Source: Tillus elongatus (Eukaryota; Arthropoda; Insecta; Coleoptera; Cleridae). From it: 64,000 nucleotides of DNA. Below the pieces are notes generated by a model. The model had not been told where the DNA came from. It was given only the letters and a program-made list of their open reading frames with translations, and ran no database searches. The translations under genes were made by a program, and so were the position numbers. Shown piece by piece: positions 1 to 64,000 of the stretch. The stretch's first letter is position 1, and every line of letters starts with the position of its first letter. The stretch is from NCBI GenBank assembly GCA_964006375.1, contig OZ023266.1, positions 16,979,565-17,043,564 of the forward strand. Reading direction: 5' to 3'.

Positions 1-1214
1 GGTGAGATAATTATTTTTGTCCTAATGACTTACATATGAAAAGTCAATGTAAAAAAAAAACTCGATTTATCGCAGTCGAAAGCAGTAATAAGCCAATGAA
101 AGTCAATGAATAATAAAAACGACTCTAACGATTCGGTATTTCGTGGCCGGAGGGACAGGTTTGCTTCTTATAGTCTCCTCCATGCGGGCCTCCACCTACG
201 CAACAATAGAAGAAATCCCATGCAGTGTTGTTAAAGAGCGTGGGCGACGACCGTGGCGGTGCGTGGGAGTCCTCTCCCCTTGAGCCACTCGTTCTCCACT
301 CTGGCTAACCCATTGAATATAACCTTGGCTGACTCGTCCTCTGAAACTACCCTTATAACCCTTACTAAACTCTGACTGGCACGACTACGGCAGGACGGTT
401 TCAAGGGCGACAGACGACACTAGAGTAGAGAAATTCTCCTGTCGCGCTTCCCGTCCCAAATTCCAGACCCACTCCTTCCAAGTTTCACCCTTTGTGGGAA
501 GAAGGGATCGTCATCTGATTTACAATTTGACTGAAGACGTGGGTGGATGGATTCAGACATTAGGGAGTTAGAAGGGTGAATTTGCACAATTTCCTGAATA
601 TTATATCGAATTTTTATTTATTTACTTCTTATTTCATTAGTTAGTTAATTACTGTACAATTTTATATACGAGGGCGAACCGCTATTCTCCTTCCCTGGCC
701 TATATCATGAAAGGTTAGAAACAATTATCTTTATTTTTCAACATAATCGTTCTTACAGACGTGTGACAAAATTATTAGAAAAGCTAATTGGATACTTTCT
801 TTCAAAAACATATTTGTCCAAAAATACGCGAATTAAGTTATCTGTGACATCCAGTGGTCAATCGTTCTAGTTATCAATACAAAGGTTCACATCCGACAAA
901 AGTAGCACAGAAACAGAGATATTTACCGCTAAATACAGAGGGTTTATGTAAACACAAGTCCAAATCGTTTCCAGCAGAAACATCACATGACTTGTGTAGT
1001 TTTTGGTTAAAAATGAATTATGGGAAACCTGTAGACAAAATAAAATATATTTCTAAATTCTAATCTACAACAGTAACAGTAGTAGTAATTTGAATAAGTA
1101 TATGTCAAGTCTGTTAGCGAGCTAAATAATAAATGATGAAAAGTAACGAAGAAACTGAAAATAGTGTAGGGATCTAAAGAGAAAGAAATAAAAGAGAGAA
1201 AGGAGAAACAAGTT
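1..1214. other. No recognised gene; GC-richer tract at about 120-560
   Basis: I see no gene here. Bases about 120-560 are clearly richer in G and C than the surrounding AT-rich DNA. Their minus strand reads as a broken frame resembling an eroded retroelement protein, but no diagnostic motif is visible. The rest is AT-rich with no structure I can name. Confidence 0.3.
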
Positions 1215-3066
1215 AACCACATCAAAAACAAAGTCCTCTTAAGCTCAAGCGGCAGCAAACCCTTCTGGACTCTTGCTAACTCTATTGGGAATAATTTCTA
1301 CAAGAGCACGTTCCCATCTCTTGTCTCAGGGGATGAAATTGTTTCTACCGCCCTGAGCAAGACTGAACTTTTTGCCTCGTTGTTCGCCGGCAATTCTACT
1401 CTCAACCCACCTCCAAATGTTCAACCACCAACAGTCTCCCATGTTGCGCATAAATGACGGATATCATTTTCAAAACTAAAAAGGTACGAAAGATGCTCTC
1501 TTCTCTTAATATCAGAAAAGCCTCTGAGAATATCTCAGTAATTGTTCTCAAAAAATGCGCACCAGAACTTGCTCCTCTACTGACTCGTCTGTTTCTTACA
1601 ATAGAGGCATATTCCCTAATAACTGGAAAACTGCTCGAGTACAACCCGTCCCCAAGAAAGGATCCAAAGCGCTTCCTAGCAACTACAGGCCTATTTCTCT
1701 CCTTTCAGCCATCTCTAAAGTGATGGAAAAGTATATAAACACAGATTTACTAGAATTTATTGAAAAACGCAGTCTAATCTACGACAGGCAGTATGGATTC
1801 CGTCAGCGCAGATCAACTGCCGATCTCCTTTCCTTTGTCACCCATTCTTGGAACAAGTCTATGTAACTACACGTTGATTCCCAGATTGCCGCTCTAGACA
1901 TATCCAAAGCATTCGACCAGGTCTGGCACGCAGCGCTGCTTAATAAAATTCCGGTCTATGGCCTACCACCAAGACTCTGTACCTGGACAGCAAATTTTCT
2001 CTCCAACCGGAGCATTTCTGTTGTCGTGGATGGCCATTCCTCTAAACTGTATCCAATAAATGCAGGAGTTCCTCAAGGTTCAGCTTTAGCCCCTACTTTG
2101 TTTCTTCTCCACATCAATGACCTTCTCTCTAGCACATCTAACCCAGTTCATAGCTACGCGGACGACAGCACCATCCACTCGAATATACAATATTCTAAGC
2201 CTGTCTCTTTAGCCCAAATAGATGAGGATCGCAGACTCATGGAGGATTCTGTCTCCGTGGATCTCCAAAAAATATTAGACTGACGAAGTAGAAACCTTGT
2301 ACAATTCAACCCCACCAAATCACAGTATTGCTTTATTTCTCATAGAGATACACCAGCCCTAGACCTATCACAATGAACAACCAAGTTATTCAAAGTAATG
2401 AGTCCTTTTCACTTGTTGGCATTTCTGTGGATCGAAACCCCAATTGGCACCAACATGTTACACCAATTGCAGAAGCGGCTGCTAAGAAATTAGGTTTCCT
2501 CTTCCGGGCTTTCAAATACTTTTCACCGGCTAATCTCTATACTTTATATACTTCACAAATAAGACCAAACCTCGAATACTGCTCCCACATCTGGGGTGCT
2601 GCTGCCGCTTCTACACTCGCTATCCTGGACTCTATTCAGAAGAGGGCTATACGTCTCATCGGTGACCATACCCTCACCCAAAAGCTACCATCCCTTGCCC
2701 ACCGATGTGCCGTTGGTGACCTCTCTCTCTCTTTTTTTTATAGATATCTGCACGGGCACTGCTCACAGGAGCTTTCTTCCAAAGTTCATCCACCTGCTGC
2801 CCCTAACAGATCTACCATGGGAACAGAGCGAATGCACCCTTTTACCGTCCAGGACACCAGACATAGAACATCTTGTTATGCCCGCTCTTTTGTCCCGAGG
2901 ACTTCTAAGTTGTGGAATTCCTTGCCGGCACATGTTTTTCCTTCTCCCCCGAACCTTCAAGTCCAGAATTAACAAGTTGCATATTTCCTCCTTGTCGACA
3001 CCCACGGTACGATAGTATTTAGGCTGTAAGCCCTCGTGGTGTGTTGTTGGAATAAAAAAAATAAAA
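1215..3066 (+). mobile_element. Jockey/CR1-group LINE, copy 1, 5'-truncated and broken
   Basis: This is a non-LTR retrotransposon fragment read in the plus direction. It starts in the endonuclease-RT linker (HIKNKVLLSS) and runs through RT: an early segment ending QYGFRQRRSTADLLSF, motif A AALDISKAFDQVWH near 1895, motif B GVPQGSALAPTLF near 2070, the catalytic YADD near 2155, and the thumb region RPNLEYCSHIWG near 2570. Frameshifts and stops (for example TAA at 1864 and TGA at 2281) split it into at least four frames, so it is not functional. The 3' end is an A-rich tail after gtgtgttgttggaataa, a signature shared by all other copies here. The endonuclease domain is missing. Confidence 0.92.
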
Positions 3067-3303
3067 AGCGTACAAAAGTAAGGGGCGAAGACGCACAGAG
3101 GTAAATTAACAGAAAACCAAAAGCCGGAGGTGACATGTCGGTAAGTGTAAAGAAAGATAAGCTGTTTTTAGTTAGGTTAAGTATAACCAGCTTTCTTTTT
3201 AAGATGTTAGAACGAATGCCTACAGTAAATGTCTGCTACTATATTTAAGCAGTTTAATTCAATGCATGACAAGAATGTACAAGACGCACATTTATTTGGC
3301 CTT

Positions 3304-3753
3304 GATGAAATGAGGCACATTGGTGGAAGGCGCCCAAGAGACATACCAGATGAAATGAGGCACATTGGTGGAAGGCGCCCAAGAGACATACCATATGAAA
3401 TGAGGCACACTGGTGGAAGGCGCCCAAGAGACATACCAGATGAAATGAGGCACATTGGTGGAAGGCGCCCAATAGACATACCATATGAAATGAGGCACAT
3501 TGGTGGAAGGCGCCCAAGAGACATACCATATGAAATGAGGCACACTGGTGGAAGGCGCCCAAGAAACATACCAGATGAAATGAGGCACATTGGTGGAAGG
3601 CGCCCAAGAGACATACCAGATAAAATGAGGCACATTGGTGGAAGGCGCCCAAGAGACATACCAGATGAAATGAGGCACATTGGCGGAAGGCGCCCAAGAG
3701 ACATACCAGATGAAATGAGGCACATTGGTGGAAGGCGCCCAAGAGACATACCA
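3304..3753 (+). repeat. 45-bp minisatellite, ten full units
   Basis: Ten head-to-tail 45-bp units, plus a partial eleventh, each begin gatgaaatgaggcac. In the plus frame each unit reads DEMRHIGGRRPRDIP. An open frame of 221 codons (3229-3894) spans the array. Because 45 is divisible by three, three minus-strand frames are open as well. Nearly all differences between units change the amino acid (D/Y, I/T, R/I, D/N, E/K) and only one is silent, so selection on a protein is unlikely. I treat it as a minisatellite, not a gene. Confidence 0.9.
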
Positions 3754-3859
3754 GATGAACTGAGAAAAACAAAATCTGCATCACTTAGTTATAAAAGAAG
3801 GTCAAATAAGCAGATAAACTCGTGTCAAAAAGCTTTCTTAAAAATACATCCTGCAATAC

Positions 3860-4085
3860 CCCGACGAATCAGAAGAATCCAAACTGTTTGGTAACACTAG
3901 AAAAGTCACCAAGAGATAGCTGAGGTTTGCGTAAAAACAGACCGAAAATGTCATCAGGAACCGGCGTGGAGTCCACTCTCAGTGACTGAAGTTCCTTTAA
4001 AATCAGTGATTCTGAGAATACCACGTCCTCGATGGTACCCAAACAAGGGTTACTGGGTATATCTGCGCCACCAGGAACCCCTGAA
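3860..4085 (-). pseudogene. LINE fragment: linker just before RT
   Basis: The minus strand encodes VVFSESLILKELQSLRVDST followed by PVPDDIFGLFLRK. This resembles the region just upstream of RT in Jockey/CR1 LINEs, where a helix is followed by a GPDGIP-type motif. It is short and belongs to a different family from the neighbouring copy at 1.2-3.1 kb. The assignment rests on this one motif. Confidence 0.4.
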
Positions 4086-4257
4086 GTATACACCTCACTT
4101 AAGTTATTGGCTTAGATTTTGACTGGTAATTATTCTCCGACACAGATCCATCCAGACCTATAAACCTTCTACGAGATCTTTCAGGCCATAATAAACTGTT
4201 TGACCAAAACTTTTCGCCAGCCTCTGCTGAGCAAGCACAAATGTAGCGGTAATGATA

Positions 4258-4345
4258 ATACCAGTATTGACAAAGTACAGATTGGAACCTGTTATGAGCA
4301 CTGATAAGTACACTTGAAGAATCCAAATCACCACAACATATTGTT
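4258..4345 (-). repeat. Dispersed leader-like segment shared with 57.2 kb
   Basis: Read on the minus strand, this begins tgttgtggtgatttgg and continues through ttcaagtgtacttatcag and aacaggttccaatct. A close match lies on the plus strand at 57211-57275. Here it directly follows the LTR-like end aacgcaacaata, the position expected for the leader just inside a 5' LTR. At 57.2 kb it precedes the TATA box instead. The two copies therefore do not share one simple layout. Confidence 0.55.
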
Positions 4346-4600
4346 GCGTTTTCGCAGGGTTCTGGATAAGTGAGACTTTAAATTTTAACAAAACAACTTT
4401 CTATACTCTCTAAATATGGATACAATAAAAGTTCTAGAATGTATCTCTCACAAAACACTTAGTCTATCTGGCTTTACAATCACTAATCTGGAGAAAAATC
4501 ACTACACTGGAACTACAGGCGCTACTCACTAACACTTTACACTGGTTACTGTTTCTTCGAGTCACTTCAACATTCTCTAATTGAACTGGCTTGCTTTCGC

Positions 4601-4609
4601 CTTTATATA
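4601..4609 (-). promoter_or_regulatory. TATA box
   Basis: The minus strand reads gtatataaagg. It lies 31 bp downstream of the heat-shock element cluster at 4641-4660, which is ordinary hsp-type spacing. The following leader is A-rich with repeated agtgt and gaag motifs. Confidence 0.6.
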
Positions 4610-4640
4610 CCCGTCGTACCTTCCACCTCGTTTCGGGAGT

Positions 4641-4660
4641 GTTCCATTCCAGAATGTTCC
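4641..4660 (-). promoter_or_regulatory. Heat-shock element (HSF site), perfect trimer plus one unit
   Basis: The minus strand reads ggaacattctggaatggaac, which is nGAAn-nTTCn-nGAAn followed by another nGAAn. This is the canonical binding site for trimeric HSF. A second nGAAnnTTCn dyad lies just upstream on that strand at 4676-4685. Known insect hsp promoters combine such sites with a nearby TATA box, as here. Confidence 0.65.
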
Positions 4661-4928
4661 AGGACCTTCTTTTGCTAGAAGGTTCTGTGAATACAGATCG
4701 GCCCTGTGTGTATACAGGGGGATGTATATACAGGATGTTCCAAATGTGGTCATCACTCCTGTTACACAAGAGGTGTTTCTCGTACTATAAGATCTCCCTG
4801 CGTATACAGGGTGTAAGGGTTCACTGCGTATACAGGGTATTCGGAACGCGCAGACCTCAGTTATCCGTTCCGACGGGGTACAAGTTGGTAACTTCGTTAT
4901 TTTCGGTCCTAGAGGGTTGAGACTTCCT

Positions 4929-4943
4929 GGGGGGGGGGGGGGG
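4929..4943 (+). repeat. Uninterrupted run of 15 G
   Basis: A 15-base G homopolymer is followed by a C5 run and more G clusters. It could form a G-quadruplex or may carry a length error. No associated gene is visible. Confidence 0.9.
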
Positions 4944-5053
4944 CACCCCCGGTGGTGGGGTGTTGCCAGATTGTGCAAGCATTCTCAGATGTTTGGGAAG
5001 TTTTGGAGATGTGGCAACACCGCACTACATCTATTGAAGTGTTTTGTAACAAT

Positions 5054-5116
5054 ATTTTTTTAATGACCTGACGATCGTTTCACTAACAAAGTTACAGTCA
5101 TCAAAGGATGAAAAAT
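5054..5116 (-). ncRNA. Hammerhead-ribozyme-like motif, copy 1
   Basis: On the minus strand the order is TTGATGA, a hairpin (ctgtaac / gttagt), GAAAC, then CGATCGTC and AGG. This matches the hammerhead core order CUGANGA, stem II, GAAA, short stem III, GUC cleavage site. The first core C is U here. The stem III stretch acgatcgt is self-complementary, as in minimal hammerheads that act as dimers. CCT and AGG can pair to start stem I. Three related copies lie at 29.1, 42.5 and 57.2 kb. One extra base at the foot of stem II and the core change make activity doubtful. Confidence 0.45.
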
Positions 5117-5827
5117 GTTGGGTTCTCCAAGTGTATATAACAGGATTAGGTATATACATACGTATCAAATTGAAAACCTTTTCTTCTAATGTCGGTTAAA
5201 ATAAAAACAAGTCTTTGCTTAATATCAATTCTGAACAATGTTAATAAAAGTTGGGCAAGTGTGTATCTGACAGTGATGCGTTTACCCCCTTCGCTCAATT
5301 CACGGCAGAATAACAAAATCTCATTAAGTGTGTGTTTGTGGGTGGTGAACGTTATACGATTTCGATTGACGTATTCGAGGAGCCCCTACACGCTCTGATG
5401 AGAATAAAGATAGACACAGGGAGAACAGAAGAGGAGTGAGGAGACACATGAATGAAGGATATTAAATACGGCGGAATTACTGAATGCGCGCATCTCCTTT
5501 TCTAATTCTTTCAGGATGAAGTTTCGAGCTTGTTCCAATCCAAACACTTAGGACGCCCACACGCGAACTCCTAACATTCATTCACAATGAGATAGGGTTT
5601 AATAAAACAGACATGGAAAGCTAAAGGTTCGTGGTGTTAGCAACTCATGCTACCCGAATGTGCAAAATGTCTAACACACAAAGTTGAGCAACAACGCGCT
5701 ATATTGTGGTTAATAGGCGATCTACACTAAACTGTTGTTTTTAATTTAAAAAAATCATTGTAAATACCACGTGCAATTATTTTACACTGAATGACAAAAA
5801 ACAAATAGCGCACTGACAATAAGTAAA

Positions 5828-6392
5828 GTCAAAGGCAATGAAAAGGCTGACAGTCTCGCGAAGAGAGGGTCAGCAGAACCATTTATGGGACCAGAACCGG
5901 CTCTGGGCGTGACAAAGAGCACTGCCAGGGGAGCCAGTAAGTCCTGGGTCCAGGGCTCAGACATGGGAAGTCAACAATTGACGAACCCAGTTCAAAGAGA
6001 GCTGTGGAGCTGCTAAATCTTAGCAGAGGACAGCTCAGAAACACAACAGGTCTCTTGACGGGACACATGGCCGACAAAAAACACCTGCATAAAATGGGGC
6101 GGTTCGAAGGGGACCTCGCATGCAGACTCTACGGCGAGGGGGAGGAATCAGCCCAGCACATCTTGTGCGAGTGTAAAGCTCTGGACCGCAAAAGACAACT
6201 GATCTACGGTCAGTCTAGACCGGAGACAGAGCAATATAAAACTTCACCCTACCAATCGCTGTGCAGACTAGTTCAAGGCACAGTGATTTTGGAATGGGTG
6301 GAGTAAGACTAAGGGTATGCACAATCAACCAAAGGTTGCAATGCTATCGGGGCGGCAAGGCCGCGGACGAGCCCTGAGGAAAAAAGTCACCT
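5828..6392 (+). mobile_element. RNase H-type LINE, 3' fragment (family L, copy 1)
   Basis: This is a 5'-truncated fragment matching the last quarter of the 23.4 kb element. It begins in the RNase H C-terminus (KADSLAKRGSAEPFMGPEPA), passes through the Cys/His motif CRLYGEGEESAQHILCEC, in which the second Cys is Tyr, and stops at 6304-6306. The 3' UTR contains the family hairpin ggggcggcaaggccgcgg and an A tail. There is a deletion in the middle (SKSWVQGSDMG) and the frame is broken near 5970. It is non-functional. Confidence 0.92.
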
Positions 6393-7204
6393 ACCTTTCT
6401 TTGTCTCAACTGTGCAGCAACAAAGCTTCGATGTTCTGTCTTCACACACTAAACCTCTAGAGACCTCTTGTCTCCACCAGGGCTGATAAACACAATGGAT
6501 GTTGAGACACCTCGTTTTTCTTCAACAAGTTGAAAGCAATTCGATTTCTCGAGACCTCTTGCCTCTTCAACAACTCGAAACCAAGCGGCAGAGGAATACA
6601 ACTTCTATTTCCTCCCTCCAATGCTTCTTCCCCCTCTTTGGTCTTCTGGCGGAAACCATTGGCAACACCTACTTTATGTCAGTGCAGCGCGCGACATTTG
6701 AATTTAAAAGAGTGACAGAATAACAGGTATGAAAAATCATTATGGTTTAATTTTCTGAATAGAAAAACCCGAATAATCCTTTAGCAGAAGTCCTGCTTTT
6801 GATGAAGTGACAAATGATTATTATAAATAATTAAATCATAATAATAAATTGTGTCAACGTATGAGTTCGCCTATCCCGCCGAGTTTCCGCTGGAACTCAA
6901 CCGTTGCCAATTTGTCAAAGCGGAATGACAAACCTTACAACGTAGTGCTTGAAGTCAACAGTACAATCATCAGTCGCCAATCGCTGAAATGTATCAGTAG
7001 TCGGCTGATAGCACTTAAACTCAGCTCCTGGCGCCTGGTGAACTCGGCCATTGTATATACTAAATAAATACTCCAACTCAACCTGAGCGTCACTATTGAA
7101 ACTTGTTTGGCAAATATACTCGAAGGTTTACCTTTGCCGCCCGACGGCATTCAACAGCACATATTGTTCCTGAGTGGTCACCCATCCAAATACGAACCGC
7201 GTCA
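6393..7204. other. No recognised gene
   Basis: Short open frames occur but none resembles a known family. A piece near 7019-7060 (tgcctggtgaactcg-like) has a counterpart near 54675-54700, so part of this stretch is dispersed repeat. Confidence 0.3.
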
Positions 7205-7380
7205 GACGTTTTTTTATTATTTTTATTTCAACAACACACCACGAGGGCTCACAGCCTAAATACTATCGTACCGTGGGTGTCGACAAGGAGGAAAGAGGCA
7301 ACTTGTTAATTCTTGACTTGAAGGTTTGGAGGTTCGAAGGAGAAAGAAAAACATGTGCCGGCAAGGAATTCCACAATTAA
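7205..7380 (-). mobile_element. Jockey/CR1-group LINE, copy 2, 3' tail only
   Basis: This holds only the last 175 bp of the family: the conserved 3' UTR (caacacaccacgagggctca on the plus strand), the T-rich complement of the tail at 7208-7222, and the final coding codons. It breaks off at ttccacaatta. The extreme 5' truncation fits incomplete target-primed reverse transcription. Confidence 0.88.
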
Positions 7381-7384
7381 GCCT

Positions 7385-7665
7385 GGCGTATTCCTCCAGT
7401 ATGACAGCCTTTGGTTCATCTGCCAAACATCAAGTTCATTCATGGCTTTTTGTTAGACTACAATAGGGCTCGGGACCATAGAATAGTCTTTTTGCTGTTC
7501 TTTTTGCGAGGCTATCTACTTTCTCATTTCCTTCAATGCCTTGATGCCCTGGTACCTACATCAAAAGTTGATTTGTTGTTCGTAGCCAGTTGCTTCACCG
7601 ATTTTTTGCAGCTACAGGTGAGTTCAGACTCGATTTTGAAAGATTTCGGAGTCCTTAGTACTGTC
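7385..7665 (-). pseudogene. LINE RNase H domain fragment
   Basis: The minus strand encodes VPGHQGIEGNEKVDSLAKRT followed by LFYGPEPYCSLTKSH. This is the end of an RNase HI domain of an I/R1-type LINE: the WVPGH motif, then GNE..D with the last catalytic Asp. Upstream residues LRTPKSFKIESELTCSCKK fit the preceding helix. Stops and a frameshift interrupt it. It is clearly diverged from the family at 5.8 and 23.4 kb, so it marks another lineage. Confidence 0.75.
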
Positions 7666-7698
7666 TGACTGTCTGAGAAGGGGTAGATCTCTCTAATT

Positions 7699-8011
7699 TT
7701 TTTTTAATTTGAACAACACACCACGAGGGCTTACAGCCTAAATACTATCGTACCGTGGGTGTTGACAAAGAGGAAAGAGGCAACTTGTTAATTCTGAACT
7801 TGAAGGTTTGGAGGTTCGGAGGAGAAGGAAAAGCATGTTCCGGCAAGGAATTCCACAATTTGGAAGTCCTCGGGACAAAAGAGTGGGCATAACAAGATGT
7901 TCTATGTCTGGTGAGTTGGACAGTAAAAGGGTGCATTCGCTCTGTTCCCCTGGTAGATCTGTTGGGGGCAGCAGGTGGAGAAACTATGGAAGAAAGCTCC
8001 TCTGAGCAACT
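7699..8011 (-). mobile_element. Jockey/CR1-group LINE, copy 3, 3' fragment
   Basis: This covers the last coding residues (TSCYAHSFVPRTSKLWNSLP) and 3' UTR of the family in minus orientation, with the T-rich tail complement at the left. It lies about 320 bp from copy 2 in the same orientation, and the RNase H scrap lies between them. Confidence 0.88.
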
Positions 8012-8044
8012 TTTTTTAAGACAGTATCTTCCATTTTATAATCA

Positions 8045-8308
8045 AAGTTTGAAATATTTTTAGATCTAGAAAACTGTATACAGCAGCATTTATTCTTATT
8101 TAGCAACATATTATTCCTACACCACTAGATCAAATTATCTATATCTGCCTGTAATTTCAATTTATCTTAAACATCTTCAGATCGTCTGCATATGAAAGTG
8201 TTTCTGCGTATTCAAAGCACAGAGTCACATCATCGATAAATATGTTAAAGAGTAATGGTGAGAGATTCCCGCCCTGTGGCACACCCGAAGACATATTGAT
8301 CTCTTTAG
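8045..8308 (-). pseudogene. LINE reverse transcriptase fragment (motifs B and C)
   Basis: The minus strand reads SSGVPQGGNLSPLLFNIFID (RT motif B), then LSYADDLKMFKI, which contains the catalytic YADD of motif C. Stops follow immediately. The sequence differs from every other LINE in the window and looks like a CR1/Jockey-group relative. It is a short dead fragment. Confidence 0.82.
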
Positions 8309-8315
8309 TTAGATA

Positions 8316-8404
8316 ATTAGTATTAGTATAGCGTACTGACGAGCTCTGATTAGAGCGAAAGCAATCGACGGTTCTGATTGCGGTGAGAATACATCTAGCC
8401 TTAC
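8316..8404 (-). repeat. Fragment of the ~307-bp satellite-like repeat
   Basis: This matches, in reverse orientation, the part of the 307-bp unit that reads ctcaccacaattagaa through gctctaattagagctcgtca. Full context is at 11.7-14.1 kb and 29.7-32.1 kb. Confidence 0.75.
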
Positions 8405-9449
8405 GTTTTGAAGAAGGTTATAGACAGCTGCCTGACTACAAAATTTCCGACAAAATTGCTGACAATTTGACAGCACATTATTATGCAAATTAGCGCAACG
8501 ATTATTCATTTGAATACAAGGGATGACGCTAAATTCACAGACCTCCCAGTTCCCTCTATCTCTTCTACCTCTTTCTCTCATTTAACGATTTGCACGTGTA
8601 CATCGTTGTCTACGCATGCTGTAGGAATACCGGGAACTTGATGAAAAGATGAATTAGGAGATGCGTGTTATCGTCTCGCCTACCTTTGTTTTCCGGTAAT
8701 GCTCGTAAATGCATATATGGTTTTACGGTTTAGAAGTGAGCGAGCTGTCGTTAGTGGTATTACAAATAATCTCAAATCAGTCACATCATCAGGGAGTTCA
8801 GTTTTATTGAGGAAATCGTACATATAAGGCAAAGCTCACTTCGGCGCATCCTCTACCAGCTTGGTGTGAAAGTCAAGTATAGAAAACTGGTGTTTTGCAT
8901 GAGTTATCAGTCACACAAAAAACATAAAACGAGAGCTGTTGTGAATAAAATGCGTCGCCTATTATTGGTGTTTTAGGTAACACTTGCACCTGTTCCCAAT
9001 TCCAAACATAAAGACATACTATTTTCTGTATTCTCTTTCATGAGTTTACAAAACTGCTGAGCTCTTATTTTATGAATTGTAGGGGTAAGTCTCAACTTCT
9101 CTATTTCAGTTTTTATTTTGCAAGGTGAGATTTGACCTTAATGCCTTATGCAAAATCCACAAACATGATGAGAGGCCGGATTCTGCAGAAAAACTTGTCA
9201 TTTACTGCACACTTCACGTCTACTCTTTTGTTATATAGGTAATTTATTAAAGATTTATATATTATATTGGGAATCTATTAGGAATCCAGATAAATTCTTT
9301 TGGACTTCCTTAGTAGGTTTCCCTACTTTTTAAACTTCTGATAAATTTCATGACTCTACTAGCATCGTTTGTTAATAGTTTAATATGAGTGTATGTCCCC
9401 GCCGTGTTTTTTTTTTGTTCCATTCCAAACTGCATCCTCCTAGATTTTT
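8405..9449. other. No recognised gene
   Basis: AT-rich sequence with no open frame, repeat family or RNA gene that I can identify. Confidence 0.3.
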
Positions 9450-11075
9450 TTCTAACAACACACCACGAGGGCTCACAGCCTAAATACTATCGTATCGTGG
9501 GTGTTGACTAGGAGGAAAGAGACAACTCTTAATTTTGGACTTGAAGGTTTGGAGGTTCGGAGGAGAAGGAAAAACATATGCCTGCAAGGAATTCCACAAC
9601 TTGGAAGCCCTCCGGACAAAAGAGCAGGCATAACAAGATGTTCTGTGTCTCGTGACCTAGACAGTAAAAGGGTGCATTCGCTCTGTTCCCCTGGTACATC
9701 TGTTGGGGGCAGCAGGTGGAGGAACTATTGAAGAAAGCTCCTCTGAGCAGTGCCCGAGCAGATATTTATAAAAGAGAGAGAGAGGTCACCAACGGCACGT
9801 CGGCGGGCAAAGGATGGCAGCCTTTGGTGAGGGTACGGTCACCGATGAGACGTATAGTTCTCTTCTGCATGGAGTCCAGGATAGCGAGTTTAGAAGCGGA
9901 AGCGGCACCCCAGATGTGGGAGCAGTATTCGAGGTTTGGCCTTATTTGTGAAGTATATAAGGTATAGAGATTAGCTGGTGAAAAGTATTTGCGATCCCGG
10001 AAGAGGAAACCTAATTTCTTAGCAATCGCTTCTGCAATTGATGTGACATGTTGGTGTCAATTGAGATTTCGATCCACAGAAATTCCAACAAGTGAAAAGG
10101 ACTAATTACTCTGAATAACTTGGTTGTTCATTGTGATGGGTCTAGGGCTGGTGTATCTCTTATGAGATGGAAGATTTCTACTTCCCCAGTCTAATATTTT
10201 TTGGAGATCCACAGAGACAGAACCCTCCATGAGTCTGCGATCCTCATCTAATTGGGCTAAAGAGGCAGGCTGAGAATATTGTATATTTGAGTGGAGGGTG
10301 CTGTCATCCGCGTAACTGTGAACTGGGTTGGATGTGCTAGAGAGGAGGTCATTGATGTGGAGAAGAAAAAAGTAGGGGCTAAAGCTGAACCTTGAGGGAC
10401 TCCTGCATTAATTGGATACAGTTTAGAGGAATGGCCATCGACGACAACAGAAATGCTCCGGTTGGAGAGGAAATTTGCTGTCCAGGTACAGAGTTTTGGT
10501 GGTAGGCCACAGGCCGGACGTTTATTAAGCAGCGCTGCGTGCCAGACCTGGTCAAATGCTTTGGATATGCCTAGAGCGACAATCTGGGATTCACCGTGCA
10601 GTTCCATAGACTTGCTTCAAGAATGGGTGACAAAGGAAAGGAGGTCGGCAGTTGATCTGCGCTGACGGAATCTATACTACATGTCGTGGATTAGACTGTG
10701 GTTTTCATGAAAATTGATTAATTCGGTGTTTATATACTTTTCCATCACTTTAGAGACGACTGAAAGAAGAGAAATAGGCCTGTAGTTGCTATGAAGCGCT
10801 TTGGATTATTTCTTGGGGACGGGTTGTACTCGCGCAGTTTTCCAGTTACTAGGGAATATGCCTCTATTGTAAGATGTCTGAAACAGACGAGTCAGGACAG
10901 GAGCAAGTTCTGGTGCGCATTTTTTGAGAACAATTGCTGGGATCTCGTCAAGGCCATATGCTTTCCTGGTATTAAGAGAAGAGAGCATATTTCGTACCTT
11001 TTTAGTTTTGAAAATGATATCAGTCATTTTATGCGCGACATTGAGGACTGTTGGTGGTGGTTTAGTTATATTTTG
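9450..11075 (-). mobile_element. Jockey/CR1-group LINE, copy 4, RT region to 3' end
   Basis: This minus-strand copy starts near 11075 (PPPTVLNVAHKMTDIIFK) and keeps the pre-RT segment SYNRGIFPSNWKTARVQPVP, motif A ISKAFDQVWH, motif B GVPQGSALAPTFF and part of motif C. Several frameshifts and a deletion lie inside RT. The 3' UTR carries the family signature. Beyond 11075 an open frame continues into unrelated sequence to 11333, giving a chimeric reading frame that is probably accidental. Confidence 0.88.
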
Positions 11076-11689
11076 ATCTCCTGTTCGGCTCGCTACAAAA
11101 ACGATCGAGAACATTTTCTGGCATACAAGAAATTTTGTTTCTATTTTTCTCCCGATATAACATTCAAAGTTCAATTTGTGGTTCCGTTTCGGAATGTCCA
11201 ATTCAATGAGGTGCGAAAGTTTGATATCTTGTTCAACTTTAACAGCATCGGCAAAGAAAATTTGACAAGCCGTTTTGATAATGTTTCTCGATATATCTCG
11301 ACATTGAAATTTGCCAGTTTTGTGGCACTTCATATAATTCTAACGTCGGGTCAGAATCAGAATAGGTACCTACAAAATCATGGGAATCGACAACTACTCC
11401 AACTGGAGTGCATTAAAAAATAATAGAGCGACTCTTGAAACAGAAATATCTTGATACGGGAGGAATAAATACTCTAAATCATGGATTCGAGTTAAACAGC
11501 GTTTATGAAATCGACTGTTAATGTTTTGCTTAATACTATAAATCTAAAACAACGTCAGGTAGGTTCTTTAAAGCCTTGAAAATCTGGAAGATAATTCTTC
11601 ATAATATATCAGATTTCAAACTTTTAAATTTAGGTTAAAATACCAAAAAAATTGAGTTGGTGAGTATCATGGAATAACAAAGGAATCAC

Positions 11690-11867
11690 ACAACACTAAG
11701 TGAGATGTAAGACACGAAGCACGTGCCGCCACCTCGTTGCGGAACCAAGTAGTATGTTGTCACGGCAGCTCCAAATCACAAAGCATTAACTGTATACAAC
11801 CGACTAACAATTTAGTAAGTTGTCGGCCCTGGCCCATTTCTAGCCTAATATTGGGACAAAGTATGTA
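11690..11867 (+). repeat. ~307-bp satellite-like repeat, left part
   Basis: This is part of a unit of about 307 bp that begins again at 13865 once the pogo insertion is removed (taagacacgaagcacgtg at 11708 and 13865). It contains ggaaccaagtagtatgttgt and ggcccatttctagcc. It ends at the TA used by the pogo element. Confidence 0.85.
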
Positions 11868-12150
11868 GGGTAATTCCGGGGGAGATGGCCATAGTTTTGA
11901 TTTATTATATAATTAAATAGTATAAACACTAATAAATTATTTGTTTATTCTTTAATTCACACTTAGGCACATAGATACTGCAATAAACTAAAAAAAACCT
12001 CAAATTTTGGACAAACCATTGGCTATCTCTCCCAAAGCATTCGGGTGAGATGGCCATAGAAGATTGGGTGAGATAGCCAACTTAGAACCCATAAAACCTC
12101 TTCTGTTTGCCCTTCGAATTCGAGTTTCCACGTGGTTGACAAAAATTTTC

Positions 12151-12921
12151 TTATGATGTGCAAGTCTCATGAAGCCGTAAATGACACCTGACGCAACGAA
12201 TCCAGTCCACTTTTTTATTTGTTTGGTTGTAATCCTCGCCGCACTCCACGCATTCATTTACATTAAACTCTTCACATCCTGATGATTCATCACTTTCTAG
12301 TTCAATTTCTCCTTCGCTACTTGAGGATGAATATTCAATTTTTTTTTCTTTTTTTTTTCTTCTAAAGTTGAGTTTTTCAATGCTCTTTCTAATCCAGCCG
12401 CCTCTCTTTTCTTTTGAGCTGCATCCTTCTTGGTGTCTTTTTCTTTGAACTTGTCAAGGTGCTTTGGCGAGGTCAAAATAGTAGCAACTTGTTTGGCACG
12501 CTTTCGTACAATGTTAATTTTTTCTAAAACAGGTGACAATTCATTGAGTAATTTTGATGGTGTCTCATTGTCAGCAGAAGAACTCTCTTGAGAAGTATGT
12601 TGAATTGGAGAACGTGATTCAGAGGTAACTGTCTCATCCGAAGTAAAACTTGGTTTTGAGTTACTTTGGACTGGTACAAATGCATAATCTGGAACCAATG
12701 TAGGGTTAAATGGCATTATACCTGTAGACTTGAAACCTGAAGTTACGTTTTGGGTGGTAGCGGATTTTCCCCAGCCTGCTTGCACTAATTCACCAAACTG
12801 AAGTCTCGTTAGTCGTCTTCCAGGGTGTTGCTTCAACCAAAGGGGACAAGCTTCATAGAAATGCATTTTAAGGGATTTAAAAAACACCTATCCAGTGGCT
12901 GAAGGTAATGGGTCGTTGGCT

Positions 12922-12980
<59 letters not shown>

Positions 12981-13410
12981 AAAATAATATCATTTGAATG
13001 AGCAAACTCAAGCATTTCTACAGAGTTTACATGAGAGGTATGTCCATCTAAAATCAACAACGCCTTCCCCAGTGGTTTTCTTGGAAGGAAGTGGTCAGTA
13101 AGCCATCGAAGAAAAATGTCTGCATTAACGTATGCCGATTTTTGTGACATAAAAAGCCTCGATCCTGGTGGTAGATTGTCTTCCGATTCATTTTTTTTAT
13201 TCTTGCCTTTCATTATGACAGCTGGAGGAAGAAAATTGCCTTCTGCGTTGCAGCAAGCTATTAGAGTGATTGTTTCACCTCTTTCAGCGGATGTTACTGT
13301 GGACACAACTTTACACCCTTTTGCTGCTAACACTTCATTAGGGCGATTGTTCAAATGTAGTCCAGCCTCAACCAATATTTTAGTCAAATTAAAGTCTTGA
13401 GTTTACAGTT
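12151..13410 (-). pseudogene. pogo/Tigger transposase pseudogene with C-terminal zinc motif
   Basis: The frame encodes a DDE_1-type transposase. LNNRPNEVLAAKGCKVVSTV and ITLIACCNAEGNFLPP are typical, LLILDGHTSH holds the second catalytic Asp, and QPLD, recoverable after one indel near 12900, holds the third. The NVDETG motif with the first Asp is eroded to LVEAG. A 27-unit (CT)n tract has expanded between ILL and the QPLD region. After a second frameshift in a poly-Lys tract near 12340-12360, the tail reads CVECGEDYNQTNKKVDWIRC followed by VRCHLRLHETC and a stop at 12151. That Cys/His tail is zinc-finger-like and is seen in some Tigger proteins. The N-terminal CENP-B HTH is absent. Confidence 0.88.
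12926..12979 (+). repeat. (AG)27 microsatellite inside the transposase
   Basis: A perfect dinucleotide tract of 54 bp sits within the pogo DDE domain and adds a Ser-Leu run on the minus strand. Confidence 0.95.
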
Positions 13411-13715
13411 TTAGGTTAGACAGCGTTGTTGGTACTTTAAATACCGGCTCCGACAGAAATATTGAATAAAAAAACATATGATAAGTTTATGGCACTAGGA
13501 TATGTAGTGACGAGCCAAATTTATTCATATACAAATACAATTACGGCCAAATTTTCTTACCTGTTATAACAATAACGTTACAATCACACGTGTAAATCTA
13601 ACAATACACCATAACTAAATACAGTGCAACAACTGCTATTGCCATCTGTTTTCGATATTGCGAACCACAAGACATGGCCATCTCTACCTTACGGCCATCT
13701 CCCCAGGAATTACCC

Positions 13716-14095
13716 TAAGGCTAGATGCATTCTCACCACAATTAGAATCGTAGACCGGTTTCGCTCTAATTAGAGCTCGTCAGTACGACATACTAATTGT
13801 AGCGAAAATACACCTATAAAGTAATACGGCTATGGTAGCCAGCCTTCCAACACTAAGAGAGATATAAGACACGAAGCACGTGCCGCCACCTCGTTGCGGA
13901 ACCAAGTAGTATGTTGTGACGGCAGCTTCAAATAACACAAAGTGTTAAAAATAGAGGCTGTATACAACCAACTAACAATTTAGTAAATTGTCAGCCCTGG
14001 CCCATTTCTACCCCAATATAGGGACGAAGTATGTAGGGCTAGATGTATTCTAATTGTGGTGAGATTGCATCTAGCCTTAAAAAGGAATCACAGTA
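13716..14095 (+). repeat. ~307-bp satellite-like repeat, right part
   Basis: The repeat continues from the TA duplicated by the pogo insertion. It includes the end of the interrupted unit and most of the next, with gctctaattagagctcgtca, a near-palindromic segment, near 13763. The boundary sequence gtatgtagggctagatg recurs near 14030, showing head-to-tail arrangement. Confidence 0.85.
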
Positions 14096-15140
14096 AAAGT
14101 AAAGCATGGTGAGAACAAAATTATACCCTGGAATCCGGCATATTTGGGAACGGCAAAGGTGAAGGAACTCTTTCGAATATGACGTTCCTGAATATAATTC
14201 ATAACAATCGCAGAAGCGTAATTAAATTAATATACCATTACGAGACTCGAATACTGTCATGCAATATTAACATAAACACCACTCCACTTTGGGACTTTCC
14301 AGGGTTCAAAGTTCTGACAGTTTCATTCTCATAAACTTTCGGTACATATTCTTCAAGAAAGACGTGTCCCTCATAACAAAATTAAAAAATAAATTGTTTT
14401 AGAATAAGGCAATACTTTTTTTAATAGCTTATATCGACCGCATACACTAGAGACTTAAATATTAATTTTTCGATACTTTAATAATAAGAAGTCCAGAGAA
14501 AAACAGTGCTGTAAATTGAATCATAACTTCCACATAGCTGTGATAATTTACTCCTATCAGAAAGGCATTCTCATGAAATGAATTTAGGGCCCACGACTTG
14601 ACCACAAATAAATTATGACAGACAAAAACATTTTCGTTCCAGAATCAAGCTTTCTATGTTGTGAGACTTTTTACGCCGTTTTAGCAACAAAAAAATTCGA
14701 AATTTCTGCCACCGATATTTCACCCCCACATATTCTACCCCTAACTTACTTTCAGCACAGAATACCAGATGTTTGATGAAATTGAAAGTTTTGTAACAAA
14801 CGAACCCTAAACGAGTTTTAACCAAAAAATGTCAATTTTCACAAAACCACCCCCATTTGTCCCCTACGTCCTGAAGGGTTTTTACCCAAAAACAATCCGA
14901 ACCGTTCATTTGTCGGGTGCTAACTGTATACCAAATTTGAAAACGATATATCAATTCGTTCTAATGTTATCGTGGCTAACAAACTACTAACAGACAGGCA
15001 TACAGACCGACAGATAAAAAATGTTCGTTCCCAATTCATCTTTCTATATGTTTTGACACTTTTTACGACGTTTAACCCATTAACATTCGTTGGTACATAT
15101 TTGTACCACTTGTCATTACGGTCGGCGTATGCGTTATTTT
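14096..15140. repeat. Non-coding stretch with an internal repeated segment
   Basis: No gene is seen. Segments around 14631-14690 and 15024-15078 resemble each other (ttcgttcc, then gacttttta / cactttttac). The tract near 14925-15010 (accaaatttgaaaacgat, then aacagacaggcatacagac) looks like a dispersed insect repeat rather than host sequence. Confidence 0.4.
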
Positions 15141-16736
15141 CCTGAGGCCAATAAATCTCATGTCCTTCCTGCTAAAAACAGTGGAAAAACTGCTCGATCG
15201 GCACATTAGGGGCGGTGTACTGGAAGCATATCCCCTACACTGCGGACAATATGCATACTGGTGCTGAAACTGGAAAATACACTGGAGAACAGGGACGTGG
15301 CGCTGGGGGCCTTTCTAGACATAGAGGGGGCCTTCAGCAACACCTCATTCGGATCGGTTCGGGCAGCTGTCAGGGAGCGTGGAATAGAGGAGACCAGCTG
15401 CAGGTGGATCGGTTGCATGCTCAGGGACAGGGCGGTGTTCACTTCACTCGCGGGAGGGACTCTGCTGGCGGGGTGTCCACAGGGGAGCGTTCTGTCTCCC
15501 CTGCTCTGGTGCCTAGTCGTGGACCGCCTGCTGCGGAGGCTCTCGGGAGGGGAGTATGAGGTACAGGGCTATGCGGACGACATTGTCATCATAGTCCGAG
15601 GAAAGGTCACACAGGCAGTGTGGGAGCGCATGCAGACCGCACTGAAAGTGGTGGAAGGGTGGACGGTTGGTCAAAGGCTCGGGGTGAGCCCCGAGAAAGC
15701 AACCTTCATACTGTTTACGAGGAGGAGGGAGTGGGAGAGCCACAGAACTCTCACTTTATACGGTAGGAACATCCCGATGGCCAGGGAGGTAAAATATCTT
15801 GGGATCGTATTGGACTCAAAGCTAACCTGGAATGGTCACGTTGAAATAATACTGGGACAAGGGTAGATTTTTATTCGGAAGGACCGAGGGTAGGTCATAG
15901 TATTTCACTAGGAACACATGCAACGGTCTTTCAGGTCGAAATGTACGCCATCGTGCACTGTGTGCAGGAGAACAAGAGGAGGGGCTACACCAATAAGCGG
16001 ATCCTCATAGTCACAAACAACCAGGCAGCCCTAAGTAGTCCACAGGTAAATTCCTGGCTGGTGAGTGAGTGCCGAGACGAGACGAGCGACCTGGCTGGGC
16101 AGAATGAGGTCACTGTCGTCTGGGTGCCGGGTCACTTGAGGGGTCAAATGCAATGAAGGAGCTGACAGTCTCGCGAAGAGAGGGTCAACAGAACCATTTA
16201 TGGGACTAGAACTGGCTTTGGGCGTGACAAAGAGCACTGCCAGGGGAGCCATTATGTTCTGGGTCAGAAACCAACACAAAGTGTACTGGGCAGACTGTCC
16301 AGGGCTCAGACATGGGAAGTCAATAGTTAAGGAACCCAGTTCAAAGAGAGCTGTGGAGCTGCTAAATCATAGCAGAGAACAGCTCAGAAACATAACAGGT
16401 CTCTTGACGTGACACATGGCCGTCAAGAAACACCTGCAAAAATGGGGCGGTTCGAGGGGGACCTCGCATGCAGACTCTGCGGCGAGGGGGAGGAATCAGC
16501 CCAGCGCATCTTGTGCAAATGTAAAGCTCTGGACCGCAAAATACAACTGATCTACGGTCAGTCTAGACCGGAGACAGAGCATTATAAAACTTCACCCTAC
16601 CAATCGCTGTGCAGACTAGTTCAAGGCACAGTGATTTTGGAATGGGTGGAGTAAAAAGACTAAGGGGATGCACAATAAGCCAAATGTTGCAGTGCTACCA
16701 GGGCGGCAAGGCGGCGGACGAGCCCTGAGGGTAAAA
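15141..16736 (+). mobile_element. RNase H-type LINE (family L), copy 2, internally deleted
   Basis: This matches the 23.4 kb element from the early RT region to the 3' tail. It keeps motif A (GAFLDIEGAFSNTSFG), motif B (CPQGSVLSPLLWCLVV), YADD (near 15570) and the VKYLGIVLDSKLTW region. About 550 bp are then missing: sequence jumps near 15860 from RT straight into RNase H (GTRVDFYSEG-like). The RNase H frame is also broken. The terminus (gacgagccctgaggg plus A-rich tail) is intact. The copy is non-functional. Confidence 0.92.
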
Positions 16737-16799
16737 AAATACTTCTAATAATTATTTTTTATTTATAATTTATTCTTTCTTCGAGTCTAACATGAAAAT

Positions 16800-17080
16800 A
16801 TTCAATTAGTTGCAAAATAGTCAGCCAGGGTGCCGCCAAAAAAAGTATGATCAATTAGGGTTCCAGGCCCAAATAAAATTGGGAACCTCTGCCCTAGATG
16901 TCCGTGAGATTCCATCATCAGATCCTGACTTAATAAAAATAGGATCACCTCAGGAGTATACCCTTTCAAGCATTTTTTTAATCGGTCCACGGTGGACGAA
17001 AATATCGGTGAACATACATAAAAAAATACAAACAGACAAACATAGAACCTCCTCCTTTTTTAAGTTGGTTAAAAAGAAAC
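16800..17080 (+). repeat. Dispersed insect repeat ending in a cctcctcc...ggttaaa tail
   Basis: The segment ends atagaacctcctcctttttt then aagttggttaaaaag, a 3' tail widely seen in insect genomes at the end of RTE-like LINEs and related SINEs. The upstream part (gggttccaggccc, ggtgaacatacat) fits the same repeat. This is recognition by memory of the tail and not by domain content. Confidence 0.4.
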
Positions 17081-17293
17081 CTTCCATGCACCTTGATTTA
17101 TGACGAAAAAGAAAATTTTCATCATAAGATAGACATAAAAGATATACTTATTGGTTGCACTCGTAAAAAAACTACAGACTGTTGAACTAACATCAAATTA
17201 TGTCTACACATCAAAATATTAAACTCTTCATGAAGACGAGAATATTTTACAGGATTATAAACTGTCTGCTTTACGTAACAGGGCTGGATTATA

Positions 17294-18096
17294 CAGGGCT
17301 TTCATTAATTCCCGAACCCCACGTGACCGGATTCTGTCTCTCTCTTAGTGGAATATGATTTTATGAGTTGGCAGTCAAAAAGTAACCAAAAAAAAACACT
17401 AGACTAGGGACCCTAAAGTTACTAAATCAATTGACAATTGACAGTTCAGTCCATTGGCGCTCAATTCCCTTTTGACGGTTATTTTGTATGTATATTGTGC
17501 ATTTTCCAAGTTCGACCAGTGTTTACCTTCTTCAAATAATTTTCTATCTGTTGGACAGTTTTTATCAAAACTTCGCATTTTCATTCTGTTTTTACGTAAG
17601 TTAAAAGTATAGGTATGTTAATATGTTGTTGACGATATTCGACATCGCATGGAACGAAGCCCTACCAAATCTGTTCGTCGGTAATCTGCCCAAACAGGTA
17701 CATATTTGTTACATGTTACACAATACACATTCCTAAAACCGTAAATTAGAATTTTGAATAATCGGACCTCAATTTGTTTCCATACATTACAAAATTTTGA
17801 TATCTATACAAAATAAAAGTAATATTTTATTATGTTTTTAATTTATTTTTTTAACAATCAATAACAGTAAACCATACATGAACAGACTTGCTGTTAAAAA
17901 TACTAAATAATATATACATTTAAGACATTTACTGTTGCAACTTATTATAATTTTTATATTTTTTATAAAACCCCAAATGAAATATGAGACAACACTGGCA
18001 TCTTAGGGATTTCATTTATTCAGGTTGTACAACCGTGTATGCCGGGTTGCTTAACTTCAGCGGTTACGTGGGGTCCGGGAATTAATGAAAGCCCTG
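17294..18096. mobile_element. Non-autonomous DNA transposon, CAGGG ends, TA target
   Basis: This 803-bp segment is bounded by 36-bp inverted repeats with only two mismatches. Both ends, read inward, start cagggctttcattaattccc. TA lies on both sides (17292-17293 and 18097-18098), fitting a TA target duplication. There is no transposase; the only frame of note (17399-17584, minus, 61 codons) shows no known domain. It is best called a non-autonomous Tc1/mariner-like element of unassigned family. Confidence 0.82.
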
Positions 18097-20170
18097 TATA
18101 TTGTGAACGGGATTTTAAGGGAACGAGCAATTATTACAATCCTCTCTATAAAAAACATCAATAGGACGCACTCCGCTACAAACTGAAGTGACCATTAACT
18201 GGAAAACTCTACATCTAAAAATATCCCCTGGATAAAATTAGATCAAAAGAATTTTTATTTAATATTTTCAGTTTTCAGTGGAAGAGCAGATTAATGAATG
18301 TCCAAACCAGGTGATCAATTTAACCTGTCTGTTGTTTAAAATATCTTATGTACTTTATATTTGTTTTAACAAAGAAGAGTCTTTTAAGTGGTGTAAAACC
18401 ATAATTAAGGAAAATAATACACAGCCCGAAACTGTCCGACTTCAAGGCATTATAATGGTAATAAAAAGGTATTTTTAACAAGGTTTCTTTTAAATAATGC
18501 GAGACCATAATTGAGATAAAAAATACATGGCTCGAAACTATCTAACGATAAAAAAGTCTGGACGGAGCAAGTGCGTTATGGTAGCGAAGTTTCGTTAAAT
18601 GTTTTTAATGGCAAATAAGTCTTGTTTTTAAAAGAAGAACATTTGGTTGGCAGTATAACCTATATAGTACTAACAATGTACCATATTTCATTGAAATAGA
18701 TTTGTTGTTTCAAAAAGTACAAACATTTTCCGAAAATAAACTTTAAAAGTTCCGGAAAAAATCTGGGCCGATTTTCATGGCCAACGAACTCTTTAAGCTA
18801 TTTACACACCTGTCAAGATATAATTTTTCAGAAACAGCTTTAGGACCAAAAGTGGAAAAAAAATTATGAAAAATTGCATTTTTTTTTACAAAAAATCACC
18901 ACTTTTCTCCACAGAAATTGCCTTGAGTAATGTTACACTAAATTATATTTTTCACAAAAATTCGACAACTTTTTTTACAATAACTTACTAAACACGTATT
19001 ATTAATTACCAACATATCACAAAATCTTACAAAAAATAATTTCTACGGAAACACTCAAAACATTACTGCGAAAACGTTTAAAATTCAGCCACCATTTGAG
19101 AGCGCCTGTAAAAGGCAGCTCGATTTTTTCGACAAGTAATACAAACAAGAAATTCACTGAATGCGTCATTTCCATGGGGCTCCGCTATCTATTGATAAAA
19201 ACGCCGTTTCACAATTTGTGATATGTGTTTGAAATATGTGCCAAAAACGTGAAAAGTTGCAAAACAATTGAAATAACTCAAAAACGATGAACGATATAAT
19301 TTTTGTTGCTTACAAACATGCATTATAATTCGTTGGAAAACACAAAAATGCAACAACATAAGGGGGTGTTTTTTAAAAAAGAAAGTGTAATTACCAACGA
19401 CTTGTGGGCCACCTGTGATTGTCAAGATACGTTTATAAGATGCAGCTCGAGATACCCTATAATTAACGTATATACTTTTTTCTTGTATAATAACGGATTT
19501 ATTGAGCTTTACCGTAGAAATGCGTCACCCTGTATATGTGTAAACAGACAAAAAGGGTTTGTAAAACACACCTATTACGACATATCTTCTACATAATCCG
19601 TATTTGTTTCAAATTCGTTGTCTGAAAATTGCAAATTTTGACGTTTCAAATCGCGACTTTGACGTTTTAAGAAGAAAAACTATACGTTTTTTAAATGCTC
19701 ACAACTTTTTTCCTCCTTAACGTAGAGATCCAAAGCATCAGAAAGAGGGTCTATTTGAAATCGATTTTCCGAAAATATTTTAGTAAAATGAAGGACAATG
19801 ATGGCTGAAGCTGAAACTTAAGGCTTTGTAAATCACACTTATTACGACATTTCTTCTACATAACCCGTATTTGTTTCAAATTTGTGGTATGAAAAGTGCA
19901 AATTTTGACGTTTCAAATCGCGACTTTAACGTTTTAAAAAGAAAAATTATAAAATTTTCAAAATATTTTTTCTACTACTTTTTGACCTTTTTGCGTCAAG
20001 AAAACTTAACCGTTGTATGTAACATTTAATTGGTTTTGTCAACCACAAAAAATATTTTGTTCTTGTGCTTTCCTCTGATCACCAGTGGCACCCAAAGTTT
20101 TTTTCTTAAAATGCTCATAACTTTTTTTCTTTCAACTTAGAGATCTGAATTTCGGCATGTTTTTATTATT
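18097..20170. repeat. Degenerate (TA)-core repeat fragments
   Basis: A left terminus of the family starts near 18552 (ggacggagcaagtgcgttat). From 19.2 to 20.1 kb there are several pieces shared with 34.6-36.2 and 58.7-59.2 kb, such as accaacgacttgtgggccac and fragments containing gcaaattttgacgtttcaaa. No gene is present; small frames in this stretch are repeat-derived. Confidence 0.6.
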
Positions 20171-20477
20171 ATTATTTCAACAACACACCACGAGGGCTCA
20201 CAGCCTAAATACTATCGTACCGTTGGTGTCGACAAGGAGGAAAGAGGCAACTTGTTAATTCTGGATGGACTTGAAGGTTTGTAGGTTCGGGGGAGAAGGA
20301 AAAACATGTGCCGGCAAGGAATTCCACAACTTGGAAGTCATCGGGACAAAAGAGCGGGCATAACAAGATGTTCTATGTCTGGTGACCTGGACAGTAAAAG
20401 GGTGCATTCGCTCTGTTCCTCTGGTAGATCTGTTGGAGGGCAGCAGGTGCAGGAAATATGGAAGAAAGCTCCTCTGA

Positions 20478-20546
<69 letters not shown>

Positions 20547-20895
20547 TCACCAACGGCACGTCGGTGGGCAAGGGATGGCAGCCTTTGGGCGAGAGTAGGG
20601 TCACCGATGAGACGTATAGCTCTCTTCTGAATGGAGTCCACGATAGCGAGTGTAGAAGCGGCAGCGGCACCCCAGATGTGGGAGCAGTATTCGAGGTTTG
20701 GCCTTATTTGTGAAGTATATAAGGTATAGAGATTAGCTGGTGACAAGTATTTGTGAGCCCGGAAGAGGAAACCTAATTTCTTAGCAGCCGCTTCTGCAAT
20801 TGATGTGACATGTTCGTGCCAATTTAGATTTCGATCCACAGAAATGAAAGTGAAAAGGACTCACTACTTTGAATAACTTTGTTGTAGGGTAAGTT
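20171..20895 (-). mobile_element. Jockey/CR1-group LINE, copy 5, with expanded microsatellite
   Basis: This is a 5'-truncated minus-strand copy covering the region from NLNWHEHVTSIAEAAAKKLG to the 3' end. It is open for almost 195 codons, but only because a (CT)n expansion replaces about 25 bp of normal sequence in frame. It lies within (TA)-core repeat sequence. Confidence 0.9.
20481..20544 (+). repeat. (GA)32 microsatellite within a LINE
   Basis: Sister copies have only four or five GA units at this place (near 9772, 37870 and 63205). This copy has 32 and lacks the adjoining tgcccgtgcagatatc segment. Confidence 0.95.
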
Positions 20896-21099
20896 TGATA
20901 GTAGAAACGTATATTCCAAATTTGGTTGTCACAACACCGTTATTTTTGGAGATACCAAAATTTTCCGAAAGAAAACCCAAAATTTTCCCGGAAAACTGGT
21001 CCGATTTTCCTGGCTAACGAACTTATCCGAGCCACTTACAAAGAAAGGTACGTATCAAATTTCATCAAAATCGACTCATTATTTTTTGAGTTATCGATA

Positions 21100-21240
<141 letters not shown>

Positions 21241-21311
21241 TTTTGAAAATTTTATAAAGGTACGTATCAAATTTCATCAAAATCGGCTCATTATTTTTTG
21301 AGTCTTCGATA

Positions 21312-21313
<2 letters not shown>

Positions 21314-21392
<79 letters not shown>
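21314..21392. repeat. (TA)n array
   Basis: A perfect TA tract of about 79 bp, separated from the previous array by 77 bp of duplicated flank. Confidence 0.97.
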
Positions 21393-21394
<2 letters not shown>

Positions 21395-22021
21395 TCTCCT
21401 CATTAGTGAATTTTTCGTTTTACGACGGTAAAGTGAAATGAGATTTTAAAAAATGATCTTGGATAAGTTCGTTAGCCAGGAAAATCGGACCAGGTTTTCC
21501 AGGAAATTTTTTGGGTTTTCTTTCTAAAAAAAAAAAAAAGAATATCTCCGGAAATAACAAAGTGAGAGCAACCAAATTTGGTACGCTTATTTGTATTATA
21601 AAGAGTGAACCATGTACCAAAATTTAGGTATCTAAGTTTAAGGACAAAAAAGTTACGGGCAGCTAAAGAAACACATTTTGGAGTTTTCCTCAAAACGTCA
21701 AACTCGCAATTTAAAACGTCAAAAGTGGCAATGTTTAGGCAAAGAACGTGAAACAAATACGGATTGTGAAAAGAAAATGTTGCAAGAAGAGTGTTCTGCG
21801 AACCCTTAAGTTTCAGTTTCAACCGTCATTGCTATTCATTTTACTAAAATATTTACAGAAAATTCATTTCAAATAGACCCTTTCTCTGATGCTTTGGCAG
21901 TACTTTTAGTTAAGTTTATCGTTTAACGGTCTATAATTTTTAGCTAATTTTCGTAGAACAAATTCGTTACTGCATATAAGCATTTTTTTATCGAAATATG
22001 ATGCATGTTTGTAAAAAAAAA

Positions 22022-22453
22022 TCTGGAAGCAGTAAGTGCGTTTTAGTAGCGAATTTTCATTAAATCCTTCAAATTTCAATAACTCAATTTGCTATTAACG
22101 TAAGTTTTGTTGGTGAGCAAACCAACATTTAACTTGATTTTCGGAAAAATTTTGTATGAACCCAGCAAGGGCGTTTTGGCTGCGAATTTTCAATAAATGT
22201 CAATAATTCAATTTGCTATTAACCTAAGGTTCATTGGCTAGGAGACCAGTTTTTTCGGAAACATTTAAAGCTTATTATCGGAAAATTTGTGTACATTCTT
22301 AAATAATTATTTTGATAAAATATGATACACTGTTCCTACTATATAGGTTATACCGGTAACCAAATTGATGCCTGCTCGCATTAGAGCGATATATTTGTAA
22401 TTAAAAACATTTTAATGAAAATTCACTTCCATAACGCACTTGCTGCGTCCAGA
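22022..22453. mobile_element. MITE-like unit with ggacgcagc termini
   Basis: The left end reads tctggaagcagtaagtgcg and the right end, read inward, reads tctggacgcagcaagtgcg. The repeats extend about 45 bp into gaattttcattaaat. The 432-bp interior has no coding potential. The same termini bound segments at 36246-36560 and 59237-59548. Confidence 0.75.
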
Positions 22454-23304
22454 CTTTTAATAATATATAGAAATATTCAACTATTTCAATCATGATAGTT
22501 TTTGAGTACCCGGTCACTGGGTCCGGGTGCGCCCACTCATGTGCTGAAACCGTCTGCGCCCACTGGAAGGTAAAGCTTTCGAGACAGTATAGTGAGGACC
22601 TAGTTACGCACCGGAATTGCGACTCTGTCGTACAGCTCAAATGTTATCTATTAGTTATTATTATTATTATTAAGCAAATTTTACCTGTGACCATCAGATC
22701 AGAAAAGCCATAAATTTAGAATACAAGGCTAAGTTTTCTCGAAAGATGATATTATCGGTCGAGTCTCAACTCCCGTCAAATCATCCTAGCTTTATTGAAG
22801 TGCCTACTCTGATTGTTTTTTAATAATTACACGGTATATTCAACTTCCTTTGGAGAACAATTGGAAAATTTATCTTATCTCCATCATAAATAAAAAAATG
22901 TGAATTATACACATTGTAGTAAAACGGTAAAATAATGTTAATTACAAAAAATTAACATTCAACACCGTCTACAGTTTTTATAGTGTTATAATGAAAGGCC
23001 AACGACATTGTTGATAAAGGAAACAACAGGCGCATCTATTGTTTTGGTTCTTCATATAATAAAAGCAATAATTGTCGTATAAAGAGGATATCCTTTACAT
23101 TTACATCGCACAAGGCACAAATAGGCTCACACAAACAGAGCTAAGGAGGTACTAAAGGATGATATCAGAAGACGTTGTGCTCCTCAGTCCATAAAAGCGG
23201 ATACCAGGAATTACACGAACCGGAAACGGGCAACATCCTTTACGGTTATAAGGCCTGTCTGGCTGTAATCTATCGACGGTTTGAGTGTATATACGAAAAA
23301 AGTT
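22454..23304. other. No recognised gene
   Basis: Mixed sequence with no identifiable gene. Bases 22500-22620 are GC-richer, without a recognisable motif. Confidence 0.3.
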
Positions 23305-23421
23305 CGGGACGCAGCAAGTACGTTATGGTAGTGAATTTTTATTAAATGCTTCAAATTTGAATAACTCAATTTTCTATACACTCAGAAAATTCAATTTTGG
23401 TATGTTGTAAGGTCTTTTCTA

Positions 23422-25791
23422 GGAATAATGCCCATCATGCTCCAACAGGGGATAGATATACTGGCGCCGGTGCTTACCCTCATTATGAGGGCCAGCCTGG
23501 CTCTGGGGTACATTCCGAGGGCATGGAGACTGGCCAGGGTTGTATTTATTCCTAAACCTGGGCGTCCAACAGACCAGGCAAAGTCCCTGAGGCCAATAAG
23601 TCTCATGTCCTTCTTGCTGAAAACAGTGGAAAAACTGCTCGACCGGCACATTAGGGGCGGTGTACTGGAAGCATATCCTCTACACTGCGGACAATATGCA
23701 TACAGAGCAGGATTCTCAACAGAAACAGCACTGCACCAACTGGTGCTGAAACTGGAGAATACGCTGGAGAACAAGGAGGTGGCGCTGGGGGCCTTCCTAG
23801 ACATAGAGGGGGCCTTTAGCAACACCTCGTTCGGATCGGTTCTGGCAGCTGCCCGGGAGCGTGGAATAGAGGAGACCTGCTGCAGGTGGATCGGTTCCAT
23901 GCTCAGGGACAGGGCGGTGTTCACCTCACTCGCGGGAGGGACTCTGCTGGCGGGGGTCGCGGCGGGGTGTCCGCAGGGGAGCGTTCTGTCTCCCTTGCTC
24001 TGGTGTCTAGTCGTGGACGGCCTGCTGGGGAGGCTCTCGGGAGGGGGGTATGAGGTACAGGGCTATGCGGACGACATTGTCATCATAGTCCGAGGAAAGG
24101 TCACACAGGCAGTGTGGGAGCGTATGCAGACTGCACTGAAAGTGGTGGAAGGGTGGACGGTTGATCAAGGGCTCGGGGTGAGCCCCGAGAAAGCAACCGT
24201 CGTGCCGTTTACGAGGAGGAGGAAGTGTGAAAGCCACAGAACTCTCACTCTATACGGTAGGAGCGTTCCAATGGCCAGGGAGGTAAAATATCTTGGGGTC
24301 GTATTGGACTCTAAGCTAACCTGGAATGGTCACATTGGAAAAATACTGCGTAAGGCAGTCATGACCTTAGCCGTCACTAGGCGGCTATATGGAAAAACGT
24401 GGGGACTAAGACCTAGTATGGCCCACTGGCTGTACACAAGGGTGGTCAGACCATCGTTAACATATGCGGCACTGGTCTGGTGGCCTAAGGTGACACAATC
24501 CAGTGCCAAACAAAAACTAGGCAAGATCCAAAGGATGGCTTGCCTAGGCATCACAGGGGCCATGTCTTCAACCCCAACAGCCGCCATGGAGGTGTTGCTG
24601 GATCTACCCCCCCTACACTTCGTTATTATGGGAGAGGCCAGGCTAGGACTATACAGACTAGCCTGCAATGGTAGACTGAAGATCAACCCAGGCTTCAGGG
24701 GCCACTGCAAAATTCAGGAGATCGTGAAGGAACCCATGCTTGAAATGAGGTCAGACTTCGCGAGCCCGCGAATGTGCAGGGAAAACAACTTCACAGTGGA
24801 AATCCCTGATCGCGGGGCATGGCGGGAGGAGACACCGGGCATACCACGGGACGCGCTCGTCTGGTTCACGGACGGATCTGGCGGGGAGCGTGGGACGGGG
24901 GCAGGTGTTTACTCGGAAGGACCGAGGGTAAGTCACAGTATTTCCCTCGGAGCCCATGCAACGGTGTTTCAGGCCGAGATGTACGCCATCCTGCACTGTG
25001 TGCGGGAGAACAAGAGGAGGGGCTACACCAACAAGCGGATCCTCATAGCCACAGACAGCCAGGCAGCCCTTAAGGCACTAAGTAGCCCACGGGTAAATTC
25101 CTGGCTGGTGAGTGAGTGCCGAGACGAGACGAGCGACCTGGCTGGGCAGAATGAGGTGACCCTCATCTGGGTGCCGGGTCACTCGGGGGTCAAAGGCAAT
25201 GAAGAAGCTGACAGTCTCGCAAAGAGGGGGTCAGCAGAACCATTTATGGGACCAGAACCGGCTCTGGGCGTGTCAAAGAGCACTGCCAGGGGAGCCATTA
25301 AGTCCTGGGTCAGAAACCAACACAAGGTGTACTGGGCGGACTGTCCAGGGCTCAGACATGGGAAGTCAATAATTGACGGACCCAGTTCAAAGAGAGCTGT
25401 GGAGCTGCTAAACCTTAGCAGAGGACAGCTCAGAAACACAACAGGTCTCTTGACGGGACACATGGCCGTCAAGAAACACCTACATAAAATGGGGCGGTTC
25501 GAAGGGGACCTCGCATGCAGACTCTGCGGCGAGGGGGAGGAATCAGCCCAGCACATCTTGTGCGAGTGTATAGCTCTGGACCGGAAAAGACAACTGATCT
25601 ACGGTCACTCTAGACCGGAGACAGAGCAATATAAAACTTCACCCTACCAATCGCTGTGCAGACTAGTTCAAGGCACAGTGATTTTGGAATGGGTGGAGTA
25701 AGACTAGGGGTATGCACAATCAACCAAGGGTTGCGGTGCTATCGGGGCGGCAAGGCCGCGGACGAGCCCTGAGGGAACAAAAAAAAAAAAA
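23422..25791 (+). mobile_element. RNase H-type LINE (family L), copy 3, flanked by TSD
   Basis: This is a 5'-truncated insertion of 2.37 kb. Target duplication aaggtcttttcta occurs at 23409-23421 and again at 25792-25804, right after the A tail. The 3' UTR holds the hairpin ggggcggcaaggccgcgg. The long intact frame and clean duplication indicate a young insertion. ORF1 and the endonuclease are missing, lost to 5' truncation. Confidence 0.95.
23428..25701 (+). CDS. LINE polyprotein, reverse transcriptase plus RNase H (5'-truncated)
   Basis: The frame of 757 codons is uninterrupted. RT copies element RNA into DNA at a nicked target. Visible motifs are RT motif A FLDIEGAFSN with Asp125, motif B GCPQGSVLSPLLW at about 180-192, catalytic YADD at 213-216, and VKYLGVVLDSKLTW at 286-299. 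A typical RNase HI follows, with Asp482 (FTDGSGG), Glu517 (FQAEMYA), Asp543 (ATDSQAA), the GHSG motif and Asp595. A C-terminal CRLCGEGEESAQHILCEC motif (697-714) may bind zinc and nucleic acid. RNase H after RT places it in the I/R1/LOA group. The Met at 23428 is simply the first in the truncated frame; the true start and endonuclease lay upstream. All catalytic residues are present. Confidence 0.93.
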   Translation: MPIMLQQGIDILAPVLTLIMRASLALGYIPRAWRLARVVFIPKPGRPTDQAKSLRPISLMSFLLKTVEKLLDRHIRGGVLEAYPLHCGQYAYRAGFSTETALHQLVLKLENTLENKEVALGAFLDIEGAFSNTSFGSVLAAARERGIEETCCRWIGSMLRDRAVFTSLAGGTLLAGVAAGCPQGSVLSPLLWCLVVDGLLGRLSGGGYEVQGYADDIVIIVRGKVTQAVWERMQTALKVVEGWTVDQGLGVSPEKATVVPFTRRRKCESHRTLTLYGRSVPMAREVKYLGVVLDSKLTWNGHIGKILRKAVMTLAVTRRLYGKTWGLRPSMAHWLYTRVVRPSLTYAALVWWPKVTQSSAKQKLGKIQRMACLGITGAMSSTPTAAMEVLLDLPPLHFVIMGEARLGLYRLACNGRLKINPGFRGHCKIQEIVKEPMLEMRSDFASPRMCRENNFTVEIPDRGAWREETPGIPRDALVWFTDGSGGERGTGAGVYSEGPRVSHSISLGAHATVFQAEMYAILHCVRENKRRGYTNKRILIATDSQAALKALSSPRVNSWLVSECRDETSDLAGQNEVTLIWVPGHSGVKGNEEADSLAKRGSAEPFMGPEPALGVSKSTARGAIKSWVRNQHKVYWADCPGLRHGKSIIDGPSSKRAVELLNLSRGQLRNTTGLLTGHMAVKKHLHKMGRFEGDLACRLCGEGEESAQHILCECIALDRKRQLIYGHSRPETEQYKTSPYQSLCRLVQGTVILEWVE

Positions 25792-26148
25792 AAGGTCTTT
25801 TCTAAGGCAACGTATTCACCGAATTTCATTAAAATAAGTTTGTAATTTTCGGAGAATTTTTTTTCTAAAAAAACTATAAATTTGAATAACTCAATTTTTT
25901 ATAAACTTAGAAAGTTGAATTTTGGTGCGTGGGAAGGTCTTTCGCAAGGCAACATATCCATCAAATTTCATTAAAATAACTTTGTAATTTTCGGAGAAAA
26001 AAATTTTTTTTTCCTAAAGAAAACTCAAAATTTTCCCGGAAAACCTTGTCAGATTTTCCTGGCTAACGAACTCATCCAAGCCATTAATAAAGAAAGGTAC
26101 TTGCGAATGTTTCATTAAAATAGGTTAATTATTTTTGAGTTATCAGTT

Positions 26149-26260
<112 letters not shown>

Positions 26261-26629
26261 TGAAACTGACCCCGTAGGGGTCCTAGTTCACGCTCATTTT
26301 AAATTATTTTTTTGCAAAGTCTCACCATCGATGCCTTTTTATTAGTGATTTTTTTAAAAATAAAAATTCACTAAAAGACAGCTTTCAAGCCCGCTTTATT
26401 CGCATTTTCTGCTCATATTTCCTTTCTACTACCTACCCTGCACAGCACCCCTTCTCACTCCTGGTCACGTAACTTCCTTCGGGGGTGTGAACATAAATCT
26501 TTTCTTGGGGTTTGTGGATCCAGGGGGGAGGGTCTAGGCAGGTTTCTGAAAACAGTTTTTTGAAAAGCGTTCGGGAGCTAATCTGCAAATTTACCGAAAA
26601 TTCGCTACCAAAACGCACTTACTGCGTCC

Positions 26630-28832
26630 ATTTTTTTCTATAATGCTTCATTAAAAAGATACATGGTGTTGAAGTTGAATTTCAAAAAATAAAATTTCCC
26701 AATTTTTTAAAAAGTATCACATATATTTTGCTGAAACTTTGCATGTGTAGGCTGCTATGTAAGGCGCGTATTCTACCATAACAATTGAATCAGCTAATCC
26801 AGCAGTGGCGCACGTACCCACATGTCATTGGTTATCCCTCAAGAAAAAAACAGGTAAGCCAATGATATTTTTTTTTTATTTCATTTTTTGAATCTTACTT
26901 TCATTCTTGAAAAAAATGATTCTCTTGATAATTTTCTGTACGACGCTTATTTTACGAGTAAGCAATGAATCAGGTGAGTGTTTTAGAGCACAGTTCATGA
27001 TTTTTAACCAGTCGTTGTTTGGTAGAAAATCGCAATGATACACTTTTATCAGGCTTATAGTAATTTATTTATTACAATAAATGTTCAAAAATGCCTCCAT
27101 TGGCCTGAATACACGCACGACATCTTTTTAATATGGAAAATATAATGTCTTGATAATTTTTTGTACGACGATTATCTTTGTTGTATTTTAGTACGTAGTA
27201 GTCTGGTTTGCCAAAGTTGTCATTAAGTGTCACTTGACGTTTAGGTTAACAAGTTATTATTTTGAATAGGTGTAAGTGGTAAACTTTATAAAATTGCAAA
27301 ATTTTTTACTCTTTTACTTCTTATAATGGAGTACACCTCAGAAGAGTATGCAGATATAATTTTTATCTACGGATATGCTGATGTAAATGCTCTAGCTGCT
27401 TGTCGGGAATATCAACGTAGGTTTCCCACTCGCCGTCAACCTACACCAAGGGTTTTTTCTCGATCGTTTTCAAGACTTCGGCAGTGCGGTATTGGACAAC
27501 GTCCTGACGCTAGAGCTAATGGTAGAATACAACATCAACTTGAGGACGAAGAGAGAGTGGTGGATGCAGTGATGGATCAACCTTCTACAAGTACTCGGAG
27601 GATTGCCACGCAGTTACAATATTCTCAAAGCTTTGTTTGGATAACTTTACATCGAGAAGCCTTACATCCATATCATCGACAGAATGTTCATTGCCTTCTA
27701 CCTGGAGATAATGTGCATCGACGAGTCTTTTGTGAATGGATGTTGGAAATGAACAATCAAAATATCTTATTCCCTAATTTAATCTTCTTGTCTGAAGAAT
27801 CAACATTTACAAGAAATGGTATTTATAATTCTCATAATGAGCATGTCTGGTCATTGGAAAATCCACATGCAACAAGGACACGCACATTTCAACATAGATT
27901 TTCCATTAATTTATGGTGTGGTATTTTTAACGGCTCACTGTTCATGGAAGTCCTGCCACAACGTTTAAATGGATCTTCGTACTTAGCGCTCCTAGAAAAC
28001 CGTGTAGAAAACATTCTAGATGACATTCCACTAGCAACAAGATGTATAATGTGGTACCAGCATGACGGTGCTCCAGCGCATCATAGTCGAAACGTTGTTA
28101 CATGGCTACATGAACATTATAATGAAAGATGGATTGGCAGAACTGGACCAATACATTGGCCTGCAAGATCACCGGACTTAAACCCACTTGACTTCTATCT
28201 TTGGGGTGATTTTAAGCGACTGGTCTACAGTGAACAAATAAATACACCAGAGCAGCTACAACAACTGATAAATAATGCTTTTCGTCATATTCAAGCAACA
28301 ATGAATCCTCAAGACATTAACTTTTCCATATTAAAAAGATGTCGTGCGTGTATTCAGGCCAATGGAGGCATTATTGAACATTTATTGTAATAAATAAATT
28401 ATTATAAGCCTGATAAAAGTGTATCATTGCGATTTTCTACCAAACAACGACTGGTTAAAAAAATCATGAACTGTGCTCTAAAACACTTACCTGATTCATT
28501 GCTTACTCGTTAAATAAGCGTCGTACAGAAAATTCTCAAGAGAGTCATTTTGTTCACGAATGAAAGTAAAATTCAAAAAATGAAAAAAAAACCATTGGAT
28601 TACCCGTTTTTTTCTTGAGGGATAACCAATGACATGTGGGTACGCGCGCCACTGCTGGATTAGCCGATTCAATTGTTATGGTAGAATACGCGCCTAACAT
28701 AGCAGCCTACACATGCGAAGTTTCAGCAAAATATGTGTGCTAATTTTTAAAAAATTGGGACATCTTATTTTTTTGAAATTCAACTTCAACACCCTGTATC
28801 TTTTTAATGAAGCATCATAGGAAAAAAATTTA
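26630..28832 (+). mobile_element. Mariner-like element A with ~520-bp TIRs
   Basis: Arms at 26630-27155 and 28311-28832 are inverted copies about 90% alike by eye. Outer ends include ttcattaaaaagatacatgg and its complement. The transposase gene lies between them, and its last 25 or so codons lie within the right arm. The left neighbour is the ggacgcagc terminus; a (TA)n array begins about 80 bp beyond the right arm. Confidence 0.85.
27326..28390 (+). CDS. Mariner-like transposase, DD41D type, full length
   Basis: This uninterrupted 354-codon frame is an IS630/Tc1/mariner-superfamily transposase, which cuts and pastes its element into TA sites. The N-terminus (EEYADIIFIYG, AACREYQRRFPTRR) is the helix-turn-helix found in the DUF4817 group and should bind the TIR. 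The DDE core shows LSEESTF at 155-161, YQHDGAPAHHS with Asp247, and WPARSPDLNPLDFYLWG with Asp289. The two Asp are separated by 41 residues (DD41D spacing). The canonical first Asp of the SDE motif is Glu157 here, so activity may be lost although the frame is intact. No introns are apparent. The start is the first in-frame Met and gives a normal family length. Confidence 0.92.
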   Translation: MEYTSEEYADIIFIYGYADVNALAACREYQRRFPTRRQPTPRVFSRSFSRLRQCGIGQRPDARANGRIQHQLEDEERVVDAVMDQPSTSTRRIATQLQYSQSFVWITLHREALHPYHRQNVHCLLPGDNVHRRVFCEWMLEMNNQNILFPNLIFLSEESTFTRNGIYNSHNEHVWSLENPHATRTRTFQHRFSINLWCGIFNGSLFMEVLPQRLNGSSYLALLENRVENILDDIPLATRCIMWYQHDGAPAHHSRNVVTWLHEHYNERWIGRTGPIHWPARSPDLNPLDFYLWGDFKRLVYSEQINTPEQLQQLINNAFRHIQATMNPQDINFSILKRCRACIQANGGIIEHLL

Positions 28833-28903
28833 CAGGACATACCCTCTCTAAAATTGTTCAAAGAACATGGGGTTTCATTTTTGGTCACCACTTAAGAATC
28901 ACC

Positions 28904-28910
<7 letters not shown>

Positions 28911-28974
<64 letters not shown>
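28911..28974. repeat. (TA)n array
   Basis: A perfect TA tract of 64 bp, followed by caggtctcctcatt, a divergent end of the (TA)-core family. Confidence 0.97.
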
Positions 28975-28977
<3 letters not shown>

Positions 28978-29104
28978 GTCTCCTCATTGCCGAATTTTTT
29001 TTTAAATTCGATAATAGTATCAAAGTGCATATAATGTAGTAAACTTCATCTATCAACAGTCGATTTATATAAAACTAGTTGGCCCCTAATATGCAATATC
29101 GCCG

Positions 29105-29168
29105 ATTATTCATTCTCTGACAACGCTAACATTGTTTGTGAAACCATCGCCAGGTTTTAAAAATGCAG
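29105..29168 (+). ncRNA. Hammerhead-ribozyme-like motif, copy 3
   Basis: The order is CTGACAA, hairpin arm cgctaac with gtttgt, GAAAC, catcGCC, AGG and a tttttaaaaat-like tail. It lines up base for base with the copies at 5.1 and 57.2 kb. Here the core G8 is A and the cleavage triplet GTC is GCC, so this copy should be dead. Confidence 0.4.
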
Positions 29169-29697
29169 GCTGATAAATTGGGTTTAAGTGTAATTATTAG
29201 GGTACAAAAATATCATATTTTGTCTTTATCGGTTACGATATCGCTGACCGGCACCTGCATTACTCACGAGTCGCTACTGTCGAATCAAACAAGAATGACT
29301 TGTCACGTGGAAGACTTTACCGAAAATTGTTCGCTGTATTATTTCAACAGCCTTGCGGATGGGTTGGCTAAAGGTCGTTGAATTCTCTATCTCTTGCTCT
29401 TTTTATTGTGGTTTTTATTACTCTTGAAGATTGTTTAAATGACAATGTTGTTGTAACTGTTGGCAGAACGTAAACAATGTACGTATTAGGTAACGTAAAA
29501 TAGTGGTTGTGTAGGTTTGGACTTTTTTACATTCTAATAATGTGGGCAGTCGTGCAGGCCTCGAGCTGGATTTTGTGCTAAAATGTTTATGAATTGATTA
29601 ATAGTTTGTAAATGTTAAAGACTTCATACATTTGATTCCACAGCCTAAGAAAAAGAACTTTCTGTATAGGAGAGTAAATTGTAACATTATTCTAAAA
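29169..29697. other. No recognised gene
   Basis: One 72-codon frame (29163-29381) has a few cysteines but no recognisable domain or splice context. Nothing else is seen. Confidence 0.3.
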
Positions 29698-29785
29698 TAC
29701 TGTAAGATGTACGACAGGGTCGCGAGCTCGGTGCGGAACCGGGTAGTATGTTGTCAGGACAGCTCCAAATAACACAAAATGTTAT
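29698..29785 (+). repeat. ~307-bp repeat, left half of an interrupted unit
   Basis: This matches the unit segment with ggaaccgggtagtatgttgt and aacacaaaatgttata. The unit resumes at 31786 after a LINE insertion. Confidence 0.85.
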
Positions 29786-30320
29786 AATAATAATAATAAT
29801 AATAATATTTATTTGGTCCTTTAGTTACAATTATTGTAAATCGGACAAGTCAAAAAACTTACAAGATAAAAAAGATAAAAAACGTATCACAACTTATCAC
29901 AAGAGTACGTGCCCAAAAATCTAAAATCTAACGAGCTTCACATTACAACAAAAAACCATACGTTCACAGTACAGCTTCACAAAATTCACTCAAACTATAA
30001 AAACTATGAGTAATTAAAGCCACATTCAGTTGCTTTCTAAATTTTTTTGTATAATTTGTGTCCTTCAGAGAACAAGGCAGCTGGTTGTACAAAAAGCAAC
30101 CCGCATAACATGGCGACTTCTTAAAAAAAGAATGGTGACATTTATTCAGGTGAAAGGTATTTTTTTCACGAGTGTTGTATCCATGAAAATCCAAGTTGAT
30201 AACAAATTTTCTCTTGTTTCTATGAATGTAAGTTAACAGATGAAACAAATAAACTGATGTTAACGCCATAATGTTTTTTTTTTTAAATGTCACGACAAGA
30301 GTGCCCATAAGGTAGATTGT

Positions 30321-30374
30321 TTGCGGTGCTATCGGGGCGGCAAAGCCGCGGACGAGCCCTGAGGGAACAAAAAA
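30321..30374 (+). mobile_element. Ultra-short family L tail insertion with TSD
   Basis: Only about 45 bp of the family L 3' end (tgcggtgctatcggggcgg, gacgagccctgagggaac) plus an A run is present. The sequence aaggtagattgt occurs immediately before (30309-30320) and after (30375-30386), which proves it is an insertion. It has caaagccgcgg where long copies have caaggccgcgg. Confidence 0.9.
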
Positions 30375-30528
30375 AAGGTAGATTGTATATTAATCTCAGG
30401 ATTCGTTTCTGTAGCACAAATATTCTATGGCAGTCCGAAGATTGGCCCCAGATAATGATACCGTAACTCAGATGTGAATAGACAGCCGCGTAATAGACTT
30501 TCAGCAGATGTTCCGAGCTTAAGGAATC

Positions 30529-31639
30529 TTAAGGCATCAAAATTGCATAAAACGCGGAATTTAATTTCTTGCACACGTGATCAATCTGGTCTATATATAA
30601 CAGGCTACTGTCAATTCTAACACCTAAAAATTTTGTTACCTTTTTGAATCGCACCGCGTTTCCGTTCACCAAAATAGTGCTGTCGCACATCCTCTCTCTT
30701 CGGTGGCAGTTATGCATTTCAAGAGAAAAAGTCTTGTCATAGTTTAAAATTAGTCGATTTCTATAACACCATTCATCAAAAGATTGTACCACTGATTTTA
30801 ATTTTAATTCAGTTTCCTCCACCGTCTTGCCGTAGTCAACAATAGAAGTGTCATCGGCGTACATGAAGACTTTTCCGTCTTGTATAAATTGCGGCAAATC
30901 GTTTACATAGAGTGTAAACAAAAGTGGGCCAATGACACTTCCCTGGGGTGTGCCCATACTTACACTATATCTTTGGGAATTAATATTATTTGCTTTTACA
31001 AGTAACTGTCTGTTGGTGAGATACGAAAGTAGAAGGTCGTTGCAAGTGCCTCTTATCCCCAACGCCCACATCTTCTCCTTAACAAAAAACGGATTTACTG
31101 TGTCAAAGGCACGAGACAGGTCAAAAAATAAGGTCACCACAATGTAATTGAGGCCCATTCTTTCGTTTACATATTGAATGTATTCGATAAGGGCAGTTTC
31201 TGTAGAATAATCAGTTCTAAATCCGTGCTGTGATGGTGATATATTATTAGCGTTTAAAAACTTGACCATCCTTCTATGTACTGCCCTTTCTATGATGTTT
31301 GAAAAAAATGCTTAATATAGAGATGGGACGATAGTTCTCCAAATTGGTACTGTCTCCCGCCTTCAACACAGCAACAACCACAGCCAGTTTCAATATGTCA
31401 GGGAATTTTCCCAGACATATACAGGAATTTATAATCTTTGTAAGTGGCGCGGCAAGCTCAGCAGCACATTGCTTAATAATTTTTATTGGAACATCATCAA
31501 AGCCGCTTGATTTTTTATTAGGAAGTTCGTTGATGATTTCAATAACTTCACATTCAGTTACAGGTGTTATAAAAAGTGTTTTGGGCTTATATTGCTCGGC
31601 CGTGCAGCTATCAAACATCTGGCCCCCCAAATGCAACAT
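30529..31639 (-). pseudogene. LINE reverse transcriptase, one frameshift
   Basis: Two long frames (31639-31274 and 31269-30529) join into one RT. Motifs in order are VAVLKAGDSTNLENYRPISI, then after a frameshift near 31270-31320 SPSQHGFRTDYSTETALIEY, motif A TLFFDLSRAFDTVN, motif B GTPQGSVIGPLLFTLYVNDL, catalytic YADD (MYADDTSIVD) and TKFLGVRIDSSL. All catalytic Asp residues remain, so the damage is limited, but the frameshift inactivates it. Confidence 0.9.
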
Positions 31640-31785
31640 GAGCTTCCTCTCAGCAACACCTGAGAAATATCCGGCAAGTACCTCAGCAATTTCTACCCTA
31701 CTAGTTATATTTTTTTGTTTTCGTATAGTAAATTCGAAATGCAGTACTCTTCACTAGGTTTGTTTTTCTTAAGATTAACAAGCTG

Positions 31786-32115
31786 CCATAAAATAGAAAC
31801 TGTGGACAACCAACGGACAACGCACAATTTTGTAAATTGTCAGCCCTGGCCCATTTCTTCCCTAATCTTGGGACAATGTATGGAAGGTAGGATGTATTCT
31901 CACCATAATTAGAACCGCAGATCGGTTTTGCTCTAATTGGAGCCTATCAGTATGGTATACTAATTACAGCGAGAACACACCTATAAAGTAATACGGCTAT
32001 GGTAGTCAGCCTCCTAGAACATTGTGAGATGAAGGACACGGTCGCCATATCGGTGTGTAAGCAGGGAGCAGTTGTCACGACAGGTCCAAACAACACAAAA
32101 TGCTACAAAATACTG
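31786..32115 (+). repeat. ~307-bp repeat, right half plus part of a second unit
   Basis: The sequence continues the unit split at 29785 (taaaatagaaactgtgg, ggcccatttcttccc). It then wraps into the next unit (tattctcaccataattagaa, aatacggctatggtagtcag). Confidence 0.85.
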
Positions 32116-32117
32116 AC

Positions 32118-32268
32118 AGTCTGTCCAGTACACCTTGTGTTCTTTTCTAACCCAGGACTTGATGGCTCCCCTGGCAGTGCTCTTTGTCACGCCCAAAACC
32201 GGTTCTGTTTCCATAAATAGTTCTGCTGATCCTCTCTTCGCGAGTCATTTCTTTGACCCTCGAGTGTT
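32118..32268 (-). mobile_element. RNase H-type LINE (family L) internal fragment
   Basis: On the minus strand this is family L sequence from the end of RNase H (ITRKEDQQNYLWKQ-like, frame-shifted) through LGVTKSTARGAIKSWVRKEH to VYWTDC. It has no 3' tail, so it is a rearranged piece and not a simple insertion. Confidence 0.85.
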
Positions 32269-32820
<552 letters not shown>

Positions 32821-33385
32821 TGTGTGAAAGCCAAATGGAATAAATTCATTATTTCGGTTACTGTACATTCTTATAAAAAATCCCGAAACACGTCAAATTT
32901 AAATTAGAAATTGACATTTTTCAACGTGAAAATGCGATCCCTATCTTCATCACCCTTCGAATGACAGGTACAACCCCCAATTTTTTAAAGGGGAAGTATA
33001 GGCTTGTGATATGTCGTTGTAAAGGTCTGTTCATTCTCTATTCAAAAATGTTATCGTTTTCAAGTTTATTGCAACAATTAAGATAGAATAAAATAAAATC
33101 ATGTGGTTACCGAAATTCGCTATAAAATACTCAAAACATATTACAATATTGTAATTAGTATACTCAAAACTTATTTCCCGTTTAGGTCTTGAAGATAAGA
33201 AAGTAAGCAAAAACCATAGTAATGTGCTTTCTACATTGTATCCATTAAAAATACATTAAAGAGTTTCCGAGACAATGTTAGTTTGTTTAAAACGCCTAAG
33301 CGAATTGTTTTGTAATTATAAGTTGTCATTTAAATTGTGAGTATTATAATTTTACTTTGAATTTCGTTAACTTCAATTCTGAAAA

Positions 33386-34471
33386 ATGGTTAGATTAACG
33401 GAAATGCATAAAATAACAGTTATACAAATGATTGCTTACGGACATAAAACGCGAACACAACATGAAGTAACTCGCCCATTGCATTAGAAATTTCCTGATT
33501 TACCGCCTATATCCCAAGGAACAATTAGTAAAATAGAGAAGCAGTTTCGCGAGTTTGGTCATGTAAGGCAGATAAAAAAAGCAGCCAATGCACTGAGTGA
33601 TGAAATCAAATTAGATGTGATGCTTGAATTTGTGTAAAACCCACATACATCGGCTAGACAGGCATCCAGTACATTTAATGTTAGCCATGCATCGATAGTT
33701 AACATATTAAAAGAGAACAAAATGCATCCCTACAAAATGATACCTACTCAGGAACTCATGGAAGGGGATTTTGATAGGAGAACTTATTTTTGTGAGCGAA
33801 TGATGGACATGTTGGATAACAATATTATCCAATTAGAAGACGTTATGTTTTCTGATGAGTGCACTTTTTCACTTGATGGTCATGCTAATCGGCAAAATTA
33901 TCGCTACTGGGCAACGACAAATCCTCACTGGATGAGAGAAGAATACACGCAATACCCTCAGAAGGTTAATGTTTGGGCAGGGATTGTTGGAAACCATATC
34001 ATTGGTCCCTTTTTCATTAAGGGTAATTTGAATGGCGATAATTATTTGGCACTACTTCAAAATGATGTCAATCCAACTTTGGCAAATTTAGATCCTGATC
34101 CAGGAAACCCTCAAGTTCCAGTGAACACGATATGGTTTCAGCAGGATGGAGCATCACCACATTATGAACTCAATGTCCGGCAGTGCCTCGATGCAATATT
34201 TCCCAATCGATGGATAGGGAGGCGAGGATCGATAGAATGGCCAGCGCGATCACCTGATCTTACCTTATTAGATTTCTTTTTATGGGGATATGTGAAGAGC
34301 ATTATGTACCAAACTAAACCTTTTGATTTAAATGACTTAAAAGAACGAATAACGCTTGCGATTAGGTCGATCACGCCTGATATGTTAAATAATGTTAGAA
34401 GACAGTTTTATTTAAGATTAGGGTGTTGCCAAGAAGTTCGCGGTGAACATTTTGAACATCTACTTCATTGA
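33386..34471 (+). pseudogene. Mariner-like transposase (DD41D) with two nonsense codons
   Basis: One frame runs from MVRLTEMHKITVIQMIAYGH to EHLLH and is broken only by TAG at 33485-33487 and TAA at 33635-33637. The N-terminal half holds the helix-turn-helix DNA-binding region. The DDE core is intact: MFSDECTFSLDG with the first Asp, WFQQDGASPHYE with the second, and WPARSPDLTLLDFFLWG with the third, 41 residues after the second. Apart from the two stops this is a full-length transposase of about 361 codons. It is related to, but well diverged from, the copy at 27.3 kb. Confidence 0.92.
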
Positions 34472-34705
34472 CATTCACAGTTTTTTTAGTGTTTTCCATT
34501 TTATTACATTTTGCATTACATTTTATAGTTTTTTTTTGTATTGTAGCGAATTTAGGTAACAACCTGATTTTATTAGTGAATTTTCTTAAAAAAAATTCAC
34601 TAATGAGGAGATCCCGACTTTTGAATTTTGAAAAAATTTCTTCAAATGAGCGCTAATTAGGTCCCCCAGAACACATATCCGGGGTCGGTTTAAATTTTTA
34701 TATGT

Positions 34706-34807
<102 letters not shown>

Positions 34808-36245
34808 CACACCGATAACTCAAAAAATAATGGGCCGATTTTGATTAAATTTGGTGAATAAATTCCTTTTGCAAATGGCTTGGATAAGTTCGTTAGCCAG
34901 GAAAATCGGTCCAGGTTTTCCCGGAAAATTTTGTGTTTTCTTTCGAAAAAAATTTATATCTCCGGAATTAACAAAGTAAGGGCAACCAAATTTCATATGC
35001 GGATTTATTTCATTATAGGCAAGTTACCTACCAAAATTTAGCTCCGTAGGTTAAAGGATAAAAAAGTTACAGGCATTCAAAGAAAAATAAATTTGGATTT
35101 TCCTCAAAACGTCAAAATTGCGATTTTAAACGTCAAAATTGGTGAGTACATTCCTTTCGCAAGTCGCTTGGATAATTTTGTTAGCCAGGAAAATCCGCCG
35201 AGATTTTCCCGGAAAAATTTGTGTTTTCTTTCGCAAAATATTTATATCTCCAAAATTAACAAAGTAAGGGCAACCAAATTTGGTAAGCTGGTTTATATCG
35301 TTATAGGTGTGCCACCTACCAAAATTTAGCTCTGTAGGTCAAAAGACAAAAAAGTTATGGGCATTTAAAGAAAAATAAATTGGGGGTTTCCTCAAAACGT
35401 CAAAGTGACAATTGAAAACGTCAAAATTCGCAACATTTAGGCTAATAACTTGAATCTAATACGATCTATGGATCTATGGATTTTGATTAAATTTGGTGAA
35501 AAAATTCCTTTTGCAAATGGCTTGGATAAGTTCGTTAGCCAGGAAAATCTGCCCAGGTTTTCCCGGAAAATTTTGTGTTTTCTTTTGAAAAAAAATCATA
35601 TCTCCGGAATTAACAAATTAAGGGCAACCAAATTTGGTACACAGGTTTACATCTTTATAAGTAAGTTACCTACAAAAATTTAGCTATGTAGCTCAAAAGA
35701 CAAAAAAGTTATAGGCATTTAAAGAAAAATAAATTGAGGTTTTCCTCAAAACGTCAAAGTGGCGATTTAAAATGTCAAAATTGGCAACATTTAGGCAAAT
35801 AACTTAAATCTAATACGGGCTATCGAAATAAAATGTCTCAAGAAGGATGTTTTACAAACCCTAAAGTCTTAGTTTCAACCGTCATTGTCCTTCATTTTAC
35901 TAAAATATTTGCAGAAAATTCATTTCAAATAGACCCTTTCTCTGATGCTTGGCAGTAGCCTTAGCTATAGAGTTTATCGTTTAATGGTATATAATTTTTG
36001 TCGTTTTCGTAAAAAATCAATAAAGCTCAATATATCCGTTATTATATAAGATATGAAGAAAATTTGTATATATTAATTATAGGGTGTCTTGAGCTACATC
36101 TTAAAATAATATTTCTACAATCACAGGGTGGCCCATAAGTCGTTGGTGATACAAATTTTCTTTTTTTTTTAATCAAACACGCCTTATGTTATTGCATTTT
36201 TGCATTTTCCATCGAAATATAATGCATGTTTGTAAGAAAAGAGAT

Positions 36246-36560
36246 TCTGGACGCAGCAAGTGCGTTATGGTAGCGAATTTTGATCAAATGTTTCATATTT
36301 GAACAGCTTAATTTGCTATTAACCTATAAGGTTGACCAAGAAACGTGTTTTTTCGGGAACATTTTAAGTTAACATTTGGAAATTTTTGTACGTTTTCACA
36401 CAATAAAGTTATTTTAATGGAACATGGCACATTGTTTTTACTATATAGGTTATATTGGTAACCAAATTTGATGCCTGCTTTCTTAAAAAAAAAACACACA
36501 TATTTGTTATTAAAAAGATTTTTATGAAAATTCACTACCATAACGCACTTGCTGCGTCCC
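36246..36560. mobile_element. MITE-like unit with ggacgcagc termini
   Basis: A 315-bp segment with inverted ends tctggacgcagcaagtgcg. It has no coding potential. Its sister lies at 59237-59548. Confidence 0.78.
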
Positions 36561-36845
36561 GAGTTTTTTATTCTATCTTAATTGTTGCAATAAACTTGAA
36601 AACGATAACATTATTGAATAGAGAATGTACAGACCTTTTACACGACATATCACAAGCCCATACTTCCCCTTTAAAAATTGGTGGTTGTACCTGCCATTCG
36701 AAGGGGGTTGAAGGTAAGGATCGCATTTGCACGTTGAAAAATGTCAATTTATAATTTAAATTTGACGTGTTTCGGGATTTTTTATAAGAATGTACAGTAA
36801 CCTAAATAAGGAATTTATTCCATTTGGCTTTTACACACTGTATAA

Positions 36846-37540
36846 ACAAATAACAAAAATAAACATTATGATTTCGAATGTGCATGGTGTGTACGTAGAG
36901 CAGGACATAATATCAAGATTAAAAGAACGTGGAACGTCTGTGGCATTTGATTAAAGTTGTAGGTGGAGAAACCGCGTGCATACCAAAACGCCAAGACAAT
37001 TTATTAACCCACTCCTTCCGAGAAATCTCGCCAGTCATCGCCGATCACCATATAAAGTATCTCTTGAGTTATACATATGTAGTAACCACCACACACGCCA
37101 CTTCCAAGAACAACATTGGCCGATATGTTTTCATTAATAATTCGCCTCTTTTTTTGTTGCCTTTGGGCATTTTCCATTCGTCGACGGAAGCTGTAAAAAT
37201 ATTTCTGTTAAATAAGCACCTTATTATTTTAGAGCCTTTTAAAAGAAAAGCTCATTATCATCACAGCCTAAAGGCATGTCGTCTTGTCAGAGCCATGACT
37301 CTATGTCCCCGGCAGCTCTTTTCATTTCATTGCAACTTTAGCACTTCATCAATAGACAATTTGCATGGGTTTTCCTTTAAATGAATTTAACATTTACCTA
37401 ATAGTTTTTCATACATAAAACATTATTACATGCACGAAAATATCCAAAAACATATGTAGTGGACAGAAAAATAATTATAAAATCAAAAAATTTCGAATCA
37501 TTATCATGTCACCGCGAACGTTCTGTTATTGGTCGTGATT
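36846..37540. other. No recognised gene
   Basis: A frame of 151 codons (36929-37384, plus) is open, but it has no recognisable domain or repeat and the composition is not gene-like. I do not call it a gene. Confidence 0.3.
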
Positions 37541-40434
37541 TTTTTATTTCAACAACACACCACGAGGGCTTACAGCCTAAATACTATCGTACTGTGGGTG
37601 TCGACAAGGAGGAAAGAGGCAACTTGTTAATTCTGGACTTAAAGGTTTGGAGGTTAGGGGGAGAAAGAAAAACATGTGTCGGCAAGGAATTCCACAACTT
37701 GGAAGTCCTCGGGACAAAAGAGCGGGCATAACAAGATGTTCTGTGTCTGGTGACCTGGACAGTAAAATGATGCATTCGCTCTGTTCCCCTGGTAGATCTG
37801 TTGGGGGCTGCAGGTGGAGGAACTATCGAAGAAAGCTCCTCTGAGCAGTGCCCGTGCAGATATCTATAAAAGAGAGAGAGACGCCAGCAACGGCACGTGG
37901 GTGGGCAAGGGATGACAGCCTTTGGGTGAGGGTAGGGTCACCGATGAGACGTATAGCTCTCTTCTGAATGGAGTCCAGGATAGCGAGTGTAGAAGCGGCA
38001 CCCCAGATATGGGAGCAGTATTCGAGGTTTGGTCTTATTTGTGAAGTATATAAGGTATGGAGATTAGCTGGTGAAAAGTATTTGCGAGCCCGGAAGAGGA
38101 AACCTAATTTCTTAACAGTCGCTTCCGCAATTGACGTGACATGTTGGTGCCAATTGAGATTTCGATCCACAGAAATGCCAACAAGTGAAAAGGACTCATT
38201 ACTTTGAATAACTCGGCTTTTCATTGTGACGGGTCTAGGGCTGGTGTATCTATTGTGAGAAAGAAAGCAAGACTGTGATTTGGTGGGGTTGAATTCTACA
38301 AGATTTCTACTTCCCCAGTCTAATATTTTTTGAAGATTCACGGAGACAGAATCCTCCACGAGTCTGCGATCCTCATCTAATAGGGATAAAGAGACAGGCT
38401 TAGAATATTGTATATTTGAGTGGAGGGTGCTGTCATCCGCGTAACTGTGAACTGGGTTGGATGTACTAGAGAGGAGGTCATTGATGTGGAAAAGAAACAA
38501 AGTAGGGGCTAAAGCTGAATCTTGAGAGACTCCTGCATAAACTGGATACAGTTTAGAGGAATGACCATCCACGACAACAGAAATGCTGGTGTTCGAGATA
38601 AAATTAGCTGTCCAGGTACAGAATTTTGGTGGTAAGCCATAGGCCGGAAGTTTATTAAGCAGCGCTGCGTGCCAGACCTGGGCGAATGCCTAGGATAAGT
38701 CTAGAGCGACAATCTGGGATTCACCATGTAGTTCCATAGACTTGTTCCAAGAATGGGTGACAAAGGAAAGGAGGTCGGCAGTTGATCTGCGCTGACGAAA
38801 TCCATACTGCCTGTCGTGGATTAGACTGTGTTTTTCAAGAAATTTTAGTAATTCGGTATTTATATACTTTTCCATCACTTTAGAGACGACTGAAATAAGA
38901 GAAATATACCTGTAGTTGCTAGGAAGCGCTTTGGATCCTTGCTTGGGGACGGGTTGTACTCGAGCAGTTTTCCAGTTACTAGGGAATATGCCTCTATTGT
39001 AAGATGTCTGAAACAGACGAGTCAGGACAGGAGCAAGTTCTGGTGCGCATCTTTTGAGAACTATTGCTGCGATCTCGCCAGGACAGAGGCTTTCCTGGTA
39101 TTAAGAGGAGAGAGCATCTTTCGTAACTTTTTAGTTTTGAAAATGATATCCGTCATTTTAGCTTGAGAGGACTTTGTTTTTGATGTGGTTATTAAACGAG
39201 TTTTTTGCCACAGAAAGAATGCGAACATAGCGGTTTCTTGCGTCGTTAAATGCTTGACGGTTTTCTTGACTGGGATTGTGTAGAAGCGTTTTGTGAGCTT
39301 TGACCTTTTCAAGCCTGGCCTTGTCACAGGATTTAGAGAACCAGGGCTTTTGAGTGGCTGAAGAGGTTTTCTGTGTACGTGGAATAAATAAGTCCATGCC
39401 AGCTTGGATGATTTCGGTGACGTTTTGTGAGATATCAGAGGGGTCAGGATGACAGAAGCAGACAGACGCCCATGGAAATAAGGAAAAGTAATCCCGCATT
39501 TCTTCCCAGTTCGCAGAGTTGTAGTGCCAAACGATATGTGGGTGTGATGACTGTGTGACCTCGGGTTGGATTGCGCAGGAAGCAGTGACCATGCCGTGGT
39601 CTGAGCGACCAAGAGGTAACTGATGTCTTATAGCATTCAGGTTTTGTAGTAAGAAGGAGATCCAAGGGATTTGAGCTGTGTGTTGGGATGCGAGGAAAGT
39701 AAGTAGGTTGCTGAACCATATTGGCCAAAGAATTGCTGACTGCGAAGGCATTCGCTGCTCTCCCTTGTGGATCGGTTTTTGAAGATCCTAGCCATTCCTT
39801 ATTATGGACATAGAATAGTGACCTCGGAGGAAGGATATTCAGAAATCAGATGGTCGGTTTTTTCAGAAAGGTAGTCGAAGATCTGGACAAAGTTGTTTTT
39901 AGAAGGTGACCGGTAAATGCAACAGATGAATTTAGTTGCACCCCTGAGAGAGAGTTTCATCCAAAGTATGTCTTTTCTTCCAGCTTCTAAATTGAGGAGT
40001 CTGGTGCAGGGTAGATTGCTACGGACGTATGCGCACATGCCTCCATGCAATCTAAAGGAAGTAAGGAGCTCATACCCCGGGAAATTAAGGTGATTGGTGG
40101 CTGGTTTGGCACTGATTTGGGTTTCGGTGAGGAGGAAGAGTTTGGGCCTATTAGCCTGGTGGAAATGGTGGACGGATTTCAGGTTAGAATTTAGGCCACA
40201 TATATTCGAGAATGATATGTTAAATCTTGATGCCGGCGCCCCCTGTACACGCCTCCCCGGGAGATCTGAATGGAGGGGTATTTTATCTCCGGAATCTTTT
40301 GCACATGGAGGAGCCATCATCATTTTTGTCCGTTGGGACTTCACCGGCCCCTTGGTGTAAGGGGTGGTACCTCCTCGAGCGTGAAAAAAATCCTTTACTA
40401 TCACGTGAAGGAAAAGTCCACTACCACCTACCAA
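37541..40434 (-). mobile_element. Jockey/CR1-group LINE, copy 6, nearly complete
   Basis: This is the longest copy of the eight-copy family (2.9 kb). Its 5' end near 40434 matches the 5' end of copy 7 near 52511, so it probably marks the real element start. In order on the minus strand it encodes an AP endonuclease (SNICGLNSNLKSVHHF, ETQI with the catalytic Glu, CIYRSPS, GRSDHGM), a linker shortened by about 230 bp relative to copy 1, RT (QYGFRQRRSTADLLSF, motif B region GVSQDSALAPTLF with mutated PQG, YADD), the thumb region (NLEYCSHIWG) and the 3' UTR. At least three frameshifts break the frame. ORF1 is not evident. Confidence 0.93.
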
Positions 40435-40529
40435 AACTAGATATTTAGATAACCAATATAGTTTTTAATTTGCGCTATGTGGCTCATTTATATAATAATA
40501 ATAGTGAGACACATATTTGCATAAAACGA

Positions 40530-40822
40530 GTTTGGTACTGGGTTCGATCCCAGGGTTCTCCTTTCATTTTTTCAGTACAAACTGTAACATTAACATCACC
40601 CGAGGTTGTGGCATTGTATTTGAGTAAATTGAATGTCTACACGTTCCGCACTTCGGAGGGGGGTAAAGCCGTCAGTCCAGTGTCCATGCGATGTTGGGCA
40701 TTTTAAAGATCCCTACCCTCCTTACAGAGGGGCAGCGGTTCGGCTTAATTCCCAGGATAGTGAAACTGCGCCCTCGCGTCGGCGATTGGCCATCGTCGCC
40801 GAAATACACAGACGTTAAAAAA
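40530..40822 (+). mobile_element. tRNA-derived SINE, copy 1
   Basis: It starts in a tRNA-like B box (gggttcgatccca at 40537). A shared body follows: tgaatgtctacacgttccgc, ccatgcgatgttgggc, agatccctaccctcc. It ends near gaaatacacagacgttaaaa. Two related copies lie at 56.7 and 60.2 kb. The A-box half is eroded here. Pol III-transcribed SINEs depend on LINE enzymes for copying. Confidence 0.82.
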
Positions 40823-41026
40823 CAAACAAAAACACACACACAAAACGATTGCTTTTCTATATATTTTTTAATATTCCTCTGAAATGTCAGATTTAAATTT
40901 ACATGTCAAAGCATCTATTATTGGCGGAAAAAGTTAACCAATTGACGAAAAATCCGCTATTTCAGTTGACGGACCCTGCCTATGTCCCACCAAGCAGTCG
41001 ACGGTTTGTGTCGCCACCTTCTCTCT

Positions 41027-41086
41027 CTTTTTTTTTTCTCCCTCAGGGCTCGTCCGCGGCTTTGCCGCCCCGATAGCACTGCAGCG
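41027..41086 (-). mobile_element. Ultra-short family L tail insertion with TSD, second example
   Basis: On the minus strand it reads gcagtgctatcggggcgg, then caaagccgcggacgagccc and an A/G-rich tail. The decamer ccttctctct flanks it at 41017-41026 and 41087-41096. It starts at nearly the same position as the 30.3 kb insertion and shares its caaagccgcgg variant. Confidence 0.85.
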
Positions 41087-41140
41087 CCTTCTCTCTTGCA
41101 CGCAGACCAAATTCGAATGCAGTATTTGATGTATTGGAAG

Positions 41141-42129
41141 TAGCGTTGTAAATATTCGGATTATTTTGATATTCGAATGATACGGATTCATATAAAATAA
41201 TATTCGGATTAATCATCCGAATACGTTTTCACATTAGGAAGGAGTATTATAGTAAGAACAAGAACGTACGCGTGCTAAATATAATACCTAATACGTGTAG
41301 TGGGAGAATGGTGTGGTTGTGGTTACGCATGACCGAATACCGATTACGGAACAGGGAATACGGAATCGGAATAGTCATTTGCTCATTTGCCATTTAGTCA
41401 GCAATTTTTTTTTTATTAATAAGAGACTTTATGTATTTCTGCTTTTCTTGGTAAAAAAACAAAGATACAGTTTTTTACATTTTTCCGAGATAGTTTTTCG
41501 TTTATTTTTATTTTTATAATGAATGGTTATTTTTAATAAATATATATATATATATTCTATTATTACTATTCAGTGAATATCAAGATATTTTTAGTTTTAA
41601 ACTTTAAATATAGGACAAGGTCATGTTAACTTTTTTGTAATTGATAAATAATGGTGACCAATAACTAAACCAAATAAATTCTGTTGTGCTCATTATTTTA
41701 TGTTTAGTAATAAAAATTTATTTTATAGTAACTGAATCACAAAATTTTCAATTTAATCCAACTTCTCGTTTTAACAAACTTGTGTAATCTAATTGACACA
41801 ATAAATATAGAATACGTCTAACTCTAGGAATATAAAAAAATGTTCGATTCTTATATAAGATTGCGGGTACAGGTTAAGTCGGTTCAGATTCATATTTGTT
41901 ATTACGCATACGAATACCAAATACCGAATACGTATTCAATTTTTAATTGCTACTGTTACTGACGTTGCAGTACACAGTACACGTCATTCGGCTCATAGAG
42001 TTTTTCTATCGTACATGTACGACGTACGATTCCGTATTCCGTATCACGCTACCACAGATATTCGGATTAATACGAATATTTCAATATTCGGATTCGACGA
42101 ATATTTTATTACGTATTCTCACAACACCA
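41141..42129. mobile_element. Non-autonomous hAT-like element with 8-bp TSD
   Basis: The 989-bp segment is flanked by attggaag on both sides (41133-41140 and 42130-42137). The ends are inverted: tagcgttgtaaat at the left and, inward from the right, tggtgttgtgaga. An 8-bp duplication and such short ends fit the hAT superfamily. The interior is very AT-rich with many attcgg / ccgaat motifs and no transposase. Confidence 0.78.
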
Positions 42130-43835
42130 ATTGGAAGCATTGGCCGTCGACTTACACCTGTTTAACTACGTATCCATGATAAAAGCTTATTAAAATAATA
42201 ACTAACGACACCAAGACGCAACTTTGACAAGAACAGTTAGCAATTTTCTTATTATACACACATACAGTTGGTAATTTGTTATAATTTTCATAATAAATAA
42301 AATAAAGATAATCGTGTGTTGAAGACACCTCTCTAGTAAACAAACAATATCACTTTTGGGGTCCCACACGGTTCTACCAAGCAGACTCGAAGATCCAATG
42401 TTAAAATCGTGTGATGAGTACTATTAATTACACTTTCTCTAAACCCGGTTTACCACAACCATGTTTTTAGGTCTGACGATTAATTCCCTAAGAAAATTAG
42501 CTTCATCAGAAGGAAAACGTAATTAGGTGTAAAACCAAGGTTATAATAAAGTGGATAGTACCGAAATGTACGTGTTCGATTTTTAAAGAACATATTATTT
42601 CTAGTGTAAGGTGTAAGTAAAATGTAATGTTCAAATTTGGGTCGATAATTTAAAAGAACTTTAGCAGTCTGTGGGCATAAGATGTTTTCAAATGTGAGCT
42701 GGACTTTCGAAATAGTTGGGTGAATTTTTGCAGCGAAATTGAAGTCCCCCCCATTGATTGCAAAATTGCCAAAACTAGAAAAGTGGCAGTAACGAGCTGT
42801 TTGACAGTAATCTCTATTTAGGATTTTTATCAAAAGTGTGTTATATCCAAACACAAGCTTCAGCTTATTTTGCAAGACTTATGTAAGACTATATGATTCA
42901 TGTAAATAAATATACTAATACACTATAGTTACCCACATAAATAGAAATTGTCAATAGTTGAATTTTCATCCATTTTTACCGGCAGCAAATAAATTTCAGA
43001 TTGGATTTTAGCCCTTTTATTATTAAGAATTGTAAAGTGTGTTCTTTGCGGGTCGTTTTAATGTTTAGGAACAAGATTTTATTATAAAATACTGCCTAAA
43101 AAACTTATGGAATATGCATCATGCATTTTAAATCAATCAAAATCTAGACACCCTGTCTAGAAATGAGACATAAATAATTGGCGTCTAGATCAACAAGTTA
43201 ACTATTAAATAATCAAGTTATCCGTAAACAATAGACAGTATAAGAACCGAATGAAAAACCTAATCTCCCTTCTCCCCGCCTACTACTCCACACTATGAAT
43301 GAACGATTCTGAGAATTAATTACTTGTAAACATGAAAGCCCACAGTATGAATGGTTATTTTGATCGATTAAAGCATTTGAGCGAGTAGTTTTGCATGTCT
43401 ATCTAATAGAAGTTACTGTCCGATAAGATGACTCAATCACAAAAGCATACCTATCCATAAACATTACCGAAATAACGTTTGAATGGGTCCCATCGCCTTT
43501 CATTAGACCAATTGCATTATCCACCGGCATTAATTTGCGACGATTAGCCTAATGAAATTTATATACCTACCTAGGTATTAGACAATAGACAACGCACTAA
43601 ACATTTTAATAGTTGGAGAGTTCAGTAACGAATTGGTCAACTCTACCTGTAGATCAAAACAAACGCCATAACGTGTTTTGTTTCATAGATTTATGACTCA
43701 TGAAAATTAGATTAAATTAATTGCCTGATCTATGATGCGTTGGTTGCTATGAAAACTTAATTACGGATGTTTTTCCGGCAGAGAATCGGATAAAACTGTC
43801 GTGCGATTGTTTGTAAACAAATAACGTATACTAAC
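42130..43835. other. Apparently unique non-coding sequence
   Basis: Apart from the hammerhead-like motif at 42460-42515 I see no gene or repeat. A 131-codon minus frame (42480-42875) ends over that motif and has no recognisable domain. This is most simply intron or intergenic DNA next to the Mkp3 exon. Confidence 0.4.
42460..42515 (-). ncRNA. Hammerhead-ribozyme-like motif, copy 4
   Basis: The minus strand reads CTGATGA with a perfect first core box, then hairpin arms agctaa and ttagg, GAAT in place of GAAA, taatCGTC, AGACC and taaaaacatgg. Spacing equals that of the other three copies. The altered GAAA box should disable it. Confidence 0.4.
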
Positions 43836-44226
43836 CTTCAAGACAGGCGACACGGCAACCATCTTGCATCAGCCTCCGTAACAGAACACCAAGTACTGAA
43901 TCACTTTGATTTTGATGGACCCCGCTCAGATCGTTGTATAATATAAAGGTGTTTTCCTTGTAAGTACTGCATATCCTCTGTTTCAACTCCCTGCACTTAA
44001 TCGTTGAGGCCAGATCAATTTTCCCAGCGGCTAGTCGACGTAACATTATCGACGGAATCGAGAAGTTAACAGCATCTCTTATGTGAGATTCGCCGAATTC
44101 ATTGGAGCTGCGACAATCCAGAACTATGATATTCTTCGAATCCCTCAGCAAAGCGAGCAGCCCTTCGTTAGACACGATGTCACAGTCACACTCAGGTGTA
44201 GTAGGCATTGTGTTGATTACAAACAA
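43836..44226 (-). CDS. Mkp3: MAP kinase phosphatase Mkp3 (DUSP6/7/9 type), first coding exon
   Basis: This exon encodes the N-terminal rhodanese-like domain of the cytoplasmic ERK-specific phosphatase. The key stretch is IIVLDCRSSNEFGESHIRDA followed by VNFSIPSIMLRRLAAGKIDL. The arginine pair in MLRRLAAGK is the kinase-interaction motif that docks ERK. The exon ends CLEG with a donor site (gaag|gttagt) in phase 1, and the family continues GGF at this point, which fits. The start is Met at 44226; Met at 44208 is an alternative. The catalytic half (HCxAGxSRS) is not seen in the 43.8 kb downstream on this strand. Known Mkp3 proteins dephosphorylate ERK in negative feedback of growth-factor signalling. 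Confidence 0.9.
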
Positions 44227-44239
44227 TAACTCACAGTTT

Positions 44240-45692
44240 TTAAAGTGCGTGAATTAAATCGCGTTGCCAACTTAACACCTTCGCAGATTAAAGCAATTTA
44301 TTAACACAAAACATAACGTTTATTTCAAAAACTAACAACTAAACAGAGTGGTACACAGACCGACGTGCACCTACCTACACTTCTAAATGCTAAACTCAGA
44401 ATGACAGAATAGCTCACTTGATTTCCATGCGTGATGTTAAGGCATTGTTGCCATTCCTGCGGTGTATTGTGCGCGGGCGTCTGGATGGAAATCGACAAGG
44501 AGAAGCTGGCACGATTGGTAGATGATCACGTGGGGCCCTACCTAATCGCCAATAGAGTTCGGGAAACGAGAAACGTCATTTCATTGATGAGGGCGCCTAT
44601 TAGCATTGTTTATATATGAATTTAGACAGTACCGGCCACTTTCTGTCTCGTTTGCAACATCTGCCGTTTTAAAGAGACGTACGTCTGTTCATCAAATGCT
44701 TTTCCTGATCAACAGGAAACAGTGTTGCCGGGAACAGCAAATTTTTAAATACAACAGTGAAATTAGAAAGCAGATATACTAAAACGACATGTTTAATTTA
44801 AAAGCCTTTGAATTAAGTTTCTATAAACGTCGTTTTATTTGTAAGACAATGCAGTATAGAAATTATATATAATAACACAAATGCACTGGAATTTATTTCT
44901 TATTACAAATATAAGGCCAAGTATAAATGACAGCTACGCAGTGGCGTAGTGGAGAAAAGGATTAATTCCGAGACGAAAAATTATCCAATAATATATACAG
45001 CTATCCGAATAGATATTACTCGTTGGGTGATTTTATTGATACGAATATTCATACAAATTTTATATTTGGATTACAAGACGTCAATAAAATTTATATAGTC
45101 TTTTTATCAACAAAAATGTTTCCTGTGTGATGAAGTTTCTTCAAACTGTTTACACACATTCCACATGTTAAAAGCTGTCTCTGAGCATTAGATTATGACA
45201 CTTCATAGGTGTTGCCTACTTGATGACGCTTATCCTCAGATCCAAGTCAAAAAGTGTATTAATGAGCAGAGTATCGCGATATCTTCTTGGGGGTCTTTGC
45301 TATGTTTACCATGTCATTCCCGTTATTACTTCCGTGGTAGGTAGGTACGTGAACATTTTTATATTTGTTCAAGTTGTTGGTCGTTCAGCTCATATTAATT
45401 TTTGCAGTCCTATTCTCTATCCTTTACCTGTCTTAATTAGTTTTGTTTATGAATTAACTGAAGGTAGTTAAGAAATTAACTCTCATACATCTTTCTCCGT
45501 TTCTTTTATCGCTGCACTATGCCATATGCGTACCATATATATTATATAGCTACAGTTATTGAGCCAATTTATTTTTATTCCTTCAAACTATTTATTATAT
45601 CTTGCATCAACAAATTAAACAAATATTGCGAAAATATGCATCCTCATGTCGTATACCTTTCCTTATTGATTTATGCTTCAATTATCTATATA

Positions 45693-45701
<9 letters not shown>
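44240..45701. other. No recognised gene upstream of Mkp3 exon
   Basis: This should contain the Mkp3 5' UTR or promoter, but I see no clear TATA or initiator. A 62-codon plus-strand frame at 44431-44619 has no convincing homology. Nothing else is recognisable. Confidence 0.35.

Positions 45702-45770
<69 letters not shown>
45702..45770. repeat. (TA)n array
   Basis: A TA tract of about 69 bp that directly abuts a Penelope-like fragment on its right. Confidence 0.97.

Positions 45771-47065
<1,295 letters not shown>

Positions 47066-47135
<70 letters not shown>
47066..47135. repeat. (TA)n array between Penelope fragment and mariner C
   Basis: A TA tract of about 70 bp. It touches the 5' break of the Penelope fragment on the left and the mariner C terminus (aattggtgcgaaaaatttta) on the right. 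Confidence 0.97.
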
Positions 47136-49530
<2,395 letters not shown>

Positions 49531-49626
49531 CTGACTCTGGATATGTGTTCAAAAAGATCGAGTTCAAATTTCTGAAAAACAAAGTCGTTATTTAACTAAA
49601 AAAGATTGATATAAATTTAAAATTAT

Positions 49627-49701
49627 CTACATACAGACTTGGAGACTACTTCTCTGGCTTCACAGTGAAGCCAGAGAAGTAGTCTCCAAGTTTGTATGTA
49701 G
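49627..49701. repeat. 75-bp near-perfect palindrome
   Basis: Two 37-base arms (centre at 49664) are complementary with one mismatch. The arms include ggagactacttctctggc and its complement. Transcribed, it would make a long unbroken hairpin with almost no loop. No gene or TIR element is attached. Confidence 0.92.
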
Positions 49702-50509
49702 TATGGACAAGTTTCACCAAGTAAGGGCAACAACAATCAATGAATTAAAATTATCTGTTTTTGAATTTCGACAAGTTATGGGTGACAGCTAGCTAATGGT
49801 AATGCGGTATACTTAAGCTGCATAAGCAGGCAACACTGTATTGCAGAAACCTTTATCCTTCATAGTCAAGATTATTGCGTGGGTGTATGACGACCGAATA
49901 AAAAATATTAGCGAAATTCAATGACGTCATTGGTAACCCGTCCCGTCACTTAAAGGCTAGGTCCGCACTGCCCTTTGGATGTGTTTGGTTGAAAGCGTTC
50001 GCTTTCGCATACACACACACATACAAACACTAAACACACCTACACTTAACACTAATAACCTGGTGCCCTTTCACATCACGCTATAATAATATAATGATGA
50101 ATGAATGTCACGCTATATAATTACAATGGGCCTTTTGTTAAACGAATAGCTTGACGTTATAGCATCAAAATTTGATGGCAATTATCATGGCTCTTGTGAT
50201 TTTTATATGACGTCCCATAAAGCAAGAGTCATCAGTATAATACCCAAACATACGGAATATATTTAAACACAAAAAATATCCATTTACCTACATTATAGGT
50301 AATTGGGCCAGTATCAATATTTCTTGAAATAAATATATCTTTTAAAACATTGTCTTGAACATTTCAAATTTTCCCGTGTGACTCATAGGCTGCGTCTATG
50401 CGGGCGCATTAATAATAATAATAAAAACTCTTTAGTGCTCAAAAATATGTACATTGCATTTTTGGTGGGTAGCCACCAGTGCCTTATATATAATATAAGT
50501 TATGGTCAG
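49702..50509. other. No recognised gene; possible LINE tail at 50405-50500
   Basis: Mostly featureless. The stretch attaataataataataaaaac near 50408, followed by a segment reading gtagccaccagtgcc, looks like the reversed 3' tail of a LINE, but no coding part is present. Confidence 0.3.
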
Positions 50510-51262
50510 CGCTTCAGATTAGCCTGCAAATGATAGACTGAAGATCAATCCAGGCTGCAGGGGCCACTGCAAAATTCAGGGGATCGTGAAGGTGCCCATG
50601 CTTGAAATGAGGTCAGAATTAGCGAGCCCGCGAATCTGCAGAGAAAACAAGTTTACAGTGGAAATCCCCGACCGCGAGGCATGGCGGGAGGAGACACCGG
50701 GCATACCTCGGGACGCGCTCGTCTGGTTCACGGAAGGATCCGGTGGGGAGCGTGGAACGGGGGCAGGCGTTTATTTGGAAGGACCGAGGGTCAGTCACAG
50801 TATTTCTCTCGGAACTCATGCAACGGTCTTTCAGGCCGAAATGTACGCCATCTTGCACTGCGTGCGAGAGAACAAGAGGAGGGGCTACACCAACAAGCGG
50901 ATCCTCGTATCCACAGACAGCCAGGCAGCCCTTAAGGCCCTAAGTAGCCCACGGGTAAATTCCAGGCTAGTAAGTGAATGCCGAGACGAGACGAGCGACC
51001 TGGGTGGGCAGAATGAGGTCACCCTCATCTGAGTGCCGGGTCACTCGGGGGGTCAAAGGCAATGAAGAATCTGACAATCTCGCGAAGAAAGGATCAGCAG
51101 AACCATTTATGGGACCAGAACCGGTCCTGGACGTGACGAAGAGCACTACCAGGGGATTTATTAAGTCCTGGGTCAGAAACGAACCTAAGGTGTACTGGGG
51201 AAACTGTCTAGGGCTCAGATATGGACAGTCAGTAACTGAGGAACCCAGTTCAAAGAGAATTT
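50510..51262 (+). mobile_element. RNase H-type LINE (family L), internal fragment
   Basis: It matches codons about 408-660 of the 23.4 kb frame. RNase H is visible: FTEGSGGERGTGAGVY (first Asp changed to Glu), FQAEMYAILHCV and STDSQAALKAL. The Trp codon of WVPGH is TGA at 51031-51033, and a one-base shift follows. It stops abruptly at ccagttcaaagagaa without tail, next to a reversed 307-bp repeat piece. Confidence 0.9.
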
Positions 51263-51274
51263 ACAAAATTGCCA

Positions 51275-51402
51275 GTTGGTTATACACAGTCTCTATCTTA
51301 CAACACTGTGCCATTAGGAGCTGTCGCGACAACACACCACCCAGCTCCGCACCGAGACGGTCACCCCGTCGCAAATCTCACAATGTTCTTTTCATTAAAT
51401 GT
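51275..51402 (-). repeat. ~307-bp repeat fragment, reversed
   Basis: Read on the minus strand it contains gtctcggtgcggagctgggt, gtgtgttgtcgcgacagct and gactgtgtataaccaactgg, which match the core of the 307-bp unit. Confidence 0.75.
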
Positions 51403-51403
51403 T

Positions 51404-52511
51404 TTAGTACCAACCACCAATGGCAGCTTGGATAATTTCGGTGTGAGATATCAGAGGGGTCAGGATGAGAGAAGCAAACAGACGCCCATGGATATAAGGA
51501 AAAGTAATCCCGCATTTCGTCTCAGTTCGCGGAGTTGTAGTGCCTAACAATACGTGGGTGTGATGACTGTGTGACCTCGGGTTGCATTGCGCAGGAAACA
51601 GTGACCATGGCGTGGTCTGAGCGACCAATGCGTGGGGGGGGGGTCGTTGTGTGACTGATGTCTTATAGCATTCAGGTTTTGTAGTAAGAAGAAGATCCGA
51701 TGGATTTGAGCTGTGTGTTGGGATGCGAGGAAAAAAAGTAGGTTGCTGAACCATATTGGATAAAGAATTGCTGACTGCAAAGGCCTCCGCTGCTCTCCCT
51801 TGTGGATCGGTTTTTGAAGATCCTAGCCATTCCTTATTATTATGAACATTGAAGTCACCAAGAATACTGACCTCGGAGGAAGGATATTCAGAAATCAGAC
51901 GGTTGGTTTTTTCAGAAAGGTAGTCGAAAAGCTGGACAAATTTGTCAGAAGGTTACCGGTAAATGCAACAGATGAATTTAGTTGCAGCCCTGAGAGAGTT
52001 TCATCATGTATTTTCTTCCGGCTTCTAAATTGGGGAGTCTGGTGCAGGGCAGATTGCTACGGACGTATGCGCACACACCTCCATGCAATCTAAAGGAAGT
52101 AAGGAGCTCATACCCCACGCAATTAAGGTGATTAGTGGCTGTTTTGGCACTTATTTGGGTTTCGGTGAGGAAGAGGAGTTGGGGCCTATTAGCCTGGAGG
52201 AAATGGTGGACGGAGTTCAGGTTATAATTTAGGCCACATATATTCGAGAAGGATATGTTAAATCTTGATGCCGGCGCCCCCTGCACACCCCTCTCCCGGA
52301 GATCCAAATTGAGGGGTATTTTATCTCCGGAATCTTTTGTACAAGAACGACCAATCATCATTTTTGTTAATAAGGGAAACCGACTCATACACCAGAACCG
52401 GAAACGTCCGTTGGGACTTCACCGGCCCCTTGATGTAAGGAGTGGTATCTCCTCGCGCGTGAAAAAAAAATCCTTTACTATCACGTAAAGGAAAAGTCCA
52501 CTACCACCTAT
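51404..52511 (-). mobile_element. Jockey/CR1-group LINE, copy 7, 5' half
   Basis: It covers the element 5' end and AP endonuclease in minus orientation: SFSNICGLNYNLNSVHHF, FLTETQISAKTATNHLN, GGVCAYVRSNLPCTRL. RT and the 3' end are missing, so this is not a standard 5'-truncated insertion but a piece left by deletion or recombination. The coding frames are broken. Confidence 0.88.
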
Positions 52512-52514
52512 CCC

Positions 52515-52810
52515 ATTCTAGATTGGAATGGGGTGTCAAACAAGGACGTGCGATGTATCCATAGTTATTCAACATTCTATGGACAAATGCATAAGAGAGG
52601 TCCTCGCACAGACAGACAACTTGACGGTTGTATTTTTTCTGTGCTGCACACCAATTATGCAGTACTACTTAGTAAATTTGAAGGAGAAATGCAGAGGGCT
52701 TTAGAGAGACTTAGAGCAGATACTGATGACAGTAATAATAGAACGCATAATAGAACACTGAATAAGTTATGGATGTTCGGTAATGCCTCCACTATTATAC
52801 TTTCTCAAAA
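52515..52810 (+). pseudogene. LINE reverse transcriptase fragment, probably RTE-like
   Basis: The plus strand reads GVKQGRAMYP, a stop, then LFNI, which fits RT motif B (GVKQGC.LSP.LFN). In a shifted frame it continues LLSKFEGEMQRALERLRADT, which fits the region after the catalytic YADD in RTE-type enzymes; YADD itself is not recoverable. It is highly degenerate and begins right at the 5' edge of the copy 7 LINE. Confidence 0.5.
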
Positions 52811-53420
52811 CTTTATATTTTCATAAAATATAAAATATTTATTCGACAAAGTGTTATGCCTTTAGAACATAATATAATTGAATTTTGTTACATTTTCGCT
52901 TCTATGGTAAAGTTATTTTATTCATTAATTATTCAATTTACCTAGACCCTTGCATTGAGTTATGAGAAATAACAATGGTTTTGCTTAGACTATAAAGAAT
53001 ACATAGAGCGACGACCTTGAAAACGGGATGGTGGATTAAAACACAGCTCACCACTGTCTTTTATAACTAATGTTAACAATATGAACACTAAAATGATGTG
53101 AAATAGGCACTAAAATGAAAATTTACTCGAGCTAACCTGCACGCTATCGACCAACTCGAACTCGACAACAAACAAAGAGTCATCCGTGGTTGACTGACGA
53201 TTCATACATAAAGCATGACCCACTCCGTCCTGTATTCTTCTAGTCTAAGTTTTTTGAGAACTATGTTGGCAGCACTTTAGTTGGCATAAATATAACTTGG
53301 ATGACGTTTTGACAAACATTGCTTTAATGAAAAGTCTTATTTGCAGGGTTCTTATTTACAATATTTAACTTGATAATGAATAAAAAAGCATTTGTTAAAA
53401 GATTTATTCTACAAATGTGA
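52811..53420. other. 3' flank of the cysteine-rich gene
   Basis: No further gene is visible. On the minus strand an aataaa lies at about 53403-53408, just 13 bases after the stop codon of the last exon, and could serve as its polyadenylation signal. Confidence 0.4.
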
Positions 53421-53529
53421 TTATGAATTACAGATTGGACAGGCTGATATGTTATTATTACTATCATTGTCCCCATTTGCTTTTGCCTTAGTGTCTTCTC
53501 TTTCATAGTTTTCTTGGGTACATCCACAG
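53421..53529 (-). CDS. Cysteine-rich protein, last coding exon (exon D)
   Basis: The acceptor is ctttttag|C. The first base completes a Val codon begun in exon C, and 36 codons follow, reading CGCTQENYEREDTKAKANGD to ACPICNS and a stop (TAA, 53421-53423). Two CxC or CxxC pairs (CGC, CPIC) continue the pattern of the other exons. The acidic, Asn-rich linker between them is low in complexity. Confidence 0.75.
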
Positions 53530-53677
53530 CTAAAAAGAAACATACCACGATATTACTAATTCTTATATTTAAGAGTGAGAAACATTTTGTAAAATGCTTT
53601 TAGTCTCATTGTATAAACTATCTTTAACTTTAAGTTGTGTCCAATTTGTGCCACAAGATAAGGTAAAATAAACTTAC

Positions 53678-53973
53678 ACGTTAGAAGTATCAGACTGGAA
53701 ATAATTCGGAACACAAGTGAGTGTTTTGGCGAGCCTCTGGTGTATCTTTTCCGCCAAGCTTTGTCTGGCTTCACCGTCGCACAGGCAAATCTTTCTAGTA
53801 TCGCATCCGACATCCATGTCTGGTGTACATTCACAACCTTGGTCTGCTTCTTTCTTGTCTTTTTCACCAAGAGGCGTCTCACATTTGCAATGAGTACCAT
53901 TATAGACGTATCTAGGGACACAAACTGCGTTGGTGTATAGCGAAGATCGAGGATGATGGTGCCCACAACCACC
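53678..53973 (-). CDS. Cysteine-rich protein, exon C
   Basis: The acceptor (tttatttcag|GGT) is phase 0 and the donor (GT|gtaagt) leaves two bases that pair in phase with exon D. It encodes GGCGHHHPRSSLYTNAVCVP, then NGTHCKCETPLGEKD, DQGCECTPDMDVGCD and KICLCDGEARQSLAEKI. Six CxC/CxxC-like pairs, a His triplet and an Asn-glycosylation-type site (NGT) are present. No family is recognised. The clean phases at both ends make this a real exon even though the function is unknown. The intron to exon D is only 148 bp. Confidence 0.78.
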
Positions 53974-54043
53974 CTGAAATAAAACAAATCGATACCAGTA
54001 TATTATTGATTGAAAGGGTGAACACAGAGAAGTTATGGATGTT

Positions 54044-54938
54044 AAGCCGGTCATTACGGTTACCGACTGTCAGTTACGCCTGAACTGTTCACCGGATACC
54101 GGCGGCCTGTTGAATTGAAACCTCCATACACGTGCCGGCAGGCCGTACGACACCATCAGTTGAATCCAGGCCGTGGCAAACATCTTTGATAGGTCGAAAT
54201 TTACTTATTTTCATTTGTACTTTTAATTAATGTTCCCCAGTGATGAAGATGCTCGTGCGATTTTCGCTTTATTGGCCGTTTTAGAGGCAAATAAAAAACG
54301 TGTAGTGTGGTGCAAAAAGTGATTGCCGATGAGACAAGTATTCGCACATTAATTTACTGAACGAATTGAAGGTGACTTCAAAGGATTGGCAAAACTACCT
54401 ACAAATGGAGGCTGGCCCATAAGTCGTTGGCGATACAAATTTTCATTTTTAAATCGAACATCCCTTATTACATTTTCCATCGAATTGTAATGCATGTTTG
54501 TTTTCGAGTTGGTACATTGTTTCTACTATATAGGTTATACTGGTAACCAAATTTGATGCCCGTTTTCATTAAACAAGACATATTTGCTATGAAAAACATT
54601 TTAATGAAAATTCACTACGATAATGCACTTGCTGCGTCCACATTTTTTGGACATAAGAATGCAGCTGCCAGTGCCTGGTGAACTCGCCCAATGCTTTTAT
54701 CGCGCAGTTAGGCGGTCAGGTGATCACCGGCCTTACGCCTCGCCCCATACACGTACAGGCCTTGCCTGAACTATCTTCAGGCCAACCGGCTGGACGATTG
54801 TATTTTTGTTCGATCACAAGCCGCCGGAACAGTCGGAACTGACAGGACAGCCAGACCCCATTCGCGTTCCAGCCACCGGTTACCCGTGGACTGTTCAGGC
54901 GTAACTGACAGGCCGGCCGGTACGTGTATGGCCGGCAT
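54044..54938. mobile_element. GC-rich TIR element in the cysteine-rich gene intron
   Basis: Inverted ends share ctgtcagttacgcctgaac (54068-54086 and, reversed, near 54894-54913), with outer parts gccggtcat and gccggccat. The similar region spans about 65 bp at each end. No transposase frame is present. The superfamily is unclear; a TTA-like trinucleotide flanks both ends but not cleanly. It contains a piece of the ggacgcagc family at about 54412-54645. Confidence 0.65.
54412..54645. repeat. ggacgcagc-family fragment nested in the TIR element
   Basis: It runs from tggcccataagtcgttgg to aatgcacttgctgcgtcc and matches 36.13-36.56 and 59.12-59.55 kb with deletions. Confidence 0.75.
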
Positions 54939-54959
54939 TACTTGTGTAATGCTACCAGG

Positions 54960-56087
54960 TTTTTTTTATGCAGGAGGGGGAAATGCTCATGCAGACCCCA
55001 TTCACGACCTCGTAGGTTCCGTAGGATATCGAGGTGCTGTGAGACTGTACTCACTAAAACCCCCTCCCTGGGAGTACCGGACCTTAGTCCATACCCCCGT
55101 CGGAAAGAATTACACACAATGACTTTTTAGGGTATGAATGTTTCCATTCTGTTTTTGCCGCGGGGGGTTAGCGGGTAAGTATAAGCTTTGGACGCTTATG
55201 CTTGTGTGGAAGTTGCTCGTCGTAGTCGGTGGCACTACGGAGGAGAGCATTTGGGTGAGAAGCGGCTTTTGCGAACTGGGTTGTGGATAGTTGAGTTATA
55301 AACTCTAGTATCGAAGGCATTTCCAGATCAGAGTGAATCTGACTGTTTCGGACAAAGCATGGCGCTCCGGTAACCATTCTCAGAATTTTGTTCTGGATGA
55401 TTTGAAGGGGCTTGATGTGTGTTGCGGCCGCGGTGGCCCATGCATAGGTCAAGGCTGGCCGGATAATGACTTTGTACATGAGCAACTTATTGTTCATGGA
55501 CAATTTGGAATTTCTATTTAGAAGTGGGAACAGCTTCGAGATGAACATCGAGGCTTTCTTTCGAGCGTGATCGACATGGGGGCGCCATGTTAAGTGTTTG
55601 TCGAGGAAAACCCCGAGGTATTTGGCGGAATCTTGCCAGGGGATTAGACGGTTGTCTAATGAAACGTGTTCGTGAGGTGTGTGTCTCCTTTTGGAAAATA
55701 GGACAGCTGAACATTTATTGGGGTTTATGGCTAGAAGGGATTTCCTATACCATGATTGCAGCTCGACTACGGCGGTCTGAAGTCGTTCGGTTATTATCCT
55801 CGGCTGAGTGGAGCTGCTGAGGATGGTAGTGTCGTCTGCGTACAGTGCGTATGTCACGTTTAGGGGCGCTGTCGGAATGTCTGCGACAAATATATTGTAC
55901 AGCAGAGGGGAGATAGCAGAACCCTGCGGGAGACCAGCCGTGGCTGGGTACGTTCTAGATCTGGCTCCCAGATGTTTGACGTGGTACTTCCTCTGTTGCA
56001 GGTATGACCTGATTAGCAGAATCAGAGGGAGAGGATAATTAAATGATAGAAGTTTGTTTAGGAGGCCCGCATGCCAAACCCTATCGA
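54960..56087 (-). mobile_element. Jockey-type LINE fragment with 12-bp TSD
   Basis: The sequence aatgctaccagg flanks the insertion at 54948-54959 and 56088-56099, and a T8 run at the left is the complement of the A tail. The minus strand is open from FDRVWHAGLLNK (RT motif A) through GLPQGSAISPLLYNI (motif B), ALYADDTTIL (catalytic YADD near 55840) and SAKYLGVFLDKHLTW to LILTR and a stop at about 55168. Only the 5' part is lost. The open frame and perfect duplication suggest a recent insertion, inside an intron of the cysteine-rich gene. Confidence 0.93.
55168..56079 (-). CDS. LINE reverse transcriptase, C-terminal portion (5'-truncated)
   Basis: About 300 codons are uninterrupted, from RT motif A to the natural stop. 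Motif B, YADD and the LGV.LD.HLTW motif are intact, followed by the thumb region (IIRPALTYAWATAAATHIKP). The endonuclease and RT N-terminus are absent, so the protein cannot support retrotransposition alone. This family differs from the others in the window; the Jockey group is the best fit. Confidence 0.88.
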   Translation of the reverse strand, partial: VWHAGLLNKLLSFNYPLPLILLIRSYLQQRKYHVKHLGARSRTYPATAGLPQGSAISPLLYNIFVADIPTAPLNVTYALYADDTTILSSSTQPRIITERLQTAVVELQSWYRKSLLAINPNKCSAVLFSKRRHTPHEHVSLDNRLIPWQDSAKYLGVFLDKHLTWRPHVDHARKKASMFISKLFPLLNRNSKLSMNNKLLMYKVIIRPALTYAWATAAATHIKPLQIIQNKILRMVTGAPCFVRNSQIHSDLEMPSILEFITQLSTTQFAKAASHPNALLRSATDYDEQLPHKHKRPKLILTR

Positions 56088-56099
56088 AATGCTACCAGG

Positions 56100-56747
56100 A
56101 TCAGCATTATTACAATATATACAGTGCCCCACTTAAGATCACTCATTTATTCATATAGATATTTATTCACCATCAAAGTTACATGGTTTAGTCAGATATA
56201 ATATTTATTCGAAATAAAGAATTAAAACAAACTGACATGAAGACTATTACAGTGTGAAATTTAAGGTTTTCAAACACACCTAGTAAACACACATCTACCA
56301 TATACATAAAATTGGTGTAACATTTAAATATTTCAGAAATGTAACAATGTTATGTATTCTCTATAAGTAAAGAAGTATCAGTGACAGATCAAACATATGG
56401 ATCATGTAATTTGACCAAAAAAATGTTTCAGGATTACAAGAAGTAAAATGTTATTTACATGTGACATGAAAAATATTTGTTTTGGTCAGTGAAATAGTTA
56501 AAATGTTGTTTATTGTAATGAAATTTTCTCTTAAACGGAAACAAATAAAAATAATTGATAGGAAATATACAAAAGGGCAAGTAAATAAATCAAAAATTAG
56601 AAGTTTAAGACTGACAATGACATTTGTATTTGGTTGCTCGGCATTTTAGTCCAATCTTCAATGCTGCAAATGTCAAACTCTGATCCTGTTTTCTAGTTTT
56701 CTTTCACTTTATATGAGCTATCCGCTATCAAGCTATCTAACGTTTTT
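56100..56747. other. Intron sequence, nothing recognised
   Basis: AT-rich sequence inside the large intron between exons B and C. No repeat or gene is identified. Confidence 0.35.
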
Positions 56748-57042
56748 TGTAGAGCCTCGGCCGTCCAGGGGTAAGAACGTGTGCCTCTGAACCAAAGGGT
56801 ATTGGGTTTGATTGCCAAGGTTTCCCTTTTACTTTTTCAGTAAGTTGAATGTCTGCACGTTCCGCCCTTCAGAGGGGGCCTAAAGCCGTCGGTTACGTGT
56901 CCATGCGATGTTGGGAATGTTATAGATCCCTACCCTTCTTACAGAAAGGCAGAGGTTCGACAACATTTCCAGGATAGTGAGGTGAAACTGTTCCCTGGCG
57001 TAGGTTATTGCCCATAGTCGCGGAAATACGTCGACGTTAAAT
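56748..57042 (+). mobile_element. tRNA-derived SINE, copy 2 (most complete)
   Basis: The 5' part reads gcctcggccgtccaggggta then aagaacgtgtgcctctgaac, a tRNA-like head. The B box is gggtttgattgcc. The body has tgaatgtctgcacgttccgc and ccatgcgatgttggg, and the end reads cggaaatacgtcgacgttaaa. It shares this layout with the copies at 40.5 and 60.2 kb. Confidence 0.85.
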
Positions 57043-57144
57043 TTTTAAAAATATATCAATGTAAAATCTGTTAAATGTATCGAGTTATATTACCTGTTAC
57101 ATACATGTGGCTTGCATGTAACATAAAATTGCACAAATTCTCAG

Positions 57145-57208
57145 AATTTTTCATCCTTTGATGACGCTAACCTTGTTAAGGAAACACTCGTCAGATTTTT
57201 AAAAATAT
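57145..57208 (+). ncRNA. Hammerhead-ribozyme-like motif, copy 2
   Basis: The order is TTGATGA, hairpin arms cgctaac and gttaag, GAAAC, actcGTC, AGA. The outer arms aattttt and aaaaat can pair to extend stem I across an internal loop. The first core C is U, as in copy 1. It lies directly upstream of the LTR-like sequence. Confidence 0.45.
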
Positions 57209-57210
57209 GT

Positions 57211-57720
57211 GTTGTGGTGATTTGGGTTCTCCAAGTGTACTTGTCAGTACTCATCACAGGTTCCAATCTTCACTTAGTGGCAGATAATCGTTAAATAATA
57301 TAAACCTTACTGGCCCTAGAGAATTTTAACACTAGGTAATATACAGAGACGAAACTCTCTGTAATTATATTTCTAGAAGGGACCAGCCAGAAGTGACAGG
57401 TATAGAAAAGTGTAGAAGGTCTAGAATCTCTATGGACAGTATAAATAGACGAGCGGTGCGCAGAGTAAGTTAGTCAGTATTAAGTCGGTGTGGTGTAGAA
57501 TAGTGATCATAGAGTATTAAGCGAGTTAGCAGTAAGTGTTGGTGTTTAAGAAGCGATCATAGAAGGCGAATAGTGGAATATAGTTCTATGGACATTTAAT
57601 AATAGAGAGAAATATTTTAGTTGATACTGGTGTTGGAAAATAGTTGGTTACAATAAAATAGTAGTTTGAAAAGCTGTGTTTTGTTAGTCAACAAATCCAG
57701 AACCCCGTAGAACGTAACAA
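57211..57720 (+). mobile_element. LTR-like sequence (possible solo LTR)
   Basis: About 510 bp run from tgttgtggtgatttggg to ccgtagaacgtaaca, starting TG and ending CA. It has a TATA box (tataaata at 57440), a perfect TTCnnGAA dyad (tttctagaag at 57370) with further GAA blocks before it, and an aataaa near 57655. Its end and a leader-like block match the 4.3-4.8 kb sequence. No clear target duplication was found and no coding region adjoins. Confidence 0.5.
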
Positions 57721-58149
57721 TATATATGCTGTGGTTTTACGTTAATGAATCTATCCGTAACCAAGAAGTGAGGGGAGCGGTAACGCTAGGCCGCTTGCAT
57801 TTCAGTAACTCGCCTTACGATATTTCAACCTTTTGGGATATTCCTACACTCTTAAAACAGATAGAGGCGTATGAGTAAAACAAGGAGAGACAATAACGAC
57901 TCCAGTAAGACAATCTGGTTTTTAAATAGAATATAATGTTTGTCTATCGATGTGTCGAGGTTAATTTTTGTTATATATTCTAGTAAATTCGTTCGGCAAA
58001 GGAGAGCTTTATGTATTCGGCGTGTTAGAACTGAAATACCCTATGAGATATTTAATGGAGTATTTCGACCGTGTTTGTAACTACGTCGATTTTAATGGAT
58101 AAAAAATGTCTAGGGGACACAAACATTTAAAATTAATTATTGTCCCTTT
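57721..58149. other. Intron sequence, nothing recognised
   Basis: No gene or repeat is identified here. Confidence 0.35.
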
Positions 58150-59549
<1,400 letters not shown>

Positions 59550-59742
59550 AATTTTTATTATTTGATGATTATTAACTGAAATGCGAGCGGTACAGGGTTT
59601 CGAATTATGAACATTCTGCTAAATCTGTAAGCCCTAGAGGAGGCGAAGCACTTTTTAATATCTCCTCATATACGAACACATCAGAAAATAAATTTTACAA
59701 GAAATGAAAAAGCTGAAAATAAACTGGCATAAAATGACTTAC

Positions 59743-59858
59743 CTTAGATTGAGAATTTGTCGAGCACGGGACCACACTCACATTAAAATAGCCCTTGTAT
59801 TTTTCACAAATAGGACAGGCATTTTCAGTATGTCCGCTTCCACAGTTACATAATTTAA
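59743..59858 (-). CDS. Cysteine-rich protein, exon B
   Basis: The acceptor is aatttttag|TT and the donor is AAG|gtaagt. The two leading bases complete a Leu codon started in exon A, and the exon ends in phase 0 for exon C. It encodes KLCNCGSGHTENACPICEKY then KGYFNVSVVPCSTNSQSK. The CNC and CPIC pairs around a Gly-His turn suggest metal binding or disulphides. The CPIC motif recurs at the C-terminus in exon D. Confidence 0.78.
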
Positions 59859-59918
59859 CTAAAAATTATTTATGTAAATATGAAATGTAATGTTTTGGAA
59901 TAAAAAAGAAAGACTTAC

Positions 59919-60040
59919 GAGAACAAGGACACTGCATTGATCTAGCAGACTGGGAGTTTTCACATTTAGCCTTAATTCTCTTCTTTATCATTTGTTCAGC
60001 CCACCGCGTACAGCTGGGTTTTGATGGTAATTTAAAACTT
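59919..60040 (-). CDS. Cysteine-rich protein, exon A (first visible exon)
   Basis: The acceptor is gtttccag|A and the donor is CTC|gtaagt. Only one frame is open and it joins exon B exactly. It encodes SFKLPSKPSCTRWAEQMIKK, RIKAKCENSQSARSMQCPCS, ending in the Leu codon shared with exon B. The protein start lies further upstream and was not found before the window end. The intron to exon B is only 60 bp. Together the four exons give about 213 residues with over 20 cysteines. No known family is recognised. Confidence 0.75.
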
Positions 60041-60174
60041 CTGGAAACGTGTAGTGATTATTTTTATAGACAAAATTCAGGTGAAAAATGGTAATCTATC
60101 AGCCATGCAATGTTCTAAACAATACTAATTATAACCATAGAGAATTTCTAAGTAATTTATGTTCCTAAATCCGG

Positions 60175-60440
60175 ACTCGGCAGTGAGAACGTGTGCCTCT
60201 GAACCCAAGGGTAATTGGTCCGACTCCCAGCAGAGAAAACTTCACTTTTTCACTACATACTGTAAAAGTAACGTCAACCGAGGCTGTGACATTGTGTTTG
60301 GACCATCTGAATGTCTGCACGTTCCACCCTTTGCAAGGGGCGGAAGCCGTCGGTCCGTGTACCATGCCATGTTGAGCAAGTTGAAGATCCCTGCCCTCCT
60401 CACAGAAGCGCAGGAGTTCGGCAAAATTTGGAAGAAGAGG
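60175..60440 (+). mobile_element. tRNA-derived SINE, copy 3
   Basis: The head gagaacgtgtgcctctgaac, B box ggtccgactcc, body tgaatgtctgcacgttccac and ccatgccatgttgagc match the other two SINE copies. The 3' end is diverged after caggagttcggcaaaa. Confidence 0.82.
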
Positions 60441-60866
60441 CGAGTGAAGAAAAATTGAAAGAAAGGTAAAATTTATTGGATAAATTCTGAGATAAAAGGA
60501 AACCTTCTGAAGAACCTGGGTCAAAAGTGTGGACGCTACAATAAAATGAAAAGAGGCTACTTATTGACTCTCACAATGTAAAATTGGGGATCATTGGAGC
60601 TGTTGTAAATCTTATAAACGCATTTGCAATGCTCGTGTTTTTGAATATGTAACTGAAGTAACCTAGTCACATCTTACGCTTTAAAAATTTAATGAAAATT
60701 ATTCACAAATATGGGTAAAGTGAATTGGTGTACATAGCTAATAATCCGTAATATATTTCTCTTACAAATTGTATAAGCAATAAATAATATTAAACAAATC
60801 GATGCTTTTCAATGCTTAAAATCTCATAAACCTTGGCGCCTGGATACAACATAGCCAAGAAACATC
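60441..60866. other. No recognised gene
   Basis: AT-rich, no repeat or gene seen. The last 15 bases (60852-60866) are the left target duplication of the next LINE. Confidence 0.4.
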
Positions 60867-62041
60867 TGGGTATCACAGGCGCCATGAGGACAACACCCTC
60901 AGCCGCGCTAGAGGTCCTGTTGATGCTGCCACCGCTTACCATCTGTGTCAGGAGGGAGGCGATGGCGTCGCATCTCAGAATGCGAGACTCAGGAAACTGG
61001 TGCGGAGAGGGAGCAGTAATGGGGCATGCAAGAGTCGCCAAGGAGGTGGAAAAAGAATTTCCGATTTCCGCCATAAAGGTGCGGGATGCCGAGGATGATA
61101 TTAGGTTGACTAGGCCATACACCCTCAGGATCCCCAGTAGGGATCAGTGGAGGGACAATGAGGTTGAATTCCAGCCCGCAAGCCTGGTCTGTTTTACCGA
61201 CGGATCGCGGCTGGAGGACCAACAATCCTCCGGGGCAGGAATATACATCGAGGGCCTGAGGGTGCGCGAGAGCTATGCCCTTGGCGCATATACCACGGCA
61301 TTCGAAACAGAGGTGTATGCTATCCTGTATGTGGCCAACAGACAGGATGTGAATAGGAGTCCCGAGAAATGTGTGTACATCTGCTCGGACAGCCAGGCAG
61401 TCCTCCGGGCAGTCTGCGCGGCCAGAATCGGGTCTACACTGGTTCAGGAGTGCGCTGACGCCCTCAGAGGGTTAGCCAGGACAAAAGAGGTAGAACTAGT
61501 GTGGGTTCCGGGACACTGTGGCGTGGCGGGGAATGAGGTCGCGAATAATCTCGCAAGACTTGGTTCCCGGCGGCCGTTCTGTGGCCCGGAGCCGGCCATA
61601 GGTATAAGTAGGAAGTCGGTCTCCGTCGCCTTAGACAGGTAGACCGAGGAAGCAATAAAGAGGCACTGGGGTTCGGTTGATGGCTGCAGGCAGGCGAGGG
61701 ACTTCGTGGAGGGGTCGGACAGAGATAAAGCTGTCTGGCTACTCGGAAGGAGTCGACCTACGCTTCGCCGCATCCTTGGGGTGCTCACAGGCCACTGCGC
61801 CCTTAGAGGACACCTCACATTGATATGCGTAGAGAGGGATCCCATTTGCCAGGAATGCGGCGAGGATGAAGAAACGTCCTACCACTACATTTGTGAATGC
61901 GAGGCTTTTGGGAGTCTTCGAGCAGACTTGTTCGGATCGAGGACTCTGCAGAGAAATCAGGTAAGTCCCGTCCAATTGAAGACCGTCACGGCCTTCATCT
62001 CGAGTTCGAGGCGGTTTGGCGACGGAACCGAGGAGGAGTAG
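60867..62041 (+). pseudogene. LINE RNase H and zinc-motif region, one in-frame stop
   Basis: A single frame runs to the natural stop at 62039-62041, broken only by TAG at 61640-61642. RNase H residues are all present: CFTDGSRLEDQQSSGAGIYI (Asp), AFETEVYAILYV (Glu), ICSDSQAVLRAV (Asp) and WVPGHCGVAGNEVANNLARL (last Asp position changed to Asn). The C-terminal motif CQECGEDEETSYHYICEC follows. The frame seems to start with Met at 60833, but that Met is in flanking DNA, outside the insertion. Confidence 0.9.
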
Positions 62042-62132
62042 AGCATGGTTGCTGGGGTTGGCAAAAAGGGCCCATTGTGGCCTACTTGCTTGGCGTTGGC
62101 CTCCCCACCACTGCTACTACTACTACTACTAC
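60867..62132 (+). mobile_element. RNase H-type LINE, second subfamily, with 15-bp TSD and (CTA)n tail
   Basis: The sequence tagccaagaaacatc occurs at 60852-60866 and 62133-62147, bracketing a 5'-truncated LINE that ends in ctactactactactacta. It is related to family L at the protein level (LGITGAM at the truncated start) but differs in tail and sequence. Confidence 0.93.
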
Positions 62133-62147
62133 TAGCCAAGAAACATC

Positions 62148-62870
62148 AAAAGGGTTCCTATTCATCATAAAGATCACTCCTAAAAATAGAATACCGGGAA
62201 AATGGACTGACGTATATTGCATGTAAAAAAATATCAACGTTCCACAATACCACGAAATATTTTCTCTCTCTAAGATAAATGATGAAACTTTTACGAGAGA
62301 AAAAGACAGCTGTCGACGAAGGATGGAAGCGTGTCAGAGATACGTATATGTCGAACTGACGGAAGAAGGGCAAGGGCATCTGAAGACAGAAGCACACATC
62401 ACTCAAGATTCAGTCACCGTGCGATTAAAATGTTCAAAGGTCTAGGAGCCACGTGCATCCAGTGTTAGAACCTTTACTAACTGAGGGACGCTAGGGAATG
62501 GTGAAAAATTAAAACCATAATTTCTTTGTTCAGAATTTTGGTTAAAAATTCAAACCTAGGCGAACCTTTTACCGCAGAAAATCCGAAAGCATTTTTACTG
62601 TTAACGTGTGAAATTTCCAGACAAGAAACCACTTATAAGATTGATTAGCATCGTTGCCGCCTTGGGAAAATTATATCTTCAGGTTGAAGGTCAGCTTCCT
62701 AGCAATTTAATTCCAAACATAGACTATATAATTGTGTTTTTGTGTTATAATTAAAATTATTTGTTTCAATAATAAAAAAGATTCTGTTAAGATTTTTCTG
62801 ATCCAAAATTCCTGTAAAATTGTTTGTGTAGGTATCTATAATTGATAAATAGTGATTTTTTTATTTTATT
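62148..62870. other. No recognised gene
   Basis: No repeat or coding region is identified between two LINE insertions. Confidence 0.35.
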
Positions 62871-62876
62871 ATTATT

Positions 62877-63750
62877 TTATTTCAACAACACATCACAAGG
62901 GCTTACAGCCTAAGTACTATCGTACCATGGGTGTCGACAAGGAGGAAAGAGCAACTTGTTAATTCTGGACTTGAAGGTTTGGAGGTTCGGGGGAGAAGGA
63001 AAAACATGTGCCGGCAAGGAATTCCACAACTTGGAAGTCCTCGGTACAAAAGAGCGGGCATAACAAGATGTTTTGTGTCTGGGGCCCTGGACAGTAAAAG
63101 GGTGCATTCGCTCTGTTCCCCTGGTAGATCTGTTGGGGGCAGCAGGTGGAGGGACTATGAAAGAAAGCTCCTATGAGCAGTGCCCGTGCAAATATCTATA
63201 AAACAGAGAGATGTCACCAACGGCACGTCGGTGGGCAAGCCATGGCTGCTTTGGGTGAGGGTAGGGTCACCGATGAGACGTATAGCTCTCTTCTGAATGG
63301 AGTCCAGGATAGCGAGTGTAGAAGCGGCAGCAGCACCCCAGATGTGGGAGCAGTATTCAAGGTTTGGTCTTATTTGTGAAGTATATAAGGTATAGAGATT
63401 TGCTGGTGAAAAGTATTTGCGAGCCCGGAAGAGGAAATCTAATTTCTTAGCAGCCGCTTCTGCAATTAATGTGACATGTTGATGCCAATTGAGATTTCGA
63501 TCCACAGAAATGCCAACAAGTGAAAAGGACCCATTACTTTGAATAACTTGGTTGTTTATTATGATGGGTCTAAGGCAAGTGTATCGCTTATGAGAAAGAA
63601 AGCAAGACTGTGAATTGGTGGGGTTAAATTGAACAAGATTTCTACTTCCCCAGTCTAATATTTTTTGGAGATCCACGGAGACAGAACCCTCCATGAGTCT
63701 GCGATCCTCATCTATTGAGCTAAAGAGACAGGCTTAGAATATTGTAGTGA
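62877..63750 (-). mobile_element. Jockey/CR1-group LINE, copy 8, 3' fragment
   Basis: A minus-strand, 5'-truncated copy from the end of RT (KILDWGSRNLVQFNPTNSQS, NLEYCSHIWGAAAASTLAIL) to the 3' UTR and tail complement at 62877. One frame of 179 codons is open in the upstream half, and the downstream part is shifted. Confidence 0.9.
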
Positions 63751-64000
63751 TGGGTCGTTATTTAACTGTCGGTTATTTTTAAACGGTTGTCGACTCGCAA
63801 CGGTAACCACCAGTTGTGGATTTATAAAAATAACAGCTTACAAAATAACGCTTCTTACACAAAACTATAATTCGGAGTCGTATCTGTTTCAGTTCCACTG
63901 CAACTAGGTTCGATGAATAAACATCGGTTTTCATCGGCAACTGTTCAATTTAACTATTTAACGGGATGAATGGACATGCGACTCGGAATGAAATAAATAT
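63751..64000. other. No recognised gene
   Basis: Nothing identified in the final 250 bases. Confidence 0.4.

Follow-up and report, generated by a model that had tools for sequence, protein, structure and literature searches.

Two very short insertions in the window, by which we mean the whole 64,000-nucleotide stretch of Tillus elongatus DNA analysed here, are probably extreme 5'-truncated copies of a LINE. Judging from the sequence, they would have been produced by that element's own target-primed reverse transcription (TPRT), which either failed at a hairpin in the RNA tail or exhausted a template trimmed there. Their layout is that of TPRT products: a LINE tail and an A run lie between target-site duplications, and the tail types are equal to those of long copies. 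As the initial annotation had proposed, 30321-30374 is an ultra-short LINE-tail insertion with its own duplication, exact over 12 bp on both sides, and a second such insertion, at 41027-41086, is bracketed by duplications of 10 bp. With start positions counted in nucleotides upstream of the anchor CTATCGG, the features of the two insertions and of the parent LINE are as follows.

30321..30374, + strand: copy 1, a tail-only LINE insertion of 54 bp, with 48 nt of LINE tail from -8 and then an A run
30309..30320, + strand: left target-site duplication of copy 1, AAGGTAGATTGT, 12 bp, exact
30375..30386, + strand: right target-site duplication of copy 1, AAGGTAGATTGT, 12 bp, exact
30337..30349, + strand: upper stem of hairpin 2 in copy 1, GCGGC-AAA-GCCGC, with the A/G site at 30344 (sequence and fold of the same stem)
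41027..41086, - strand: copy 2, a tail-only LINE insertion starting at -9/-10, with an oldest-type tail and an A loop
41017..41026, - strand: target-site duplication of copy 2, AGAGAGAAGG, 3' side, 10 bp
41087..41096, - strand: target-site duplication of copy 2, AGAGAGAAGG, 5' side, 10 bp
23428..25701, + strand: LINE ORF with RVT_1 and RNase_H domains (757 aa when read from an internal ATG), representing the sort of element that supplies the copied tails
25714..25739, + strand: predicted hairpin 1 of the long copy (GCAC..CAACC-AAG-GGTTG..GTGC); the -27/-28 peak of starts corresponds to 25711-25712
25747..25759, + strand: upper stem of hairpin 2 in the long copy (GCGGC-AAG-GCCGC; sequence and fold)
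25739..25778, + strand: LINE 3' end, CTATCGG...GGGAAC, ahead of the A run
6344..6381, + strand: 3' end of a further long LINE copy from this family, with a G loop
16716..16732, + strand: 3' end of an older long copy, with a changed hairpin 2

The tail of copy 1 is of the young LINE type (TTGCGGTG...GGGAAC) and that of copy 2 of the oldest type (GCTGCAGTG...GGGAG), each with an A in the hairpin-2 loop. When up to 3 mismatches were allowed, a 20-mer of the tail matched the window four times, against 0.00 expected in shuffles; two of these matches are the short copies, with A, and two are long copies, with G (anchors 6344 and 25739). The two insertions had been taken to share both their start and the A variant. 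The starts are indeed close but not identical (-8 versus -9/-10), and both fall within the broad cluster described below, outside the -27/-28 peak. The A is present in both, with G in the two long copies matched, but it gives no evidence of one lineage, because the two tails are of different types. Copy 1 is flanked by two minus-strand reading frames, the right-hand one of which (260 aa) resembles the reverse transcriptase of a LINE by the look of its translation. Minus-strand frames at 20255-20839 and 29300-31500, the second of which hosts copy 1, resemble parts of other LINE reverse transcriptases when their translations are read.

The LINE ORF of the window, as read without its N-terminal part, contains RVT_1 and RNase_H domains and has 938 relatives; among the 120 listed, identity was 43-57%, many carry endonuclease domains, and one distant protein match is named Lian-aa1. 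Lian belongs to the LOA clade. When 6.5 kb upstream of each of the first 20 copies was compared, 5 copies were tail-only, and the length shared with other copies was about 0.35-2.7 kb for 11 and about 4.9-5.2 kb for 4.

Tail-only copies make up a large part of this family. In the 1.72 Gb of genome searched (30 contigs), the tail 20-mer with A or G had 10,749 exact matches, against 0 in a backward control; an A-variant 38-mer had 324 matches, and a 23-mer lying 3' of the hairpin-2 upper stem had 5,913. Our first sample comprised the first 100 of the 10,749 20-mer matches, on contig C1, and was not picked by length; the second comprised the first 100 matches of the 23-mer, 60 of them common to the first sample and 40 new. 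Every copy fetched from outside the window lies on contig C1, the exact-match anchors favour young copies, and start positions as well as short or long labels were assigned by hand from alignments and duplication finds. Tail-only copies, with a start at -31 or nearer, accounted for 37 of the 100 copies in the first sample, the other 63 being longer, and for 33 of 100 in the second, where 12 new short ones were judged by eye. The tail-only share is thus about a third in both samples, and if it holds, some 3,500 of the 10,749 matches would be tail-only.

In the first sample, 33 of the 37 short copies have, by an automatic search, a duplication that is 7 nt or longer and stops 0-3 nt ahead of the LINE match, and 30 of these 33 duplications are 11-14 nt long. 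That search found none for L051, L085 and L095, while the duplication of L092 was mis-called by the finder and is not counted, its neighbour L093 giving a start of -27. Among the 12 new short copies of the second sample, no duplication was seen for two (L143 and L178), and three start in hairpin 2 (L171) or at its 5' foot (L141 and L145).

Some of these loci show further particulars. Extra bases stand between duplication and tail in L127 (TTT), L162 (CTCG), L041 (ACG) and L117 (TA), such as might remain if the enzyme added nucleotides without a template. L080, a tail-only copy with a 13-bp duplication, sits in an older long copy of this LINE, within its tail. Like flanks recur at separate places on contig C1, in L104/L130, L106/L121 and L107/L120 (6.3-9.9 Mb) and in L092/L093 (648 bp apart, 4.69 Mb), and these locus pairs point to segmental or local duplications.

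For the analysis of starts, three duplicated loci were left out of the first sample, giving n = 34, with L051, L085 and L095 placed by their LINE match alone. The starts lie 1, 2, 2, 3, 3, 5, 7, 7, 8, 8, 9, 9, 10, 10, 11, 11, 12, 12, 13, 15, 15, 18, 22, 27 (four times), 28 (six times) and 31 nt upstream of the anchor. Hence 23 of the 34 are spread across hairpin 1 (-1 to -22), and 10 fall at -27/-28 against 24 elsewhere; a 2-nt peak of at least 10 arose in 0.0009 of simulations under a uniform null over 32 positions (n = 34). Located at TATGCAC or ATGCAC, the peak precedes the first base pair of hairpin 1 by 2-3 nt and is seen in young and older tail types. None of the 100 copies in the first sample starts between -33 and -89, and 4 of its 63 long copies end within -90 to -200 (at -90, -115, -132 and -178). 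Relative to -33 to -200, the end rate over the last 31 nt is 32 times as high with these four ends and 25 times as high with five, the fifth being an end of L056 at -98 that is an alignment artefact. The gap between -33 and -89 is not absolute: among 30 A-variant loci there are 2 independent starts at -38 to -47, one in L036 and one in L029/L030/L035, which were counted once for their common flank. These last three loci, all A-variant copies on contig C1, have the identical upstream flank caggccatagaatacaaatata, and the short tail copy in them was apparently multiplied as a passenger of another repeat or of a duplication.

The initial annotation had set a smooth spread of truncation points beside a fixed reverse-transcriptase stop at a structured hairpin, and the starts bear out each in part. 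They are broadly spread from -1 to -22, but the spread then halts and gives way to the sharp peak at -27/-28. They do gather in a hairpin or at its foot, but this is hairpin 1 and not hairpin 2, the bearer of the A/G site.

In the predicted fold, which is alike for one young and one old type, hairpin 1 (GCAC..CAACC-AAG-GGTTG..GTGC) is followed by hairpin 2 (GCGGC-AAR-GCCGC with outer pairs), and the z-scores of the whole-tail fold are only -1.6 and -1.3. Across 47 distinct tails, selected for likeness to two consensus strings and for an almost exact anchor, only one of the 9 pairs of hairpin 1 changes on both sides (-16/-8, A-T to G-C, with G-T between), and pair -18/-6 is unpaired in 45% of the tails. 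Hairpin 1 is modestly supported by these results, which counts against the truncation reading preferred below. An Rfam search of window positions 25600-25850 returned chance-level matches only (E of 6 or more) and no known structured RNA. The predicted energy of hairpin 1 is -8.7 kcal/mol for the young type and for types A (AGGCC/GGGCTG) and C (AAGCC/AGGCTG), and -6.3 kcal/mol for type B (AAGCC/AGGTTG). Hairpin-1 strength as a cause of the excess of short copies in type A was rejected, as type A and the young type both stand at -8.7 kcal/mol.

We propose the following course of events. The LINE RNA would fold, over its last ~70 nt, into the two predicted hairpins, and this stretch would presumably be the part bound by the LINE protein. 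Copying would begin at the A run and traverse hairpin 2 in nearly all sampled copies; about a third would then end within hairpin 1 or just beyond its 5' foot, and past this zone most would extend for hundreds to thousands of bases. The spread of ends from -1 to -22 may well reflect a reverse transcriptase blocked by a hairpin that is still folded or held by protein. With equal reason, the sharp -27/-28 ends can be read as run-off at the 5' end of an RNA trimmed to the protected foot of the hairpin, the other option for them being an enzyme stop on leaving the hairpin. A plain hairpin stop would be expected at the 3' foot and not 2-3 nt beyond the 5' foot, and the peak is better read as run-off on a trimmed RNA, because an enzyme coming from the 3' side first meets the hairpin elsewhere.

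Three published studies bear on these steps: 3'-UTR fragments of 68 and 98 nt are TPRT templates for R2 proteins (PMC12180492), 5'-end template trimming is a proposed source of truncated R2-based insertions (PMC11331408), and proteins of stringent-type LINEs bind a stem-loop of the 3' tail (PMC4176376). By analogy, the R2 work renders both hairpin failure and trimmed-template run-off plausible here. An extension that we consider unlikely is that a stable tail fragment of ~70 nt, which terminates at the hairpin-1 foot, is loaded as an independent template and that, in one older subfamily, it would form a promoterless, headless mini-SINE outnumbering its LINE.

Among the alternatives is a mini-SINE proper, in which the tail alone would be produced as a discrete RNA whose 5' end is fixed at -27/-28, and the LINE machinery would copy it again and again, at least for the AATAGGCCAAGGGCTGCAGTG type, which is seen with an A loop; we hold this to be distinctly improbable. 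The A variant, which the initial annotation had offered as the possible mark of such an element, does not set the short copies apart. It is equally rare in short and long copies of the first sample (3 of 37 versus 4 of 63; Fisher p 0.71), and tail mismatches per 18 nt are alike in the two classes (0.41 short, 0.49 long). Of 30 loci matching the A-variant 38-mer, 17 are tail-only, with starts up to -47, and 13 are long, extending from 112 to at least 1,494 nt upstream. Long LINEs with the A variant thus exist, among them L018, a long copy of the young type with A like copy 1, and the A loop was rejected as a mini-SINE mark.

The exactness of the -27/-28 starts does speak for a separate RNA, and it recurs in older tails. 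The older-type ATGCAC without the two G that stand upstream of it in the LINE has 289 genomic matches; in the first 100 of these the base at -28 is A in 40, C in 25, T in 25 and G in 10, and since this base is mixed, most of the 289 seem to begin at -27. In 13 of 20 older copies that were retrieved, a match that stops 0-1 nt ahead of ATGCAC spans 6 nt or longer, and in 11 of these it reaches 7 nt or longer; of the rest, L181 is a repeat of the site within a LINE tail and 6 are ambiguous.

The numbers of short and long copies in two old types also favour a mini-SINE. By a count made by eye and done twice, AGGCCAAGGGCTG occurs in 36 and AAGCCAAAGGTTG in 33 of the first 100 of the 289 older-type rows. 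Scaled to 289, this gives ~104 short copies with AGGCCAAGGGCTG, for the AATAGGCCAAGGGCTGCAGTG type, and ~95 with AAGCCAAAGGTTG, for the AAGCC/GGTTG type; correcting by 16/9 for G that stands upstream by chance, under the assumption of even base use, raises these to ~185 and ~170. Places with the GG of the LINE upstream number 72 for the AATAGGCCAAGGGCTGCAGTG type and 403 for the AAGCC/GGTTG type, so that the estimated short:long ratio is 2.6 versus 0.4 (1.4 versus 0.24 uncorrected). A roughly six-fold difference between two old types is unpredicted by plain truncation. Moreover, copies of the AATAGGCCAAGGGCTGCAGTG type and its near variants are short in 7 of 8 cases, against 42 of 112 other copies in the two samples (Fisher p 0.008), but the contrast is not significant among the A-variant loci taken by themselves (short:long 5:1 versus 10:12, p 0.17).

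Against a mini-SINE stands the existence of LINE-like copies of the AATAGGCCAAGGGCTGCAGTG type, at the 72 places above and in L011, the single long copy examined, of 1.1 kb. At 87.6% identity to the young LINE, L011 is among the most diverged copies; the type thus appears to be old, and losses may have fallen more heavily on its long copies. For the young, AAGCC and AGGCC types alike, the short copies agree with long copies of the corresponding type, and the short copies have no head, target DNA lying directly upstream of the start. The old AATAGGCCAAGGGCTGCAGTG subfamily either made more tail-only copies, or lost more of its long ones, or had a tail lineage that propagated itself; it offers the strongest case left for a mini-SINE. 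The 3' part of this type is also found in copy 2 of the window.

We think it very improbable that a ribosome, while terminating at the LINE stop codon, fixes the end by halting the reverse transcriptase or a nuclease. In the young type, -28/-27 are positions 13/14 from the first base of the stop codon, a distance that, given the size of a ribosome footprint, fits the ribosome edge. Older types, however, have 3 more bases between stop codon and hairpin and still start at -27/-28, at the hairpin foot, which disfavours a ribosome; from these alignments, the end would appear to be set by the position of the hairpin and not by the stop codon.

Least probable of all is ordinary random 5' truncation, with the short copies as the low end of a smooth length distribution: although truncation is general in the LINE family, as the lengths of the first 20 copies show, and starts within -1 to -22 are spread, 37 of 100 starts lie within 31 nt and none in the next 57 nt, and neither the 25- to 32-fold higher end rate in the tail nor the sharp -27/-28 peak fits such a distribution.

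Truncation during TPRT at or near hairpin 1, the reading that we prefer, places these insertions close to several known systems. Like ordinary 5'-truncated TPRT copies of LINEs, they have an intact 3' end with an A run, lack the 5' end, are flanked by duplications of mostly 11-14 bp and share the tail types of long copies; unlike them, their ends are concentrated 25-fold or more in 31 nt, with a peak at one dinucleotide, and about a third of copies are tail-only. SINEs that share a LINE tail are likewise short, A-tailed, flanked by target duplications and mobilised by LINE enzymes, whereas the copies here are headless and variable at the 5' end, with a tail equal to LINE types of the same genome; in 33 of the 37 short copies of the first sample, the 0-3 nt between duplication and LINE match leave no room for a SINE head. 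Stringent-type LINEs such as UnaL2 and ZfL2-1/2, as described in PMC4176376, resemble this family in having a short 3' tail and, directly ahead of the end, predicted hairpin structure, but here there are two predicted hairpins and a protein with reverse transcriptase and RNase H. SIDEs, the short, internally deleted R2 elements treated in PMC3414825, are also non-autonomous pieces with a LINE 3' end; they retain the 5' ribozyme, whereas the tail-only copies retain nothing 5' of the tail. Finally, truncation of R2-based insertions in cells is ascribed to 5'-end template trimming, much as proposed here, in an engineered system; the parts of that report considered here (PMC11331408) contain no fixed end at a tail hairpin. 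Among the titles and abstract openings returned by one open-access library for a few terms, none dealt with LINE copies that consist of the tail only and begin at a fixed position, and we do not claim that none is in print.

The frequent 5' truncation of LINE copies is a long-standing puzzle, for which a weak enzyme, a broken template and host repair have been considered. With many tail-only insertions ending on a predicted hairpin, the genome could serve as a record of early TPRT failure points. The TPRT reading predicts either an escape step, in which the recognition hairpin is released, or a protected tail fragment with a known 5' end. Insertions this short are easily overlooked by repeat annotation.

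Two pairs of long copies on contig C1, L055/L056 (2.34 Mb) and L135/L136 (10.69 Mb), lie on opposite strands, ~1 kb and 5 kb apart, respectively, each pair with a common 3' flank. L055 and L056, which are among the 11 intermediate copies noted above, in addition show a more extended match to one another, in the manner of an inverted pair, with L056 reaching ~1.6 kb. The loop base is G in L135 and A in L136; given their common 3' flank, it must therefore have mutated in one of the two after insertion.
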